NCBI RefSeq assembly: GCF_019038415.1
Contig: NZ_JAFKRG010000009.1
Span: forward strand, 62,001-126,000
Length of the DNA: 64,000 bases
Reading direction: 5' to 3'
Source: Synechococcus sp. CCY 9618
GTDB taxonomy: Bacteria; Cyanobacteriota; Cyanobacteriia; PCC-6307; Cyanobiaceae
The position numbers and the translations under genes were made by a program. Within the stretch, counting starts at the first letter, position 1; every line of letters begins with the position of its first letter. Of this stretch, positions 1 through 64,000 are shown piece after piece. A model generated the notes under the pieces. That model saw only the letters and a program-made list of their open reading frames with translations, ran no database searches and was not told the origin of the DNA.

Positions 1-880
1 CCTCCAACCCGAAGCGCAGCCGCAGAATCTTCTGCTCCCGTTCGTTGAGCTGGGACAGCCAGGTGCCGAGGTGCTCCTTCTGCAGATGGCGATCCATCGA
101 GTCGAAGTGCTCGTTGCTGGCCGGATCGGCGATCAGCTCACCCAGGGTGCTGCGATCCTCCTCGCCCCGGGCATGGGCGTCGAGGGAGGCGCAAGGGGCG
201 CTCTGGGTGATGAGTTCCTCCAGTTCCTCGGGCCGCATCCCCATGGCGTGGGCCAGCTCGAGCCGGTTCGGCTGGCGCCCGAGCCGGTGGGAGAGCTCCC
301 GGGTGATGCGCCGCATCTTGGAGAGCTTCTCACTGATGTGAATCGGCAGGCGAATCGTGCGGGCGCTGTTGTCGATGGCGCGCGTCATCCCCTGACGGAT
401 CCACCAGTAGGCGTAGGTGGAGAATTTGTAGCCCATGGCGGGGTCAAACTTGTCGACAGCCCGCTCCAGGCCGATGGCTCCTTCCTGGACGAGATCGAGC
501 AAGTCCAGCCCCTGGTTCTGATATTTCTTCGCCACACTCACCACGAGCCTGAGATTGGCAGCCATCATGCGGTCGCGCGCCCGCTGACCCATCCGCACCT
601 GGCGCTTCTGGCGCGGCGTGAGCTCTTCCTCGGCCAGGGCATGAAGCGTCTTGCCTGCCTGGACGTGGTGAGCCAGTTCGATTTCTTCGGCCGGTGTGAG
701 AAGCGGCACACGGCCGATGGTGCTGAGATACCAGCCAATCGAATCGGCACTGAGCCGACCCCCCTGACGTGGTGCTGATTTTGCGCTGACAGAACCGCCG
801 CTGGGTTTCGTCCTTTTTGAGGACGATCCCTCCCCACTGCTCTTGAGCAGAGAGATGGCGGAATGCAGAGGTGTCCCCAT
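1..880 (-). CDS. RNA polymerase sigma-70 factor, group 2 type (3' end outside the window)
   Basis: Directs RNA polymerase to promoters. Translating from ATG at 880 gives about 293 residues before the window edge, so region 4.2 is missing only because the window ends. A short low-complexity N-terminus (about 40 residues rich in Ser/Lys, no region 1.1) is followed by region 1.2 (DSIGWYLSTIGRVPLLT), region 2 with the promoter-melting and -10 recognition segment TYAYWWIRQGMTRAI, then region 3 and the start of region 4. The lack of region 1.1 and the short length point to a non-essential group 2 (SigB/C/D/E-like) factor and not the primary SigA. The frame remains open upstream of 880, including a GTG at 883, so the exact start is uncertain. 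Confidence 0.9.
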   Translation of the reverse strand, partial: MGTPLHSAISLLKSSGEGSSSKRTKPSGGSVSAKSAPRQGGRLSADSIGWYLSTIGRVPLLTPAEEIELAHHVQAGKTLHALAEEELTPRQKRQVRMGQRARDRMMAANLRLVVSVAKKYQNQGLDLLDLVQEGAIGLERAVDKFDPAMGYKFSTYAYWWIRQGMTRAIDNSARTIRLPIHISEKLSKMRRITRELSHRLGRQPNRLELAHAMGMRPEELEELITQSAPCASLDAHARGEEDRSTLGELIADPASNEHFDSMDRHLQKEHLGTWLSQLNEREQKILRLRFGLE

Positions 881-983
881 CACCCCAGGCTCCCGAATGA
901 ATTTGGCCGGAATGTAGCACCGCAGCAAGGCGTAAACCAGTGCGAGCAGGAAGGTTTTCTGTGTATTGGCTGAGTAACGTTGC

Positions 984-3140
984 TTATGTCGTGGTGGCTA
1001 CGCTTTTCACCCCGATGGGCAAGCCGCCACGCCAGCGTTCCATGAGAAAGGCTTGCGTCAGTTGTGGTTCCCCGTCGTGCTGACGCTGTGAAAAGTGTCC
1101 ATCGCCATGCATGTGCCAGGCGCCCGTATCGCTGAGGTAAAGCTCCAGCAGGGCCTCGATCTGCTTCTGCAGTTGCGGGTCCTCGATGGGGGCCACCGCT
1201 TCGACGCGGCGATCGAGGTTACGGGGCATCCAGTCGGCACTGCCGAAGAACATTTCCGGCTGCCCGCCGTTGCCGAACCAGAAGAGGCGGGAATGCTCGA
1301 GAAAGCGACCGATCACGCTCACCACGCTGATGCCTTCGCTGACCCCTTCCACACCGGGCCGCAGGCAGCACATGCCCCGGATGATCAGTTCGATCCGCAC
1401 CCCTGCCTGGGAGGCTTCGTAGAGCAGGGCGATGATGGCCGGATCCACCAGCGCATTCATCTTGGCCCGGATGTGACCGCCCCGGCCCTCCCTGGCATGC
1501 TCGATCTCCCGGCGGATCAGGCCTTCCATGCCCTTGCGCAGGGTGACGGGAGCCACCAGCAACTTGCGGAAGCTCTGCTGCTTGGAGAAACCCGTCAGGT
1601 AGTTGAACAGTTCCACCAGGTCCTGGCCGAAGTCCTCACGGGCGGTGAGTAATCCGATGTCCGTGTAGAGCGAGGAGGTCTTGGAGTTGTAGTTGCCGGT
1701 TCCGATGTGCACGTAGCTGCGCAGAGCCCCTTTCTCGCGGCGCACGACCAGGAGCACCTTGGTGTGGGTCTTGAGACCCAGCACGCCATAGACCACATGC
1801 ACCCCTGAACGTTCCAGCTGGCGTGCCCACTGGATGTTGTTGTCCTCATCGAAGCGGGCCTTGAGTTCCACCAGGGCCATCACCTGCTTGCCGTTTTCGG
1901 CGGCCCGGATCAGGGAGGACACCACGGGCGTGTCCTTCGAGGTGCGGTAGAGGGTCATCTTGATGGCCAGCACCGAGGCGTCGTTGGCGGCCTGGTTGAG
2001 GAATTCCTCCAGGGAGGTGGAGAAAAGGTCGAAGGGGTGATGGAGCAGCACGTCGCCGCGGCGCAGCACCGAGAAAATGCTCTCGAACTCCTCCTGCTTG
2101 ATCGAACCGTCCTCCAGCTGGCTCCGCTGGGCGCGCACCAGGGACGGCACGGTGCGGCCCTTGTGGGGGGCGTCCCGCAGCTGGCTCAGGGGGATCGCCA
2201 TCAGGCTCATCAGGTCATCGAGGCCGAGGGGGCCGTTGGTCCGGTAGACGTCCTCCGGCTCGACGTTGGTGCCTTCCATCAGCAGCTGGACCACCTCCTC
2301 GGGCATTTCGTCGGCCACCTCGACCCTCACCACCTCGCCGCCGACCCGTCGTTTACGCAGGCCCTCCTGCAGGGCCTCCATCAGGTCATCGGCCTCCAGG
2401 TCCCGCAGTTCCAGGTCGGCATCGCGGGTGATCCGGAAGAAGTAGTGCCCCTCGATGGTCATCCCCGGGAACAGCCAGCGCAGGTTGAAGGCCACCAGCT
2501 GCTCCAGAGGTACGGCGGTGAAGCCCGGGGAGGGGGCGATGCCGCTGAGGTCGGTGGGGATCGGCACGAAGCGGGGCAGGATCTTCTGGGGGACTTTCAC
2601 CCGGGCGAACTGCTGGCGGCCGGTGTCCGGGTCGCGGATCAGGGCCGCCACGTTGAGGCTGAGGTTGCTGAGAAACGGGAACGGGTGAGCCGGATCCACC
2701 GCCAGGGGCGTCAGCACCGGGAAGATCGCCTTGCGGAAGTATTCGTCGGCCCAGGCCTTCTGCTGCTCGTTGAGGCGCAGGTAGTCGAGCAGCTGGACGC
2801 CGTACTCGGCCAGGTGGGTTTTCAGGGAGTGGCGATAGTGCTGCTGCTGCATCTCCAGCAGGGGCCGCAGCTTGGCCTGGATGGCCTCCAGCTGCTCCTG
2901 GGGGGTCCGACCGTCATCGCTGCGGGTGGAGATCCCGGCCTCCAGCTGGGACTTCAGCGAAGCCACCCGCACCATGAAGAACTCGTCGAGGTTGTTGCTG
3001 AAGATGGCGCTGAATTTGGCCTGCTCCAGCAGCGGTGTGTGTTCATCGAGCGCCTGGGAGAGCACCCGGTGGTTGAAGTCGATCCAGCTCAGCTCGCGGT
3101 TGATGTACAGATCAGGGGCGACGACCGGCTGCGACGACAT
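984..3140 (-). CDS. ppk: Polyphosphate kinase 1
   Basis: Reversibly transfers the ATP gamma-phosphate to inorganic polyphosphate. The 718-residue length is usual for PPK1. The N-terminal domain begins with YINRELSWIDFNHRVL, followed by the head domain and the two phospholipase-D-like catalytic domains. The autophosphorylated histidine lies in GLKTHTKVLL and the ATP-binding segment is HIGTGNYNSKTSSLYTDIG. The ATG at 3140 fits the usual N-terminus. The gene is followed on the same strand by the sigma factor after about 100 bp and preceded by the MFS gene only 54 bp away, so these may be co-transcribed. No close regulatory site was seen. Confidence 0.97.
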   Translation of the reverse strand: MSSQPVVAPDLYINRELSWIDFNHRVLSQALDEHTPLLEQAKFSAIFSNNLDEFFMVRVASLKSQLEAGISTRSDDGRTPQEQLEAIQAKLRPLLEMQQQHYRHSLKTHLAEYGVQLLDYLRLNEQQKAWADEYFRKAIFPVLTPLAVDPAHPFPFLSNLSLNVAALIRDPDTGRQQFARVKVPQKILPRFVPIPTDLSGIAPSPGFTAVPLEQLVAFNLRWLFPGMTIEGHYFFRITRDADLELRDLEADDLMEALQEGLRKRRVGGEVVRVEVADEMPEEVVQLLMEGTNVEPEDVYRTNGPLGLDDLMSLMAIPLSQLRDAPHKGRTVPSLVRAQRSQLEDGSIKQEEFESIFSVLRRGDVLLHHPFDLFSTSLEEFLNQAANDASVLAIKMTLYRTSKDTPVVSSLIRAAENGKQVMALVELKARFDEDNNIQWARQLERSGVHVVYGVLGLKTHTKVLLVVRREKGALRSYVHIGTGNYNSKTSSLYTDIGLLTAREDFGQDLVELFNYLTGFSKQQSFRKLLVAPVTLRKGMEGLIRREIEHAREGRGGHIRAKMNALVDPAIIALLYEASQAGVRIELIIRGMCCLRPGVEGVSEGISVVSVIGRFLEHSRLFWFGNGGQPEMFFGSADWMPRNLDRRVEAVAPIEDPQLQKQIEALLELYLSDTGAWHMHGDGHFSQRQHDGEPQLTQAFLMERWRGGLPIGVKSVATTT

Positions 3141-3194
3141 GCGCTGGGCTCCACGGCCACGGAAGCAGGCAACGTAGCAATGGCGGCTGCAGCC

Positions 3195-4442
3195 TCAGGG
3201 TGCTGCCTCCGCTTGACGGGGGGCCCTGCCGGCCACAAGCCACACCACCACGGCCATCAGCAGGATGCCCAGCCAGAAGGGACTCCGGCGACCGATGGTC
3301 TCGTAGGCCAGGCCCGCCAGGGGCGGGCCGAGGAAGCTGGCCAGGCTCTGCAGCCCCTGCAGGCTGCCCAGGGCGGCGCCCTGGCCTTCGTCGGAAAGGC
3401 GCCGGGACACCAGGCTGCGCAGGCTCGGGGTCACCAGGCCCGTGCCCAGGGCCAGCAGGGCCACGGCCGTGAACACCACCGGCACCGCGTTCGCCCGCTC
3501 CGCCAGGGGCACCAGCAGGAAGCCCGCCATGACGCAGCCCAGGCCGATCTGGGTGAGGCGCCATTCCCCCAGCCGCTGCACCAGCGGACCGATCAGGCCC
3601 CCCTGCACCACCGTGGCCACAACCCCCACCACAAGGAAGGCCCCGGCGGAGAGGCCCGGCCCCCAGCCGAACACCTGCTTGAAATAGAGCACCAGCAGGG
3701 CGGTGAAGCCGCTGAAGCCCAGGAAGAAAAGAAAGAAGGCGGCGCAGAGCCGGCGCACCCGGGGATTGGCGAACACCCGCTGCAGCTGGCCGAAGGGCTG
3801 CAGTTCCCAATGGCGTGGCAGGGGCAGCCGCGCCTCCGGCGGATGGGTCTCCGGCAGCAGGGTGACCACCACCACCAGGTTGAGCACGGCGAAGCCCACC
3901 GCCAGCAGCAGTGGCAGGGTCACGTCGATGCCGCCCAGCAGCCCGCCCAGGGCCGGGCCGAGGATGAACCCCAGCCCGAAGGCCACGCCGATCAGGCCGA
4001 AGGCCCGGGCCCGCCGCTCCGGCGTCGAGATGTCAGCCAGCACGGCCGCGGCGGTGGCGGCGGTGCCGCCGCTCACCCCGTCGATCAGCCGGGCGGCGAA
4101 CAGCAGGGCCAGGGGGAGGCCGCTGGCGGCCGCCTCCGGCCAGAGGCGGCTCCAGGGCAGGCTGACCGTGAGGGCGAACAGGCCCAGCCCCAGCACCGAC
4201 CCGGCCACGCAGGCCGTGATCACGGGCTTGCGGCCGTAGCGGTCGCTGAGGGCCCCGATCAGGGGCGTGAAGGCGAACTGGGCGATGGCATAGCTGCCCG
4301 CCAGCAGGCCGAGGGTGCGGCCGTCGGCGGTGAAGCCCGCCAGCAGGAAGGGCAGCAGCGGAAACACGATGCTCTCCCCCAGCCGGTCGTTGAGCAGCGT
4401 CAGGAAGGCGCAGAGGAGGGTGGAGGGGCGCGAGAGGCGCAC
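3195..4442 (-). CDS. MFS transporter (multidrug/sugar efflux type)
   Basis: A 415-residue major facilitator of the DHA1 type with about 12 hydrophobic segments. The signature between helices 2 and 3, GALSDRYGRKPV, is clear near residue 60, followed by an Ala/Gly/Leu-rich membrane core. The GTG start at 4442 (VRLSRPSTLLC) is chosen because helix 1 begins just after it. The frame stays open far upstream, but that part lies inside the neighbouring glycosyltransferase gene and has non-coding composition. The substrate cannot be read from sequence; close relatives are called tetracycline/drug exporters, and export of a product of the upstream glycosyltransferases is only a guess. Confidence 0.85.
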   Translation of the reverse strand: MRLSRPSTLLCAFLTLLNDRLGESIVFPLLPFLLAGFTADGRTLGLLAGSYAIAQFAFTPLIGALSDRYGRKPVITACVAGSVLGLGLFALTVSLPWSRLWPEAAASGLPLALLFAARLIDGVSGGTAATAAAVLADISTPERRARAFGLIGVAFGLGFILGPALGGLLGGIDVTLPLLLAVGFAVLNLVVVVTLLPETHPPEARLPLPRHWELQPFGQLQRVFANPRVRRLCAAFFLFFLGFSGFTALLVLYFKQVFGWGPGLSAGAFLVVGVVATVVQGGLIGPLVQRLGEWRLTQIGLGCVMAGFLLVPLAERANAVPVVFTAVALLALGTGLVTPSLRSLVSRRLSDEGQGAALGSLQGLQSLASFLGPPLAGLAYETIGRRSPFWLGILLMAVVVWLVAGRAPRQAEAAP

Positions 4443-4509
4443 GGCAGGGGGCCTTGGATCCCGGGCACCTTCCCACGCCGGGGGGCAAGGCCTGGCCGGC
4501 GCGGCCGCC

Positions 4510-5784
4510 TCAGGGGTGGGGGGGAAGAAGACGCTTGAGCCGATGCTTGGACCGGGCGATGCCGGTGCGCAGGGCCTGGGTGAAGGCCGCACGCAGCGGA
4601 ACCGCTCTCCTGTACTCCTGGTGCATCGCTGGATCGATTTGGCGAAGGCTGGGGATCCTGCGGGTGTCCAGAGGAAAGGGGCTGGACGGGGCGGCGGCCT
4701 GCTGCCGGTCGAGCTGCTCCAGAACCTCGCGCCACTGGGCGTAGCTGGTGTCGGCGCTGTTGCCCCGCGCCACCCGCTCCCGGGCCGCCGTGGAGCAGCG
4801 CCGCCAGAGGTCGGCATCACCGGCCAGTCGCACCAGGGCCGCCGCGGCCTCGCCGGGATCCTCCGAGACGAGAAGGCCGGTGTGCTCATGGGTCACGAGT
4901 TCGGGAATGCCGCTGGGGATGCGGCGCACCACCGGAACCACGCCCGCCGCCATCGCCTCCAGCAGGGCGATGGGCAGCCCCTCGAAATCGGACATCAGCA
5001 GGATGGCCTGGGATTCCAGCAGCCGGGCCATGACCTCGAAAGGCGGAAGGGATCCGGTGAAGGTGATCCTGGCGGTGAGGCCGGCCTCGGCCACCTGCCG
5101 TTCGCAGTCGCGGCGGGCATAGCCCTCACCCAGCAACGTGGCCCGCATGGCCCCATGGTCCTGACAGGCGCCGATCAGGGCCTGAATCACCAGGGACGCC
5201 CGTTTCTGGTGCTCCCAGAGCCTGCCGCTGAACACCACCTGGAAAGGATCATTCCGGTAGGTGGTGGTGCATTCGGGAATGGCCACCCCGTAAGGAATGA
5301 CCCTGGACGCCCGATCGGGGGCTCTGCGATTCAGTTCGCCCTGGATGTGCTCCGAAACGCTGACGATGGCGCTTCCGTCGCGGGATCCACCGAACTGTCT
5401 GACCGTGGACCAGTAATCCGGGTCATCCGAATGGATGGTGAGTGCCCAGGGAAGGCCGCAGGCGCCTGCCACAGCCGCCGCCGCATAGTGCGCCGGCTTG
5501 CACTGCGGCAGGAACACCGTGGGCTGCCAGTGGTTCAGGAAGGCAAGGGTTTCCCGGGTGTCGTCCTTGAGGGTCGGCCGCCGCGGCGCCGAGGACACAT
5601 GGATGCCCCGTTGGCGCAGGTCCTGGAACAGGGAGGGCTCCCCTTGCGGTTCCCCGGGTGCGATCACGAAATGGATGGCCACGGGGACACCATCTGCCGC
5701 CAGTCGCCTGGCCAGGGTGAGCACCCATGTGGTGACGCCGCTGATGTCGTTCGCCTGGCTGTAGTGGGCGAAGGCGACTCTCAA
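4510..5784 (-). CDS. Glycosyltransferase family 4 (GT-B fold)
   Basis: Transfers a nucleotide-activated sugar to an unknown acceptor in the cytoplasm. The 424 residues start with a typical GT-B N-domain (MRVAFAHYSQANDISGVTTW, with the glycine loop binding the acceptor). The C-domain carries the ExxxxxxxE-type nucleotide-sugar motif: SDFEGLPIALLEAMAAGVVP around residue 265. Its C-terminal 50 residues are basic and proline-rich. It lies 68 bp upstream of the MFS gene and 70 bp downstream of the GT2 gene on the same strand, suggesting a small envelope or exopolysaccharide operon. Confidence 0.9.
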   Translation of the reverse strand: MRVAFAHYSQANDISGVTTWVLTLARRLAADGVPVAIHFVIAPGEPQGEPSLFQDLRQRGIHVSSAPRRPTLKDDTRETLAFLNHWQPTVFLPQCKPAHYAAAAVAGACGLPWALTIHSDDPDYWSTVRQFGGSRDGSAIVSVSEHIQGELNRRAPDRASRVIPYGVAIPECTTTYRNDPFQVVFSGRLWEHQKRASLVIQALIGACQDHGAMRATLLGEGYARRDCERQVAEAGLTARITFTGSLPPFEVMARLLESQAILLMSDFEGLPIALLEAMAAGVVPVVRRIPSGIPELVTHEHTGLLVSEDPGEAAAALVRLAGDADLWRRCSTAARERVARGNSADTSYAQWREVLEQLDRQQAAAPSSPFPLDTRRIPSLRQIDPAMHQEYRRAVPLRAAFTQALRTGIARSKHRLKRLLPPHP

Positions 5785-5854
5785 CGCACCCTCCAGGAAG
5801 CCTGAAGGATACCCGCAGGATCTGGCGCCGCCCCCGGACCGGCTCCGATCGGCT

Positions 5855-6847
5855 TCAGGCGGTGGGCCAGCGCAGGTAGCGACGACGCAGAGCTGGGCAC
5901 TGGAGCAGGCGAACGTACAGCCCCAGGCGCAGGGGGCCGTGGACGATCAGGAGGAACAGCTTCTCGCTCAGAGAAGGTCTGTACTGCAAGAGATATTCGT
6001 TGAGAAGCCAGTCCCAGTCGCCGCTGGTGGCCACCTCAAACCAGTGCCACCGCGGCGATGGGCGAGTGATTCGCAGGATCGTTGCGATGGCGGTGGAGTA
6101 TTCGCCGAAACGCCCTGTTTCCTTCTGGCGACTGGCGATGCTGCGGGTGGTTCCTTCGTGAAAACGGAAGCTGGAGAGCGCTTCGGATTCGAAGTCCACC
6201 GATCCCCCCATTCGCATCAGATAGAGGGTCCAGAACAGCCAGTCCCCGGTGCAGCGTCTGCCCGCGACGGCCTGCTCCAGAGCGGCCAGCAGGGAGTCAT
6301 CGGGTTTGCGGAACACCACGGAACTGGCATTGGCGATCACATTGCCGCGGGCCATGTAGGCACGACACAGGTCGGCTCCGCCGAGCGTGAACGGGGAGCG
6401 CCAGCGCACGGGATCAAACGTGTCCGGCCAGAAAAAATCCGTGGAGAAGGGATCGCCCTGAGTATTGATGGAGGTGGTCCGGCAGTAGGCCAGCACACAG
6501 CCCTCTTCCAGGGCACGCACCAATCGCTCCAGAAACAGGGGTGAGCAGGTGTCATCCGATTCGGCGATCCATGCATAGCGACCCGTGGCATGGCGCAGCC
6601 CATTCAGCCACTGGGAGCAGGGCTGGCCTGAGTTGACAGGGTTGCGGATCAGTCGGTGGGGATGGTCCCGGAGGGTGTCACGAATGACCTGGAGCGAATC
6701 GTCCTGGGAGGCATCATCCAGAACGATCAGTTCGAAATCCTGAAAGGACTGTTCGAGGATGGAGCGCAGCCGCTCGCGCAGAAAGGGCGCGTGCTCGAAG
6801 TTGGGAACGATGACGCTGACCAGAGGCGACGTGCCGGGCCGCTTCAT
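5855..6847 (-). CDS. Glycosyltransferase family 2 (GT-A fold)
   Basis: A 330-residue inverting glycosyltransferase. It opens with SPLVSVIVPNFEHAPFLRER, the usual GT2 nucleotide-binding start, followed by VLDDASQDDS and the metal-binding DxD-like WIAESDDTC. The start is ATG at 6847, preceded by a G-rich Shine-Dalgarno-like stretch; a longer reading frame from 6946 would overlap the divergent sdhC start and adds unlikely residues. The C-terminus ends in a basic hydrophobic stretch. Together with the adjacent GT4 gene it probably decorates a surface polysaccharide or lipid, but the acceptor is unknown. Confidence 0.88.
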   Translation of the reverse strand: MKRPGTSPLVSVIVPNFEHAPFLRERLRSILEQSFQDFELIVLDDASQDDSLQVIRDTLRDHPHRLIRNPVNSGQPCSQWLNGLRHATGRYAWIAESDDTCSPLFLERLVRALEEGCVLAYCRTTSINTQGDPFSTDFFWPDTFDPVRWRSPFTLGGADLCRAYMARGNVIANASSVVFRKPDDSLLAALEQAVAGRRCTGDWLFWTLYLMRMGGSVDFESEALSSFRFHEGTTRSIASRQKETGRFGEYSTAIATILRITRPSPRWHWFEVATSGDWDWLLNEYLLQYRPSLSEKLFLLIVHGPLRLGLYVRLLQCPALRRRYLRWPTA

Positions 6848-6938
6848 CGCTGTCCCCCCAGGCCTGGCTGACCCATCGTAGGGTCGAGGTGATGCGCTTT
6901 CCGGCACCTCCGATGCACGGGACGTCAACCTGCATCCA

Positions 6939-7586
6939 ATGATCAAGGGAGTCTGGATCGCCGTTTCCGGCCTGGCGCTCGTGCTCTTCCTGGCCCTCCA
7001 CCTGGGTGGCGTGGCCGTGGCCCTGGTGGATCCGGCGGCCTTTGAGCGCTATGCGGACTCACTGCACCGGCAGGCCTGGCTCCCCTGGATCGAGGTCGTC
7101 CTGGCGGCGGCGGTTCTGGGCCATCCACTGCTTTCCCTGCGGCGGGTCCTGGCCAACCGCCAGGCCAGGGGGCCGGTCGCGGGCCCGCTGCGCAGTCGTC
7201 GTCAGGGGCCATGGGAACCCCTGGCGGCGCTGGCGGCCCGTGCCATTCCCTGGAGCGGAGCCGTGCTGGCGCTGTTCCTGATCCTGCACCTCGCTCAGCT
7301 GCGCTGGGACCGGCCGCCGGCGGGTGCGGAGCTGGCCGCGGTGCGGGCCGCGCTGGCCTCTCCCTGGAGCCTGGCCCTCTACGTGGCTGCCGGGGCGGCG
7401 CTGGGGATGCACCTGCTGCATGGCGGTGAGAGCGCCGCCCGACGGCTGGGGCTCCTGGCCCCGGCCACCGCCCCCAGCCTGCGCCTGGCCGGCCGGGGGC
7501 TGGCCCTGCTGCTGGGAGCTGGCTTCACGCTGATTCCCGTGGCCCTGGTGCTGAGACCGGCGGTGATGGCGGGGGCCGGCGGATGA
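6939..7586 (+). CDS. sdhC: Succinate dehydrogenase/fumarate reductase cytochrome b subunit (membrane anchor)
   Basis: Anchors the succinate dehydrogenase complex in the membrane and passes electrons to quinone. 215 residues with about five hydrophobic helices (residues 7-28, 45-65, 90-113, 133-155, 175-200). Histidines in the helices ([28 protein letters not shown]) fit a di-heme type B anchor such as those of Bacillus SdhC and Wolinella FrdC. It overlaps sdhA by ATGA (7583-7586), so the two are translationally coupled. The divergent GT2 gene begins 91 bp upstream, leaving a short shared promoter region. Confidence 0.88.
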
Positions 7587-9505
7587 ACGGCTCCCCGCGC
7601 CTGGATCCGCGCCTCCCTGCTGGTCCGATCGACACCGCCTGGCAGCGCTGCCGTGAGAACCTTCCGCTGATCAGCCCGAGCCGCAAGCAGCGGCTGCGGA
7701 TCCTGGTGGTGGGCAGCGGCCTGGCGGGGGCCTCCGCCGCCGCCAGCCTGGCCGAGCAGGGCTACCGGGTGCAGGTGGTGACGTACCACGACAGTCCCCG
7801 CCGGGCCCACTCGGTGGCGGCCCAGGGAGGCATCAACGCCGCCCGCAACTACGCCAACGACGGCGACAGCGTCGAGCGCCTGTTCCGCGACACGGTGAAG
7901 GGGGGTGACTTCCGGGCCCGGGAGGCCGGCTGCCACCGGCTGGCGGAGATCAGCGGCGCGATCATCGACCAGTGCGTGGCCCAGGGGGTTCCCTTCGCCC
8001 GGGAGTACGGCGGCACGCTGGCCAACCGCAGCTTCGGCGGCGCCCTGGTCAGCCGCACCTTCTATGCCCGCGGCCAGACGGGCCAGCAGCTGCTCTACGG
8101 CGCCTACCAGGCCATGCTCCGCCAGGTGGCCACCGGGCGGGTGGAGCTGCTCTGCCGTCGCGACATGCTCGACCTGATCGTCCACGACGGCGTGGCCCGT
8201 GGTGTGGTCTGCCGTCACCAGACGACCGGCGCGCTGGAGGTGCTCAGCGCCGATGCGGTTCTGCTGGCCACCGGGGGCTATTCGAACGTCTACTACCTCT
8301 CCACCAACGCCCTGAAGTCGAACGCCACGGCCATCTGGCAGGCCCACCGGCGGGGCGCCTGTTTCGCCAACCCCTGCTTCACCCAGATCCACCCCACCTG
8401 TATTCCCAGCGGCGACGCCCACCAGAGCAAGCTCACCCTGATGAGCGAGAGCCTGCGCAACGACGGCAGGATCTGGCTGCCGCTGCGGCCGGACGACGAC
8501 CGGCCGGCCGCGGCCATCCCGGAGGCGGAGCGGGATTACTTCCTGGAGCGCCAATACCCCACCTACGGCAATCTGGTGCCCCGCGATCTGGCCTCGCGCC
8601 GGGCCCGCGAGCTGTGCCTGGAGGGGCGGGGGGTGGGTCCCGGAGGGCGGTCGGTCTACCTGGATCTCGCCGAGGCCTTCGACCGGGATGGCGCCACGGC
8701 GATCGAGGCCCGCTACGGCAACCTGCTGGAGATGTACGAGCGGATCACCGGCGACAACCCCAGAACCACGCCGATGCGGATCTACCCCGCGCCCCACTAC
8801 ACGATGGGCGGGCTGTGGGTCGACTATCACCTGATGAGTTCGGTGCCCGGTCTGTTCGTGCTCGGTGAGGCCAACTTCTCCGAGCACGGGGCCAACCGGC
8901 TGGGGGCCAGTGCCCTGATGCAGGGCCTGGCGGATGGCTACTTCATCGCCCCGGCCACGGTGACCGCCTGGCTGGCCGGACGGCCGGGCGAGGAGCTGCC
9001 GACCGACCATCCCGCCTGTCGTGAGGCGCTGGCGGCGGTGCAGGGGCGCATCACGGCGCTGGGCAGCAGCGGGGGAACCCAACCCGTGGACCTGTTCCAC
9101 CGGAGGCTGGGTCATCTGATGATCGAAGCCTGCGGCATCAGCCGCCGGGGGGATCGCCTCACGGAGGCCCTCACGGCACTGGAGGATCTGCGCCAGTGCT
9201 TCCTGAGCGACGTGCGCGTTCCCGAGCAGGGCGGAGTCCTTGACGGAGAACTGGAGAAAGCCCTGCGGCTGGAGGATTTCTTCGGTCTGGCGGATCTGAT
9301 GCTGAGGGATGCCCTGGAGCGGCAGGAATCCTGTGGCGCCCACTTCCGGGAGGAACACCAGACAGCGGAGGGGGAAGCCCTGCGGGATGACGATCGCTTC
9401 GCCCACATCGCCGCCTGGGAACATCGAGCCGGGCAGACACCAGTGCGTCACACCGAGCCGCTGGTGTACGAGCGCGTCAGGCCAACGCAGCGAAACTACC
9501 GATGA
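7583..9505 (+). CDS. sdhA: Succinate dehydrogenase/fumarate reductase flavoprotein subunit
   Basis: Oxidises succinate (or reduces fumarate) using covalently bound FAD. 640 residues. The FAD-binding motif is [15 protein letters not shown] near residue 36. [20 protein letters not shown] contains the histidine that usually carries the covalent flavin. The active-site region is HPTCIPSG with downstream substrate-binding residues, and the capping and C-terminal helical domains are present. It shares four bases with sdhC. The partner iron-sulfur gene is not adjacent: it starts at 11431, beyond a convergent GGDEF-EAL gene whose 3' end overlaps this one by 29 nt. Confidence 0.96.
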
Positions 9506-11240
9506 CGGGCTCGGGCCGGCCGAAGAGGAATCCCTGCCCCTGATGGCAGCCCAGGGCAAGCAGGCCCGTGTGCTGCTCGCTGGTCTCGATGCCTTCGGCG
9601 ATCAGGCCCAGGCCCAGGTCGTTGGAAAGGCGGATCATCGCCTCGAGCACCACGGCCTTGCGGTGGTTGACCAGAAAATCGGCGATGAAACTCCGGTCCA
9701 CCTTGATGGTGTCGATCGGCAGCCGTGCCAGCCAGGACATGCTCGAGTACCCCGTGCCGAAGTCGTCGAGGTGCACCTTGACGCCGGCTTCGCGCAACCG
9801 GCGCAGCTCGGAGGCGGCCAGGTCGGGATGTTCGATCAGGATGCTTTCGGTGACTTCGATGGCGGTCCAGGACGGGTCCACACCGGCATGTTCCGCCTGG
9901 GTGAGGAAGAAGTCGCACAGGCCGGTTTCCTTCAGCTGCAGCGGGCTCACATTGATCGCCATCGTGACCGGCGAACCACCGGCGCGGAGGGTGTTGAGCT
10001 GCTTGAGGGCTTCCACGATCACCCAGCGGCCGATCGGCAGGATCAGGGCGGTGCGTTCGGCCAGCGGAATGAATTCCGACGGGGTCGCGATCGGCGAGGC
10101 GGTGCCTCCGAGCCGCAGCAGGGCCTCCATGCCCAGCGGCCTGAGATCGCGCAGATCCACGATCGGCTGATAGGCCAGAAACATGGCCTCGTGCAGGATC
10201 GCGTCCTCCAGCTGATGGCGCAGGTGGATGTTCTTTTTCACCTTCCTGTCGATGGAGGGCTGGTAGAAGGAGATGGGCTGGGCGCTCCTGGTCTTCGCTT
10301 CGTACATCGCCAGATCGGCACGGCGGATCAGTTCGTCGATCGCGATCTCCGGATCGTCCGAGAGGCTGATGCCGATGCTCATCGAGGGCCGGATCGTGTG
10401 ATCCTCCACCGACCAGGGCTGTCCCACGGCGTCCATGAGTCGCATGGCCATCTGGAGCGCATCGCCCTGATCGAAGACCCCCATCGTGAGAATCACGAAT
10501 TCGTCCCCTCCCAGGCGCGACAGGATGTCCCCGTGGCGCAGGGCCCGCTGCAGCCGGCGCCCGATCTCGATCAGCAGCTCATCCCCGACCTGATGGCCGT
10601 GAAGATCGTTGATCTCCTTGAAGCCATTGAGATCGCAGAACAGGATCGTGATGCGGCCGCCACTCTCCCGCTGGGCCCTGAGGGCGGCATTGAGGCTGAC
10701 ATGGAGTCCGCGGCGGTTCGGCAGCCCGGTGACCGGACACTCCATCACCTTGGTGGCCAGGGCCAGGCGTTCGAGCTCCAGGGCCTGGTTGAGATTCTCG
10801 GTCTGCTGGCGGCGTCGCTCGATCCGTTCCGCCTCGACCCGCAGCTGCTCGTAGGAGAGCAGGGCGCTCACATCCCGGAAGCAGAAGATGAGAGGCCGCA
10901 GCCGCTCCGTGCAGACCGGTTTCCATTCGATCTGCAGGGCACGCAGCTTGTGGCGTTGCAGCACCCTGGTGATCTGGCCGCCCTGATCGCCGGCTTCCTT
11001 CACCTGGGCCGGGTTGAGCAGCGGAGCACTGTCGCAGTCGCGGGGCAGCTGGTCGTAGATCGACTCCCCCAGGAGCCCGGGGGGCGCCCGCTCCACCAGC
11101 CGGGCATAGGTGGCGTTGCACCAGAGCACGCTTCCCTCGCTGCTGGTGATCACCAGGGCATCGCTGATGGTGCCCAGGGCAGCCTCCAGGCGCCCCATCG
11201 ACCGGCGAAGTTCCACAACCAGCTTGCGATGCTCGTTCAC
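9477..11240 (-). CDS. PAS-GGDEF-EAL protein (c-di-GMP synthesis/hydrolysis)
   Basis: A 587-residue cytoplasmic c-di-GMP enzyme with no membrane segment. Residues about 20-130 look like a PAS sensor. The GGDEF domain has the intact motif [10 protein letters not shown], with an RxxD product-inhibition site (RHGD) exactly five residues before it, so synthesis looks possible. The EAL domain keeps [26 protein letters not shown] and KVDRSFI, so hydrolysis also looks possible. The start is GTG at 11240. The gene lies tail to tail with sdhA (29-nt overlap) and between sdhA and sdhB; whether it senses respiratory state is inference from position only. Confidence 0.93.
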
Positions 11241-11430
11241 GCTTCCTGACGGACCGGATCAACCCACACTCGGGCCGTTGAACCTGAAAATTCCATGAGC
11301 CTGACACCTCCTTCTTGGAGGCCGTGGGCCGGGCCGCAGGGATGACGTGGAACGACATCATCGCCGTGCCGGGAGCCTGGGCCGGGCCGTCAGAATCGAG
11401 GCCCGCTCCGGCGCCCTCCACGGCCCGACC

Positions 11431-12174
11431 ATGCCCACCGTCTCCCTCACCCTGAGCATCTGGCGCCAGGCCGGACCCGCCGACCCCGGCGGCTTCGAGA
11501 CCCATGCCCTGGAAGGGTTGTCCACCGACCTCTCGCTGCTGGAGGCCCTCGATCTGCTCAACGAACGACTGATCACCGCCGGGAAGCGGCCGGTGGGCTT
11601 CGAGCACGACTGCCGCGAAGGGATCTGCGGATCCTGCGGCTTTCTGGTCAACGGCCAGGCCCAGGGGCCCCAGCGGGCCACCAGCGTCTGCCAGCTGTAT
11701 CTGCGCCAGTTCCGCGACGGGGACGCGCTGACGCTCGAGCCCTTCCGGGCCCGGGCGTTTCCGGTGCTCCAGGATCTCGCGGTGGACCGCTCCGCCTTCG
11801 ATCGGATCATCGTCGCCGGCGGCTACTGCTCGGTGAACACTGGCAGCGCCCCCGAAGCCAATGCCCTGCTGATCGGCCGTGAGCAGGCGGCCGGGGCCTT
11901 CGACACGGCCGCCTGCATCGGCTGCGGTGCCTGTGTGGCCAGTTGCCGCAATGCGTCGGCCAGCCTGTTCGTGGCCGCCAAGCTGGCCCACCTGGGCCAG
12001 TTGCCCCAGGGGCAGCCGGAGCGTCGCCACCGGGCCCGCGCCATGCAGGACCGGATGACTGAGGAGGGCTTCGGCAGCTGCAGCAGCAACCTGGAATGCG
12101 AGGCCGTCTGCCCCAAGCAGATCTCCGCCGACTGGATCAGCTGGATGCACCGGGAATCCTGGCGGCGCGCCTGA
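11431..12174 (+). CDS. sdhB: Succinate dehydrogenase/fumarate reductase iron-sulfur subunit
   Basis: Carries electrons from the SdhA flavin to the quinone site. 247 residues from ATG 11431 (MPTVSLTLSIWRQAGP); a longer frame from 11347 adds non-conserved residues. The N-terminal plant-type ferredoxin fold has DCREGICGSCG for the [2Fe-2S] cluster. The C-terminal domain has CIGCGACVASC plus CSSNLECEAVCPKQI for the [4Fe-4S] and [3Fe-4S] clusters. It is the missing partner of sdhCA, displaced by the convergent GGDEF-EAL gene. It ends 18 bp before the 3' end of convergent ackA. A 190-bp leader with small hairpins (for example 11307-11321) separates it from the GGDEF gene. Confidence 0.95.
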   Translation: MPTVSLTLSIWRQAGPADPGGFETHALEGLSTDLSLLEALDLLNERLITAGKRPVGFEHDCREGICGSCGFLVNGQAQGPQRATSVCQLYLRQFRDGDALTLEPFRARAFPVLQDLAVDRSAFDRIIVAGGYCSVNTGSAPEANALLIGREQAAGAFDTAACIGCGACVASCRNASASLFVAAKLAHLGQLPQGQPERRHRARAMQDRMTEEGFGSCSSNLECEAVCPKQISADWISWMHRESWRRA

Positions 12175-12192
12175 GGAAGCATCCGTTTCCCC

Positions 12193-13311
12193 TCACGGTC
12201 CGTGGCTCCGGGCCGCGGCCGCCAGACAATCCCTGGCGATGACGCCCTCCTCATCGGCAGGCACACATACCAGCTCGAACGGCTGCAACCAGGCCAGCCG
12301 CTGCTCCAGTTCGTCCCTCAGCGCCGCGTCGTTTTCGCCGATGCCACCGGTGAGGGCGATCACGTCGACCCCTTCCAGGCAGGCGGCCATCGCCCCGATC
12401 CCCTGCAGCAGCTGGTGGCGGAACACTTCGATGGCGAGCTGGGCTCCTCGGTGGCCCTCTGCGGCGCCCAGGCGCAGGTCCTTCATGCTGGCGCTCAGCT
12501 CTGACAGGCCCAGCAGCCCGCTCTCCTGCCGCAGGGCGTGATCGAGGGCCTCGACCGTGAGCCCCTGGCGCAGCTGGTGCAGCATCAGCCCCGGATCCAG
12601 CGAACCACTGCGGGTGGCCATCACGAGCCCTTCAAGGGGGGTGTAGCCCATCGTGGTGGCGATGCTGCGCCCCCCCCGGATGGCGCAGAGGGAGCAGCCG
12701 GCGCCGAGGTGGCAGCTGATCAGCCGCAGGGAAGCACGGCCGTCCGGATCGTTCCGGAGTCGGGCCAAGGTTTCGGCCACATGCTGATGGTTGAGGCCGT
12801 GGAAGCCGAACCGTCGCAGGCCCGCTTCGCGCCAGCTGGCCGGGATTGCATAGGTGTGGGCTTCTGGTGGCAGTGTGCTGTGGAAGGCCGTGTCGAAGCA
12901 GGCCCACTGCTGGAGATCGGGTTTCCAGCCCCCCAGCCAACGCATCACCCGCAGGGCCGGACCGTTGTGCAGCGGAGCCAGGGGCACCAGTTCTTCCAGC
13001 GCCTGCAGCACCTCAGGATTGAGGCGGATGGGCGCCGTGAAACGTTCGCCGCCATGGACGACGCGATGGCCGGCCAGAACCAGCCCATCACCCCAGGGTG
13101 TGAGCGCCTCGGGAAGCCAGCCTTCGAGCACCTCGTCCAGGCCCTCCTCCGGGGCGTTCGCCTCCTGAGCGGCTGCGCTCCAGTTGCGCTGTTCCCTCCA
13201 GAGGCAGGCGCCGGAGCGTGAGAGCACGGAGGCCTTGAGGCTGGAGCTGCCGGTGTTCAGCACCAGAACCTCCCCATGTCCCACCGCTCCCGCAGTGGCG
13301 GCGCCTGTCAT
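12193..13311 (-). CDS. ackA: Acetate kinase
   Basis: Converts acetyl phosphate plus ADP to acetate plus ATP, or the reverse. 372 residues, a little shorter than the usual 390-400. The N-terminal phosphate/metal site VLNTGSSSLKASVL, substrate region GHRVVHGG, ADP region GFHGLNHQHVAETLA (the usual GTSH is replaced), and SCHLGAGCS are visible. GGIGENDAALR near the C-terminus is the adenosine-binding motif. The ATG overlaps the phosphoketolase stop codon by one base (TGATG), so it is translated from the same message. It would turn the acetyl phosphate made by phosphoketolase into acetate and ATP. Confidence 0.95.
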   Translation of the reverse strand: MTGAATAGAVGHGEVLVLNTGSSSLKASVLSRSGACLWREQRNWSAAAQEANAPEEGLDEVLEGWLPEALTPWGDGLVLAGHRVVHGGERFTAPIRLNPEVLQALEELVPLAPLHNGPALRVMRWLGGWKPDLQQWACFDTAFHSTLPPEAHTYAIPASWREAGLRRFGFHGLNHQHVAETLARLRNDPDGRASLRLISCHLGAGCSLCAIRGGRSIATTMGYTPLEGLVMATRSGSLDPGLMLHQLRQGLTVEALDHALRQESGLLGLSELSASMKDLRLGAAEGHRGAQLAIEVFRHQLLQGIGAMAACLEGVDVIALTGGIGENDAALRDELEQRLAWLQPFELVCVPADEEGVIARDCLAAAARSHGP

Positions 13312-15737
13312 CAGTCCTCGGCGATCGGCAGGGTCCAGCGCCAGTCAGTCACTTCCGGGGCATCGGTGCCGTGGAGATGGGCATACTCTCTGTGCGACAG
13401 GATCGCGTCCTTCATCCGCTCCTTGACGTGGGCCGCACGGGAGCGCAGGAAGGGTACCCGGTCGATCACGTCAATCACCAGATTGAAACGATCGATCTGG
13501 TTTTTCATCGCCAGTTCTAAGGGCGTGTTTATGTTGCCCTTCTCCTTGTAGCCGCGCACGTGGAAGTTGGGGTGGTTGGTGCGGCGGTAGGTGAGCCGGT
13601 GGATCAGCCAGGGATAGCCGTGGAAGTTGAAGATCACCGGCCGGTCAGTGGTGAACAGGGTGTCGAAGTCCCGGTCGCTCAGCCCGTGGGGGTGCTCGCT
13701 GGGCTGGGTGAGGGCGAAGAGCTTCACCACGTTCAGTACCCGGATCCGCAGGTGGGGGATCTCGCAACGCAGGATCTCCACCGCCGCCAGGGTCTCCTTG
13801 GTGGGGACGTCGCCGGCGCAGGCCATCACCACATCGGGATCATCCGGTTCGGTCCCCTGGTCGTCGTTGCTGGCCCAGGGGACGATGCTGATCCCCTTGG
13901 CCACATGGCGCCGGGCCTGCTCGATGGTGAGGTACTGCAGGTGCTTCTGTTTGTCGGAGACGATGATGTTGCAGACGTTGGTGTCCTGCAGGGCCTCCTC
14001 CGCCACCGCCAGCAGGCAGTTGGCGTCGGCGGGTAGGTAGACCCGCACCACCTCGCCGCTCTTGTTGCCGGCCAGGTCGATGAAGCCGGGGTCCTGGTGG
14101 GTGAAGCCGTTGTGGTCCTGGCGCCACACCGTGGAGGAGATCAGGCAGTTCCAGGGTCCGATCGGGGCACGCCAGGGAGCATGCAGGTTGCAGGATTCCA
14201 GCCATTTGGCGTGCTGGTTGAACATCGAGGCGATGATGTGGGCGAAGGCCTCATAGGTGTGGAAGAAGCCGTAGCGACCGGTGAGCAGATAGCCCTCCAT
14301 CATTCCCACCAGCGTGTGCTCGCTCAGCATCTCCACCACCCGGCCCTCGCGGGCCAGTTCACTGCCGTTGAGATCCTCCGGCAGGAAGTCCTCCATCCAC
14401 ACCTTCTTGCTCACCGCGTAGATGGCCTGCAGGCGGTTGGAGGCGGTTTCATCGGGGCCGAACACCCGCATCGAATCGGGATTGGCGCGGATGATGTCGC
14501 CCAGCAGCTCCCCGAGGGGGTAGGTGTTCTCCGCTTCCGTGGCTCCGGGTGCCTCGACGGGCACGGCGTAGCTCTCGATGGGAGGCAGGCGGAGCTTGCG
14601 CCGCAGCAGGCCTCCGTTGGCATGGGGGTTGGAGCCCATCCGCCGCGGTCCCTGCGGTGAAAGCGCCTGCAGTTCCGGGATCAGGGTCCCCCCGGCATCG
14701 AACAGCTCCCAGGGCCGGTAGCTCTTCATCCAGTCCTCAAGCATCCTCAGCTGCTCTGGATCGGTGTTCGGTGCGGGCAACGGCACCTGGTGGGAACGCC
14801 AGAAGCCCTCAAGCTTCTTGCCATGCAGTTCGGCAGGACCGGTCCAGCCCTTGGGGGAGCGCAGCACGATCATCGGCCAGGCGGGACGCACGGCTTCACC
14901 GCTGGCGCGGCACTGGGCACGGATCTCAAGGATGCGGCCCACCGCTTGCTCCATCGCCGCTGCCATGGCGTGGTGCATCGGCATCGGATCGCTGCCCTCC
15001 ACGAAGATCGGATCCCAGCCGTAGCCGCGCATCAGGCTGGCCAGTTCCTGCCGCGGAATCCGCGCCAGCAGGGTGGGGTTGGCGATCTTGTAGCCGTTGA
15101 GGTGCAGCACCGGCAGCACCGCCCCGTCGCCGATGGGATTGAGGAACTTGTTGATGTGCCAGGAGGTGGCCAGGGGGCCGGTCTCGGCCTCCCCGTCGCC
15201 CACGCAGGCCAGGGCGATCAGGTCGGGGTTGTCGAACACCGCCCCGCAGGCATGGGAGAGCACGTAGCCCAGTTCACCGCCCTCATGGATCGAACCGGGG
15301 GTTTCCGGGGTGCAGTGGCTGCCGATGTGGCCGGGGAAGGAGAACTGCTTGAAGAAGCGCTGCATCCCCTCGGTGTCGCGGCTCTTGTCCGGATACACCT
15401 CGCTGTAACTGCCATCGAGATAGGTGGGGCCCAGCACGCCCGGAGCACCGTGACCCGGCCCCGACAGATAGATCATGTCGAGGTCGTGGCGGCGGATCAC
15501 CCGGTTGGCGTGGGCCCAGAGGAACGCCTGGCCCGGGGAAGAACCCCAGTGACCCAGCAGTCGCGTCTTGATGTGCTCGTGGCGCAGCGGTTCCGCCAGC
15601 AGCGGGTTGTCGCGCAGGTAGATCATCCCCACCGCCAGGTAGCAGGCGGCGCGCCACCAGGCGTCGAGCAGGTTGAGCTCCTGCTCGGCATCGGGGGGGG
15701 TGGTCGTGGTTCCGGCGGGAAGGGAGGTGGACACCAT
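13311..15737 (-). CDS. xfp: Xylulose-5-phosphate/fructose-6-phosphate phosphoketolase
   Basis: A ThDP enzyme splitting xylulose 5-phosphate (and often fructose 6-phosphate) with phosphate to acetyl phosphate plus a shorter sugar phosphate. 808 residues from ATG 15737, which has a good Shine-Dalgarno (GAGGAGT, 15746-15752). Typical motifs are [41 protein letters not shown] and the ThDP/Mg site [20 protein letters not shown]. The C-terminal region [20 protein letters not shown] is also typical of XFP. It is directly coupled to ackA and lies 93 bp downstream of a transketolase-like gene, with a terminator hairpin in between. Confidence 0.97.
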
Positions 15738-15810
15738 GGGCCTGAACTCCTCTTGATGCGTTCTGAACACTAGAACGATTGCCTCAAGGGCCCGTTAAGG
15801 GCGTTGAGGT

Positions 15811-15846
15811 GAAAACGCCCTGCGGTCCGCTCAGGCGAGCAGGGCG
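15811..15846 (-). terminator. Intrinsic terminator of the transketolase-like gene
   Basis: On the minus strand an 8-bp perfect stem (15846-15839 with 15823-15816, CGCCCTGC/GCAGGGCG) with a 15-nt loop is followed by TTTT at 15815-15812. The stem straddles the stop codon of the transketolase-like gene (15831-15833). Phosphoketolase begins 74 bp further on, so the hairpin may separate the two transcription units or partly attenuate a joint message. A second inverted repeat (15782-15787 with 15804-15809, CCTCAA/TTGAGG) follows at once. Confidence 0.65.
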
Positions 15847-17747
15847 CGCACGTGGCTGAGGATCCCGTCGCTGTCGATGCCCTGATGGGGGATCTGCTCC
15901 CAGAGGCCGCCGCAGCCTTCCCGCCAGGTGCCCAGGTGGGCGTACCTGGGGTGGTACCCCCGCTCCAGCAGCCAGGTGCCGAAACGGCTGCCCAGGCCGG
16001 TGCGGCGGTTGAAGGACTCCACCACCAGCACGAAGGGCGAGTTGCCGACGGTCGCCATCATCGTTTCATCGACCACGTTGAGGCTGGCCTTGTTGATCAA
16101 CCGGATGGCAATGCCCTCCAGCCGCAGCTTCTCCACCGCATCCAGGGCCCGGTAGAGGCAGGCGCCGAAGCTGATGATCGTGCCGGCATCCCCCTCGCGC
16201 ACCACCTCGTCGCGGCCCGGTTCGAACACGTAGCCCTCACCGTGCAGGGGAAGCCCTTCCCGATCAAGCAGGTCGGGCACCTTGGAGCGGGTGGAGAAGA
16301 CGAAGCGCAGGCCGGGATCGTGGAACACGGCCTCCACGCAGGCCTTCATCTGGCCGCCGTCGGCGGGGAAGTAGAGCCGGGTGGGGTGATGGTCGTCCTC
16401 CAGGCCGTTGTCGGCGAAGAAATTGTTGAGGCCGAAATGGCAGGTGTTGTCGGCCATGTCGTCCACGCCGGCGTGGGAGAAATGGCAGAGCACATGGGCG
16501 CCGTTCAGCCGCGCCATGGTGATCTCGGAGATGCACATCTCCAGGAAGGCGCTGAAGGTGGCGAAGATCCCCTGCCGCCCCCTCTGCATGCCGAAACCCG
16601 CGGCGGCGGAGAAATTGCCGCGCTCCATGATTCCGCCGCTGACGAAGATCTCCGGATAGGCCTTGCGGATCTGGGCCAGCCCGCAGGAGCCTTCCAGATC
16701 GCTGTCCACGCAGAGGGTCGTGGTCTTGCGTTCGGCCGCCTCCATCGGGGCGAGCATCGACACCACCGTGTCGCCGAAGATGTTGCGGTTGGCGGCGGTG
16801 TGGGTGCTCGAGCCCAGGTAGATGTAGGGATTGACCGGTTTTTCGATGGCCTTCAGATAGGCGGCGGCCGCGTCCTGGCCGTGCTGCTCCAGGTAGGTGA
16901 TCGCCAGGTCGACGGGGATCACGTCATGGCCGTGGGTGGAGCCCTCCAGCCCCTCGATACCCACGGCCATCGCCCGCTTGTTGATCACCGCCACCGGGCC
17001 ATCGCTGGCCACCGCGGTGCAGAGTCGGCCGTAGAGGTCGTCGAGGTCCTCGCCGTCGCCCACCAGGGTGACCAGACCCTGGCCGCCGAGGGTGCGGGCC
17101 ACGTCGTAGCCCTTCTGGTACTCGGAGGGGTGGCCGGCGATGGTGACGTCGTTGTCGTCGATCACCAGCTTCACGTTCAGGCCGTGGGCCACGGCGAAGC
17201 GGGCCGCCTCGGCGTCGTCCCCCTCCTGCTGGGCGCCGTCGGAGCCCAGGCAGAACAGGGTGCGGCCCGGGTGGGCCAGGGCGACGCCGTTCACGAAGGG
17301 CCAGAGGTGGCCCAGCCGGCCGGAACTGAACTCCACCCCCGGGGTGAGGCCCAGCTCGGGGTGGCCGGGCAGGCGTGAGTGGGCGGCCCGGTAGTGCAGC
17401 AGGTCGGAGGCCTGCAGATGGCCCCGCAGCACGGCCATCAGGTACTGGGTGGCCACCCGGTGGCCGGCCTCATCGAAGAACACCGGCAGGAAACGCTCGG
17501 GGGCCCCGCGGAAGAAGCCATCGAGGATCATCACCTCCGGGACGGTGTCGTAGGGGCCGCCCGTGTGGCCCCCCACCCCCCGGGCGGCGCCGGTGGCGGT
17601 GAAGAACACGATCGCGTCGCGGCAGAGGCGGATGTTGGCCGCCAGCGTGTCGCGCTGTTCGGCGCTCAGCCGCGGCTCGGCTGGGTCGAGGGCCAGGGGA
17701 CGCCAGGCTCCCAGATCAATCGGAAAGCTGCCGTTGGGGTCTTGCAT
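15831..17747 (-). CDS. Transketolase-like ThDP enzyme linked to phosphoketolase
   Basis: 638 residues with the full transketolase architecture: N-terminal ThDP pyrophosphate domain (GGHTGGPYDTVPEVMI near residue 58), a diverged ThDP/metal motif GSDGAQQEGD followed by VIDDNDVTIAG, a central pyrimidine domain (residues about 330-480) and a C-terminal domain. The order resembles the XFP/transketolase superfamily, but the usual GDG motif reads GSDG and the usual GHPG is GHTG, so the substrate may differ from classical transketolase. The start is ATG 17747. The gene lies upstream of xfp and ackA on the same strand. A role in feeding or balancing the phosphoketolase shunt is inferred from position only. 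Confidence 0.85.
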   Translation of the reverse strand: MQDPNGSFPIDLGAWRPLALDPAEPRLSAEQRDTLAANIRLCRDAIVFFTATGAARGVGGHTGGPYDTVPEVMILDGFFRGAPERFLPVFFDEAGHRVATQYLMAVLRGHLQASDLLHYRAAHSRLPGHPELGLTPGVEFSSGRLGHLWPFVNGVALAHPGRTLFCLGSDGAQQEGDDAEAARFAVAHGLNVKLVIDDNDVTIAGHPSEYQKGYDVARTLGGQGLVTLVGDGEDLDDLYGRLCTAVASDGPVAVINKRAMAVGIEGLEGSTHGHDVIPVDLAITYLEQHGQDAAAAYLKAIEKPVNPYIYLGSSTHTAANRNIFGDTVVSMLAPMEAAERKTTTLCVDSDLEGSCGLAQIRKAYPEIFVSGGIMERGNFSAAAGFGMQRGRQGIFATFSAFLEMCISEITMARLNGAHVLCHFSHAGVDDMADNTCHFGLNNFFADNGLEDDHHPTRLYFPADGGQMKACVEAVFHDPGLRFVFSTRSKVPDLLDREGLPLHGEGYVFEPGRDEVVREGDAGTIISFGACLYRALDAVEKLRLEGIAIRLINKASLNVVDETMMATVGNSPFVLVVESFNRRTGLGSRFGTWLLERGYHPRYAHLGTWREGCGGLWEQIPHQGIDSDGILSHVRALLA

Positions 17748-17868
17748 GGCTCACGGGCTGGGGGACGGCGCCGCGAAGGCGGAGGTCTCCCTAGCTGGTA
17801 GCAGCCCAGTGGCCATCGTGCCCAGCATCAGTGGGCCCCACGACATCCGGAGGGTCAGCCTCAGCCGT

Positions 17869-18069
17869 TCAGGGCTTGCCCAGGGTTTCCCAGAGGGCCG
17901 CCTGGTGGGCCAGCACGGGGGCGGGTCCGGCGGATGCGGTGCCGGCGGCAGGCTGGGCTTCGCGAATCAGCTGGACGGCGAGGGAGGCCACGACGAAGGC
18001 ACCCAGGAAACCCGCTGCGACACCGAGGGGCGTGGAACCCGGGCGGGTGGAGGTCCTGATCTGGGTCAT
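17869..18069 (-). CDS. Small single-pass membrane protein, unknown
   Basis: 66 residues from ATG 18069. After a polar N-terminus (MTQIRTSTRPGS) there is one strong transmembrane segment (PLGVAAGFLGAFVVASLAVQ, about residues 14-33) and an Ala/Pro-rich tail. No family is recognised. No Shine-Dalgarno is visible, which is common in cyanobacteria. Many cyanobacterial single-helix proteins of this size associate with thylakoid complexes, but nothing here shows that. The flanking 17748-17868 and 18070-18365 hold no other supported gene. Confidence 0.5.
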   Translation of the reverse strand: MTQIRTSTRPGSTPLGVAAGFLGAFVVASLAVQLIREAQPAAGTASAGPAPVLAHQAALWETLGKP

Positions 18070-18365
18070 GGGAGGACTCGGCGGCACCCCCTCAGTATGG
18101 AAAGGGCGCCTGGGCGGGCCGGACGGACTGAAGCCAGCTCCCGGGGGTCTGGTGCGTGGTCTGCAGCCGTTGGTCGGAGGCCAGCCAGCCATGGCCGATG
18201 CCCAGAAGCAGACCCAGGGAAATCGCCAGACGCACTGCAGCAACTCATTGATGGGCGCATCCTGCAGGGCCCGGGGGGCAGAGGTCCGCAGCCGATGACA
18301 CCGAACGCCGCCCGCCCCAGCGCCACCTGGCCACCGTCACGACATTCTGTAGTTCTTGATACTTC

Positions 18366-20549
18366 TCAATGGGCCGGGTGGCCCCCGGCCGTGGCGGGGG
18401 CCACGCAGACGGCCGTGGCCTTCAGTTCCGGCTGGCCGGAGATCGGGCAGGCCTGCTCATGCATCAGGGCATTGGCTTCACAGGCCGGTTCCTGGTTGAA
18501 GCCCCAGTGCATCGGCAGGAACACTGAGCCGAGGCGGATTCGATCGGTCACCTGCACCCTGACGGTGAGGCCGGCGCGGCGGGAGGTGACGGCCGCCAGG
18601 GCGCCATCCTCGATGCCGTAACGCTCCGCATCCTGGGGATGGATCTCCAGCAGAGGTTCCGGATGCATGGCCTGCAGGCGTTCCACCTTGGCGGTGCGGG
18701 TCATGGTGTGCCACTGGCCCAGGTAGCGACCCACGGTGAGCACCAGGGGGTAGGTGTCGCAGGAGGGCTCCGCCAGTCCCAGGGGCTGGTCCGCCACGAA
18801 GCGGGCCCGGCCCGAGGGGGTGGGAAAGCGCTGGTCGGTGTAGAGCCGCCTGGAGGCGGAGTCCGGTGCGGAGCCGGTGGGGAAAGGCCACTGCTGGGGC
18901 CCTTCGCGCTCTAGCAGGTCGTGGCTCAGGCCCGAGACGTCACACACCCGACCGGCGCTGAGGGCCGCGAACTCGGCATAGACCTCGGCGGCGGACGTGA
19001 AGCTGAACTGCGCCTCGAAGCCGAGCCGCCGACCCACGTCGGCGAACACCTCCCAGTCGGGCCGGCTCTGGCCGTGGCGCGGACGGAAGGCCGGGCAGTG
19101 GGTGATCCGCCGCTCCGAATTGGTCATGGCGCCGGCCTTTTCGCTCCACTGGGCAGCCGGCAGCAGCAGGTGGGCGTAGTGGGCCGTCTCGCTGCCGGCA
19201 TAGGCCTCGCTGAGCACCACCAGCGGACAGCGGGCCATCGCCGCCTTCACCCGCTCCAGGTTGGGCAGACTCACCAGCGGGTTGGTGGCCGCCACCCACC
19301 AGAGATCGAGCGCGCCGGCCTCCATGGCCTCCACCTGCTGCCAGGCGGTGAGACCGGGCCGGGAGGCGATCGAACCGGGCGCGAAGCCCCAGGCCCGTTC
19401 CACCTCGGCCCGGTGTTCGCCGTTGGTCACCAGCCGGTAACCCGGCAGCAGATGGGACAGGCCTCCGGCTTCCCGACCGCCCATGGCATTGGGTTGGCCG
19501 GTGAGCGAGAAGGGCCCGGCACCGGGCCGGCCGATCTCGCCGGTGAGCAGGTGGAGGTTGATCAGTCCCCCCACCACGGCGGTGCCCTCGCGCCGCTGGT
19601 TCACCCCCATCGACCAGAGGCTGAGAATGCCCCGCCGGGATCCCCAGAGGCGTGCCACGGCACGCAGCTGCTCTTCGGGGATGCCGCACAGAGCTGCCAC
19701 CCTTGCGGGCGTCCACGCCGCCACGAGTTCGGCATAGGCCGCGAAATCATCCGTGGCCTCCTCAATGAAGTCGCTGTCGAAGCCCACCTCACGCAGCACC
19801 AGGTGGGCGATGCCGTGAAGCAGGGCCAGATCGGTGCCAGGAGCGATGGCGAGATGGAGATCGGCGGCCCGGCTGGTGTCGGTGGCCCGGGGATCCACCA
19901 CCACGATCGTGACGCTCCTGGGATGGCGCTTCTTGCGCTTGACCAGTCGCTGGAAGAGCACCGGATGGCAGTCGGCGGTGTTGGTGCCGATCAGGAAGGC
20001 CACGCTGCAGTGGTCCAGGTCCTCGTAGCAGCAGGGGGGGCCATCGGAGCCGAGGCTGCGGGTGTACCCCGCCACCGCCGAACTCATGCAGAGGCGGGAG
20101 TTGGCGTCGAAGTTGTTGGTGCCCAGGGCGCCCTTGAGCAGCTTCTGGGCGACGTAATAGTCCTCGGTGTGGAACTGGCCGGAGCCATACATGGCGATCG
20201 CCCCGGGGCCCCGCGTGGCCAGGCTGTGGCGGATGCGGCCCACCAGCAGCTCGAGGGCGGCCTCCCAGCCGATGGGCTCAAAGGCCTCCCCCAGGCTGGG
20301 GCGGTAGAGGGGCTCGCTGAGACGCCCCCTTGAGAGGGTCTCGCCGACCGTGGCCCCCTTGATGCACACCTGGCCGAGGCTGGAGGGGTGCGTCCGGCTG
20401 CCGCGGGCCGTCCACATCGGCGTGCCTTCGGCATCACGGCGCACGCTCTGCCCGGCCACGGCGGGAGGCAGCATCTCCAGTCCGCAACCCACCCCGCAGT
20501 AGGGGCACTGGGTGCGGGCTGCGGCTGTGGGGGCAGTGGTCTCAGCCAT
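18366..20549 (-). CDS. narB: Ferredoxin-nitrate reductase, assimilatory
   Basis: Reduces nitrate to nitrite with electrons from ferredoxin. 727 residues, the usual NarB length. The N-terminal [4Fe-4S] motif is CPYCGVGCGLEM, with the fourth Cys in SLGQVCIKG. A molybdopterin oxidoreductase domain follows (GSGQFHTEDYYVAQKLLKG, DANSRLCMSSAV, GTNTADCHPVLF), then the C-terminal molydopterin-dinucleotide domain (PLVLTVGRYLGQWHTMTRT, FLPMHWG). The final Cys/Thr-rich tail is short. It lies downstream of nrtP on the same strand, separated by a strong GC hairpin. Needs the Mo cofactor made by the moa/moe genes elsewhere in the window. Confidence 0.96.
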   Translation of the reverse strand: MAETTAPTAAARTQCPYCGVGCGLEMLPPAVAGQSVRRDAEGTPMWTARGSRTHPSSLGQVCIKGATVGETLSRGRLSEPLYRPSLGEAFEPIGWEAALELLVGRIRHSLATRGPGAIAMYGSGQFHTEDYYVAQKLLKGALGTNNFDANSRLCMSSAVAGYTRSLGSDGPPCCYEDLDHCSVAFLIGTNTADCHPVLFQRLVKRKKRHPRSVTIVVVDPRATDTSRAADLHLAIAPGTDLALLHGIAHLVLREVGFDSDFIEEATDDFAAYAELVAAWTPARVAALCGIPEEQLRAVARLWGSRRGILSLWSMGVNQRREGTAVVGGLINLHLLTGEIGRPGAGPFSLTGQPNAMGGREAGGLSHLLPGYRLVTNGEHRAEVERAWGFAPGSIASRPGLTAWQQVEAMEAGALDLWWVAATNPLVSLPNLERVKAAMARCPLVVLSEAYAGSETAHYAHLLLPAAQWSEKAGAMTNSERRITHCPAFRPRHGQSRPDWEVFADVGRRLGFEAQFSFTSAAEVYAEFAALSAGRVCDVSGLSHDLLEREGPQQWPFPTGSAPDSASRRLYTDQRFPTPSGRARFVADQPLGLAEPSCDTYPLVLTVGRYLGQWHTMTRTAKVERLQAMHPEPLLEIHPQDAERYGIEDGALAAVTSRRAGLTVRVQVTDRIRLGSVFLPMHWGFNQEPACEANALMHEQACPISGQPELKATAVCVAPATAGGHPAH

Positions 20550-20612
20550 CGAAGCAGGGGACCGTCAAGGACGAATTCCGTTCTGGGAAAGGGGAATCTC
20601 CCGGGCGTTGGG

Positions 20613-20642
20613 GCGGAGGCGGGGAACTGCCCCGGCCTCCGC
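20613..20642 (-). other. GC-rich hairpin between nrtP and narB
   Basis: GCGGAGGC at 20613-20620 pairs with GCCTCCGC at 20635-20642, and GGGG/CCCC extends the stem inward, leaving a 5-nt loop and a single bulge. No T-run follows on either strand, so this is probably not a simple intrinsic terminator. It starts 15 bp after the nrtP stop codon and may stabilise the nrtP mRNA or reduce read-through into narB. Confidence 0.5.
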
Positions 20643-20657
20643 GGACAGACGACTGGC

Positions 20658-22211
20658 TCAGGCCTGGGCCACGGCCGTTTCGCCCTCATGCTCCTCGGCG
20701 AAGGATCCCTTGGGCTCCCTGAGGAAGAAGTAGCAGAGGAACCCCACGATCAGGCCTGCGATTCCGAGCACCTGGAAGAAGGCGCTGTTGGAAGCCGCCA
20801 CGATGGCCGGTGAGGGGTCCTTGGTATCACCGCCCATCCACACTGGCAGGAGGCTGTAGATAGTGAGGTAGGCCACGGCGCCCACATTCCCATAGGCCCC
20901 CACCATGCCGGCGATCTGGCCGGTGACCCGGCGCTTGACCAGCGGCACCATGGCGAAGGTGGCCCCTTCCCCGGCCTGGACGAAGAAGGAGCAGGCCATG
21001 GTGAGCACCACGGCAACGGCAATGCCCACGCCGCCGGTGAAGGTGCCGGGCTTGATCAGGCTCATCACCAGGTAACCGATCCCCAGACCCATGGTGAGGA
21101 AGCCCATGGTGTTCTTGCGACTGCCGAGGCGATCGGAGAGCAGCCCACCGCCGGGACGGGCCACCAGGTTCACGAAAGCGAAGGCGGAGGCCAGGATGCC
21201 GGCGGTGGCCTTGGGCAGGGAGAACGTGGTTTCGAAGAATGTGGGAAGCATCGACACCACAGCCAGTTCGGAGCCGAAGTTCACGATGTAGGTGAGCTCC
21301 AGGACAGCCACCTGCTTGAAGTCGTAGCGATCCTCCTTGGGATAGGTCTTGGCACCGGAAATCAGATCGCTGTTGGTGCGGATGATGCCCCAGGTCTGGA
21401 AAATGAACCAGGCCAGCACCAGCAGCAGGGCCAGGGTGTAGCCGCCGGCATCGAGGAAGTTGACCTTCTGCAGGCGCCAGGCGAGCACGACCAGGATCGC
21501 CGCGAAGGGAACGTTCATGCCGAGAAGGCCCCAGAAGTCCCTCATGGAGGTGACTTCCAGGCCCGCGGTCTTGGCGGGCTTCTGGTAGGTCTTGCCGGGG
21601 GGAGTGTCGGAGACGTTGAAGAAGTAGATGACGCCATAGACGGCTGCGATGATGCCGGTGAGGGCAATGGCGCCGCGCCAGTTGAGCACCACACCGCCGA
21701 GGTCGGCGCCGCCGGAGAAGGAGAGCCAGCCGGCCACGATCACCAGGGTGAGGGCCGAGAAGGCGGACCCGAAGTTGCCCCAGCCGCCGTAGATCCCTTC
21801 TGCGAGACCGATCTCCTTGGGCGGGAACCACTCTGCCACCATGCGGATGCCGATGACGAAACCAGCCCCCACGATCGAGAGCAGCAGGCGGGCGATCACG
21901 AGTTGATTGAAGTCCTGCGCCGTGGCGAACAACAGGCAGGGAAAGGCCGCGTAGACGAGCAGAGTGGAATAGGTGATGCGCGGCCCGAATTTGTCGAGCA
22001 GCATGCCGATCAGAATCCGGGCCGGCACCGTGAGGGCCACGTTGCAGATGGCCAGGGTTCGGATCTGGGGAACGGAAAGTCCGAAATCAGCCTGGACCGT
22101 GGTGGCCAGTGGGGCCAAGTTGAACCAGACAACGAAGGTGAGGAAGAATGCGAACCAGGTGAGATGCAGGGTTCGGTATCGTCCTTGAAAAGACCAGAGT
22201 TCGCCTAACAT
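20658..22211 (-). CDS. nrtP: Nitrate/nitrite transporter, MFS NNP family
   Basis: Imports nitrate and nitrite. 517 residues with 12 expected helices. NNP signatures are visible: GIRMVAEWFPPKEIGLAEGIYGGWGNFG contains the first nitrate signature (helix 5), and FVQAGEGATFAMVPLVKRR the second (helix 11). A long cytosolic loop after helix 6 and a charged C-terminus are as in marine and freshwater cyanobacterial NrtP. The ATG at 22211 fits. Genes upstream (TrpD2-like) and downstream (narB) are on the same strand. In the 170-bp leader I saw no NtcA consensus (GTA-N8-TAC), but 22217-22237 holds an imperfect AGGGT/ACCCT inverted repeat close to the start. Confidence 0.93.
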   Translation of the reverse strand: MLGELWSFQGRYRTLHLTWFAFFLTFVVWFNLAPLATTVQADFGLSVPQIRTLAICNVALTVPARILIGMLLDKFGPRITYSTLLVYAAFPCLLFATAQDFNQLVIARLLLSIVGAGFVIGIRMVAEWFPPKEIGLAEGIYGGWGNFGSAFSALTLVIVAGWLSFSGGADLGGVVLNWRGAIALTGIIAAVYGVIYFFNVSDTPPGKTYQKPAKTAGLEVTSMRDFWGLLGMNVPFAAILVVLAWRLQKVNFLDAGGYTLALLLVLAWFIFQTWGIIRTNSDLISGAKTYPKEDRYDFKQVAVLELTYIVNFGSELAVVSMLPTFFETTFSLPKATAGILASAFAFVNLVARPGGGLLSDRLGSRKNTMGFLTMGLGIGYLVMSLIKPGTFTGGVGIAVAVVLTMACSFFVQAGEGATFAMVPLVKRRVTGQIAGMVGAYGNVGAVAYLTIYSLLPVWMGGDTKDPSPAIVAASNSAFFQVLGIAGLIVGFLCYFFLREPKGSFAEEHEGETAVAQA

Positions 22212-22381
22212 GGATCAGGGTATAAGGAATTAACCCTGGCTTCCGATAAAGAATGCGCCCAGGTTCTTGCGCGGCGCAGATGCTGACCACTGGGTTCATC
22301 CCATCATTGGGTGCGGGCCTTGGGCTGTGGCCATTGCTACACGTGTCCGGGTGTCGGGACCCGAAGGTCCGCGCGGCCTGC

Positions 22382-23521
22382 TCAGCGGTCGTCCGAGCCC
22401 ACCAGCTCCCGCCGCAGGCGCTCGCCGCTGCGGGCCCTCAGCAGAGCCGTCGCCTGCACCAGGGCATCCTCGAGGTGCTCGAAGCGGCCGCCGAACCAGA
22501 GGTAGGCCGCCACGTTCCAGCGCAGCGCCGGCATCAGGGCACCCTCCCCGCGGAGGGCCTCCAGAGCCTGGGTGCGCCAGACCTCCAGGCTCTGCCACGG
22601 CACCTCGGCGGCGGTGATGCCGTGGTCGCGGGGGTGGAGCAGGATCCGCTCCGGCACGCCCCGGTGCACCCTGGCGGTGATCCCGGCCCGGGAGGTGGGC
22701 AGGTCGGTGGACCCCTCCAGGCCCTTCACCGTGAGCACATCGGTTTCTCCGCAGGCCTCCAGGGCCTGCCAGGCCCGGCTCTCCGTGGGGGGATGGACGA
22801 AGCCGCTCACCAGCAGGTGGTCGCCGCGGTGGGGCGTCCACAGCAGCTCCAGGCTTGCCACCGGCGGCCGTTTGCCGATGGCATCCCGCACCGGCACCAG
22901 CCGCTCGGCCAGCGGGAAATGGTCGGGCTGATGGGTCAGGGCCAGTCCATGGTGATCGAGACGCCCCTGCACCTCGCCCAGCGGCAGACCGGTCGACGGG
23001 ATGCCGATCGCCTCGAAGAGTTCGGCGAGGGTGATGCCGAACTTCACCGGCATGGCCCCCCCGCCGTGCAGCACCACCGGCAGGCCGTCGCTGGCCAGCA
23101 CCAGGGCCACCAGCGGCAGCAGCGGCGCGGTGCGGCTGCGGCCGTCGTACGGCACTCCGAAGGCCAGAGGTCGCCGTCCCGGCGTTTCCAGCACCGGCCC
23201 CAGACGCCGGTAGCTGTCGAGCATGCCGGCCAGTTCCGTGGGATGGGGCCGGCGGATGCGATGGGCGATCAGGAAGGCACCCATCTGGGCGTCATCCACC
23301 AGCCCCCTGAGCATCAGCTCCATCGCCTCAGCGGCTTCCTTCCGATCCAGTCCCGTGCTGGTGTGTTCACCGCTGCCCACCTTGCCGATCAGCTCGCGGA
23401 AGCGTGCCCGGGCGGGGCCCAGGGCCTGGAGCCTGGCCAGGCGCCGGTCCTCCGGGGCGTCCGATCCAGGCGCCGAGGCGTCGGACTCGGGCCTGGCCGA
23501 TTTCGGTAACAGGGACGACAC
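22382..23521 (-). CDS. Anthranilate phosphoribosyltransferase-like protein (TrpD2/YbiB type)
   Basis: 379 residues of glycosyltransferase family 3 fold. The N-terminal helical domain (ELIGKVGSGEHTSTGLDRKE, GAFLIAHRIRRP) and the central nucleobase-phosphorylase-like domain (VLHGGGAMPVKFG) resemble TrpD, but the anthranilate and PRPP residues KHGNRA and DEtxxxG are altered, so tryptophan synthesis is unlikely. Family members such as YbiB bind nucleic acids. The start is GTG at 23521. The gene sits between nirA (divergent) and nrtP, and a paralogue at 32331-33485 sits beside siroheme genes. This association suggests a role linked to nitrate/nitrite metabolism, but the function is unknown. Confidence 0.82.
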   Translation of the reverse strand: MSSLLPKSARPESDASAPGSDAPEDRRLARLQALGPARARFRELIGKVGSGEHTSTGLDRKEAAEAMELMLRGLVDDAQMGAFLIAHRIRRPHPTELAGMLDSYRRLGPVLETPGRRPLAFGVPYDGRSRTAPLLPLVALVLASDGLPVVLHGGGAMPVKFGITLAELFEAIGIPSTGLPLGEVQGRLDHHGLALTHQPDHFPLAERLVPVRDAIGKRPPVASLELLWTPHRGDHLLVSGFVHPPTESRAWQALEACGETDVLTVKGLEGSTDLPTSRAGITARVHRGVPERILLHPRDHGITAAEVPWQSLEVWRTQALEALRGEGALMPALRWNVAAYLWFGGRFEHLEDALVQATALLRARSGERLRRELVGSDDR

Positions 23522-23764
23522 GAGAGGACGAAGCGATCCCGGAAACTAAATCTTCACTGATCCGCGGCCTGCGCAGCTTTCTCTGGCGCTCCCGCTGGCA
23601 AACCCCGACAGCCCAGCCTCCCCGACGACGCAGCTCTCATCGGCGTCCTCGGTTCAGCGTCTTTCCTCCATGGCTTGAGGCGCTTGCCGAAGCGGCTTCG
23701 CCCCTGTTCTCCCTTCCGGCAGAGCCCCTCCCCACGGCTGGCCCTGCGGACTCCCCGTTTCTGA

Positions 23765-25333
23765 ATGACAAGCACCGACGTTTCCAACCCGCCCCAGCCG
23801 AAGCTCAGCAAGGTCGAGCAGGCCAAGGCCGACCTCTGTGGCCTCGACCTGGCCCCTCGGCTGGCCGAGCTGGCCGCGGAGGGCTGGGAATCCCTCGACG
23901 AGGCCACCCTCACCATCCGGCTCAAGTGGCTGGGGATCTTCTTCCGCCCCGTCACCCCCGGCCGCTTCATGGTGCGTCTGCGGTTGCCGAACGGCGTGAT
24001 CCGCGCCGAGCAGCTCGAGGCGCTGGCCGATGCGGTGGACCGCTGCGGCGACCATGGCAGCGCCGACATCACCACCCGCCAGAACCTGCAGCTGCGCGGC
24101 CTGCTGCTGGAGGACATGGCGCCCCTGATGGCGGCGATGGAGCGGGTCGGGCTCACCAGCCGCCAGTCGGGCCACGACAACCCCCGCAACGTCACCGGCA
24201 ACCCCCTGGCCGGCATCGACCCGGAGGAGCTGATCGACACCCGGCCGCTGGTTGCGGCGATCCAGGCCCGGATGCTGGCGGACGATGGGCTCCGCAACCT
24301 GCCCCGCAAGTTCAACGTGGCGGTGGGCGGTGCCCCCGACAGCTTCCTGCTGCACAACGATCTGGCCTACCTGCCCGCACCCGATCCTCAGGATCCGGCG
24401 GCGCCGCTCGGGTTCACCGTGATGGTGGGAGGGTTCTTCTCGGCCCAGCGCAACGAGCTGGCCATCCCCCTGGGCCTGTGGCTGCGGCCGGATCAGCTGG
24501 CCGACTTCACCCTCGCCGTGCTGCACCACTACGTCGAGCACGGCAACCGGGTCCAGCGCAACAAGAGCCGGCTGATGTACCTGATCGACGCCCTGGGGCT
24601 GGAGGCGTACCGGGCCGCTGTGGTGGAGGCCTATGCATCGCTGGCCGGGGCGCCGTCCGCGGCAGTGCTGCCCCACGACGGATCCCATCTGGTGGAGCGG
24701 GCTCCCCGCGACGGGCTGGGGATCCAGGTCCAGAAGCAGGAAGGGCTCCACTGGGCCGGACTGCATGTGCCGATGGGGCGTCTCGACGCCGAGACCATGC
24801 TGGAACTGGCCCGTCTGGCACGGGAACACGGCAGCGGTGAACTGCGCCTCACCGAGGCCCAGAACGCTCTGATCATCGACGTGCCGGCCGATCGGCTCGA
24901 GGCCCTGCGCGCCGAGCCCCTGCTGGAACGGTTCCGCCTGGAGCCCGGCACCCTGCAGGCCGAAGCGGTGAGCTGCACGGGGAACCGCTACTGCAGCTTC
25001 GCCCTGATCCCCACCAAGAGCACGGCCCAGGCGGTGATCGACGACCTGGAGCGGCGGCTGGAACTGCCCCACCCCGTGCGCACCCACTGGACCGGCTGCC
25101 CCAACGCCTGCGGCCAGCCCTACATGGGCCAGATCGGGCTGATGGGGGCCAAGGCCCGCCAGGACGGCCAGATGGTGGAGGCGGCCAAGATCTTCCTGGG
25201 CGGTGCCATGGACGGCGATCCGAAGCTGGCCGAACTGCACGACAAGGGCGTGCCCCTGAGCGAGCTCAGTGACGTGCTGGAAGGTCTGCTGGTGGAGCAC
25301 TTCGGCGCCCGGAGGCGGGCCACGGCCTCCTGA
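23765..25333 (+). CDS. nirA: Ferredoxin-nitrite reductase
   Basis: Reduces nitrite to ammonium with six electrons from ferredoxin. 522 residues. Two nitrite/sulfite reductase half-domains are visible (TRQNLQLRGLLLEDM near residue 108 and LTEAQNALIIDVPADRLEAL near 365). The siroheme/[4Fe-4S] cysteines lie in CTGNRYCSFA and THWTGCPNACGQP. The start is ATG 23765. The 243-bp intergenic region to the divergent TrpD2-like gene is the likely promoter; no perfect NtcA site was seen. The 3' end overlaps an antisense small gene by 68 nt. Siroheme would come from the cobA/CbiX-like genes near 34 kb. Confidence 0.96.
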   Translation: MTSTDVSNPPQPKLSKVEQAKADLCGLDLAPRLAELAAEGWESLDEATLTIRLKWLGIFFRPVTPGRFMVRLRLPNGVIRAEQLEALADAVDRCGDHGSADITTRQNLQLRGLLLEDMAPLMAAMERVGLTSRQSGHDNPRNVTGNPLAGIDPEELIDTRPLVAAIQARMLADDGLRNLPRKFNVAVGGAPDSFLLHNDLAYLPAPDPQDPAAPLGFTVMVGGFFSAQRNELAIPLGLWLRPDQLADFTLAVLHHYVEHGNRVQRNKSRLMYLIDALGLEAYRAAVVEAYASLAGAPSAAVLPHDGSHLVERAPRDGLGIQVQKQEGLHWAGLHVPMGRLDAETMLELARLAREHGSGELRLTEAQNALIIDVPADRLEALRAEPLLERFRLEPGTLQAEAVSCTGNRYCSFALIPTKSTAQAVIDDLERRLELPHPVRTHWTGCPNACGQPYMGQIGLMGAKARQDGQMVEAAKIFLGGAMDGDPKLAELHDKGVPLSELSDVLEGLLVEHFGARRRATAS

Positions 25334-25646
25334 GCCACGGTTTCCCGATCCTCTGGCGGCCCCTGCCGGCCGCGGACCAGGCCCGGTCCATGGTGGCCAG
25401 GGCTTGCCGATCGTTCAGGTCCTGACCTCCGTAGAGCAGCCGGATCAGGCGCTCAGGGTCGATCTCCAGGGCCGCCGCCTCCTGCCAGAGCCTCTCCACC
25501 CGGGGCCGGTCGGCCTGGACGAACTGGGCTTCGGCCAGCTGGGCCGCCAGGGTCAGCACCAGCTGGCGCAGCTTGCGTTCATTGGGGCTGGCCGCCAGGT
25601 CGGGAATGGTGCCGGTGCCGAGGACGGGGGCGGGATGGGCGACCAT
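25266..25646 (-). CDS. Hypothetical protein, convergent with nirA
   Basis: 126 residues from ATG 25646. The N-terminus is Pro-rich. The core (residues about 25-95, ERKLRQLVLTLAAQLAEAQ then EALDIDPERLIR-like helices ending RLLYGGQDLNDRQALATM) looks like a real helical protein, with amino-acid use unlike the antisense shadows around it. The last 20 or so residues lie over the nirA 3' end and look like shadow sequence, so the biological C-terminus may be recent. No family is recognised. It points away from the next gene, which starts 70 bp upstream. Confidence 0.5.
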   Translation of the reverse strand: MVAHPAPVLGTGTIPDLAASPNERKLRQLVLTLAAQLAEAQFVQADRPRVERLWQEAAALEIDPERLIRLLYGGQDLNDRQALATMDRAWSAAGRGRQRIGKPWLRRPWPASGRRSAPPADLPARH

Positions 25647-25715
25647 GGGACACCAGCCTGGCGGAAGGGTTGATTCGGTTGTAACGCCGGCGGATGGGGC
25701 CATCGGGACGGTGGC

Positions 25716-26462
25716 ATGAAACGTAGCAATGGCGACAGTTTCTTGATGTCGAATCCGATTTCCCCCGCCGCTGGCGGCCCTGCTGGTGGCTGGGACCCGC
25801 TCCAGCTGCCCGCTGCCGGCAGTCCCGAGCGCTGGACCTGGCTGCAGGGCCTGCGGCGCGCCGACGGCGTCGATCTGGAGCCCTGGCTGCAGGCCGTCGA
25901 AGCGGGCCGGCTGGTGCCCGCCGCCGATCTGCTGGCCGTGCTGGGGGAGCGGCTGGACGGCCCGGCCGCGGCCCGGCTGCTGGCCTGGTGGCTGGCCGAG
26001 CCCGTGGCCGATCCCCGCCTGCTGGAGGTGATCGGCCGCCATCGCCATCCCCCCTGCCGGGACCTGCTGCGGGAGGCCCTGGACGCCCCGGCGGTGGCTT
26101 CGGAGCGCAGCGTGGTTCTGCTGCCGCTGCTGGGCCACCAGCGCGATCCAGCCGATTTCCCCCTGCTGCTCGAACGGGCCCTGGCTCCCCTGCCGCTGGC
26201 GCAGCGCCGGGCCGCCCTTGAGGGCCTGGCGGTGGGGCTCGGGGCCTGGCCACCGGAACCCCTGCGCCAGGGCCTGGTCACCCTGGTGGGGGACCTCGAC
26301 CCTGCCCTGGCCGCCACCGCGGTGGACCTGCTGGCCCGCCTGCCGGGGGGGCTGGAGGACCTGGCGGCGCTCGACCACGACCGCCTGGCCCCGGAGCTGG
26401 CCCGGCGGCTGCGGCGGCGCCTCGCGGGCCGGGGATCCGCCGCCCCGGACGGGCGATCATGA
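25716..26462 (+). CDS. Leu/Ala-rich helical repeat protein, unknown (HEAT-like)
   Basis: 248 residues; a second possible start, ATG 25746, would remove ten. After a Gly/Pro-rich N-terminus the protein is a succession of amphipathic helices rich in Leu, Ala and Arg (DLLAVLGERLDGPAAARLLAW, LLRLALDAPAV-like, LLPLLGHQRDPADFPLLLE). This spacing suggests HEAT-type or phycobilisome-lyase-like solenoid helices, but no clear motif identifies it. It lies between nirA and uspA on the same strand (UspA starts 31 bp after its stop), and a link to nitrite reduction is only positional. Confidence 0.62.
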   Translation: MKRSNGDSFLMSNPISPAAGGPAGGWDPLQLPAAGSPERWTWLQGLRRADGVDLEPWLQAVEAGRLVPAADLLAVLGERLDGPAAARLLAWWLAEPVADPRLLEVIGRHRHPPCRDLLREALDAPAVASERSVVLLPLLGHQRDPADFPLLLERALAPLPLAQRRAALEGLAVGLGAWPPEPLRQGLVTLVGDLDPALAATAVDLLARLPGGLEDLAALDHDRLAPELARRLRRRLAGRGSAAPDGRS

Positions 26463-26493
26463 GCCGCATCCCCACTCCCTTGCGGCGAGGCCG

Positions 26494-26982
26494 ATGTTCC
26501 GCCACCTGCTGGTGCCCACCGACGGCTCGGACCTCTCCGAGGACACGGTTCGCCAGGCGGTGAGCTTCGCCCGGGACACTGGGGCGACGATCACCTTCTT
26601 CCACGCCCTCGCCAGCCTGGCGATGCCCCCCCACGCCTCCCTGTACGGCGATCCGGTGCTGCTCGATCCGGCCGTCGTGGAGCAGTTCAGCCGTGCGGAG
26701 CACACCTATGCCGTGTCCCTTCTCGACCGGGCCCGGGCGATCGCCGAGGCGGCCGGCGTGAGCTGCGACACGGACCTGGGGGAGCACCCGGTGGTCTGCG
26801 AGGCGATCATCGAGGCCGCCACCCGCCACGGCTGCGATCTGATCTTCATGGCCTCCCATGGCCGCCGGGGGCTCTCCGGGCTGCTGCTGGGCAGTGAGAC
26901 CCAGCGGGTGCTGACCCACACCTCCCTGCCGGTGCTGGTCTACCGCCGCCCGGAAGCGGAGCCGGCGTCTCCGGCCTCCTGA
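26494..26982 (+). CDS. Universal stress protein, UspA family
   Basis: 162-residue single Usp domain. MFRHLLVPTDGSDLSEDTVR is the usual N-terminal strand and first ATP-loop; the nucleotide motif G-2x-G-9x-G-S is visible as SHGRRGLSGLLLGSETQ near residue 128, so it is of the ATP-binding class. The ATG 26494 is chosen because a longer frame lies in the upstream gene. Its end overlaps the 3' end of the OpuB-type gene by 43 nt, tail to tail. The role is stress or energy-state signalling; the partner is unknown. Confidence 0.93.
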   Translation: MFRHLLVPTDGSDLSEDTVRQAVSFARDTGATITFFHALASLAMPPHASLYGDPVLLDPAVVEQFSRAEHTYAVSLLDRARAIAEAAGVSCDTDLGEHPVVCEAIIEAATRHGCDLIFMASHGRRGLSGLLLGSETQRVLTHTSLPVLVYRRPEAEPASPAS

Positions 26983-28469
26983 AGGCGCCAGCCCCGCACC
27001 ACCTCCGCAACGCTGCGGCCCTCCAGGTCGACCTGGGCATTGAGCCGCTGCATGGTGGCAGCGGGGATCCGGCCGGACAGCGCCGTGATCACCGGTTCCA
27101 GTTCGGGGTGGCGGCGCAGGCTGGCGGCGTTGAACACCGGAACGGCGTCGTAGGGGGGGAAGTAGTGGCGGTCGTCTGTCAGCTGCTGCAGATCGAGGGC
27201 GGGGATCAGGCCGTTGGTGGAATCGCCGGCGATCAGGTCCACCTGCCCCTCGGCCAGGGCCCGGTAGGTGAGGCCCAGATCCATGGCCTCCGGCGGCCCG
27301 GCGAAGCGCAGCCCGTAGCGACGGACCAGGCCGGGAAAGCCATCGGGCCGGTTGAGGAATTCGTAGCCGAATCCGGCCCGCCAGCCCGGGGTGTGGGGGG
27401 CCGCGGCGCTGATGCTGGCGATCCCCAGCCGCTTCGCCTCGCCCCGGCGCACGAGGATCGCGAAGCTGTTCTCGAAGCCCAGGGAGGGGAACACTGCGAG
27501 TCCGAAGCGCGCGGCGTAGAGCCGGCGTGTGTCCTCGAACACCTTCCGCGCCGGATCAAGAGTCTCCGGCGGAGGTGGGGTCTGGCCAAGCAGCGTGGTC
27601 CAGGCGGTGCCGGTGTACTCCACGTAGCCGTCGATGCGGCCGCGGCGCACCGCTTCGTGGATCAGGCCGCTGCCCCCCAGGCCGAAATCCCTCTGCACCT
27701 TCAGGGACGTGTCGGCTTCGATCTGCTGTGCCAGCAGTTCGCCCAGGATCAGCTGCTCGGTGAAGCTCTTGCTGCCGATCCGCACCGTGCCCCCGCCGGC
27801 CGTTGGCAGCAGCCTCAGGCCCACCACGGCCGCCAGGGCGAGGGCCGCCAGGCTCCCGGCGACCCGTCGCGACCGCCGGCCGCCGCGGCGCGCAGCCTTC
27901 GGCCGCCGTTGGGCCAGGCGCCGCTCCAGCAGCCCCTGGCCGCCATCGGCGGCCAGGGCGATGGCGGCCGCCGGCAGGGCTCCCGCCAGGATCAGGCTGT
28001 TGTTCACCGTGGCGATGCCCCGGAAGATGAACACCCCCAGGCCGCCGGCGCCGATGGCGGCGGCGATCGTGGCCACTCCCACGCCGATCACGGTGGCCAC
28101 CCGCAGGCCGGCCTCCTTCAGCCCCGGGGGCACCTGGGCCAGGCCGGTGACCAGGCCCCGCAGCAGGGGCAGCAGGGCGTAGAGGGTGAGGGCCACGATG
28201 GCCGGGTTGGTGCCGATCCCTCCCAGCAGGGGCACGGTGATCAGCAGGCCGAAGATCGCCAGGCTCGGGATCGTCTGCACCGTGCTGGCCGCCGCCAGCA
28301 CAACGCCCGCCCAGCGGGGCCGGCGGCTGATCCAGAGGCCCAGCGGCAGGCTGATCGCCAGGGCCAGGCCGAGGGCGGTGCCCACCAGCAGCAGGTGTTC
28401 GCCGCTGCGCTGCAGAATCTCCCGCGCCAGGGCGCCATCCCACCAGGGCGGCGGCCAGGCGCCGGTCAC
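26940..28469 (-). CDS. Glycine betaine/choline-type ABC transporter: permease fused to substrate-binding domain
   Basis: 509 residues. Residues 1-215 are an OpuB/ProW-type permease with the EAA-like loop LKEAGLRVATVIGVGVATI. After a basic linker and a membrane anchor (residues about 200-222) comes an OsmF/ProX-type periplasmic ligand-binding domain starting GTVRIGSKSFTEQLILGELL and including DGYVEYTGTAWTTLLG and VDLIAGDSTNGLIPALDL. This is a known fusion in Gram-positive and cyanobacterial systems. No ATPase gene lies next to it. The GTG start at 28469 overlaps the APC permease stop (GTGA), so it is co-translated with it. Compatible-solute uptake is the likely role. Confidence 0.88.
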   Translation of the reverse strand: MTGAWPPPWWDGALAREILQRSGEHLLLVGTALGLALAISLPLGLWISRRPRWAGVVLAAASTVQTIPSLAIFGLLITVPLLGGIGTNPAIVALTLYALLPLLRGLVTGLAQVPPGLKEAGLRVATVIGVGVATIAAAIGAGGLGVFIFRGIATVNNSLILAGALPAAAIALAADGGQGLLERRLAQRRPKAARRGGRRSRRVAGSLAALALAAVVGLRLLPTAGGGTVRIGSKSFTEQLILGELLAQQIEADTSLKVQRDFGLGGSGLIHEAVRRGRIDGYVEYTGTAWTTLLGQTPPPPETLDPARKVFEDTRRLYAARFGLAVFPSLGFENSFAILVRRGEAKRLGIASISAAAPHTPGWRAGFGYEFLNRPDGFPGLVRRYGLRFAGPPEAMDLGLTYRALAEGQVDLIAGDSTNGLIPALDLQQLTDDRHYFPPYDAVPVFNAASLRRHPELEPVITALSGRIPAATMQRLNAQVDLEGRSVAEVVRGWRLQEAGDAGSASGRR

Positions 28470-29842
28470 GGCGCCTCGGCGGGAGTCAGGGCGCGGGTGG
28501 CCTGGAACACCGGCACGCTCAGGCCGATCAGCAGCAGGGCCCAGCCGCTGTTGGCGGTGTCGTTGAGCAGGGCGCCGATCAGGAAGGCGACCGATCCCAG
28601 CAGCACGATGGCGGCGCTCCAGGGGTAGCCCCAGGCCCGGAAGGGCCGTGGCCGCTCCGGCTCCCTGAGGCGCAGGGCGAACAGGCAGATGATCCCCACC
28701 AGGTAGAGGCTCACGTAGAGGAAGGCCGCCAGCCCCAGCAGGATGGTGAAGTCGCCGCCGAGCACCAGCAGGCCCGCCGCCAGGCTGGTGAGCACCAGCG
28801 CCACCGTGGGCGTGCCGCCGCGGTTCACCCGGTCCACCAGGGGGCTGAACAGCCGATCGCGACTGAGGCCGTAGAGAATGCGCGGGGCGCCCATGATCGA
28901 GGCGTTGATCAGCCCCGCCAAGGACAGCAGCGCCAGCACAGTGATGGCCTGGCCGCCGAAGGCGCCGAACAGCAGGGCAGCGGCGTCGGCCACCGGCAGG
29001 CTGGAGACGGCGATCACCGGCAGGGGCAGCACCCGCATCAGGGCCAGGTTGAACAGGGTGTAGATGGCGATCACCGCCAGCACCCCGCCGATCAGGGAGC
29101 GGGGCAGGTCGTCCTCCGGTTCGCTGAACTCCTCGGAGAAGTAGATGGGGCTGTGCCAGCCGTCGTAGGTGGTGACGATGGCCTGGAGGGAGAACACCAG
29201 GGCCACCGCCAGGCCGGTCCAGCCGGCGGGGGTCGCCAGGGCCCCCGGGCCGGTGGGGATGGCGGCGGTGGCGGCGGCGCGGGTGTCGGGTCCGCCCAGC
29301 AGGAAGCAGGCGGCCACCACCGCCAGGAAGGCGGCCGCCTTGGCCAGGCTCAGCAGCTTCTGGCTGCCGCTGCCGGCCTCCACCCCCAGCAGCTGGATGA
29401 GGGTGAACAGCAGCAGCACCGCCAGCCCCACCAGCTTCTGATGGGCCTCGAGGTCAGGCAGCAGAAAGGCCGCGTACTCCCCCACGGTGACCGCCACCCA
29501 GGCGATGCCGGTGCAGTGGCCGATCCAGTCCATCCAGCCCACGGTGAAGCCGGCGGCGTCCCCGAAGCAGCGGCGGGCGTAGACGTACCAGCCGCCCGCC
29601 AGGGGCAGGCTGGCCCCCAGCTCCGCCGCGGCGAGGGCGCCCAGCAGGGCATAGAGGCCGCCCGCCAGCCAGGCCGCCAGCACCCAGCCACCGCTGCCCA
29701 GCTGGGCCGCCACCAGGCCGGGGGTGCGCAGGATGCCGGCGCCGATGGTGCCGCCCACCGCCCCGGCGATGCCGAAGGTCACCCCCAGCACATTCAGCAG
29801 CCGGCCCGGTGCCGGCGGCGTGGCTTCCAGGTCGGTGGACAT
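28466..29842 (-). CDS. APC-superfamily amino acid permease
   Basis: 458 residues with 12 hydrophobic segments. The first helix carries the substrate motif GAVGGTIGAGILRTPGLVA typical of the APC fold (residues 22-40), and helix 6 lies near DGWHSPIYFSEE. The family moves amino acids or polyamines; the substrate cannot be told. It overlaps the OpuB-type gene by four bases, so the pair may work in compatible-solute or amino-acid uptake. A short gene (29866-30051) precedes it by 23 bp on the same strand. Confidence 0.9.
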   Translation of the reverse strand: MSTDLEATPPAPGRLLNVLGVTFGIAGAVGGTIGAGILRTPGLVAAQLGSGGWVLAAWLAGGLYALLGALAAAELGASLPLAGGWYVYARRCFGDAAGFTVGWMDWIGHCTGIAWVAVTVGEYAAFLLPDLEAHQKLVGLAVLLLFTLIQLLGVEAGSGSQKLLSLAKAAAFLAVVAACFLLGGPDTRAAATAAIPTGPGALATPAGWTGLAVALVFSLQAIVTTYDGWHSPIYFSEEFSEPEDDLPRSLIGGVLAVIAIYTLFNLALMRVLPLPVIAVSSLPVADAAALLFGAFGGQAITVLALLSLAGLINASIMGAPRILYGLSRDRLFSPLVDRVNRGGTPTVALVLTSLAAGLLVLGGDFTILLGLAAFLYVSLYLVGIICLFALRLREPERPRPFRAWGYPWSAAIVLLGSVAFLIGALLNDTANSGWALLLIGLSVPVFQATRALTPAEAP

Positions 29843-29865
29843 CGGATCGTCGGGGAGGGAGGGGC

Positions 29866-30051
29866 TCAGGAGGCGATCACCCGCTCCAGCAGCCCGTGGA
29901 GCTCCTCCAGTTCGTGGCGGCTCAGCAGCCAGTCACCCGTCAGATCCTTGGTGACCCGGGCCTCGATGATCCAGCCGTCTTCCGTGCGCGCGATGGCGAA
30001 GTGGGGGGACTGGAACGGGGCGGCCATGGGCGGCAGGGGCGGATCTGCCAT
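29866..30051 (-). CDS. Small conserved-looking cytoplasmic protein, unknown
   Basis: 61 residues from ATG 30051. No signal peptide or membrane helix. The C-terminal half has a regular charged helix (SRHELEELHGLLERVIAS) and a beta hairpin-like stretch before it (FAIARTEDGWIIEARV). Codon use and composition look coding. Lies 23 bp upstream of the APC gene and 44 bp downstream of the MpaB-type gene, all on the minus strand, so probably in the same operon. No function is inferred. Confidence 0.6.
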   Translation of the reverse strand: MADPPLPPMAAPFQSPHFAIARTEDGWIIEARVTKDLTGDWLLSRHELEELHGLLERVIAS

Positions 30052-30095
30052 CCCTGCATAGCCAGGGCCGCCGGGCCGGGCAGCCCCGCGGAGGC

Positions 30096-30968
30096 TCAGG
30101 GGTCACCGCTGGGGGTCTCCCCGAGGGCCTCCAGCAGGGGCGGTGGGCCCAGCTGCTCGAGGCGGAAGCCGGCGCCGTAGCTGGGGGTGGGGTGCTGGGA
30201 ATAGAAACGGGCGGGAGCGGGGCGGCCCAGGGCGCGACGGCCGGCGGCCACCAGGGCAGCGGCCCGGCTGCGGGCCCTCAGGCCCTGCAGCACCAGGGCC
30301 TGCAGCCAGCCGGGGGCGGCGCTCCAGCCCAGGGCCTCGCTGGTCTGGGGGTCGAGCAGACCCAGCAGCACCCGGCGCAGGGCGGGCCGCAGGGGCGGGG
30401 GCCAGTCGGCCAGAAGCATGGCGAGGGTGGCCTCGGCGATGCGCCGGTTGGTGGCTGCCGGGGCAAAGGCCTCTCGCTCCACCCGCTCGTTCAGGTTCAG
30501 CAGCGCCTCCAGGCTGGCCGGCAGGGCGGCGATTCCCATCCGCTCGCCCACCCCATGCCAGAAGAGGAACAGGTGCTCCTGCTCCAGGGCCGTGAGCGGC
30601 CGCCAGCCGTAGCGGGCCAGCCAGCGGATCGGCTCGGCCACGAAGGTGGAGAGCACGTAGAGGAAATCGTCGTTGCTGATCGCGTAGTGGCCGTGGATGC
30701 GGTTCATGCGCTCGATCACCGCGGCGCCTTCGGGGCTGGCAGGGCCATGGCGCAGCAGTTCGGCCACCATCAGGCCGGTGTCGTCGTAGCGCTTGCGCGG
30801 CCGGCGTTCGAATTCCCCCGTGCGGGCCAGCAGGCCGGAGATGGAGGGCACGCAGAAGGTCTTGAGCAGGGCCAGCTCCAGGGCCCGGGTGAGGTCCCAG
30901 GGGAAGAGCTCGCCGGCCAGGCGATGGGCCGTGGCTTCGGCGGTGTCGGGGGTGGGGGGGTCGCTCAT
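30096..30968 (-). CDS. MpaB/Lcp-type oxygenase family protein (DUF2236)
   Basis: 290 residues. The family signature is visible: KRYDDTGLMVAELLRHG with the conserved Arg/Asp, then NRIHGHYAISNDDFLYVLST carrying the histidine and NDDFLYVLSTF motif, and a C-terminal helical part. Relatives include the rubber oxygenase Lcp (b-type heme) and fungal MpaB, which cleaves a long prenyl chain; substrates of cyanobacterial members are unknown. No transmembrane segment is evident. It lies 5 bp downstream of the DUF924 gene on the same strand. Confidence 0.8.
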   Translation of the reverse strand: MSDPPTPDTAEATAHRLAGELFPWDLTRALELALLKTFCVPSISGLLARTGEFERRPRKRYDDTGLMVAELLRHGPASPEGAAVIERMNRIHGHYAISNDDFLYVLSTFVAEPIRWLARYGWRPLTALEQEHLFLFWHGVGERMGIAALPASLEALLNLNERVEREAFAPAATNRRIAEATLAMLLADWPPPLRPALRRVLLGLLDPQTSEALGWSAAPGWLQALVLQGLRARSRAAALVAAGRRALGRPAPARFYSQHPTPSYGAGFRLEQLGPPPLLEALGETPSGDP

Positions 30969-30973
30969 CGGTG

Positions 30974-31519
30974 TCAGAAGCGGGAGCCGGGCTGCTGCAG
31001 GAAGGCCAGCTCCTCGGCGCTGCTCGGGCGCCCCAGGGTCTGGTTGCGGTGGGGGAAACGGCCGAAGCGGGCGATCACCGCATGGTGACGGCGGGCGAAG
31101 TCGGCCGTGCGGGCATCGGTGAGGCTCTCGAACAGGGGCAGGCCCCGCTCCTGCAGGGCCAGATCCTCGCTGTGCATCAGGGGCATGAGCCAGAACGGCC
31201 GCCGTTCCGGGGCCGGCTCCGCCGCGATCCAGCCGGCCTCCAGGGCCCGCAGGGTGAGGGCCTGGGCCCGGGGATCGCCCGCGAAGGCGCGGGCCTGATC
31301 GCGCCAGATCTGACGGGGGAACTGGTCGAGCACCAGGATCAGGGCCAGGGCCTCCGGGGTGCTCCCGGCCCAGGGGGCCAGCCCCCCCTCCAGGGCCCGT
31401 TCGGTGAGGTCCCCGAACCGCTCCTGCACGGCCCGGTCCCGCTCCGGCCCGGCCCGGAACCAGGCGGAGGGGGGCGTCTCCTCGAACCAGAAGCGCAGCA
31501 CCGATGCGGGGGTTTCCAT
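30974..31519 (-). CDS. DUF924 family protein (TPR-like helical fold)
   Basis: 181 residues from ATG 31519 (METPASVLRFWFEETPPSAW), the standard start of the family; a longer frame from 31654 overlaps the divergent amidotransferase gene. The hallmark LALILVLDQFPRQIWRD and the later MPLMHSEDLALQER are clear, as is the end FLQQPGSRF. The family is widespread, is predicted to be all-helical and has no defined reaction. It is closely linked to the MpaB-type gene. Confidence 0.9.
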   Translation of the reverse strand: METPASVLRFWFEETPPSAWFRAGPERDRAVQERFGDLTERALEGGLAPWAGSTPEALALILVLDQFPRQIWRDQARAFAGDPRAQALTLRALEAGWIAAEPAPERRPFWLMPLMHSEDLALQERGLPLFESLTDARTADFARRHHAVIARFGRFPHRNQTLGRPSSAEELAFLQQPGSRF

Positions 31520-31627
31520 GGCTGAGCGGAGCAGACGGTGCAGGCTGGAGGGATCGCTGCCCATGGATCCTGGCCGTCGGCGGCTGGGAACCTCATGCTG
31601 GGGCCAACCTCCGCCCTGTGCACGGCC

Positions 31628-32386
31628 ATGACTCAGCTGGTGGTGCTGCAGCATCTGGAGCGGGAAGGCCCGGGACGCTTCGCCGAGGAGGCTGGACGCC
31701 GCGGCTGGGGCCTGACGGTGTGCCGGCCGGACCTGGGACAGCCGATGCCCCGCCTGGGGGCCGACCAGGCCCTGCTGGTGCTGGGAGGTCCGATGGGGGT
31801 GGCCGACATCGGCTCACCGGACCATTCCTGGCTGGCGGCGGAAGTGGACCTGCTCAGGGAGTGCCTGGACTGCGAGCGGCCGGTGATCGGCCTCTGCCTG
31901 GGGGCCCAGCTGCTGGCCTTCGCCGCCGGCGGGCGGGTGGAGCCCCTGGTGGCGGGCGACCCCCCCGGGCGGGCCTATGAGCTGGGCTGGGGGCCGGTGG
32001 ACTGGACGCAGAGTGAGGCCGAAGAACCGGTGCTCTCCGGGCTCGGGGCCGGCGCGCCGGTGCTCCACTGGCACGGGGACCGGATACGGCTGCCGGCCGG
32101 GGCCACCCTGCTGGGGTCGACGGAGCTGTGCGCCGAGCAGATGTTCCGGATCGGCCACCATGCCCACGGCCTCCAGTTCCATGTTGAGGTGACGGACTCC
32201 GCCCTGGAGCGCTGGCTCCGGGAGGATGCCGCCTGGGTGCGGACGGCTCTGGGGCCCGACGGCGTCGAGCAGGTGCGGGAGGGGCAGGCGCGCTGGGGCG
32301 AGGCTGCGGAACACCAGGGGCGGCGGCTGATCAACAACCTGCTGGATCGGGTGGCGGCTCTGCTGGGGGCCTTCCCCCTGGCCTGA
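31628..32386 (+). CDS. Class I glutamine amidotransferase (GuaA-like)
   Basis: 252 residues from ATG 31628. The GATase triad is visible: nucleophile Cys in GLCLGAQLLA (near residue 83) and His-Glu in LQFHVEVTD (near residue 180), preceded by the usual VLGGPMGVAD oxyanion segment. Such stand-alone GATases remove the amide of glutamine for a partner synthase or act on gamma-glutamyl compounds. No synthase is adjacent. It starts 108 bp from the divergent DUF924 gene. Its 3' end overlaps the TrpD2-like gene by 56 nt, tail to tail. Confidence 0.9.
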   Translation: MTQLVVLQHLEREGPGRFAEEAGRRGWGLTVCRPDLGQPMPRLGADQALLVLGGPMGVADIGSPDHSWLAAEVDLLRECLDCERPVIGLCLGAQLLAFAAGGRVEPLVAGDPPGRAYELGWGPVDWTQSEAEEPVLSGLGAGAPVLHWHGDRIRLPAGATLLGSTELCAEQMFRIGHHAHGLQFHVEVTDSALERWLREDAAWVRTALGPDGVEQVREGQARWGEAAEHQGRRLINNLLDRVAALLGAFPLA

Positions 32387-33485
32387 GGGCCAGGCGGGCG
32401 ATGAGCTGTCGGTGCAGGTTCTCCACCGCCCCATCCCGCAGCAGCCGCTCCGCCAGAAGCAGCCCTTCCTCGAGGTTGTCGCGGATCCCGGCCCGCCAGA
32501 GCAGGAAGCCGCCATTCCAGAGCAGACCTCTCGCCAGCGGACCTGTGGCCCTCAGGGCCTGGTGGGCCTGGCTGCGCCACTGGGGGAGAGTCTCCAGCGC
32601 CACCTCCGGCGCCCCGAGGCCATGGTTCCGGGCCCGCAGGATCAGCCGCTCGGGAACGCCGCCCCGCCGATGGGAGGCGATCGCCACCCGGCTGTTGGGC
32701 AGCTCCACGCCCCCCTCCCCCCCCTTCACCATCAGCACGTCGTCCTGGCCGGCCGTGCTCAGCGCCTCCCAGGCCAGCCCCTCCGTGGGCGCGTGGACGA
32801 AGCCGCTCACCTGCAGGCACGGTCCCTCGTAGCAGCTCCACAGCAGCTCGAGGGTGGCGATCGGCGGACGCTTGCCGATCTGCTCACGGATCGGCACCAG
32901 CCGTTCGGCCTCCGGGAAGTGACGCGGCTGGTGCATCAGGGCCAGACCCTCCTGGGCGAAGAGCTGCTGTGCCTCGCTCCAGGGCAGGTCGCGCAGGTCG
33001 AGGTCGAGGGCAGCAAGGGTCTCGGCGGTGCTGAGGCCGTATTTGACGGGCATCGGACCGCCGCCGTGGAGCACCACCCCGGCGCCGGCCGCCGCCAGCA
33101 GCAGGGCCAGCAGGGGCAGCAGTGGAGCGGAGCGGACCCGGCCATCGAAGGGAACGCCGAAACTGACCACCCGGCGCGGGATGGCCCCCAGCCGCGGCCC
33201 CCGCCGGCGGTAGCTGTCCAGCATGCCGGCCAGCTCCTGGGGCTCGGGGCGGCGCAGCCGATGGGCGATCAGGAAGGCCCCGGCCTGGGCGTCGGTGCAG
33301 CGGCCGTCGAGCAGGTGGTCGAGGGCCTCGCCGGCCTCGGCGCGGCTGAGGGCCCGGCCACTGCGCTCGCCGCTGCCCAGGGCGGCGATCAGTTCGCGGA
33401 AGCGGCAGAGATCCTCACCCAGGGCCTGCCGTTGCTGCTCCCGCCGATGGGCCGTCCATTCCTCTGCGGGAGTCGGCGTCGACAT
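32331..33485 (-). CDS. Second anthranilate phosphoribosyltransferase-like protein (TrpD2 type)
   Basis: 384 residues from ATG 33485 (MSTPTPAEEWTAHR); upstream open frame is antisense to the chelatase gene. It is a clear paralogue of the 22382-23521 protein: both have GSGERSGR/GSGEHTSTG, GAFLIAHRLRRP/GAFLIAHRIRRP, VLHGGGPMPVKYG/VLHGGGAMPVKFG and VSGFVHAPTE/VSGFVHPPTE. The TrpD catalytic motifs are altered in the same way. It is divergent from the CbiX-like/cobA genes, with 28 bp between starts. Function is unknown; the repeated link with siroheme or nitrite genes suggests a shared metabolic role. Confidence 0.82.
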   Translation of the reverse strand: MSTPTPAEEWTAHRREQQRQALGEDLCRFRELIAALGSGERSGRALSRAEAGEALDHLLDGRCTDAQAGAFLIAHRLRRPEPQELAGMLDSYRRRGPRLGAIPRRVVSFGVPFDGRVRSAPLLPLLALLLAAAGAGVVLHGGGPMPVKYGLSTAETLAALDLDLRDLPWSEAQQLFAQEGLALMHQPRHFPEAERLVPIREQIGKRPPIATLELLWSCYEGPCLQVSGFVHAPTEGLAWEALSTAGQDDVLMVKGGEGGVELPNSRVAIASHRRGGVPERLILRARNHGLGAPEVALETLPQWRSQAHQALRATGPLARGLLWNGGFLLWRAGIRDNLEEGLLLAERLLRDGAVENLHRQLIARLALRPGGRPPAEPPPDPAGC

Positions 33486-33513
33486 GGCCGGCGGGCTCCG
33501 TAGGGTGAGGGGT

Positions 33514-34170
33514 ATGGGCCGGATCATCGCAAGCCCCCTGCTGCTGGTGGCCCATGGCCGTGCCGGGGGGGTGATTCCCGCCGAGCTGGACGCGCTGGCC
33601 CGCCAGCTGGAACGGCAGCGGGGCGCTCCAGTGGGGCTGGAGGTTCTCACAGCCGCTGAACCCGGGCCGGTGCCAGGCGCCGGCGCCGAAGCCCCCCTGC
33701 TGCTGGTGCCTCTGTTCCTGCTGCCGGGCACCCATGTGCGGCAGGACGTGCCCCGGATCGCCGAGCGCTGCCGCCGCGGCGGTGCGGTGCGGCGGCTGCC
33801 GTTCCTGGGCTCCTGGCCCACCTGGCAGCGGGCCCTGGCGGAGGAACTGGCCGCCCTGGCCGAACGCTCAGCGCCGGGGGCCGGGGCGCCTTCGGCCGGG
33901 CCCCTGCTGCTGCATCACCCGCTGGAGGGCCCGCTGGGGGCCGCCTACCTGGCTCACCTGGCGGCGGTGACCGGAGCCAGATGCCGCGCCACTCCATACA
34001 GTGCGTCCGATCGCGAGGATCCGACCCTGGCCCTGCCTGGCCCTGCCCTGCCCCTGGCCCTGGCGGCCAACCGGCTCACGGACGCCCTGCCTGCGCCGCT
34101 CAACTGCCCCCTGCTGCAGCGCACCCGCTTCCGGGCCGTGCTGCTGGAGCGGCTGCTCGCCCTGCCATGA
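33514..34170 (+). CDS. CbiX/SirB-like chelatase family protein
   Basis: 218 residues from ATG 33514. The N-terminal half resembles sirohydrochlorin chelatase: LLLVAHGRAGG holds the catalytic histidine, and PLFLLPGTHVRQDVP is the second metal-site segment. The C-terminal half is a weak second repeat (LLLHHPLEGPLG). The stop overlaps the cobA ATG (ATGA, 34167-34170), so the two are translationally coupled and probably act in the same pathway: methylation of uroporphyrinogen III and metal insertion towards siroheme. Confidence 0.78.
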   Translation: MGRIIASPLLLVAHGRAGGVIPAELDALARQLERQRGAPVGLEVLTAAEPGPVPGAGAEAPLLLVPLFLLPGTHVRQDVPRIAERCRRGGAVRRLPFLGSWPTWQRALAEELAALAERSAPGAGAPSAGPLLLHHPLEGPLGAAYLAHLAAVTGARCRATPYSASDREDPTLALPGPALPLALAANRLTDALPAPLNCPLLQRTRFRAVLLERLLALP

Positions 34171-34976
34171 CCGCCGCGCCTCCGCCCGCCGCGTCCTCCG
34201 TCGGCCCCGGCACCGTCTACCTGGTGGGGGCCGGCCCCGGGGATCCCGACCTGCTCACCCTGCGGGCCCACCGGCTGCTGCAGCAGTGCGACGCCCTCGT
34301 CTACGACTCCCTGGTGCCCACGGCCCTGCTGGATCTGGTGCCGGCCGACTGCGAACGACACTTCGTGGGCAAGCGCCGCGGTCACCATTCGGTGCCCCAG
34401 CCCAGCACCAATGCAGTGCTGCGCGAACTGGCCGGTCGGCGGCGGCTGATCGTGCGCCTCAAGGGCGGCGATCCCTTCCTGTTCGGCCGCGGCGGCGAGG
34501 AGGCGGCCCACCTGGCGGAGCACGGCATCCCGGTGCAGGTGGTGCCGGGGGTCACCGCCGGCATCGCCGCCCCGGCCTATGCGGGCATTCCGGTGACCCA
34601 CCGGCGGGCGGGCTCGAGCGTCACCTTCGTGACCGGCCACGAGGAGATCGACAAGCGACGGCCGGGCGTCGACTGGCGCGGCCTGGCCCGCAGCAGCGAC
34701 GGTCTGGTGATCTACATGGGTCTGCACAACCTGCGTCACATCGTTGAGGAGCTGATCGAAGGCGGCCTGTCCCCCGCCACCCCCGCCGCCGTGATCCAGC
34801 AGGGCACCGTGCGGGGCCAGCGCCAGCTGGTGGCCTCCCTGGCGGAGCTGGCCGACCGGGTGGAGGCCGAGGGCTTCGCCTCCCCCTCGATCGTGGTGGT
34901 GGGCGCGGTGGTGGGGGAGCGGGTGGTGTCCTGTGCACCGCCGCCGGCCGATGTGGCCATGCCGATTCCCTTCTGA
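34167..34976 (+). CDS. cobA: Uroporphyrinogen-III C-methyltransferase
   Basis: Makes precorrin-2, the branch point to siroheme and cobalamin, using two S-adenosylmethionines. 269 residues from ATG 34167. SAM-binding GAGPGDPDLLTLRAHRLL, VYDSLVP, RLKGGDPFLFGRGGEEA and EVVPGVTAG-type VVPGVTAGIAAPAY are all present, as is GLVIYMGLHNL. It is coupled to the CbiX-like gene upstream and runs into the modABC-moaC-moeA series downstream (8 bp to modA). Confidence 0.96.
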   Translation: MTAAPPPAASSVGPGTVYLVGAGPGDPDLLTLRAHRLLQQCDALVYDSLVPTALLDLVPADCERHFVGKRRGHHSVPQPSTNAVLRELAGRRRLIVRLKGGDPFLFGRGGEEAAHLAEHGIPVQVVPGVTAGIAAPAYAGIPVTHRRAGSSVTFVTGHEEIDKRRPGVDWRGLARSSDGLVIYMGLHNLRHIVEELIEGGLSPATPAAVIQQGTVRGQRQLVASLAELADRVEAEGFASPSIVVVGAVVGERVVSCAPPPADVAMPIPF

Positions 34977-34984
34977 GGCCGCCG

Positions 34985-35812
34985 ATGGCCCTGCTTGCGT
35001 CCGGTCGCGGTGTGCGCCTGGCAGTGCTGGCCGGCTCGCTGCTGATGGGGGGTCTGGTGGGGGTGGCGCTGGCTGGCCGTGGGGGCAGAGATCGGGCCGC
35101 GGCCGCTTCCGAGCCCCTGCTGGTGAGCGCGGCGGCGAGCCTCTCCGGGCCCCTGCAGACCCTGGCGGCGCCCTTCGCCCGCTCCCGGGGCCTGGCGGCG
35201 CCCCGCTTCAACGTCGGCGCCTCCGGCCTGCTGCAGCAGCAGATCCAGCTGGGGGCCCCGGCCGACGTGTTTCTCTCCGCTGGCGGGCGGCCGATGGAGG
35301 CCCTGCAGCGGGCCGGCCTGCTGCTCCCCGGCAGCCGCCGCGACCTGCTGGGTAACCGGCTGGTGCTGGTGGTGCCGGCCCGGGCCCCCCGGCGCCCTCT
35401 GGGCTTCGCGGGCCTGACCGGGCCGGGGGTGGGGCGGATCGCCATCGGCGATGGCACCGTGCCCGCCGGCGACTACGCCCGCCAGGTGCTGGCCCACTAC
35501 GGCCTCAGCGCTGCGGTGGCCCCGAAGCTGGTGCCCCTGGGCTCGGTGCGGGCGGTGGCGCGGGCGGTGGCGGCCGGCAATGTGGACGCCGGCCTGGTGT
35601 ACCGCAGTGACGCGGTGCAGCTGGGCGGGTTGCGGGTGGTGGCCACGGCCCCGGCCGCCAGCCACGCGCCGATCCGCTATAGCGGCGCCGTGCTTCGCAC
35701 CAGCCGTCAGCCTGGGCTGGCGCGGGCCTACCTGGGCTCGCTCGCCACCCCGGCGGCCCAGGCGCTGTTCGGCCGCGAGGGCTTCGAGCCCCTGGCCGGC
35801 CGGGTCCCCTGA
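34985..35812 (+). CDS. modA: Molybdate ABC transporter substrate-binding protein
   Basis: Captures molybdate in the periplasm. 275 residues with an N-terminal membrane/signal segment (residues about 10-30) followed by a PBP type II fold: LLVSAAASLSGPLQTLAAPF, FNVGASGLLQQQIQLGAPADVFLSA, DAGLVYRSDA. These are the conserved oxyanion-binding stretches of ModA. The stop codon overlaps the modBC start by one base, so expression is coupled. Confidence 0.94.
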   Translation: MALLASGRGVRLAVLAGSLLMGGLVGVALAGRGGRDRAAAASEPLLVSAAASLSGPLQTLAAPFARSRGLAAPRFNVGASGLLQQQIQLGAPADVFLSAGGRPMEALQRAGLLLPGSRRDLLGNRLVLVVPARAPRRPLGFAGLTGPGVGRIAIGDGTVPAGDYARQVLAHYGLSAAVAPKLVPLGSVRAVARAVAAGNVDAGLVYRSDAVQLGGLRVVATAPAASHAPIRYSGAVLRTSRQPGLARAYLGSLATPAAQALFGREGFEPLAGRVP

Positions 35813-37674
35813 TGGAAGCGGGGGCGGCGCTGACACCTCTGGGGCTGTCGCTGCGCAGCGCGGCCCTGGCGGTGCTGCTGGTGGCGCCCCTGGGCTTCTT
35901 CGCCGCCGAGCGGGTGCGCCGCTGGCACGGGCCGCGGCGCACCAGCGCCGACCTGCTGCTGCTCTCCCCCCTGGTGCTGCCGCCCACGGTGCTGGGCTTC
36001 GTGCTGCTGCAGCTGCTGGGCCGCTACGGACCCCTGGGGGAGCCGTTGGCGCGGCTGGGGCTGGAGCTGGTGTTCAGCTGGCCGGCCACGGTGCTGAGCG
36101 CGGCGGTGGTGGCCTTCCCGCTGATGTACCGGACCCTGCTGGCCTCCCTTGAGCAGCTGGATCCGGGCCTGGAGGGGGTGGCCCGCAGCCTGGGCGCCGG
36201 CCCCTGGCGGGTGCTGCGCTGCATCACCCTGCCGCTGGTGCTGCCGGGGCTGGGGGCGGGCCTCAGCCTCAGCTACGCCCGGGCCCTGGGGGAGTTCGGC
36301 ACCACCCTGATGCTGGCGGGCAACATCCCCGGCCGCACCCAGACCCTGCCCCTGGCGATCTACGCGGCGGTGGATGCGGGCGACCTGTCTCAGGCCTGGC
36401 TGTGGACCGGCCAGGTGCTCCTGCTCAACGGGCTCTGCCTGGCGCTGGTGCAGCTGTTCCTGGGCCGGGGCCGGCGGCCGATCACGGGGGGGACTGCCGC
36501 TCCGGAGGCCGCGCCCCCTGCCGCAGCGGAGCCCCCACCACCCCTCGCACCGGCCATGGCCGCCCAGCCGCCGCCGCTGTCCCTGCGCCCCCCCGCCCCC
36601 TTCCGGCTCGCCTTCGAGCTCCAGCAGCGCCACGGGGCGTTCCAGCTGGATCTGGCCCTGGACACCCCCTGCCGGCGGCTGGCGATCCTGGGGGCCTCCG
36701 GCGCGGGCAAGAGCCTGCTGCTGCGTAGCCTGGCAGGGCTGGAGCGGCCCGCGGCAGGACGGATCACGCTCAACGGCCGGGTGCTGTTCGACGCCCGGCG
36801 GGGCATCGATCTGCCGCCGGAGCGGCGCCGCATCGCCGTGATGCTCCAGCACGACGCCCTGTTCCCCCACCTCAGCGTGGCGGCCAACGTGGGCTTCGGC
36901 CTGGCCCACCTGGCGCCGGCGGAGCGCAGTGCCCGGGTGGCGGCCCAGCTGGCGGCGGTGGGGCTCCTGGGGCTGGCCCGGCACTACCCCTCCCAGCTCT
37001 CGGGGGGCCAGCAGCAGCGCACCGCCCTGGCCCGGGCCCTGGTGTGTGAGCCCGACCTGCTGCTGCTGGATGAACCCTTCTCCTCCCAGGACGCCCACCG
37101 GCGGCGGCGGCTGCAGCAGCTGATGGAGGAGCTGCTGGAGCGCTCCGGGGTGCCCACCCTGCTGGTGACCCACGACGTGGAGGAGGCCTACCGGCTGGGC
37201 GAGGAGCTGCTGGTGATCGACCGGGGCGGCCTGCAGCGCCACGGGCCCCGTCGGGAGGTGTTCGAGCGGCCCGGGGCGGTGGGGGTGGCGCGGCTCACCG
37301 GCTGCAAGAACGTGGCCGCCGTGGAGCGGCTCGGGTCCACCGGGCTGCGGGCCCCGGCCTGGGGCCTGACGTTCGACACGCCGGAGCCCCTGCACGCCGC
37401 CGTGACCCACCTGGGCATGCGGGCCAACCACCTGGAGCTGGGCGTCAGCGCTGCCCCGGATGCGGCCCACAGCTGGCCCTGCCGGGTGGTGCGGGTGAGC
37501 GAGGGGCCGCTGCACGTCACCGTGTTCGTGGTGCCGGCCGGCGCCGGCGAGGGGGCCGGCGAGCCGGTGCTGGTGGAGCTGCGCCAGCGGGCCTGGGCCG
37601 CGCTGGCGCCGGCAGCCTCCCGGGGCCCCCTGGTGCTCTCCCTGCCCGAGGGCTGCCTGCTGGCGCTGGGTTGA
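35812..37674 (+). CDS. modBC: Molybdate ABC transporter permease-ATPase fusion
   Basis: 620 residues joining two usually separate subunits. Residues 1-225 are the ModB permease with the EAA loop [23 protein letters not shown] proline/alanine-rich linker (about 225-262) leads to the ModC ATPase: Walker [16 protein letters not shown], signature [15 protein letters not shown], Walker [13 protein letters not shown]. The C-terminal 130 residues resemble the MOP/TOBE regulatory domain. Such ModBC fusions are known in cyanobacteria. ATG at 35812 overlaps the modA stop. Confidence 0.95.
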
Positions 37675-37679
37675 GCGCC

Positions 37680-38228
37680 ATGCTGGAAGCCCCGACCACT
37701 GCGCCCATCGCCATGAGCGAGCCCGGCCTCTCCCACCTCAATGCCGCCGGCCAGGTGCACATGGTGGAGGTGGGCGACCGGCCCGCCACCGACCGGCGCG
37801 CCGTGGCCGAGGGCTACATCGCCATGGCCCCGGCGGTGCTGGCCCTGGTGCTGGAGGGCCGGGCGGCCAAGGGGGACGTGCTGGCGGTGGCCCGGGTGGC
37901 GGCGATCCAGGGGGCCAAGCGCACCTGGGAGCTGATTCCCCTGTGCCACCCGATCGCCCTGACGGGCCTGGAGGTGCTGATCGAGCCGGCGGCCGATGGT
38001 TCGGGCCTGCGGCTGCAGGCCAGCGCCCGCACCAGCGGTGCCACCGGCGTGGAGATGGAGGCGCTCACGGCGGTGCAGGTGGGCCTGCTCACCCTCTACG
38101 ACATGGTCAAGTCGGCCGATCCGGCCATGACCATCGGGCCGGTGCGGCTGCTGCGCAAGGAGGGGGGCCGCAAGGGGCTGTGGGAGCACCCCGGTGCGGC
38201 GCCCAGGGCGGAGGCGGCCGGTGGCTGA
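37680..38228 (+). CDS. moaC: Cyclic pyranopterin monophosphate synthase
   Basis: Second enzyme of molybdenum cofactor synthesis, converting 3',8-cyclo-7,8-dihydro-GTP to cPMP. 182 residues. [46 protein letters not shown] and [21 protein letters not shown] are the family's active-site segments, with KEGGRKG near the C-terminus. The ATG at 37680 lies 5 bp after modBC. A later ATG (37713) could also serve. Confidence 0.95.
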
Positions 38229-39474
38229 ACCGTTTCCCCGCGAGGGCCTGCCCCTGGAGGAGGCCCGGCGCCGGGTGCTTGCAGAGCTCCAGCCCCTGGA
38301 GGGGCGCGAGCGGCTGCCCCTGGCGCGCTGCCTGGGCCGGGTGAGCGCCGCGCCGGTGCGGGCCGCCGAGGCGGTGCCGGGCTTCCGGGCCTCGATCATG
38401 GACGGCTACGCCGTTGCCGAGGCCGAATCCCCCGGCCCGGGAAGCCGCTGGCGGCTGGTGGGCCGCTCGGCCCCCGGGGCTCCCTTCGGAGCGGCCCTGG
38501 GGGAGGGGGAGGCGATCCGCATCCTCACCGGTGCGCCCCTGCCCGAGGGGGCCCGGCGGGTGCTGCCCCAGGAGCTGGTGAGCCCCGAGCCCCCCGAAGT
38601 CGGCGGGGCCGGGACGATCCGGCTCACGGGGGAGGCGGGTGCCAACCCCTGGATCCGTTCGCCCGAGGAGGAGGTCGCCGCCGGCGCCGAGCTGCTGGCT
38701 GCCGGCGTGCGCCTGGGCCCGGCGGCCCTGGGGCGGCTGGCCAGCTGCGGGGTGGCTGCGCTGGAGGTGGCCGCCCAGCCGCGGCTGGGGCTGCTGATCA
38801 GCGGCGATGAGCTGGTGGGGGCCGGTGCGGCCCGGGGGCCGGGCCAGATCTGGGAGAGCAACGGCACCCTGCTGCGGGCCCTGCTGGAGCGGCTGGGCTA
38901 CCCGGTGGCCGAGCAGCGGGTGGTGGCCGACGATCCGGCCGCCCTGCGCCGGGCCCTGCTGGAGCTGGCCGCCGGCTGTGATGTGGTGGTGAGCACCGGC
39001 GGGGTGTCGGCCGGCGACAGCGACTGGATCCGGCCCCTGCTCGCCGAGCTGGGGGAGGTGGGGTTCTGGAAGCTGTTCCTCAAGCCCGGCCGGCCCTTCG
39101 CCTTCGGCCGGCTGGGGGAGCGGCCCTTCTTCGGCCTGCCGGGCAACCCGGTGGCGGCGGCGATCACGGCCCTGCAGCTGCTCTGGCCGGCCCTGCAGCG
39201 GCTGGAGGGGGGCGAGGTGAGCCTGCTGCCGCGGCTGAAGGTGCGGCTGGCGGCGCCGCTGAAGCGCGGCGCCGGCCGGCCGGAACTGGCCCGGGCCCGG
39301 CTGCAGGTGGCGGCCGATGGCGCCCTGCTGGCCGTGGTGGAGGGCAGCCAGGCCTCCTCCCGCATCGGTTCGCTGCAGGGGGCCGACCTGCTGCTGGAGA
39401 TCCCCGCCGAGCTGGGCGGCCTGGAGGAGGGCCAGGAGCTGTGGGCCCAGCTGTTGCGGCTGCCGCTGCTCTGA
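38221..39474 (+). CDS. moeA: Molybdopterin molybdenumtransferase
   Basis: Inserts molybdate into adenylylated molybdopterin. 417 residues from GTG 38221, which overlaps moaC by 8 nt. Key motifs: [11 protein letters not shown] (domain III start), [23 protein letters not shown] (active-site Asp) and [10 protein letters not shown]. The C-terminal domain IV is present. It ends the modA-modBC-moaC-moeA series, and its stop lies 13 bp from the convergent PNPOx-like gene. NarB is one expected client enzyme. Confidence 0.95.
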
Positions 39475-39487
39475 ACCGTTGCCCGCA

Positions 39488-40051
39488 TCAGCCCGCGCCG
39501 TCGTCCGCAGGCGTGGGGATGGGTGCCGGCAGGCCGTCGATGCTGCGGCGGTTTTTGCGGAACCAGTAGCGCTCGATGCCGGCCTTGCCCTGGCGCCGGG
39601 CCCAGGCGTCGAGGTCGCTGCGGTCGCCCTGATAGGCGAAGCGGGGCACCGCCATCCCGCAGGAGGTCTGCACCTTCTCGATGGCCAGCTCGAAGATCTG
39701 GCGGGCGCCGGCCAGGGGCTCGAACCGGGCGTAGAGCTCGTCCCAGTCGGGCTCGCCCCGCTGGATGGTGCGGGCGCTGCCGTAGAGCCTCAGGATCAGA
39801 GGGTTGCCTTCGAAGGCGCAGAACATCAGGGTCATGCGCGGGCAGAGCTGCACGTGGGCGGCGGTTTCGTTGCCGCTGCCGGTGAGGTTGAGCCAGATCA
39901 GGCGGCTCGCCTCGAGCACCCGCAGCGCATCCATCCCCTTGGGCGACAGATTCACCCGGCTGTCGGCCGTGGCGGTGGCCACGAAGAACAGCTTCTGGGC
40001 GGCGATGAAGGCGATGTGGTCGGCGGTGAGGGCGTCGAACGACTGGCCCAT
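39488..40051 (-). CDS. Pyridoxamine 5'-phosphate oxidase-like flavin-binding protein
   Basis: 187 residues of the split-barrel PNPOx-like fold. The N-terminal SFDALTADHIAFIAAQKLFF and NLSPKGMDALRVL (FMN-phosphate contact region) are typical of the family member that reads TADSRVNLSPKG. These proteins bind FMN or F420/heme and include general stress proteins; it lacks the PNPOx substrate motifs, so vitamin B6 synthesis is unlikely. It lies tail to tail with moeA. Confidence 0.85.
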   Translation of the reverse strand: MGQSFDALTADHIAFIAAQKLFFVATATADSRVNLSPKGMDALRVLEASRLIWLNLTGSGNETAAHVQLCPRMTLMFCAFEGNPLILRLYGSARTIQRGEPDWDELYARFEPLAGARQIFELAIEKVQTSCGMAVPRFAYQGDRSDLDAWARRQGKAGIERYWFRKNRRSIDGLPAPIPTPADDGAG

Positions 40052-40106
40052 GGTCAGAGGCCCCCCCGGTGGCGAGGGGCTGATTCTTCCCGGCAGGAAG
40101 GGGTAG

Positions 40107-41528
40107 TCACTTCACGCGCTGCAGGGCCGGGGGCTTCCAGGTTCCGCTGAGCGCCGATTCCTTTGGCCAGTAAAGCCGCATCACCATGTAGATCGGGCCG
40201 TCGGGTGCCGGCAGCCAGTTGGATTCCCTGTCCTTGCCTGGTGAGTCTTTCTGGATGTGGATGGTGAGGGAGCCGTCAGCATTTTTCTTCAGATCAGGCA
40301 GCATCGGCGAATTGATCAGATACCGATTGATCGGGTTCTCGATCAGCAACTGCGTCTTGCCGTCGTACATGGTCACCGACCAGAAGGCATTGACCGGTGG
40401 CAACTGACCGGCCGGAAAGGTGAGTGTGTAGCGGTTGGTGCTGGTGTCGGGCTTGTTGCCTTCGCTGTCGGTGGAAAGGATCGGATACATCGCTTCGACC
40501 GCATCGTTGGCGTAGATGCCAGCCATGGCCACGGTGGCGCGGAGCAGGTCATCCCCCCCATAGGCCTTGCGGTCGCCGATGCCCTTGGTGGCGATGCGCC
40601 AGCCGTTCACATCGTTGCCAAGGCTGCCGACGGACTGTCTGATCGTTTCCAGCCCATCCTTCATGCCCGTCTTGACCTCTGCCTGCTGCTGCGGTGTGAG
40701 CCGCTCAAGAGAGAAGGGCTTGCCTGATGCAACGCCGATGGAGGCGAAGCGGGCGCGCATGGGCCGTTCCACGGCCGCAGGACCGATGGGCGGACTGAAT
40801 GCCAGGACGAAATTCAGATAGGTGAAGGGATCGGCATCAGCCAGCTGCTTGTTGATCTTTGGCCAGGCGATCTGCGGTGCGGCGGGTGGTGCAGGCTTGT
40901 TCTGAAACGTCGAGAGCGGCAGGGCCCGATAGCCGGACTGGATCTTGATGACGTTGTCGATGTCGGCAGGATTGAACAGCTGGGTGCGGAACAGGGCAGT
41001 CGAGAAGTCGGTTTCGCTGCGGAAGACCTTGCCGATCCCGGCAGGCTTCTCTCCCCTCCATCTCGGACCTGCGATCATGTAACAGCCTGGATTGTTACCC
41101 GTTGTACGACTGCCGATGTAGCCGTAATTGAAGGTGTACATATCAATGAGTTGAACCGAAAAATAGCGCGATGACTCGATTTTCGGATTGCAGAGCACGA
41201 ACGGCTCAGCGCGGAGGTCGATGGCGACGAAGGAATAAGGGGTGTCACTGTTGGGAGTGACGACCGTCGTGTCCTTGGGGGTATAGACGCGTGCCGTGTT
41301 GTAGATCTGGTTGATGGGGGCCTTGAACTGGGGCCCAGAGCTATCGATGAAGTACTCGTTGAAGATGGCATAGTTCATGACCATCGGGAAGCCGTAAATG
41401 AAGGCTTCTTCAGCGATTGGACGGACGCTGGTGGTGGGTCGTTTTTCCTGCGAGCGTGCTGGAAGACCCGTCAGGCTGGAAGCGGCAACAAGCGCGAGGG
41501 TCCAAAGACTGGCGTTTCCAATGTGCAT
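40107..41528 (-). CDS. Secreted DUF1254/DUF1214 protein
   Basis: 473 residues. A signal peptide (MHIGNASLWTLALVAASSLTG, cleavage about residue 25) is followed by DUF1254 (AEEAFIYGFPMVMNY, TPNSDTPYSFVAIDL) and a C-terminal DUF1214 (FWSVTMYDGKTQLLIENPINR, NWLPAP). The family is common in bacteria and its function is not established. Base composition is noticeably lower in G+C than the genes on both sides, and codon use differs, suggesting acquisition from elsewhere. The gene is followed by a membrane-protein gene on the same strand upstream (41634-41939). Confidence 0.85.
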   Translation of the reverse strand: MHIGNASLWTLALVAASSLTGLPARSQEKRPTTSVRPIAEEAFIYGFPMVMNYAIFNEYFIDSSGPQFKAPINQIYNTARVYTPKDTTVVTPNSDTPYSFVAIDLRAEPFVLCNPKIESSRYFSVQLIDMYTFNYGYIGSRTTGNNPGCYMIAGPRWRGEKPAGIGKVFRSETDFSTALFRTQLFNPADIDNVIKIQSGYRALPLSTFQNKPAPPAAPQIAWPKINKQLADADPFTYLNFVLAFSPPIGPAAVERPMRARFASIGVASGKPFSLERLTPQQQAEVKTGMKDGLETIRQSVGSLGNDVNGWRIATKGIGDRKAYGGDDLLRATVAMAGIYANDAVEAMYPILSTDSEGNKPDTSTNRYTLTFPAGQLPPVNAFWSVTMYDGKTQLLIENPINRYLINSPMLPDLKKNADGSLTIHIQKDSPGKDRESNWLPAPDGPIYMVMRLYWPKESALSGTWKPPALQRVK

Positions 41529-41633
41529 TTTACGCCTTCCTATTGCAATGCTCAGGCAGACAGCTTATCACGAATTCACTTTCATCGTTCGATGGCCTTC
41601 GTCCTGTGATGACATGCTGGGTGTAAGGGGAGC

Positions 41634-41939
41634 TCAAGCGGCCAAGGAATAGACGTTGAAAAATCCCGACAGGCTCCACAGCAAGGCACCCGCTCCGGAG
41701 ACGAGCCCTGCCCATCTCTTGTTGTAATAATGATGGCAAAGAATAAGAAATCCAAACAATACGATCTGAATGGCTATGGCCGTTTCACCGCCGATATCAA
41801 CGCGCTTCACCAGGTATAGGAGGCCTGGCAAGGGCCCCGCCAAAGGAGCGAGCGAGAAAAACAAGCCGACGAGCCATCCTGCTTGACTGAACCCCTTGAG
41901 ATCAATATACAATGGATGATGTGCAAAACTCAGGCCCAA
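41634..41939 (-). CDS. Small membrane protein, unknown, lacking an ATG start
   Basis: About 101 residues with three to four hydrophobic segments (GWLVGLFFSLAPLAGPLPGL, AIAIQIVLFGFLILC, AGLVSGAGALLWSLSGFF). The only credible starts are TTG codons, for example at 41939, because a stop (TAA) lies about ten codons further upstream with no ATG between; it may be a 5'-truncated gene. A+T content is high for this chromosome, like the DUF1254 gene. The intergenic stretch 41940-42144 holds nothing I can support. Confidence 0.45.
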   Translation of the reverse strand: MGLSFAHHPLYIDLKGFSQAGWLVGLFFSLAPLAGPLPGLLYLVKRVDIGGETAIAIQIVLFGFLILCHHYYNKRWAGLVSGAGALLWSLSGFFNVYSLAA

Positions 41940-42144
41940 GTCAGTGCGGGCAGGAAGTATTTCAGGTTAAAGATGTCACCTTTCAGTCTCCCGATCAGTC
42001 TTCGTGCAGAGCCTCCTCGCCCTCCTGTCTGCGGCACAAGCTTTGGCGGCTTGTCTCAGCAGCCACGGCCATCACATTGGTCGTAAGGCCGTTCCTGTGG
42101 GCTTCTCGGCCGGAACATGAACAGGCCAAGCCACCGGATCCGGT

Positions 42145-43209
42145 TCAGGACTCGTCCCGCAGCAGGGCAGTGGCATCGTCACCGAAGTGTTCGCCCAGGG
42201 CCTGGAGAAGGGCGTGGGGCAGGGGGATTCCATCGCGGCGCCGTTCCCTTTCGGTGAGGCGTTCCCGTTCGCCGGGATAGAGAACCTCATCACCGGCATC
42301 GATGGGAGGGGTGGCCTTCAGTCCGGCGATGGCGGCTTCAACCCGCGCTTCAACCTCGGCCCGCCCGTTCCAGGCCGCCCCATCAAGCACCCAGAAGAGA
42401 TGGCCGGTGCCGTTGGCGGCGTCATGCACCGCCTTGCGCTTGAACATCGCCGCGTCTGTGCCCAGCAGCGGCCCGCAAAGCAGGTCGGCGATGAAGGCCA
42501 GCCCGGAACCCTTGGGGGAACCCGGCGCATTCACCGCAGATGCTGCCGGGTCGAAGGTGTCGCGGCCCTCGGCGTCGAGCGCCCAGCCGGGGGGAATCGG
42601 CAGGCCCAGGTAGGCGAAGTGGCGGATGCGGCCTCCACTCACCGTGCCCGCCGCCATGTCGAGCACCACGGGGGTGTCCCCACAGGGAATCGCCCAGGAG
42701 AGGGGGTTGTTGCCCAGGCGGGCCGCGCAGCCGCCGAAGGGGGCCAGATCCACGGCGTTGGTGTCGCTGGTGGCGAAGCCCACCATGCCGGCGGCGGCGG
42801 CCATGCGGGTGTAGACCCCCGCCACGCCGAAGTGGTTGCTGTTGGTGACGCCCACGGCGGCCATCCCCGTGGTGCGGGCCACCTCGATCGCCCGTCCCAT
42901 CGCCTGCGCCGCGGCGTACTGCCCCGGGCTGCGATCGGCGTCGACCCGCATCAGGCACCCGTGGGTGGCTTCAAAACGCAGCGTGGGGGAGGGGTTGATG
43001 CGCCCATTGCCCAGGCTGCGGTCATAGCCGATCAGCTGCTGCAGGCCATGGGAATCGATGCCCCAGAGATGGGCCTGCACCAGGTGGCTGCGGATCACAG
43101 CGGCCACATCGGGGCGGACGCCATGGCGGTCCAGCATCGCGCCGATGAAGCGGTCGACCCGCTCTGCGGGCACGCGTAGGCAGGCCCCGTCGGCAGCCGT
43201 CATGGCCAT
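42145..43209 (-). CDS. Ldh-family NAD(P)-dependent oxidoreductase (malate/L-lactate/ureidoglycolate type)
   Basis: 354 residues of the type-2 malate/L-sulfolactate dehydrogenase family. VQAHLWGIDSHGLQQLIGYD gives the catalytic-His region, VGVTNSNHFGVAGVYTRMA and GNNPLSWAIPCGDTPVVLDMA are strong family motifs. Substrate specificity (malate, lactate, ureidoglycolate, 2,3-diketogulonate) cannot be told. ATG 43209 directly abuts the VanW stop (43210), so it is the second gene of a two-gene unit with vanW upstream on the minus strand. Confidence 0.92.
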   Translation of the reverse strand: MAMTAADGACLRVPAERVDRFIGAMLDRHGVRPDVAAVIRSHLVQAHLWGIDSHGLQQLIGYDRSLGNGRINPSPTLRFEATHGCLMRVDADRSPGQYAAAQAMGRAIEVARTTGMAAVGVTNSNHFGVAGVYTRMAAAAGMVGFATSDTNAVDLAPFGGCAARLGNNPLSWAIPCGDTPVVLDMAAGTVSGGRIRHFAYLGLPIPPGWALDAEGRDTFDPAASAVNAPGSPKGSGLAFIADLLCGPLLGTDAAMFKRKAVHDAANGTGHLFWVLDGAAWNGRAEVEARVEAAIAGLKATPPIDAGDEVLYPGERERLTERERRRDGIPLPHALLQALGEHFGDDATALLRDES

Positions 43210-44028
43210 TCAGTCAGGCAGGGTGGCCAGGGGACGGTAGTGGCTGATGAAGCGGTAATCCAGCCGCCACCCCAGGGCGTCGTCTTCGCCGGGGCCGGCC
43301 GTCGCCATCCAGCGGCGGGTCTCCACCCGGCTGCCAGGGTGGCCACCGGCGGCGGGGGGCGGCAGCCAGGCGATCACCCGCGAGTCGAGGCGCACCTGGA
43401 GCGGACAGGGGGCCCGGGCGAGGAGGGCGGCCTCCAAGCTCCGCCCGTCGCCGCTGCGGTGCAGCCGCATCGCCAGGAGCAGCGGCACGGCGTGGTCGTT
43501 GCGGGCCAGCAGGTTCTTGAAGCCGTAGGCCACCGCCGCGTCCTGCCCCAGCACGAAGAAACGATCCTCTCCATGCACGTCGGTGCTGTGGTTGCTGTGC
43601 TCCAGCAGGGTGCAACCGGCCCGCAGCAGGGCGCCGAACAGGGTGGTGGAGACCTGGCAGAGCCCCCCCCCGGTGTCGCTGCGCAGGCGACCGTCCACGA
43701 GCATCGGCCCGGCGCGGTAGCCGTTGCCCAGGCAGGGGCGAGGCACGTGGTGCCAGAAACTCAGCACCTCCCCCGGTTGGATCACCACCCCGTGCAGCTG
43801 GTCGATCGCCCGCTGCATGTTGTGCAGCCGGTCCGCCTCGGCCGAGTCCCCACCGCGTCGCTTCACCGGCGTGACGCACGTCCCCCAGCACCAGGGGTAG
43901 GTGGTTTCTGCGGGGCCCTTCAGGCGCCGCGCGAAGCGGCGGCGGTGGCCCCGGCGCCGGTACCCCCATTCGATCCACCCCTGGCGCAGGCAGGCCCGCA
44001 GAGGCTGGGCCCAGGCAGGCAACGGCAT
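43210..44028 (-). CDS. VanW-like protein
   Basis: 272 residues from ATG 44028. The VanW core is clear: ETTYPWCWGTCV, GEVLSFWHHVPRPCLGNGYR and SDTGGGLCQVSTTLFGALLR with the conserved Cys and Gln. VanW is an accessory protein of some glycopeptide-resistance (vanB) clusters, and it has no known enzymatic mechanism. The N-terminus (about 40 basic residues) has no signal peptide. It is divergent from the kamA/ATP-grasp/MurJ series, 63 bp away, and the cell-wall theme of both sides is the reason this neighbourhood is highlighted. Confidence 0.9.
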   Translation of the reverse strand: MPLPAWAQPLRACLRQGWIEWGYRRRGHRRRFARRLKGPAETTYPWCWGTCVTPVKRRGGDSAEADRLHNMQRAIDQLHGVVIQPGEVLSFWHHVPRPCLGNGYRAGPMLVDGRLRSDTGGGLCQVSTTLFGALLRAGCTLLEHSNHSTDVHGEDRFFVLGQDAAVAYGFKNLLARNDHAVPLLLAMRLHRSGDGRSLEAALLARAPCPLQVRLDSRVIAWLPPPAAGGHPGSRVETRRWMATAGPGEDDALGWRLDYRFISHYRPLATLPD

Positions 44029-44091
44029 CGATGACGGCGCCCTGAAACCGCCATTCTGGCCGGGTCGGATGACTGGCTTAGCATCCCGCCA

Positions 44092-45213
44092 ATGGTCCTG
44101 TGGCAAGACGAGCTGAGCAGCGGCCTGCGCCAGGCACGGGCGCTCGCTGCTGACCCTTCCGGCGCCGGGTTGCCGCTGCCGGAGGCGGATCAGCCGGCGG
44201 TGGCCGCGGCGGGCGAGCGCTTTCCCTTCCTTGTGCCCACCGGCTACGCCGACCTGATCGACTGGAACGATCCCGGTGATCCGTTGCGGCAGCTGCTGAT
44301 GCCCACCGCCGCGGAGGAGAGCCCCGAAGGATCCCTCGACACCAGCGGAGAAGCCCTCTCCACGATCGTGCCGGGTCTGCAGCACAAGTATGAGCAGACC
44401 GCCGTCTTTCTGCTGACCGAAGCCTGTGCCGGCCATTGCCGCTACTGCTTTCGCCGGCGGCTGATGAGCCGGGACGTGATGACCAAGGAGACGATCGAGG
44501 ATCTCGAAGCGGCCGTCGCCTATGTGGCCGCCCATCCGGAAGTGGAGAACGTGCTGCTCTCGGGGGGCGACCCGATGATCTGCAGCACCCGACGCCTGGA
44601 GCGATTGTTCGAGGCCCTGGCCCCGATCCGGCATCTCTGGCAGCTGCGCATCAGCACCAAACTGCCGGCCTTCCTGCCGAGCCGGTTCAGCAGCGACCCG
44701 GCCCTGCTCGATCTGCTGCGCCGGCTGCGGAGCCGCTTCCAGATCGTGGTGCAGTGCCACTTCGACCACCCCCGCGAGATCACCCCCGCGGCCGAACGGG
44801 CGATCGAGGCGCTGCAGGACAGCGGCTGTCTGCTGACCGCCCAGATCCCCTTGATGCAGGGGGTGAACGCCGACGTCGAGGTGCTCACAGAGCTGTTCAA
44901 ACGCCTGCATCGCCTCGGCGTTCTGCCCCAGTACCTCTTCCATCCGCGGCCGGTGCAGCACGCCACCCATTTCCAGCTGCCGCTCCTCGACGGTCTGGCG
45001 CTGGTGGAGGCGGTGCGCCGGCGCTGCAACGGGCCCGTGAAGCGCTTCCGCTACATCCTCACCCATGCCGACGGCAAGCTGGAACTGGTCGGGCTGCTGC
45101 CGGGCCGGGATGGCCAGCTGGTCTGCCGCTGGCATCAGGTGCGCCGGGGAATCAGCCGCGAAGGCCTCCACCTCGCAGCGATCACCCCCGAAACGACCTG
45201 GCTCCAGCAGTGA
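44092..45213 (+). CDS. KamA-family radical SAM aminomutase (lysine 2,3-aminomutase-like)
   Basis: 373 residues. The radical SAM cluster motif is TEACAGHCRYCFRRRL (CxxxCxxC, near residue 107), followed by VLLSGGDPM and the TIM-barrel with IPLMQGVNADVEVLTELFKR. Lysine 2,3-aminomutase makes beta-lysine, and the related EpmB acts on EF-P modification; this protein is shorter than clostridial KamA (about 415 residues) and lacks an obvious C-terminal zinc-binding tail. The stop overlaps the next ATG by one base (TGATG), so it is translationally coupled to the ATP-grasp gene. Confidence 0.9.
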   Translation: MVLWQDELSSGLRQARALAADPSGAGLPLPEADQPAVAAAGERFPFLVPTGYADLIDWNDPGDPLRQLLMPTAAEESPEGSLDTSGEALSTIVPGLQHKYEQTAVFLLTEACAGHCRYCFRRRLMSRDVMTKETIEDLEAAVAYVAAHPEVENVLLSGGDPMICSTRRLERLFEALAPIRHLWQLRISTKLPAFLPSRFSSDPALLDLLRRLRSRFQIVVQCHFDHPREITPAAERAIEALQDSGCLLTAQIPLMQGVNADVEVLTELFKRLHRLGVLPQYLFHPRPVQHATHFQLPLLDGLALVEAVRRRCNGPVKRFRYILTHADGKLELVGLLPGRDGQLVCRWHQVRRGISREGLHLAAITPETTWLQQ

Positions 45214-46208
45214 TGCGGATCGGGCTGCTGTACGAAACACGTGACGAGCTGCTGGCCGGCCCCGCCGCCCGGGAGGAGACCCACTACCACTGGCGGGAGC
45301 CGGAGGAACTGGATGCGGTGGAAAAGGCCCTGCTCCAGCTGGGCCACCGGGTGGAGCGCCTCGGGGGTGTGGACGCCCTGCTGCGGGTCGGGACGGCCGG
45401 GGGCGGCGCAGCGCCGGATCTGGTGATGAACCTGTCGGTGGGGGCCCTCTCCCGCAGCCGGACCGCGATCGCCCCGGCGCTGCTGGAGCACCTGGGGATT
45501 CCCTACACCGGTGCTGATGCGGCCGCCAAGGCACTGGCCCTCAACAAGGACTGGCTCAAGCCCGTGATGCTCTGGGCCGGGATCGCCACCCCGGCCTGGC
45601 GTCTGATCGGTCCGGCGGAACCGGTGCAGGTGCTGCCGGACTGGCCGGTCTCGATCCTCAAGCCGGCCAGCGAGGGTTATTCCCTGGGGCTGCGACGCTT
45701 CGAGAGCGCCTGGGGGCTTGCGGCCCTGCGGCAGCTGGTGGACAGCCTGCGCCAGGACTTCGGCGGCTCGGTGCTGTGCGAGGAGCTGATCGCCGGGCGG
45801 GAGGTGAGCGTGGGGGTGGTGGGCAACGGGGGCGAGGGGACCGCTCTGCTGGGCGCCGTGGAAACCCTGGCGGCTGACGGCTCGGCGCTGGGGGAGCGGC
45901 TGCTCGACCTGACGGCCAAGCGTCGGGGCGGCCTGATCAAGGTGGCCGTGGACCTGAACGAGCCCGTCCTGCGGCCGCTGCGCCGCGGCGCCCTGCGGCT
46001 GGTGGAGCTGCTCGGTCCGCTCGATTACGCCAGCTTCGACTTCCGCATCGACGCCGCCGGCACCGCCCACCTGCTGGATCTCAACGCCGATGCCACCCTG
46101 CACCCGCAGCGGTCGCTGGCGCAGGTGGCGGCCCAGGCGGGCATGGCCTATCCGGATCTGATCGGCGCGATCGTGGCGGCGTGCCGGCGCCGGCACGGCG
46201 GGCCCTGA
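45213..46208 (+). CDS. D-alanine-D-alanine-ligase-like ATP-grasp enzyme
   Basis: 331 residues from ATG 45213 (MRIGLLYETRDELL). The N-terminal domain is as in Ddl (DLVMNLSVGAL), then GIPYTGADAAAKALALNKDW with the ATP-grasp lysine, the loop KPASEGYSLGLR (Ddl usually PSREGSSVGV) and the metal site LLDLNADATLHPQRS in place of EVNTLPG-type. It therefore keeps the fold and likely ATP use, but the substrate loops differ from canonical Ddl. It is coupled to kamA upstream and overlaps the MurJ-like gene by 28 nt. The acceptor could be beta-lysine or another amino acid; that is inference. Confidence 0.85.
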   Translation: MRIGLLYETRDELLAGPAAREETHYHWREPEELDAVEKALLQLGHRVERLGGVDALLRVGTAGGGAAPDLVMNLSVGALSRSRTAIAPALLEHLGIPYTGADAAAKALALNKDWLKPVMLWAGIATPAWRLIGPAEPVQVLPDWPVSILKPASEGYSLGLRRFESAWGLAALRQLVDSLRQDFGGSVLCEELIAGREVSVGVVGNGGEGTALLGAVETLAADGSALGERLLDLTAKRRGGLIKVAVDLNEPVLRPLRRGALRLVELLGPLDYASFDFRIDAAGTAHLLDLNADATLHPQRSLAQVAAQAGMAYPDLIGAIVAACRRRHGGP

Positions 46209-47812
46209 GCGGGGTGGGGGAGCGTCGCTCCCTGCTGGGGATCGCCGGGGTGGTGGGGGTCGCCACGGCCCTGAGCAAGGGGCTGGGGCTGGCACGCTCC
46301 ATGGCGGTGGCGGCGGTGTTCGGTGTCGGGGCGGTGGCCGACGCCTTTGCGTTCGCCACCATGCTCCCGGGCTTCTTCCTGGTGGTGCTGGGCGGCCAGA
46401 ATGGGCCGCTGCAATCGGCCCTGGTGAGCGTTCTCAGCCAGGACGAGGGGCTCGACCAGCAACGCCTGATCGGCTGGGCCCAGCGCGGCCTGACCCTGGT
46501 GCTGCTGCCCCTCAGCCTGGGGATCGTGCTGGCGGCCGGGCCCCTGCTGGAGCTGCTGGCGCCGGGGCTCAGCGACGAAACACGGCAGCTGGCGGTGTTG
46601 CAGCTGCGCTGGATGGCGCCGATCGTGCTGCTTTCCGGCTGGATCGGGGTGGCGATGGCCCGCCTGATCAGCGCCGGTGTCTACGCCATCCCGTCGCTCA
46701 GCCCGATGCTCTCCAGTGCGGCGGTGATCGCCGCCGCCGCGGTGGCCATGGCACAGGGGCGCTGGTTCACCCCGGGCTCACCGACCTGGATGGCGGCCGC
46801 GTCCCGCACCCTGGCCCTGGGCATGGTGCTCGGAGCCCTGCTGCAGTGGCTCCTGCAGCAGCTGGCGATGGGGCGCCTGCCGCGTGCGGCCGAGCCGGCG
46901 CCGCCCCGGCCTGCCGGCACCAACCGGCCGGCCGCTGAAGCGAAGCGGAAGGTTCTCGCCCTGCTGGCACCGGCGACCCTGACGACGGCGCTGGGAAGCG
47001 CCAATGCCACGGTGGATCTGATCTTCGCCTCCTATCTGCCGGGGGTGGCCGCCGCCCTCGGCTATGCGGAGGTGCTGGTCCAGGCGCCGCGCGGATGGGT
47101 GGCCAGCATGCTGCTGGTCCCCCTGCTGCCGGCCATCGCCCGGCAGGCCGCTCAGGGGGAGCCGGCCCAGCTGCGCGAGCGGGTGACGCTGGCCCTCCGC
47201 CTCACCGGCTTCGTGGCCGTTCCCCTTGCGGCCCTGGTGGCGGCCCTGGCGGAGCCGATGGTGGCCACCCTGTATCAGCGGCGGGCCTTCGACCCGGAAT
47301 CGACCCGCCAGGTGGCGGGGCTGCTGCTGATCTACGGCATCGGCATCGTGCCCAGCCTGGTGCGCGATGTGATGGTGCGCGTCTTCTACGGGCTGGGTGA
47401 TGGGGCCACACCGTTCCGCGTCGGCCTGGCCTCCGTCGTCCTGAACGTGGTCCTGGATGCGGCCCTGGTGCAACGTTTCGGAGCACCGGGTCTGGTGCTG
47501 GCCTCGGTGGGCGTGAATCTGTTCGCCGCCCTGCTGCTGGCCATCGCCCTGGAGCGGGCCCTGGGGGGGATCGCCTGGTGGAGCCTCAGCGGCGATCTGC
47601 TGGCCAAGACGTTGGCGGGCCTGCTCGCCGCTCTGGCGGCATGGAGCCTCTGGCAGATGGGCGGGGTGCTGCCGCAGTCGGAGGCCTTCCCCATGGCCCT
47701 GCTGCGCCTGGCGGCGGCAGGGGCGGCAGGCGCACTGACGTTCCTCGCCGTGGCCCGGCTGCTGGGCATCCGCGACGGGGAGCGGATCCTGCGGGGCAGG
47801 ACATCCGGCTGA
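46181..47812 (+). CDS. murJ: MurJ-like lipid flippase (MviN family)
   Basis: 543 residues from GTG 46181 (GTG 46214 is an alternative), with 14 hydrophobic helices expected. The N-terminal LLGIAGVVGVATALSKGLGLARSMAVAAVFG and the helix-2 GVGAVADAFAFA pattern are typical of MurJ, the lipid II flippase of peptidoglycan synthesis; RRAFDPESTRQVAGLLLIYG and FYGLGDGATPFRVGLASVV are also characteristic. It overlaps the ATP-grasp gene, forming a kamA-ligase-murJ operon. It could be the cell's main MurJ or a paralogue dedicated to a modified lipid; copies elsewhere cannot be judged from this window. Confidence 0.85.
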   Translation: MPAPARRALSGVGERRSLLGIAGVVGVATALSKGLGLARSMAVAAVFGVGAVADAFAFATMLPGFFLVVLGGQNGPLQSALVSVLSQDEGLDQQRLIGWAQRGLTLVLLPLSLGIVLAAGPLLELLAPGLSDETRQLAVLQLRWMAPIVLLSGWIGVAMARLISAGVYAIPSLSPMLSSAAVIAAAAVAMAQGRWFTPGSPTWMAAASRTLALGMVLGALLQWLLQQLAMGRLPRAAEPAPPRPAGTNRPAAEAKRKVLALLAPATLTTALGSANATVDLIFASYLPGVAAALGYAEVLVQAPRGWVASMLLVPLLPAIARQAAQGEPAQLRERVTLALRLTGFVAVPLAALVAALAEPMVATLYQRRAFDPESTRQVAGLLLIYGIGIVPSLVRDVMVRVFYGLGDGATPFRVGLASVVLNVVLDAALVQRFGAPGLVLASVGVNLFAALLLAIALERALGGIAWWSLSGDLLAKTLAGLLAALAAWSLWQMGGVLPQSEAFPMALLRLAAAGAAGALTFLAVARLLGIRDGERILRGRTSG

Positions 47813-47851
47813 GCCAAGCCGGAGCTGAGCACCGAAGCCTGGCGTGGCTCA
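47810..47851 (+). terminator. Possible transcription terminator after murJ
   Basis: TGAGCCAAGCC at 47810-47820, which includes the murJ stop codon, pairs with GGCGTGGCTCA at 47841-47851 with one mismatch, making a long stem. No T-run follows at once (a T-rich stretch begins about 25 bp later), so it is a hairpin of uncertain strength. Confidence 0.4.
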
Positions 47852-47997
47852 GAGGGTGTTGACCAGGGTGGGCTGTTTCTTTTGTGGAGATTTCATGACG
47901 GCTGCGATGGCGTAGAATGCAATCTCTTGGTACTGAATCTGTGTGGCCACTCCGGCTGTCACCACAGCTGGTATCTGCAAGTGAGATTTTTAACAAA

Positions 47998-48813
47998 ATG
48001 TCAGTATTTTCCCTTTCCGCAGGTCCTGTTCGTGGCTTGCTCCGTGGGGCCGCTGTCAGCGTCGTCTCGGTGGTGGCGTGCACAGGATTAGCCTCCAGGG
48101 CTGTGGCAGGAGAAGCTGAAGCGATGGCCCTGCTCAAGGGCATGACCAACTATGTGTCGGCTCAGCAGACCCTTTCCTTCCGTTACGACTCCGACCTTGA
48201 GATTGTCACCACCGACAGTCAGCGACTCACCCTGGCGAGTTCCGGCACGGTGTCGCTGTCGCGGCCGGGGAAGATCCGCGCCACCCGCTCCAACGGCTTC
48301 ATCAATACAGAATCTGTTTTCGACGGGACGACGTTCACCCTCCTTGGCAAGGACAGAAATGTCTACATGCAGGTTCCGATTCAAGGAACAATCGAGACCC
48401 TGGTGGATGAGCTCAAGGACACGTACCGCCGGCCCCTTCCCGCTGCCGACCTGCTGCTTCCCAGGGCCTACGTCGAACTCACCGACGGTGTCATCGATGT
48501 GAAGGATCTCGGCAGCGGGGTCGTCGGTGGCGTTGAGTGTGACCATCTCGCCTTCCGCAAGAAGGACGTGGATTACCAGATCTGGATCGCCCAGGGAGAT
48601 CGACCCTTCCCCTGCCGTTATCAGATCACATCCAAGCTTGTTCCCGGTTCGCCTCAGTACATTGTCCAGATCAGCAACTGGCAGGCCGGCCCCGCGGCGG
48701 TCGGCCTGAACTTCAGCTTCGTTCCACCGGAGGGTGCCACGAAGATCAGCCATGATGAAATCAAAAAGATGACGGATATGGGCGAACTGCCCAGCAACTA
48801 CACACGGAGGTAA
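47998..48813 (+). CDS. Secreted DUF2092 protein
   Basis: 271 residues from ATG 47998 (MSVFSLSAGPVRGLLRG); a longer frame from 47917 is less likely. A signal peptide (VSVVSVVACTGLASRAVAG, cleavage about residue 35) is followed by a DUF2092 domain: ALLKGMTNYVSAQQTLSFRY, LSRPGKIRATRSNG, GVECDHLAFRKKDVDYQIWI. This lipoprotein-carrier-like (LolA-type beta) fold is exported; its ligand is unknown. It is followed after 3 bp by a 68-residue secreted protein. Upstream DNA (47850-47997) is A+T-richer than average and probably holds its promoter. Confidence 0.85.
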   Translation: MSVFSLSAGPVRGLLRGAAVSVVSVVACTGLASRAVAGEAEAMALLKGMTNYVSAQQTLSFRYDSDLEIVTTDSQRLTLASSGTVSLSRPGKIRATRSNGFINTESVFDGTTFTLLGKDRNVYMQVPIQGTIETLVDELKDTYRRPLPAADLLLPRAYVELTDGVIDVKDLGSGVVGGVECDHLAFRKKDVDYQIWIAQGDRPFPCRYQITSKLVPGSPQYIVQISNWQAGPAAVGLNFSFVPPEGATKISHDEIKKMTDMGELPSNYTRR

Positions 48814-48816
48814 CCC

Positions 48817-49023
48817 ATGACCCACATCAAGAGAACTGCCATCCTGCTGGTTGCCGTGGGCCTGGCTGGCTCAGGTCAGCTGCACACCCTTTCCGCAGGG
48901 CTTCTGAACACCTTGATCCCTCCCGCGATGGCGCGGGTCGGCCGGCCGCTCACGCCCGTGAGCGTGGCCGGGGTGGGCCGTCGCACCGTGCGTCGCTGCG
49001 CGGTGGGCGTCTACGACTGCTGA
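48817..49023 (+). CDS. Small exported basic protein paired with the DUF2092 gene
   Basis: 68 residues, ATG 4 bp after the DUF2092 stop, so co-translated. A signal-like hydrophobic N-terminus (TAILLVAVGLAGSGQLHTL) is followed by a short mature part ending GVGRRTVRRCAVGVYDC, which is basic and has two cysteines. The VGRRTVRR motif recurs in small proteins that accompany DUF2092 genes as I recall them; no biochemical role is known. It might be a partner or chaperoned client of the DUF2092 protein. Confidence 0.65.
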   Translation: MTHIKRTAILLVAVGLAGSGQLHTLSAGLLNTLIPPAMARVGRPLTPVSVAGVGRRTVRRCAVGVYDC

Positions 49024-49104
49024 TCACAGGCGGGACTTGATCCCCAAGGCTGCCTGGACGGGCAGCTCCGGCGCCGCTACTGCTGAAGCAGCAGCGATCC
49101 CCTG

Positions 49105-49722
49105 ATGGCCAAGGCCTGCGTTCCCGCCGGGGTGAGCCAAGCCGTCGTTGCCGTGCTTCTGGCCAGCGGAACCTTCGCCGCCACCGGCCTGCTTCCCGGC
49201 GGGCCCGGCACCAGCTGGGCCAGGCCCGTTGCCGCTCCCCTGGCCGGATCCCAGTGGCGCCTGGTGGAGATCCAGTCGATGGATGACGCTCAGGGCACCA
49301 CCCGGCCGGCCGATCCTTTCCGCTACACGCTTCTGTTCGGCGCTGACGGCACGGCTCAGCTGCGCCTCGACTGCAATCGCGCCAGGGGCACCTGGTCGGC
49401 CAGAGCGGCCGCCGATCCCGGCAGCGGCAGCCTGAGCTTCGGGCCCCTGGCCACCACCCGCGCCCTCTGTCCGGCTCCCAGCCTGGGCGAGCGTCTGGGC
49501 GCCCAGGTGCCCTATGTGCGCACCTACCTGCTGAAGGACGGAAGGCTGTATCTGAGCCTGCTGGCCGATGGCGGCATCCTGGTCTGGGAGCCCCTGAAGG
49601 AAGGGGGCGGGCCCTCACGGACCCCCGACCATCGCTCTGACAGGTTCACCCGGCGGCCAGAAAGGGCAGATCGAGGCTGTCGCTCGTGTCGCTCAGCCGG
49701 TGGTCGTGCGGATTGCGCATGA
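49105..49722 (+). CDS. META domain secreted protein with an odd C-terminal tail
   Basis: 205 residues. Signal peptide (AVVAVLLASGTFAATGLLP), then a META-like domain: LAGSQWRLVEIQSMDDAQ, FGADGTAQLRLDCNRARGTW, SFGPLATTRALCPAPSLGER, RLYLSLLADGGILVWEPL. META (HslJ-like) proteins are envelope proteins of unclear role. After the domain ends at about residue 163 the frame runs on for 40 Arg/Cys-rich residues that are antisense to a peptidase M28 fossil (49646-49812). The biological stop was probably lost or displaced by a rearrangement. Confidence 0.78.
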   Translation: MAKACVPAGVSQAVVAVLLASGTFAATGLLPGGPGTSWARPVAAPLAGSQWRLVEIQSMDDAQGTTRPADPFRYTLLFGADGTAQLRLDCNRARGTWSARAAADPGSGSLSFGPLATTRALCPAPSLGERLGAQVPYVRTYLLKDGRLYLSLLADGGILVWEPLKEGGGPSRTPDHRSDRFTRRPERADRGCRSCRSAGGRADCA

Positions 49723-49812
49723 AGGAGGTGTCCGAGACCATCAGCGCGTCGTAGCCCGCGTCCCAGTCGGCCCAGGATCCTGCCGTCCATGCCAGTCTTG
49801 CCCGCCGCCCGA
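49646..49812 (-). pseudogene. Fossil C-terminus of an M28 family peptidase
   Basis: On the minus strand a 50-codon open stretch ends at TGA 49646-49648 and reads WADWDAGYDALMVSDTSFMR, NPHDHRLSDTSDSLDLPFLAAG. This is the end of zinc aminopeptidases of family M28 (SDHxxFWxAGYDALMVTDTSFxRNPHYH): the metal-binding HxH and DxxD-type end is nearly intact, but the first Asp-His is degraded to SW and there is no upstream part, the DNA being abruptly replaced by the DUF2358 gene region. The fragment overlaps the odd tail of the META protein antisense. Confidence 0.7.
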
Positions 49813-49821
49813 TCAACACCT

Positions 49822-50211
49822 ATGGACATCCTGGCGGCGCTTCGCAGCGACTACCGAACCTTTCCCCACCAGCAGAGTTTTGATCTCTACGCCTCCGACG
49901 TCTTTTTCAAAGATCCTCTAACGCAATTTCACGGCATCACTCGCTATCAGCGGATGATTGCATTCATTGAGAGATGGTTTCAGGATGTGAATTTACAACT
50001 GCATGCCATCGATCAGGTGGATGACACCATCCACACCCGCTGGACGCTGAACTGGACAACCCCCTTGCCGTGGCAACCGCGCATTGCCATTCCTGGCCGC
50101 AGTGAGCTGGTTCTGAATCAGGCCAATCTGATCAGTTCGCATCTTGATGTCTGGGATTGTTCGCCCTGGAATGTCGTACAGCAGCACTTCACGTCCAGGC
50201 GGCCTGCGTAG
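49822..50211 (+). CDS. DUF2358 / NTF2-like protein
   Basis: 129 residues from ATG 49822 (MDILAALRSDYRTFPHQQSF). LYASDVFFKDPLTQFHGITRYQRMIAFIER is the DUF2358 signature (cyanobacteria and plants), an NTF2-like cone fold that binds an unknown ligand. The rest (HTRWTLNWTTPLPWQPRI, SHLDVWDCSPW) fits the fold. It begins just beyond the M28 fossil. Function unknown. Confidence 0.82.
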   Translation: MDILAALRSDYRTFPHQQSFDLYASDVFFKDPLTQFHGITRYQRMIAFIERWFQDVNLQLHAIDQVDDTIHTRWTLNWTTPLPWQPRIAIPGRSELVLNQANLISSHLDVWDCSPWNVVQQHFTSRRPA

Positions 50212-50749
50212 CCGAGGCCATGCGCGTCAACCACTGACCTGCCAGGAGCGTGTCGCGCCCAGATCAGCGTCCAGCCTCTTCAGAGACGCCCTGAAACCTG
50301 CCCAGATCCAAGTGACAGCTCAAGATCTGGGTGAGGGACTGTGGAATGGTCAAGCTCATGTCCTTCTGCCCCTTGAACCCGGAACAGAGCCTGCTGCTGC
50401 GGCTCTCACCGGTGGTCTGGTTGTCGCGGAGCACCTGGCTCTGTTCGATGCGAGCTGTGCGTCATCACACCAGTCCGATCAGCTCAGTATCGGCCGCCTG
50501 GGTGGCTTTTCTCGGCCGGCCCCGCAGGTGCTGCGGCGCCTCAGCAGGGGGGGTTCCGCAGGCCTGCCTGCTCCGCCACCAACGCTTCCAGCCCTCCGCG
50601 GCGACCGGCCGGTGCAGCCCGGCACCTTTGCGCCAAAGGACGCCACCTGGGTGCCGCTGAACAGATCGAAGTCAACACAACGGCCGCTGGCTGGATCGAG
50701 CCCATAGGCCCGCCGCAGGGCACGGGACGATCGCTATGGCCACCAATAG
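50212..50749. other. 540-bp stretch with no supported gene
   Basis: Open frames exist on both strands but none shows family motifs or good composition; a plus-strand frame that continues from the preceding gene region ends at 50707. The DNA is repetitive in short CCGxC-type runs and may be decayed coding sequence, but I cannot name any fossil. The vapBC operator follows. Confidence 0.4.
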
Positions 50750-50768
50750 TAGCTACCATTGGTAGCTA
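50750..50768. promoter_or_regulatory. Perfect inverted repeat upstream of vapBC (likely operator)
   Basis: TAGCTACC at 50750-50757, ATT spacer, GGTAGCTA at 50761-50768: an 8-bp perfect palindrome 17 bp before the vapB start. VapB antitoxins (AbrB/SpoVT type) bind such repeats as VapBC complexes and repress their own promoter; that this one is bound is inference from its position and symmetry. Confidence 0.65.
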
Positions 50769-50785
50769 CCTGATCAAGGGCGCCC

Positions 50786-51019
50786 ATGGACACCGCACGT
50801 CTGTTTCAATCGGGCCGCAGCCAGGCGGTGCGACTGCCGAAGGACTATCGCTTCAGTGGCAGCGAGGTGGTGGTGAAGCATTTCGGCAACGGGGTGCTGC
50901 TGCTGCCCATGGATGACCCATGGCAAACCCTGGAGGCGGGACTGGCGGCCTTTGAACCGGGATTTGTGATCACGCGTGAGCAGCCGGAAGAGCAGATCCG
51001 GGAGCCGATCAGCCCATGA
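50786..51019 (+). CDS. vapB: VapB-type antitoxin
   Basis: 77 residues. The N-terminal AbrB/SpoVT DNA-binding fold is plain: ARLFQSGRSQAVRLPKDYRF, then the acidic flexible tail (ITREQPEEQIREPISP) that would cover the toxin. It overlaps vapC by four bases (ATGA) and has the operator-like palindrome in front. It neutralises the adjacent VapC RNase. Confidence 0.9.
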   Translation: MDTARLFQSGRSQAVRLPKDYRFSGSEVVVKHFGNGVLLLPMDDPWQTLEAGLAAFEPGFVITREQPEEQIREPISP

Positions 51020-51417
51020 TCCTGCTCGATACCAACATCTGTATTTACATCATCAATGCCAAACCAGCAGCGGTGCTGGAGCGTTTCAAGTCCTACCGCA
51101 TGGGTGAGATCGGCCTGAGCAGTGTGGTGGCCGCTGAACTGGCTTTTGGTGTGGCCAAGAGTGGCTCAGCCCGCAACCGTCAGGCCCTGGAGTTGTTTCT
51201 GGCCCCACTCACACTGCTGCCCTTTGACGAGCGCGCCGCCTGGGCCTGCGGCGGCCTTCGCGTGGAGCTGGAACGCCGTGGCACGCCGATCGGCGCACTT
51301 GACATGATGATCGCCGCCCATGCCCTGAGCCAGCAGGTCCCATTGATCACCAACAACAGCCGCGAGTTTGCCCGGGTGCCTGGGCTGCATGTTGAAAACT
51401 GGGTGGCTGGGGGGTAA
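51016..51417 (+). CDS. vapC: VapC-type PIN-domain toxin (tRNA-fMet class-like)
   Basis: 133 residues. The PIN acidic residues are present: LLDTNICIY (Asp1), SSVVAAELAFG (Glu), IGALDMMIAAHAL (Asp) and LITNNSREFARVPGL (Asp/Asn). The NN in place of the usual TND is as in VapC enzymes of the MVL/MFL subfamily, so catalysis looks intact. Co-translated with vapB. Predicted Mg-dependent RNase that would stop translation when the antitoxin is lost. Confidence 0.9.
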   Translation: MILLDTNICIYIINAKPAAVLERFKSYRMGEIGLSSVVAAELAFGVAKSGSARNRQALELFLAPLTLLPFDERAAWACGGLRVELERRGTPIGALDMMIAAHALSQQVPLITNNSREFARVPGLHVENWVAGG

Positions 51418-51539
51418 GGGTTGATGGAGGATGTTGCCGCCGGAGATGCGCTGGGAACAGGCGGAGATCTGCTGAAAGAGATGGCTCCAGGCTGATGCAG
51501 CGGATCAGGGAGGTCCGCCATGCTTCGGTGGTCCGGCGC

Positions 51540-51702
51540 TCATGGCAACACCTTGAGCTGGAGCAGCTGGGCTGCTTGCTTCAGTCGGCGGTCAAAGCAG
51601 GCGAAGGTGAGCGACTGATCGATGTTGACCTGCAGTTCGTGGGCGGCCGCAAGTGGGGGTCCCCCTGTTTCGAGGACAAGTCGGTAAGGGTCACGCCATG
51701 AC
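51540..51702 (-). pseudogene. Fossil C-terminus of a second PIN-domain toxin
   Basis: On the minus strand an open run ends at TGA 51540-51542. It reads YRLVLETGGPPLAAAHELQV then LTFACFDRRLKQAAQLLQLK and VLP: the last PIN motif (normally FLTFDRRLAxAA) and the preceding AHEL helix are recognisable, but the Asp of FLTFDR has been disturbed (TFACFDRR) and there is no N-terminal half. The gene is truncated by the IS-like and hydrolase sequences to its 5' side. Confidence 0.6.
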
Positions 51703-51748
51703 CACCTCAAAGTTCAATGTGGGTGGGGGGGTCTTTCACGACAGCCTT

Positions 51749-51772
51749 CCGGCGAAGTAGGGGCCACTTTTG
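51749..51772. mobile_element. Sequence resembling an IS21-family terminus
   Basis: GAAGTAGGGGCCACTTTTGA at 51752-51771 resembles the repeated GGGGCCACTTTT motif found near the ends and upstream of istA in IS21-type elements. No transposase remains here. A single motif is weak evidence; it might mark the scar of an element that joined the vapC side to the hydrolase copy. Confidence 0.25.
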
Positions 51773-51842
51773 ATGGCTGGTGCCAGCTGCTCCGCCTACC
51801 TACCGGCCGACCCCGGCAGGAGCTGCCACCAGAGGCCTGGGC

Positions 51843-52420
51843 TCAGCAGCTGAGCCCCTCCCCCAGAAACCCATCCCCCCAGCCCACCGCCGCCCCCCAG
51901 TTCTCCGCCTCACTCAGGCCCGAACGGCGGGTGGGCTTGAAGCTGTGGTCCCCGCTGGGGATCCAGCCCAGCTGCACCGCCGGGGAGAGGCTGTAGGTCT
52001 CCACCTCCTCCCGCCGCCCGAAGCTGTCGCGCTCCCCCTGCAGGATCAGGGTGGGCGTGCGCAGGGCGGCCAGGTGCTCGGTGCGCAGCTGCAGCGGCTT
52101 CCCCGGCGGGTGGAAGGGGTAGCCCAGGCACAGGCAGCCGCGCACCCCGTCGCTGGTGGCAAGCTCATCGATCAGCAGGCTGGCCACCCGCCCGCCCATC
52201 GACTTGCCACCGATGAACAGCGGGCGCTCCGGGTGCTGCGTCGTCTCCAGCCGCACCTGCTCACGAAAAGCCTCCTGCAGCACCGGCATCCGGTCGGGCC
52301 CCTGGCGGCGGCCTGTTTCGCGCATCCGTGCCATGTAAGCAAACTCGAAGCGCACCACCCGTCAGCCCCGCTGCGTCAGGCCGCCGGCGATGGCCTCCAT
52401 GAAGGGGCCGTCGATCAACC
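51843..52420 (-). pseudogene. Alpha/beta-hydrolase copy 1, broken (internal stop and deletion)
   Basis: Closely matches the intact copy at 53132-53800: VVRFEFAYMARMRETGRRQG, GGKSMGGRVASLLIDELATS, GWIPSGDHSFKPTRRSGLSE are shared. But at the N-terminal side RLIDGP runs directly into FMEAIAGGL, missing about 19 residues including the glycine-rich HGAGA oxyanion loop, and a TGA (52362-52364) sits where the intact copy has TGG (Trp in GWRVV). The catalytic Ser motif GKSMGG is still there. It is abutted by vapC, whose stop codon (52415-52417) lies in the hydrolase sequence. Confidence 0.85.
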
Positions 52421-52819
52421 GGGGCGCTCCAGACGCTGCAGCCGCAGCTCGCAGACCGAGGCGATGGCCTCGAAGTCGGCATTGAAACTCACCAGCACGG
52501 CGTCGTGGTGCAGGGCCACGGCGGCCACCAGCAGATCCAGGCTCAGCACGGTGCGGCCGACCTGGCGGCAGGCCTGGCCCAGGCCGATCGCCCGCTGCCA
52601 CAGGTCCGTGGGGGTGGAGAGCGTGGGCAAGGTGGCGAACTGCGCCTCCAGCAGGCGGGCCTCCTCGGGCCGGGCGGAGCGGAGCACCTCGAAGAGCACC
52701 GGCTCCGCCAGATGGGCCTCGGGGTCCAGGACGAAGGGCGCGATGAACTGCTTCAGCGCGGCCGGGCTGCGGGCCCGGGTGAAGTCGATCCAGAGGCTGG
52801 TGTCGAGCAGCAGGGTCAT
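52415..52819 (-). CDS. vapC: VapC-type PIN-domain toxin
   Basis: 134 residues. PIN motifs: LLLDTSLWIDF (Asp), EPVLFEVLRSA (Glu), LSLDLLVAAVALHHDA (Asp pair region) and VLVSFNADFEAIASV (Asp). All four acidic positions can be found, so it is probably active. It overlaps the antitoxin gene by four bases. Its last five residues and TGA stop lie at the junction with the truncated hydrolase copy 1, so the C-terminus may have been re-formed by the rearrangement. Confidence 0.9.
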   Translation of the reverse strand: MTLLLDTSLWIDFTRARSPAALKQFIAPFVLDPEAHLAEPVLFEVLRSARPEEARLLEAQFATLPTLSTPTDLWQRAIGLGQACRQVGRTVLSLDLLVAAVALHHDAVLVSFNADFEAIASVCELRLQRLERPG

Positions 52820-53046
52820 GAGGCGAACTTCTGAGCCCGCTGGCGCTCGCGCTCCTGGTCGGCCTCAAAGGTTTCCAGCTCCACGCCCCACTCGCCGCTG
52901 AGGAAGCGCTGAGCCACCTGGGCCCGGCGCCTCTGCTGCAGGGCCTCCTCCATCAGACGGCGAATGGCGGGCCCCTTCTTGCGCTCACCCGTGATGTCCA
53001 GGATTTCGGCCATCTCCGTTTCGGACAACTCGACGGTCACTTTCAT
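52816..53046 (-). CDS. vapB: VapB-type antitoxin (ribbon-helix-helix-like)
   Basis: 76 residues from ATG 53046 (MKVTVELSETEMAEILDITG), with a beta-strand/helix N-terminus of the ribbon-helix-helix type followed by GERKKGPAIRRLMEEALQQR and a long charged C-terminal helix (AQVAQRFLSGEWGVELETFE). The frame remains open upstream into the end of hydrolase copy 2, but ATG 53046 fits the fold. Overlaps vapC; translated together. Confidence 0.85.
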   Translation of the reverse strand: MKVTVELSETEMAEILDITGERKKGPAIRRLMEEALQQRRRAQVAQRFLSGEWGVELETFEADQERERQRAQKFAS

Positions 53047-53131
53047 GGTTTCAGTATCCAGGAGTCCGAGTCTCCGGTCAGCATGGCAGCCCTCGTAGCT
53101 TCTTGTCTCCGCTGCATCGAGCTGGCAAGCC

Positions 53132-53800
53132 TCACCCCCCCAGCACCCCCCGCAAAAAACCATCACTCCACGCCACCGCCGTGGCCCAGTTCTCCGCCTC
53201 GCTCAGCCCCGAACGGCGGGTGGGCTTGAAGCTGTGGTCGCCGCTGGGGATCCAGCCCAGCTGCACTTCCGGCGAGAGGCTGTAGCCCTCCACCTCCTCG
53301 CGGCGCCCGAAGCTGTCCCGCTCCCCCTGCAGGATCAGGGTGGGCGTGGTCAGGGCGGCCAGGTGCTCGGTGCGTAGCTGCAGCGGTTTGCCGGGCGGGT
53401 GGAAGGGGTAGCCCAGGCACAGGCAGCCGCGCACCCCGTCGCTGGCGGCCAGCTCCTCCACCAGCAGGCTGGCCACCCGCCCGCCCATCGACTTGCCGCC
53501 GATGAACAGGGGCCACTCCGGGCTGGCGCTTTTCTCCAGCCGCACCTGCTCACGAAACGCCTCCTGCAGCACCGGCATCCGGTCGGGCCCCTGGCGGCGG
53601 CCCGTCTCTCGCATCCGGGCCATGTAGGCAAACTCGAAGCGCACCACCCGCCAGCCCGCCGCGGCCAGCCCGGTGGCGATGGCCACCATGAACGGGCTGT
53701 CCATCGGCGCTCCAGCCCCATGGGCCAGCAGCAGGGTGGCCGGGGCGGTGTCGGGGCCGTCGATCAACCGTGGCGCGGAGATTGGGGCCTGAGCCGTCAT
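53132..53800 (-). CDS. Alpha/beta-hydrolase (KANL3/Tex30 type), intact copy 2
   Basis: 222 residues from ATG 53800 (MTAQAPISAPRLIDGPDTAP). LLLAHGAGAPMDSPFM is the oxyanion loop, FIGGKSMGGRVASLL the nucleophile elbow (GxSxG), with TPTLILQGERDSFG (Asp) and SGDHSFKP (His) completing the triad. Such small cytoplasmic hydrolases act on ester or thioester bonds; the substrate is unknown. Two broken direct copies flank it. The frame remains open upstream for about 60 codons into sequence of an unrelated decayed gene (53801-54000). Confidence 0.85.
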   Translation of the reverse strand: MTAQAPISAPRLIDGPDTAPATLLLAHGAGAPMDSPFMVAIATGLAAAGWRVVRFEFAYMARMRETGRRQGPDRMPVLQEAFREQVRLEKSASPEWPLFIGGKSMGGRVASLLVEELAASDGVRGCLCLGYPFHPPGKPLQLRTEHLAALTTPTLILQGERDSFGRREEVEGYSLSPEVQLGWIPSGDHSFKPTRRSGLSEAENWATAVAWSDGFLRGVLGG

Positions 53801-54138
53801 GGCCAGATCCTGGTGGAGCCGCCGGCCCTCCGTCCATTCCGCCGGGGCCAGGCCAGCGGACAGCAGGCGCCGGTCGGCGTCGCTTGCGAGGATCTCGCTC
53901 ACCGCTTCGGCCAGCAGCGAAGCGATCGGCTTGTGCTCCAGCGAGGCCACATAAGGGTCTTGCGCAGCCGCTCGTGATCGGCCGGAAAGCGATCGATCAG
54001 CCTTTGCGACATGCTCCAGCTCTGAGGCGACAACAGAGGGGAGCATCGCGCCTGAGCCTCGTAGCAGGCGTTGGCCCAAGGTCGGGGTGACGAGACCATC
54101 CGCGCAGGGCGGGTCAAGCCGTGGTGAAGGTCTGAGGA
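53801..54138 (-). other. Decayed coding stretch between hydrolase copy 2 and the phd/PIN pair
   Basis: On the minus strand a start at 54012 gives MSQRLIDRFPADHERLRK, which after a frame change runs into DPYVASLEHKPIASLLAEAV and SEILASDADRRLLSAGLAPA and stays in frame with the hydrolase start. This looks like a 70-residue protein broken by a frameshift near 53965. I do not recognise the family. Nothing else is supported. Confidence 0.35.
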
Positions 54139-54546
54139 TCAGCCCACGGCCTCCACATGCTCTCCGTAGGCCGCCAGGGTGCGATCGGCGCTGAGCATCC
54201 GAAGGCCTTCCACCTGGGCCTGCACCACCAGCAGGCGGTCGAACGGGTCGCGGTGGATCCAGGGCAGGTGCTGCACGGCCAGCGCGTGTTCGGCGCGCAC
54301 TGGCAGCTCGCGGAACCCTTGGCCAAGCAGACCCAGGCGCAAGGCGGAAGCCTCCACCTGGAAATCGGCTCGCCCGAGCGACGACTTGATGGCCACCTCC
54401 CACAGGCTCACCACGCTGAGCACCACCGGCTGGGCCGGATCTGCCAGAAGGCTGGCCACAGCAGCGGGCAACCGCTTCGGTTCGATCGCCCACCAGAGCA
54501 GCAGCTGGGTGTCGAGGAGCAGGGCCTGGGGTTCGGTGGGGGTCAC
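54139..54546 (-). CDS. PIN-domain toxin (VapC type, partner of Phd)
   Basis: 135 residues from GTG 54546. PIN motifs: LLLDTQLLLWW (Asp), SLWEVAIKSSLG (Glu, with the SxWExxIK signature of this PIN subfamily), HRDPFDRLLVVQAQ (Asp) and LLSADRTLAAYG (Asp). HLPWIHRDPFDRLLVAQA is the standard signature of the type paired with Phd/YefM antitoxins. Starts 10 bp after the antitoxin stop. All catalytic positions are kept. Confidence 0.9.
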   Translation of the reverse strand: MTPTEPQALLLDTQLLLWWAIEPKRLPAAVASLLADPAQPVVLSVVSLWEVAIKSSLGRADFQVEASALRLGLLGQGFRELPVRAEHALAVQHLPWIHRDPFDRLLVVQAQVEGLRMLSADRTLAAYGEHVEAVG

Positions 54547-54556
54547 TCCTGCGGGA

Positions 54557-54784
54557 TCAGCCGAACAGGGCGTCGATCTCGCTGGCGAAGTCGGCCTTGA
54601 GATCCGCTCGGGCCACGGCAGCACCCTGGAGGAACCCGCCGCGGCGAATCTCTGAGGTTTCTTGCACGGGTACCAGCCGCACCAGCGGCCGGCCGGCTTT
54701 GGCGATCACCACCTCCTCCCCCTCGAGGGCCTGGGCCACGTAGCGAGAGAGGTGGGTCTTGGCGTCGTGGAGGTTCACCTGCAT
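54557..54784 (-). CDS. Phd/YefM-type antitoxin
   Basis: 75 residues from ATG 54784 (MQVNLHDAKTHLSRYVAQAL), the standard N-terminus of this antitoxin family, with GEEVVIAKAGRPLVRLVPV as the second beta segment and an acidic C-terminus (DLKADFASEIDALFG) for toxin binding. A CTTAG/CTAAG pair just upstream (within 54805-54835) could be part of its operator. Paired with the PIN gene at 54139-54546. Confidence 0.9.
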   Translation of the reverse strand: MQVNLHDAKTHLSRYVAQALEGEEVVIAKAGRPLVRLVPVQETSEIRRGGFLQGAAVARADLKADFASEIDALFG

Positions 54785-54954
54785 GGCCAGGGCCCGCAAT
54801 GGGATCAGCTTAGTCTGTGTGCGGCTAAGTCAAGTCCATCGGGAATGAAGCCGAGTGAACCCGAGAGGAAGAAGATCCTCATGAAACCTGCCGACCCGAT
54901 AGGCCCCGCAGGAGGAGTAAACGAGTCAGTCTGCGGTGCTGCTGGAGCAACTGA

Positions 54955-55359
54955 GCTCAGCCCCGAACGCCTGGTGGGCTTGAAGCTGTGGTCGCAGCTG
55001 GGGATCCAGCCCAGCTGCTCCACCAGCAGGCTGGCCACCCGCCCGCCCATACCTGCCCGCCCATCGCCATGCCGCCGATGAACAGCGGCCGCTGCGGGCT
55101 CACGCCCCTCTCCAGCCGCACCTGCTGGCGGAACGCCTCCTGCAGCACCGGCATCCGGTCGGGTCCCTGGCGGCGGCCCGTCTCGCGCATCCGGGCCATG
55201 TAAGCAAACTCGAAGCGCACCACCCGCCAGCCCGGCGGCGATGGCCGCCAGGAACGGGCTGTGCATCGGCGCCCCGGCCCCATGGGCCAGCAGCAGGGTG
55301 GCCGGGGCGGCGTCGGGGCCGTCGAGCAGGCGGGGGTCGGGGTCAAGGGTCGGAGTCAT
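54955..55359 (-). pseudogene. Alpha/beta-hydrolase copy 3, degraded
   Basis: Starts like copy 2 (ATG 55359, MTPTLDPDPRLLDGPDAAP, then LLLAHGAGAPMHSPFLAAIA). Then a 14-nt deletion between two GGGCTGG heptamers shifts the frame, and a 14-nt duplication (CCCGCCCAT repeated, near 55045) restores it, so the middle is read in the wrong frame. In the former frame the elbow GGKSMGG has become GGMAMGG, losing the catalytic Ser. A 192-nt in-frame deletion between two CCAGCT hexamers removes the Asp-containing middle, and the end is replaced after KPTRRSGLSS. Confidence 0.85.
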
Positions 55360-55420
55360 GGGTGGATCCTCGTGGAACCAGCGGGATCTGCCAGCCGCGT
55401 GATGCCCACCGTTGATGGCA

Positions 55421-55741
55421 TCAGGGAATCAACAGTTCCCTGTAATCGCCGCTCCTGGTGGCCGCAACAGCGGCCATCACGGCTTCCGTGGCCTGCCGAA
55501 TCCTGGGCCAGCTGGTGGTGGTCAGGACAAGGATCGCGATGCTGCGGTCCTGGAGGTTCTGCTGCTAACGAAGGTTGGTATCGGTTGTCATCAGCAGCTC
55601 GTAACCCTCCTGCTCCGCCAGCCGGATCAGCTCGCCATTGGTGACGGTCGACCAGCCCAACTCGTAAGCCGTGGCAACGATGTGGCCATCCAGATACCGG
55701 CGCAGGGGAACGGGTGTCCCCTGATCAAACAGGATCCGCAC
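55421..55741 (-). pseudogene. DUF5615-type PIN-like toxin with an in-frame amber codon
   Basis: From GTG 55741 the frame reads VRILFDQGTPVPLRRYLDGH, ELIRLAEQEGYELLMTTDTN, LR, then TAG (55565-55567), then QQNLQDRSIAILVLTTTSWP through RQATEAVMAAVAATRSGDYR to TGA at 55421-55423. Homologues have NLRYQQNL at this point, so a Tyr codon has become TAG. The DUF5615 acidic residues (FDQG, TTDTN) precede the stop, but the truncated product would lack the last 46 or so residues. Its antitoxin gene (DUF433) immediately upstream is intact. Confidence 0.85.
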
Positions 55742-55981
55742 TCAGACCACCGTCGCGGCCGTGCTCCTAGCGACATGCTCCAGAACCAGCCGGGCCTGCA
55801 CGACACTGACGCCAGGGAACAGCTCGACGAACTCCTGAACGGAAACGCCATCTTCCAGATTTTCGAACAGGGCTGCCACCGGAATCCGAGAACCGCGAAA
55901 CACCCAGGCACCACTGACGCGCAAAGGATCCTTCTCCACGGCAGGGCAATCCGCCCAGGCCAGATCCGATCCAGTGGTCAC
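55742..55981 (-). CDS. DUF433 antitoxin
   Basis: 79 residues from GTG 55981. VEKDPLRVSGAWVFRGSRIP is the DUF433 winged-helix start; VAALFENLEDGVSVQEFVEL and VSVVQARLVLEHVA complete the domain. DUF433 proteins form type II pairs with DUF5615 toxins. The toxin gene starts directly after the stop codon but carries an amber codon, so the antitoxin may now be an orphan. Confidence 0.88.
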   Translation of the reverse strand: MTTGSDLAWADCPAVEKDPLRVSGAWVFRGSRIPVAALFENLEDGVSVQEFVELFPGVSVVQARLVLEHVARSTAATVV

Positions 55982-56005
55982 AGGTCCAGCCGGCAGCCGA
56001 TGCGT

Positions 56006-56300
56006 TCAGGGTAGACAGCCCGTTTGTTGGCGTTCGGGCGCAGGACGGGATAGGTTCCGCCATCCCCTCGTCAGGTCTTGGTTCGTTTGGCTGGCCATGC
56101 CGACCGGCCCCCTCCACGGCAGCTCCAGCCAGCCCCGCAGGGCCAGATCCAGCTCGATCAACAGCTGGGGCTCCAGCTGGCCCACCACACCGCCCAGGGC
56201 GGCCAGGGGCAGAGCGTGACGCTGGGATGGGCCTGCAGCCAGCGGTCCGCCTGCACCACCACGGCGGGGCGTGGCTTGCCGGCGTAAACCCTGCCAGGGT
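56006..56300 (-). pseudogene. MazF/PemK-type toxin fossil
   Basis: On the minus strand GRVYAGKPRPAVVVQADRWL followed by QAHPSVTLCP is the MazF N-terminal core, including the KPRPAVVVQ strand. After the run of Cs near 56218 the frame shifts; read in the other frame the DNA continues LAALGGVVGQLEPQLLIELD then LALRGWLELPW, which matches the C-terminal helix of the family, to a TGA at 56006-56008. The middle of the toxin (about 50 residues with the catalytic loop) is missing. No intact antitoxin is seen. Confidence 0.6.
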
Positions 56301-56436
56301 CATGCCGTCCAGTCGGGCCAGTCGGGCACCTCTCGCTCCATTGGGGCGACTCCGACGTGGCCAGCCGCATCGACTGCTGCCGGGCCTCCTCGCCGTCCCC
56401 GCGGCGCACCAGAATCCGGGGGCCTGCCTCCCTGCC

Positions 56437-56697
56437 ATGGGCGCGATCCTGCTTACCGTTCTGACCGTGCTGCTGGGCTACGGCCTGGGCAAGGGTGTTC
56501 CCCGGCTGGTGCAGGGCTCCGGCCGCCTGGCGCGCCGCTCCCGCTTCACCCAGCTGGCCTTCGGGGTTCTGCTGCTGTTGCCCTGGCTGGTGGGGATCGC
56601 CCTGGTGGTGCAGCTGCCCCTGCGCCCGGTGCTGCTGCTGCCGGCGATCGGCTACGCCGCTGACATGGCGCTCGGCCGCCGCAAGCTGGGTCTGTAG
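56437..56697 (+). CDS. Small hydrophobic membrane protein, unknown
   Basis: 86 residues from ATG 56437 (MGAILLTVLTVLLGYGLGKG), with two to three transmembrane helices (residues 2-20, 36-55, 58-76). The short loop RRSRFTQLAFG is positively charged. No family is recognised. It is convergent with cbpM, 21 bp away. Composition and the strong hydrophobic pattern support a real gene. Confidence 0.6.
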   Translation: MGAILLTVLTVLLGYGLGKGVPRLVQGSGRLARRSRFTQLAFGVLLLLPWLVGIALVVQLPLRPVLLLPAIGYAADMALGRRKLGL

Positions 56698-56718
56698 CCG
56701 GCCCCGCTGGGCCGCCCC

Positions 56719-57030
56719 TCAGCGCGGCAGCTGGGATTCCAGCTCCCGCAGCCGCTGCTCCAGGGCTTCGATGCGATCGAGATAGGTGAGGGCCAGGGCC
56801 ATGCCGGAGACATTGAGGCCGAAGTCGTCGCGCAGGCGGGCGGCGCGGCGGGCCAGGGTGAGGGTGCGGCTGTGGAAAGTCCAGGTGGGTTCACTGCCCC
56901 CGGCCACCTGGAACACACCGAACTGAACCAGTTCGATCACCTCCTCCTGCACCAGCCCCGAGGCGGAGAGCAACTCCTCCAGGGGCAGCGGGCTTTCGTT
57001 GTCGTCGGGAATCAGCAGATCGTCAGCCAT
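56719..57030 (-). CDS. cbpM: CbpM-like chaperone modulator (MerR-type fold)
   Basis: 103 residues from ATG 57030. LEELLSASGLVQEEVIELVQ and GVFQVAGGSEPTWTFHSRTL match the winged-helix of CbpM, and the C-terminal coiled coil (TYLDRIEALEQRLRELESQL) the dimerisation part. CbpM binds the J-domain of CbpA and restrains it. It overlaps cbpA by 8 nt (57023-57030), the usual arrangement. Confidence 0.85.
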   Translation of the reverse strand: MADDLLIPDDNESPLPLEELLSASGLVQEEVIELVQFGVFQVAGGSEPTWTFHSRTLTLARRAARLRDDFGLNVSGMALALTYLDRIEALEQRLRELESQLPR

Positions 57031-57973
57031 CGGTGGGAACTCCTTCGAGATGGAGGCGGGGGTGGAAGGACGAGGCGTCGGCCAGTTGCTGGAACAGCTC
57101 CCGTTCCCGCTCACTGAGCTCCGGCGGCATCACGATCTGGAGCACACCGTAGAGATCGCCGGCTCCCTCGCGCCGGTGGGGCAGGCCCTTGCCGGCCAGG
57201 CGCAGCTTCTGGCCGTTGCGCATGCCCGGCTGCACCCGCACCCGGGCGGTGCCATCGAGGCTGGGGAGGGTGATCTCGGCGCCGAGGGCGATCTCCCAGG
57301 GAGCGATCGGCACGTCGAGATAGAGGTCATGGCCCACGGCCCGGAAGCGGGGGTGGGGCTTCAGATGGATGTCCAGATACAGATCCCCGGCCGGCCCCCC
57401 ACCGATCCCCGCCCCACCCCGACCAGGCACCCGCAGCCGCTCCCCCTCGATCACGCCGCGGGGCACCCGGATCCGGCCGGAGCGGGTCTCCCGCTGCACC
57501 CGGCCATCGCTCTGCAGGGTCGGCACGCTCAGGTTGAAGGACACCTCGGTGCCCTGGGCCGCCTGCTCGAGGGTCAGCTCGGTGGCCACCTCCAGGTCCT
57601 GGCCGCGGATGGGCACCGGCCCCGCCGGGCGCCCCCAGCCCCCGGCGCCGAAGCCCATCTGCTCGAACAGATCGGCCAGATCCACCTCCTGCGGCTGGCC
57701 GCCGTCCCGCCGGAAGCGTGTCTCCCAGTCGGGGGAGGGGTGGAACTCCTCCCCGGGGCGGTGGCGGCCGAGATCGTCGTAGGCCTGGCGTTTCTCCGGA
57801 TCGGAGAGGGTCTGGTAGGCCTCGCTGATCGCCTTGAAGCGGTCCTCGGCGCCCTCTTCCTTGGCCACATCCGGGTGGTAACGCCGCGCCAGCCGCCGGT
57901 AGGCCTTCTTGATGTCCTCGGCGCTGGCGTCCCGCTCCACCTCCAGCGCGGCGTAGTAATCCTTGAACTTCAT
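57023..57973 (-). CDS. cbpA: CbpA-type DnaJ co-chaperone
   Basis: 316 residues from ATG 57973. N-terminal J domain with the HPD motif (RRLARRYHPDVAKEE), a Gly/Phe-type linker (FEQMGFGAGGWGRPAG) and two C-terminal substrate-binding beta domains (VPRGVIEGERLRVPGRGGAG, LGAEITLPSLDGTARVRVQP). The zinc-finger of DnaJ is absent, so it is the CbpA/DnaJ2 type. It delivers substrates to DnaK and its J domain is expected to be restrained by the overlapping cbpM. Confidence 0.95.
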   Translation of the reverse strand: MKFKDYYAALEVERDASAEDIKKAYRRLARRYHPDVAKEEGAEDRFKAISEAYQTLSDPEKRQAYDDLGRHRPGEEFHPSPDWETRFRRDGGQPQEVDLADLFEQMGFGAGGWGRPAGPVPIRGQDLEVATELTLEQAAQGTEVSFNLSVPTLQSDGRVQRETRSGRIRVPRGVIEGERLRVPGRGGAGIGGGPAGDLYLDIHLKPHPRFRAVGHDLYLDVPIAPWEIALGAEITLPSLDGTARVRVQPGMRNGQKLRLAGKGLPHRREGAGDLYGVLQIVMPPELSERERELFQQLADASSFHPRLHLEGVPTDG

Positions 57974-58043
57974 GGCACCTGCCTCTCCCCGGCCACCGCG
58001 GCGAAGCGGCCAGGCTTGATTCTGCACCCCGCGGAGGAAGTCT

Positions 58044-58517
58044 TCAGAGCGGCGTGTTGCCCGCCACCCAGGTGCCGTGGCCGCCGCTCCACTCCCGTTT
58101 CCAGAAGGGGGCGTGGTGCTTGAGCTCCTCCAGCAGCTCCGCCACGCAGCGCAGCGCCGGGCCGCGGCGATCGGCCGCCACCGCCACCAGCACGATCGCC
58201 TCCCCCGGCAGGATCCGCCCCACCCGGTGCACCACCAGCACGGCCCCTACCCCATGGCGCCCGGCGCAGGCGGCGGCGATGGCCTGAAGCTGGGTCTCGC
58301 TCATGCCCGGGTAGTCCTCCAGCTCCAGGGCCTCCAGGGGGGCGCCGCTGGCGGTGCTGCCGCGGACGCGGCCGATGAAATGCCCCTCAGCGGCGGGGCT
58401 GTCGGCGGCGGTGGCGGCGCTCTGGCTCTGCCAGGCCTCCAGCAGCGCCAGGGGCTGGAAGGGCCTGCTGAGGATCCGCACCTCAAGGCGGGGCCGGCTG
58501 GTGGTGGCCGCGTCCAT
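58044..58517 (-). CDS. moaE: Molybdopterin synthase catalytic subunit
   Basis: Large subunit of molybdopterin synthase, which adds two sulfurs to cPMP. 157 residues. GHFIGRVRGSTASGAPLEAL, LELEDYPGMSETQL, VVHRVGRILPGEAIVLVAV and the Lys-containing HHAPFWKREW are the conserved substrate-binding stretches. It is 3 bp downstream of moaD. The rest of the pathway (moaC, moeA) is at 37.7-39.5 kb; moaA and moaB are not in the window. Confidence 0.95.
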   Translation of the reverse strand: MDAATTSRPRLEVRILSRPFQPLALLEAWQSQSAATAADSPAAEGHFIGRVRGSTASGAPLEALELEDYPGMSETQLQAIAAACAGRHGVGAVLVVHRVGRILPGEAIVLVAVAADRRGPALRCVAELLEELKHHAPFWKREWSGGHGTWVAGNTPL

Positions 58518-58520
58518 GGC

Positions 58521-58811
58521 TCAGCCTCCGGTGATCGGCGGCAGGAAGGCCACCTCGTCGCCGGGATTCAACGGGGTGTCGGCGGGGGCGAAGGCGTGGT
58601 TGATGGCCACGCGGATGGTGGCGGGGAATTCGGCGGCCTGCCCGGGCGGGGCCTCGCCCAGGGCCAGTTGCCGCCAGAGGTCGGCGGGGGTCAGCGGGCA
58701 GCCGTCGGCCGCCAGGGGCAGGCTGCGCTCGGACCAGCCGGCCCGCTCCCGCAGGGCGGCGAACAGGCGCACGCGCACCATGGCCGCGACGGCGCTTTGC
58801 TGGCTGGCCAT
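58521..58811 (-). CDS. moaD: Molybdopterin synthase sulfur-carrier subunit
   Basis: 96 residues (ATG 58811; ATG 58781, MVRVRLFAAL, is also likely). The ubiquitin-like fold is short and ends in the required C-terminal Gly-Gly (PPITGG), which is thiocarboxylated to donate sulfur to cPMP. ATG 58781 gives the usual MoaD size (86 residues). Upstream of moaE on the same strand; together they form molybdopterin synthase. Confidence 0.9.
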   Translation of the reverse strand: MASQQSAVAAMVRVRLFAALRERAGWSERSLPLAADGCPLTPADLWRQLALGEAPPGQAAEFPATIRVAINHAFAPADTPLNPGDEVAFLPPITGG

Positions 58812-58926
58812 GGCGTCCTTGCTGGTGGGACTCCAGCGTGACCGACGGTGGCCACGATCCCAGCGTCCCCCGGGACAGGCGGTTGGTTGGACGCGAACAG
58901 CGTTGAAGGGATCGCCACAGCCGTCG

Positions 58927-59260
58927 TCAGATCACCACCTGCGCCGATCCCGGCAGGAGATGGAAAAAGGTTGTGTGATAACAAACAAAGCAATGGCTGC
59001 CAACTAAACGCCTCTCGATGATCCAGTCTTCCCCGGCGACGGATGTGATCCGAACGAACGCGCTGGGGGTCAGCGGAAACGGGGGTGAGAGCGCAGGGGC
59101 CGAGCTCGTGCGTTTCGTCGGTCCAGCGGGTGTGGAGCCGCTGGTGTTCCTCAAGCGAGAGGGCCCGGCCGTCGGGTGTGAACACCCGGGCATCGGCGTG
59201 GCGGAACAGCCTGGCGATCCGACTGCCGGACTCACCTGCGGCGACGCCTTGGTCTCCACC
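58927..59260 (-). pseudogene. Decayed NTF2/SnoaL-like small gene
   Basis: The minus strand has two overlapping frames that together look like one protein: RHADARVFTPDGRALSLEEH then THELGPCALTPVSADP in one frame, and TSVAGEDWIIERRLVGSHCF then VCYHTTFFHLLPGSAQVVI in the other, ending at TGA 58927-58929. A frameshift near 59050 joins them. The second half is a convincing beta-sheet end, and the pattern resembles NTF2-like proteins. The N-terminal start is lost. Not a functional gene as read. Confidence 0.4.
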
Positions 59261-59308
59261 CATTGGGTTGGTGCAGCGCGGGCTGGAGCGGCTTGAAGCG
59301 CCAGGTCC

Positions 59309-59416
59309 ATCAGGCCTGCCGCGTCCAGTCGTCGGTGAGCAGGCCGCAGAAGCCCCAGTTCTCCCCTTCTGCTCCCGGGTGGCGCCGCGGGTGATCTGGA
59401 TGTTGACGGAGGGCAT
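59309..59416 (-). pseudogene. 4-oxalocrotonate tautomerase fossil
   Basis: ATG 59416 begins MPSVNIQITRGATREQK, the N-terminal catalytic proline and strand of the small tautomerases. The next stretch, one base out of frame, is GENWGFCGLLTD, matching the family's C-terminal NWGxGG. Everything between (about 35 residues) is deleted. A TGA at 59309-59311 ends the second frame. Deletion and frameshift mean it cannot make a tautomerase. Confidence 0.55.
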
Positions 59417-59652
59417 CCCTTCACCCGGTCCGTGGGCGTAGCACGAGGTCGTTCTGCAGGCTGCCGAACAGGCGGCGCCCAGCCCTGTCAGGCGTTCCCC
59501 TCCAGTGCACCATCCGATCACTCCTGCATGGGGTGATGGTCGACCGGCCTGAGCGGCTGGAACCCGAAGGGCTGGCGCGGGAGATCCCGGTGCTGCTCTC
59601 GGTCTGTCTGCTGAAAGCCTGATTGCAGGTCTGCTTCAGAGGCAGTGGGAGC

Positions 59653-59937
59653 TCAGCTCTGGAGGGTTTTCAGTTTCATGCTGCTGAACTCCAGCACGAG
59701 TGTCCGGCGAAATTCCGGAGGGAGCGCTCGCCAGTCGCAGTCCATCAGGGCGCCCTGAATCGCATCGGCCTCGATCGCTCCCACCTGTGCCAGTTCGGCG
59801 CGGCTGGTGATGCCGATGCCGGCCAGCCAGGCGGCACTCTTCGGGCCCAGATTACGCAAGCCTTGAAGTTCCGTGATGGCTGATCTGCTGGCAGTTTTCA
59901 ATGGCCGAAGTTCAGGCCTTCTCGGCAATGATGGCAT
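59653..59937 (-). CDS. TfoX C-terminal domain protein, shortened
   Basis: 94 residues from ATG 59937 (MPSLPRRPELRPLK). ITELQGLRNLGPKSAAWLAG then IGITSRAELAQVGAIEADAI is the DNA-binding-like helix-hairpin of the TfoX/Sxy C-terminal domain, followed by LMDCDWRALPPEFRRTLVLE. The usual segment between the second helix and the WxxLP end (about 15 residues) is missing. TfoX proteins govern competence in other bacteria; here the N-terminal domain is absent, so regulation of DNA uptake cannot be assumed. Its start overlaps the fusion gene's end by 26 nt. Confidence 0.6.
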   Translation of the reverse strand: MPSLPRRPELRPLKTASRSAITELQGLRNLGPKSAAWLAGIGITSRAELAQVGAIEADAIQGALMDCDWRALPPEFRRTLVLEFSSMKLKTLQS

Positions 59938-61045
59938 CGCGGCCCTTGTCCCTTTTCCCATCGGGCTTGTTCATGACCTCCGCGAGAATGATGCGGCACC
60001 CTAGGCCCCGGAGGATGAGTTCCGTTTGCTGCGGTGTATGGGAGTCGTAAGAGAACTCCTGGCCGAACATGACATCGGTGAACGGGGGCTGGGCGGAGCC
60101 ACCCACGCTGAGCATGAGCCTGCCGCCTGAGGGCAGCGCGTCCACCACCCGGTGCAGGATCGGTTCATGCAGCGTCCGCGGCAGATGAAAAAGTGCGTCC
60201 CAGATCAGGGCCCCTTGGAAACCTGCCGCCGGCCTGTAGGTCTCCATCGCTGAGAGCCGCCACTGCTCCCGCGGCAGCCGGCGGCGTGCGATGGCCAGCA
60301 TCGCCTCCGACTGATCCACTCCCAGCACCCGGCGCCCCCGGGACACGATGTGTTCCGCCATCGGACGCCCCGTCCCGCAGCCCAGGTCGAGCAGGGTGCT
60401 GCCCGGCGGTGCCGCCGACAGCACCGCCTCGATGTAGTCACGCTCCCGCCCGTAGAACCCGCTGCGGGCTGTATCCCACTGGGTGGCAATGCTGTTGTAG
60501 GCCGTCCTGTTCATGGGCAGGCCTCCTGGTTGCTCCTGGACCGGATCTGCTTGTCTGAGTTCATCCGCCGCCTTGGTGCTGGTGATCTCCCGCTTGGGGC
60601 CGGTGAATGCCTCGAAGAGGCGGCGATGATCGGTGTAGGACCAGGCGTCCTGCCGCTGGTAGTAGCCCGTCACCCACTCCTGCAGATCGGCGAGCATGGC
60701 GTCCTGGGCCTCCTTCGTGGCGTACTTGTGGGGCTCCCACGGCCGGCGCCGATTGTTGTCCAGGCAGGCGGAAAGGCCCGGGTTGAGGAACACGAGTTCG
60801 GTGCAGCGGCCGGCCGCCACTTCCACCAGCTCCCCGTAGCAACCTTCGATCACCCAGCGCGGGTAGGAGGCCAGAAACGTTTCCAGCGACGCCCGCACGT
60901 CTGCCGGTCGGCGCTCCACAGCGACCGTGTCGGCTTCCCACACGATGGTGTCCAGATCCAGGTGGGCCAGCCCATGGACCCGGGCCAGAGCGCCGGCGAA
61001 GGTGGATTTGCCGGAACCCGAATTGCCGAATACGAGCACGTTCAT
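59912..61045 (-). CDS. Fusion of a P-loop nucleotide kinase-like domain and a SAM methyltransferase
   Basis: 377 residues from ATG 61045. Residues 1-165 are a P-loop kinase: VLVFGNSGSGKSTFAGALAR (Walker A), DTIVWEAD and LVFLNPGLS, like small AAA/adenylate-kinase-type proteins of unknown substrate. Residues about 178-377 are a class I methyltransferase: LLDLGCGTGRPMAEHIV, GVDQSEAMLAIARRRL, GALIWDALFHLPR. The two are joined by a 15-residue linker with a possible internal start (ATG 60514). As both domains stand alone elsewhere, a lost stop codon may have fused neighbours. It may be one bifunctional protein or two. Confidence 0.7.
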   Translation of the reverse strand: MNVLVFGNSGSGKSTFAGALARVHGLAHLDLDTIVWEADTVAVERRPADVRASLETFLASYPRWVIEGCYGELVEVAAGRCTELVFLNPGLSACLDNNRRRPWEPHKYATKEAQDAMLADLQEWVTGYYQRQDAWSYTDHRRLFEAFTGPKREITSTKAADELRQADPVQEQPGGLPMNRTAYNSIATQWDTARSGFYGRERDYIEAVLSAAPPGSTLLDLGCGTGRPMAEHIVSRGRRVLGVDQSEAMLAIARRRLPREQWRLSAMETYRPAAGFQGALIWDALFHLPRTLHEPILHRVVDALPSGGRLMLSVGGSAQPPFTDVMFGQEFSYDSHTPQQTELILRGLGCRIILAEVMNKPDGKRDKGRDAIIAEKA

Positions 61046-61265
61046 CGTCCGTCGTGGCGTCTCCACCGCCTCACTGGATGACGATCACCATTCTGTCAGG
61101 GCCGATCAGGTCTCCCCCCTGCTCCGAGGCACACGCTGTCTGTCGCTCAGTTGATCTCCATGCCGACTGGATTCGGCCGCAGCGTGTAGGTCCACTTGTT
61201 TCCCGTCGTGGAAAGGTGCCCGCCGGTGGCAAGTGCCTGAACGAGAGCACCGACCGCTATGGCCC

Positions 61266-61595
61266 TCAGTACAACGACTGGCAGGTGGTGGTGGGTGTGA
61301 GTTTCATCAATGACCAGAGCGCTTCATATTGCGCCACGGAGAGGGACAGATTCGTCTCCATCAGCTTCCCCATCGGCGTGCCGGGTGCAGCGGTGGCGCC
61401 GATCTTTGTGTTGAGCCCGGCCATCCCCTGACACATCTGCTCGATGGTGGGATTCAGGTCCGTCTTCTCGGCCCTGGCAGGGCCGACCTGCAGGGCCAGG
61501 GGCATCAGGCTGAGGAGAACAGCCAGCCATGGAACCTGGCTGCCACCGTGCTGTGGGGATGCCCCCGGAGTGGCGCGGGTGGGAGTGAGGCTCAC
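61266..61595 (-). CDS. Small secreted protein, unknown
   Basis: About 109 residues if started at GTG 61595 (VSLTPTRATPGAS); an ATG further up (61664) is also open. The signal-like VPWLAVLLSLMPLALQVGPA ends ARA-E, a good cleavage site. The mature part (TIEQMCQGMAGLNTKIGATA, ETNLSLSVAQYEALWSLMKL) is a short helical protein with two Cys. It is divergent from the fusion gene. Start uncertain and no family recognised. The neighbouring 61046-61265 holds nothing I can support. Confidence 0.45.
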   Translation of the reverse strand: MSLTPTRATPGASPQHGGSQVPWLAVLLSLMPLALQVGPARAEKTDLNPTIEQMCQGMAGLNTKIGATAAPGTPMGKLMETNLSLSVAQYEALWSLMKLTPTTTCQSLY

Positions 61596-61707
61596 GGGGG
61601 TGCTGAACGGGTCGGGGCACCGTAACGCCAGCGAAGGAAGGCAACAAGCCGGCAAAGGCACCATCGCAGCGCTTGGTGCAACGCGGCTGCCTCTGCTGTG
61701 ACGGTCG

Positions 61708-62598
61708 TCAGCGATGGAGATGGCGGAGCAGTTTCTCCAGCTCCAGCTCCCACTCCCCTTTCACAAAGCTGTGCCAGCGGCCGTGCCCCGGCAGCAGCCA
61801 GCGCACGTCGAGATCGCGCAACCGCTCCACCGACCGCAGCTGCTCCTGCCAGTTCCACCAGCAGTGGCGGCGCGAGGCCACCAGCCCCGCTGGATCCACG
61901 CCCCACCACAGGTGGTCGCCGCTGAACAGCACCGTGCCGGCGAACAGCAGCGCCACCGAGCCGGCGGTGTGCCCCGGCACGGGCACCACCAGCAGGTCGT
62001 CGTCGAGCTGCTGGCGCTCCGTGCCCTCGATGCGATGTTCCGCCTCGGGGGCCGCGTCCGCATCGGCGGTGTGGATCCAGCGCCCGGCGCCGAAGCGATC
62101 GGCCCAGGCGCTGTGGTCAGCCACGTCGTCGCGGTGGCTGAGCAGAATCCGGCTCACCCCGCCCTGGGCCTCGATCCGCCGGGCCAGGGCGGCGCTCCAG
62201 CGGGGGGAATCGATCAGCACGTTGTCGGGGCGGCCATCCGCTCGCCGCCGGGTGATCAGCCAGCTGCTCGCCCCGAAGCTCTTGCGCGACGCCCAGCCGC
62301 AGTAGTGCACCTCGCCTTGCGGCAGGGCCGTCACCAGGGCCGGGAAGCCATCGGCCGGCGTCTGGGCCAGCAGCTGCTTCGGGGCGCCGATCGCCGCCAC
62401 CGGGCAGGCCTGCAGGGCCAGCAGCGCCTGGCGGGTGGCCGCGTCGTCCTCCGGCTGGGCCCACACATGTGACGTGCTGCCGGTGGGGGCGAAGTGGGCC
62501 GGATCGAACTGCCAGCAGGTGCCGCAGTCGATGCAGCTGCCATCCACGTAGAACGCCCCTGGCACGTTGGCGGCCAGGCGCTGGTCGGGACGGGCCAT
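61708..62598 (-). CDS. Ferredoxin-metallo-beta-lactamase fusion protein
   Basis: 296 residues from ATG 62598. The N-terminal 70 residues are a small ferredoxin fold with SCIDCGTCWQFDP and, later, QACPVAAIG: three close Cys plus one, enough for one [4Fe-4S] or [3Fe-4S] cluster. The rest is an MBL-fold hydrolase with LLSHRDDVADHSAWADRF (HxxDxxDH-type metal site), VPVPGHTAGSVALL and RWLLPGHGRWH. Such two-domain proteins are found in cyanobacteria and algae; the substrate is unknown. Divergent from the lipid-kinase gene, 87 bp apart. Confidence 0.85.
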   Translation of the reverse strand: MARPDQRLAANVPGAFYVDGSCIDCGTCWQFDPAHFAPTGSTSHVWAQPEDDAATRQALLALQACPVAAIGAPKQLLAQTPADGFPALVTALPQGEVHYCGWASRKSFGASSWLITRRRADGRPDNVLIDSPRWSAALARRIEAQGGVSRILLSHRDDVADHSAWADRFGAGRWIHTADADAAPEAEHRIEGTERQQLDDDLLVVPVPGHTAGSVALLFAGTVLFSGDHLWWGVDPAGLVASRRHCWWNWQEQLRSVERLRDLDVRWLLPGHGRWHSFVKGEWELELEKLLRHLHR

Positions 62599-62685
62599 GG
62601 AAGGGCGGCGGCGACACCCCCCAGCCTGGGCGAACATTCGCCCTGTCGTTCAGATCCTCCCTGCACAGTCCTAGCCTCAGCAGTG

Positions 62686-63990
62686 ATGGCCCATGCCCTG
62701 GTGCTGCTGGCGAGCGCATCGCGCGTCGAGGCGCTGCTCGACTGGCTCGATCGGCAGGCCCTGGCTGTGGCCGGCCTGCCCCTGCTCGTCACCGCCGACC
62801 TGGCCCGCCGGCTGCAGGAAAATGCGCGCACGGCGGCCCTGCCGGTCACGGCCGTGGCGGCCCTCGCCGAGGGCGGCGACATCCAGATCGCCGCCCGCGT
62901 GCTCGACGGCCAGGCGGCCCTGGTGGTGGCCTTTCTCGATCCGCAGGCTCTCCCCGGGCCGCCACCCGACCTGCGGCTGCTGCTGCGCGCCTGTGAGCAG
63001 GCCGCAGTGCCCCTGGCTCTCACTGCCGCCAGCGCCGACCTGGCCCTGCGCGGCCTGGCCCACGGCCGTTCCGCCTACCTGCTGTTCAATCCCGTGGCCG
63101 GCCAGGGGGATGCCAACAGCGACCTGGCCCTGATCCGCTCGATCCTCGAGCCCCAGCTGCAGCTCACCGTGCTGGTGACCCGGCCCGAGGGCGATCCGGC
63201 CCAGCAGACCCGGGAGCTGGTCGCCCTGCTGCAGGCGCGCGCCCTCGGCGAAGCGGGCACGGTGATGATCATCGCCTGTGGTGGCGACGGCACCGTGTCG
63301 GCCGTGGCGGGGGCAGTGGCCGGCACCGGCATTCCCTTCGGGGTGATTCCCCGCGGCACCGCCAACGCCTTCGCCGCGGCGCTTGCCATCCCCTCCGACC
63401 TGGTCGGCGCCTGCGAAACCATCCTCGCCGGCCACACCGTGGTGGTGGATGCGGCCCGCTGCAACGACGTGCCCATGACCCTGCTGGCCGGCCTCGGCTT
63501 CGAGGCGGGCATGGTGGATCGGGCCACGCGGGAGCTCAAGTCCATGCTCGGCCTGCTGGCCTACATGCTCGCCGGCGCCCAGCAGCTCGTGGCCCAGCAG
63601 CCGTTCCAGGCCCGCATCGAGATCGATGGGGCCGTCACCGAGCTGCAGGCCGCCGCCATCACCGTGGCCAACGTGGCCCCCGCCTCCTCCGTGCTGGCCC
63701 AGGGATTCGGGCGGGTGATCCCCGACGACGGCCTGCTCGAGGTCACCATCGCCTCCCCTGCCTCCCGGCTGGCGGGGCTCAACGCCCTCGCCTCCCTGCT
63801 GGCCTCCGCCGTGGTTCAGTCCCCCACCAACCGTCCCGACCTGCTCTGCCTGCGGGCCAGGCACCTCACGATCAGCACCGACCCGCCCCAGGAGCTGGTG
63901 ATCGACGGCGAGATGGTGGCAGCCAACCCCGTGACCTTCACCTGCCTGCCCGGCGCCCTGACGGTGTTCGCACCGCTGCCGCCGCTGTGA
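62686..63990 (+). CDS. Methylglyoxal-synthase-like domain fused to a diacylglycerol kinase-like lipid kinase
   Basis: 434 residues. Residues 1-125 resemble methylglyoxal synthase (ALAEGGDIQIAARVLDGQAAL, LLLRACEQAAVPLALT), but the catalytic AHDxxK region is replaced by LASASRVE, so enzymatic activity of this part is doubtful. Residues 133-434 are a YegS/DgkB-type lipid kinase: YLLFNPVAGQGDANSD, ATP/substrate motif IIACGGDGTVSAVAGAVAG and PRGTANAFAAAL. This fusion is seen in cyanobacteria. The kinase half phosphorylates a diacylglycerol- or sphingoid-type lipid. Start ATG 62686. Confidence 0.87.
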   Translation: MAHALVLLASASRVEALLDWLDRQALAVAGLPLLVTADLARRLQENARTAALPVTAVAALAEGGDIQIAARVLDGQAALVVAFLDPQALPGPPPDLRLLLRACEQAAVPLALTAASADLALRGLAHGRSAYLLFNPVAGQGDANSDLALIRSILEPQLQLTVLVTRPEGDPAQQTRELVALLQARALGEAGTVMIIACGGDGTVSAVAGAVAGTGIPFGVIPRGTANAFAAALAIPSDLVGACETILAGHTVVVDAARCNDVPMTLLAGLGFEAGMVDRATRELKSMLGLLAYMLAGAQQLVAQQPFQARIEIDGAVTELQAAAITVANVAPASSVLAQGFGRVIPDDGLLEVTIASPASRLAGLNALASLLASAVVQSPTNRPDLLCLRARHLTISTDPPQELVIDGEMVAANPVTFTCLPGALTVFAPLPPL

Positions 63991-64000
63991 ACCTCGCCTC

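Follow-up and report, generated by a model that had tools for sequence, protein, structure and literature searches.

What product would a picocyanobacterium make with a VanW protein, a KamA-like radical SAM enzyme, a Ddl-like ATP-grasp ligase and a MurJ-like flippase, all encoded within a few kilobases of one another? These genes lie in a 64,000-nucleotide stretch of the Synechococcus sp. CCY 9618 genome (the window), and a sequence-only reading had proposed that KamA supplies beta-lysine (or a similar amino acid), which the ligase attaches to a carrier or wall precursor that MurJ then flips. The gene layout behind this proposal was confirmed. The VanW gene (43210 to 44028, minus strand) faces the KamA gene (44092 to 45213, plus strand) across a 63-bp intergenic region (44029 to 44091), which from the gene coordinates is presumed to be a shared promoter region. 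KamA overlaps the ligase gene (45213 to 46208, plus strand) by 1 nt (TGATG, 45211 to 45215), and the ligase gene overlaps the MurJ gene (46181 to 47812, plus strand; hereafter MurJ2) by 28 nt (46181 to 46208). These genes do form one unit, but the grouping was incomplete in that a fifth gene, Ldh_2 (42145 to 43209, minus strand), had been missed; it begins at the base adjoining the VanW stop codon (43210).

A blastn comparison recovered window positions 42131 to 47857 from two further members of the genus (G040, L057 positions 9586 to 15323; G457, L091 positions 7734 to 13475) as a single block of 5.7 kb that is approximately 91% identical in nucleotide sequence. The block is made up of two units oriented away from each other, VanW-Ldh_2 to the left and KamA-ligase-MurJ2 to the right, and its limits fall 14 bp past the Ldh_2 stop codon and 45 bp past the MurJ2 stop codon. 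Nothing in the window outside these limits matched either of the other loci, so that the flanks are shared with neither, while the two other carriers have slightly more sequence in common on the MurJ2 side. Each of the five genes evolves under purifying selection (dN/dS of 0.17 to 0.41 against the other two copies). Because the block recurs amid unrelated flanks and selection acts on every one of its genes, the five genes are a genuine, intact, portable cassette in picocyanobacteria.

The cassette KamA is present in 3 of the 42 genus genomes. Close copies of the ligase, the cassette VanW and the cassette MurJ, where these were sought in relatives, were found only in the same carrier genomes, one of which is Synechococcus sp. 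CCY 0621 (L093). Gene order is kept wherever the five-gene unit occurs, and in that respect the expected conservation held within the genus; across cyanobacteria at large it extends only to KamA and the ATP-grasp ligase, without VanW or MurJ. A general cyanobacterial VanW-KamA-ligase-MurJ operon was accordingly rejected, as none of the 386 genomes examined from the phylum showed one. Inspection by eye of the sequences at the edges of all three copies revealed no obvious att-like borders, and plasmid carriage of the whole block was rejected, as PLSDB held no near match to it. Literature searches did not find the gene combination; an earlier mention of the KamA/ATP-grasp pair is possible.

Profile matches, alignment to the solved lysine 2,3-aminomutase 2A5H (161.6 bits) and a tree identified the KamA-like protein as a radical SAM aminomutase of an Arg type (D293R, D330I). 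The best-matching models were EpmB, KamA and AblA-like, and the protein scored below the curated cut-off of each (156 against 525.4 bits for the AblA model TIGR03820, 197.6 against 199.2 for TIGR00238, and 206.7 against 369.3 for the EpmB model TIGR03821). It has in common with the Clostridium subterminale enzyme (2A5H) the radical SAM fold, the CxxxCxxC motif, the carboxylate-binding Arg134 and the PLP lysine, Lys337, whereas the LAM_C domain was not found. The retained fold, cluster motif and PLP lysine are what a lysine 2,3-aminomutase making beta-lysine for ligation to a wall precursor would have. However, Asp293 and Asp330 (2A5H numbering), which bind the lysine epsilon-amine in the solved enzyme, with Asp293 selecting lysine, have given way to Arg and Ile, respectively, in each of the three cassette copies, while Asp293 is kept in every aligned lysine-type (D-type) homologue and in Escherichia coli EpmB. 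Lysine is therefore an unlikely substrate judging from these residues, and the beta-lysine reading as a whole appears very improbable. Glutamate 2,3-aminomutase has Lys and Asn at the same two positions, and the cassette enzyme may perhaps act on an amino acid with an acidic side chain.

A role in EF-P modification, with KamA acting as EpmB, was rejected on residues, on scores and on the genome having no EpmA that passes the model's cut-off (the best match scores 238.3 against 286.9). That the expected EpmA would be missing had been correctly noted from sequence, and grouping of KamA with EpmB, named beforehand as an outcome that would count against the proposal, was not observed, since both the tree and the scores place KamA apart.

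The nearest relatives of the cassette KamA that were found are also Arg-type and are encoded on plasmids of Bradyrhizobium, Rhizobium and Sinorhizobium, with one further case in Paenibacillus. Together with the cassette proteins they form one clade (support, 100/99) in which branches are long and the finer order is unsure. The proteins of the rhizobial symbiotic plasmids are about 36 to 38% identical to the cassette KamA and share with it Arg293, an S/T-H-x-x-G-K motif at the PLP lysine and a C-terminal HQ motif. The Bradyrhizobium KamA gene is followed by genes for a gamma-glutamyltransferase, a 7TM_transglut protein and a Ddl-like relative of the cassette ligase. Those of Sinorhizobium and Rhizobium have L-amino-acid ligases (LAL_C2) and genes for ectoine or diaminobutyrate in their vicinity. 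Unlike the cassette, these neighborhoods hold no VanW or MurJ, and in Paenibacillus no ligase is adjacent. The Arg-type subfamily is thus common to picocyanobacteria and legume symbionts and mostly located near amino-acid ligases, and its members are annotated as lysine 2,3-aminomutase despite the loss of the lysine-binding residues.

The second enzyme, as had been claimed, is Ddl-like (PF07478, E value of 3e-13). Its AlphaFold2 model (pLDDT, 86.8) has DdlA (8evx) as the best PDB match, with an E value of 1.7e-22. Common to Ddl and the cassette ligase are this fold, the metal residues D257 and N272, and Lys215. The two differ at the DdlB substrate positions, where E15 is lost and S150Y, Y216R and R255S are found, all changed in three of three copies, the E15 column being gapped and the least certain. 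E270 is replaced by Asp, so that catalysis is likely but not certain. An ordinary Ddl is encoded elsewhere in the genome (G000:C10) and keeps S150, Y216 and R255, with Asp in the gapped E15 region. The possibility that the cassette ligase is the sole ordinary Ddl, which had likewise been named as a ground for abandoning the proposal, was rejected on account of this separate gene. Because the substrate residues are altered in both enzymes, KamA and the ligase appear to have departed from their textbook substrates, lysine and D-alanine.

Full-length homologues of the ligase (E < 1e-28) were identified in 8 of the 386 cyanobacterial genomes, and in all eight a KamA homologue lies at most 1.5 kb away. 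In the filamentous species among these the two genes stand side by side or flank a gene for a SET-domain protein or for a 348-amino-acid protein that belongs to no Pfam family, and no VanW, MurJ or Ldh_2 was found nearby. Further, GTDB genomes of Planctomycetota, Gemmatimonadota, Acidobacteriota and Chloroflexota encode KamA with one or two Ddl-like ligases, accompanied in one Gemmatimonadota case by a GNAT; the full-length relatives of the ligase in Myxococcota and allied groups were not accompanied by a KamA within the stretch examined. The clusters of the Nostocales and of the four other phyla resemble the cassette in that KamA adjoins a homologous full-length ligase. They differ from it in that their KamA is lysine-type (Asp293), their partners are SET, GNAT or the uncharacterized 348-amino-acid protein, and VanW, MurJ and Ldh_2 were not detected beside them. 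KamA and a Ddl-like ligase are therefore a recurrent pair, usually without VanW or MurJ, and any involvement of the cell envelope rests on the presence of MurJ2 and VanW in one cassette.

Such clusters bear on the main rival to a membrane-linked pathway, which is that KamA and the ligase make a soluble beta-amino-acid dipeptide (an osmolyte, a signal or an antimetabolite) that is secreted or stored and is not part of the wall, with MurJ2 serving merely as its exporter. Proteins of the MOP superfamily export various substrates. A soluble product would fit the clusters of other phyla that have neither MurJ nor VanW, as well as the rhizobial Arg-type KamAs, whose neighbors are L-amino-acid ligases with ectoine-type genes or a gamma-glutamyltransferase with a 7TM protein. 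It would also fit the divergence of MurJ2. In the tree, a very long branch (2.74 substitutions per site) separates the three cassette MurJs from all canonical cyanobacterial MurJs, and MurJ2 departs from the canonical protein at 32 of 120 otherwise conserved positions. Against a mere exporter, MurJ2 still passes the MurJ equivalog model TIGR01695 (300.5 bits against a cut-off of 235.55) and its residues equivalent to E. coli R18, R24 and D39, in the first helices, are the conserved Lys, Arg and Asp, mostly as in canonical cyanobacterial MurJ, and the VanW within the unit points to the envelope. We regard a soluble, exported dipeptide as possible but rather doubtful.

MurJ is normally a housekeeping gene, and a canonical copy is present in every genus genome searched. 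The canonical copy of this genome (G000:C20) is 45% identical to MurJ2. This copy and the long separate branch led us to reject MurJ2 as a sole or recently duplicated flippase. The cassette MurJ and ligase are extra copies beside the ordinary MurJ and Ddl of the genome. The sequence-only reading is consequently supported in part, as the coupling of the genes and the extra-copy logic hold and beta-lysine does not.

The leftward genes encode the two remaining proteins. VanW passes PF04294 (E value of 9e-33; 113 bits against a cut-off of 27), keeps the GGGLCQVST and LEHSNHS motifs with their Cys and His, and resembled no solved structure in a sequence search. VanW proteins include L,D-transpeptidases in Clostridioides difficile and other members without that activity, and the VanW domain with its Cys and His is common to the cassette protein and to LdtCd4 and LdtCd5 (PMC12729407). 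An L,D-transpeptidase of this type would be expected to lie outside the cytoplasm, with a membrane anchor and a peptidoglycan (PG)-binding domain. In contrast, Pfam found the VanW domain alone in the cassette protein, with no PG-binding domain, and no membrane segment, anchor or signal-like segment was detected (maximum 19-residue hydropathy, 1.2). Because it has no anchor or signal-like segment, any action of the cassette VanW is probably cytoplasmic. Ldh_2 belongs to the malate/L-lactate/sulfolactate dehydrogenase family of NAD(P)-dependent oxidoreductases (PF02615, E value of 5e-96). Its best solved relative is the type 2 malate/lactate dehydrogenase 1vbi (E value of 3e-47), and its identity to the other two cassette copies is 84 to 85%.

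An oxidoreductase of this family, a Ddl-like ligase and VanW resemble VanH, VanA and VanW in kind, and the cassette is portable, as would suit a target-modification function like that of glycopeptide-resistance operons. Ldh_2 would then provide a 2-hydroxy acid and the ligase a depsipeptide, with VanW and MurJ2 handling the altered precursors, and the cell would be shielded from the wall-directed compounds of competitors. However, Ldh_2 is not of the VanH family, no VanH or VanX-like gene lies inside the unit boundaries, and such a pathway would leave KamA without a role. In the ligase the Ddl substrate triad is lost, and its scores fall far below all Van models, with 46 bits against the cut-off of 775 for the VanA-type model. 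We consider a role like that of a Van operon possible but improbable, and less likely than a soluble, exported dipeptide.

We propose that the portable cassette is an accessory one encoding a small pathway for a ligated, probably beta-, amino-acid product that is handled at the membrane by its dedicated MurJ2, a reading to which we would give roughly an even chance. In a reaction that uses SAM and PLP, the Arg-type KamA would shift the alpha-amino group of a non-lysine amino acid onto the beta carbon, and the Ddl-fold enzyme would couple what KamA makes to a precursor or another small molecule. The ligated product, whether free or carried on a lipid, would cross the membrane via MurJ2, while the soluble VanW, from a Cys/His family that includes L,D-transpeptidases, and Ldh_2 may make or trim the partner molecule. 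This proposal is supported by the conservation of the five-gene block under purifying selection between unrelated flanks, by the linkage of KamA to the ligase in all eight cyanobacteria that have the full-length ligase and its recurrence in Planctomycetota, Gemmatimonadota, Acidobacteriota and Chloroflexota, and by the Ddl-like or LAL_C2 ligase genes near the rhizobial-plasmid Arg-type KamAs. The extra MurJ and Ddl, the fold and residues of the ligase, and the L,D-transpeptidases within the VanW family (PMC12729407) also argue for it. It speaks against the proposal that VanW, with neither signal peptide nor membrane anchor, differs in this from the C. difficile proteins of proven L,D-transpeptidase activity, as do the KamA-ligase clusters elsewhere that lack VanW and MurJ, the Asp at ligase position 270 and the Paenibacillus Arg-type KamA with no adjoining ligase.

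A more specific and more tentative form of the proposed pathway is a transferable second route for envelope precursors, in which the aminomutase and the re-specialized Ddl build a beta-amino-acid precursor, the diverged MurJ flips it beside the lipid II route and VanW acts on it. If true, nature would here offer a rare example of a flippase dedicated to a non-standard precursor, namely a second, diverged MurJ locked into a portable cassette together with a ligase and an aminomutase of its own. The cassette and the window differ little in GC content (71.6% and 69.4%, respectively). VanW homologues elsewhere in cyanobacteria stand alone, and a second, different VanW is encoded in the same genome (G000:C40).

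Lysine-type KamA and the Ddl-like ATP-grasp ligase of filamentous cyanobacteria flank either a 348-aa protein (loci L051, 12745-13791, and L053, 8948-9994) or a SET-domain protein (L052, 10689-11138, and L056, 10036-10626), an arrangement that is apparently an uncharacterised biosynthetic cluster. The 348-aa protein of L051 and L053 has no match in Pfam or NCBIfam, and its sequence, inspected by eye, reads like that of a putative amidinotransferase. In Cylindrospermum sp. NIES-4074, ∼1.06 kb of extra sequence interrupts KamA (L102, 4212-6427), while the KamA of genome G364 is missing its N-terminal half (L054, 9265-9906); the adjoining ligase is intact in both.

Clusters of KamA with two tandem Ddl-like ligases were observed in Planctomycetota, Gemmatimonadota, and Acidobacteriota (L104, L106, L116, L120, L122, and L140), with a GNAT gene situated between the ligases and KamA in L120. 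Kofleriaceae and deltaproteobacterial genomes encode proteins of 684 to 806 aa that each carry two D-Ala-D-Ala-ligase-like domains (L097, 1818-4067; L112, 2108-4528; L111, 3171-5225).

On rhizobial plasmids, Arg-type KamA bears the annotation lysine 2,3-aminomutase; it lies within or close to operons with amino-acid ligases and is surrounded by transposases or recombinases (L181, 7731-12496; L184, 6481-10316; L185, 7842-12984). Matches H21 to H27 and H30 are records of Pseudomonas putida phages of ∼200 kb; most of those listed encode a KamA-family protein that shares ∼34% identity with the cassette KamA and is annotated as hypothetical.

In the window, a long minus-strand ORF (43210-45534) that spans VanW and runs antisense to KamA was rejected as a high-GC artefact; the VanW start lies inside it, near 44028.
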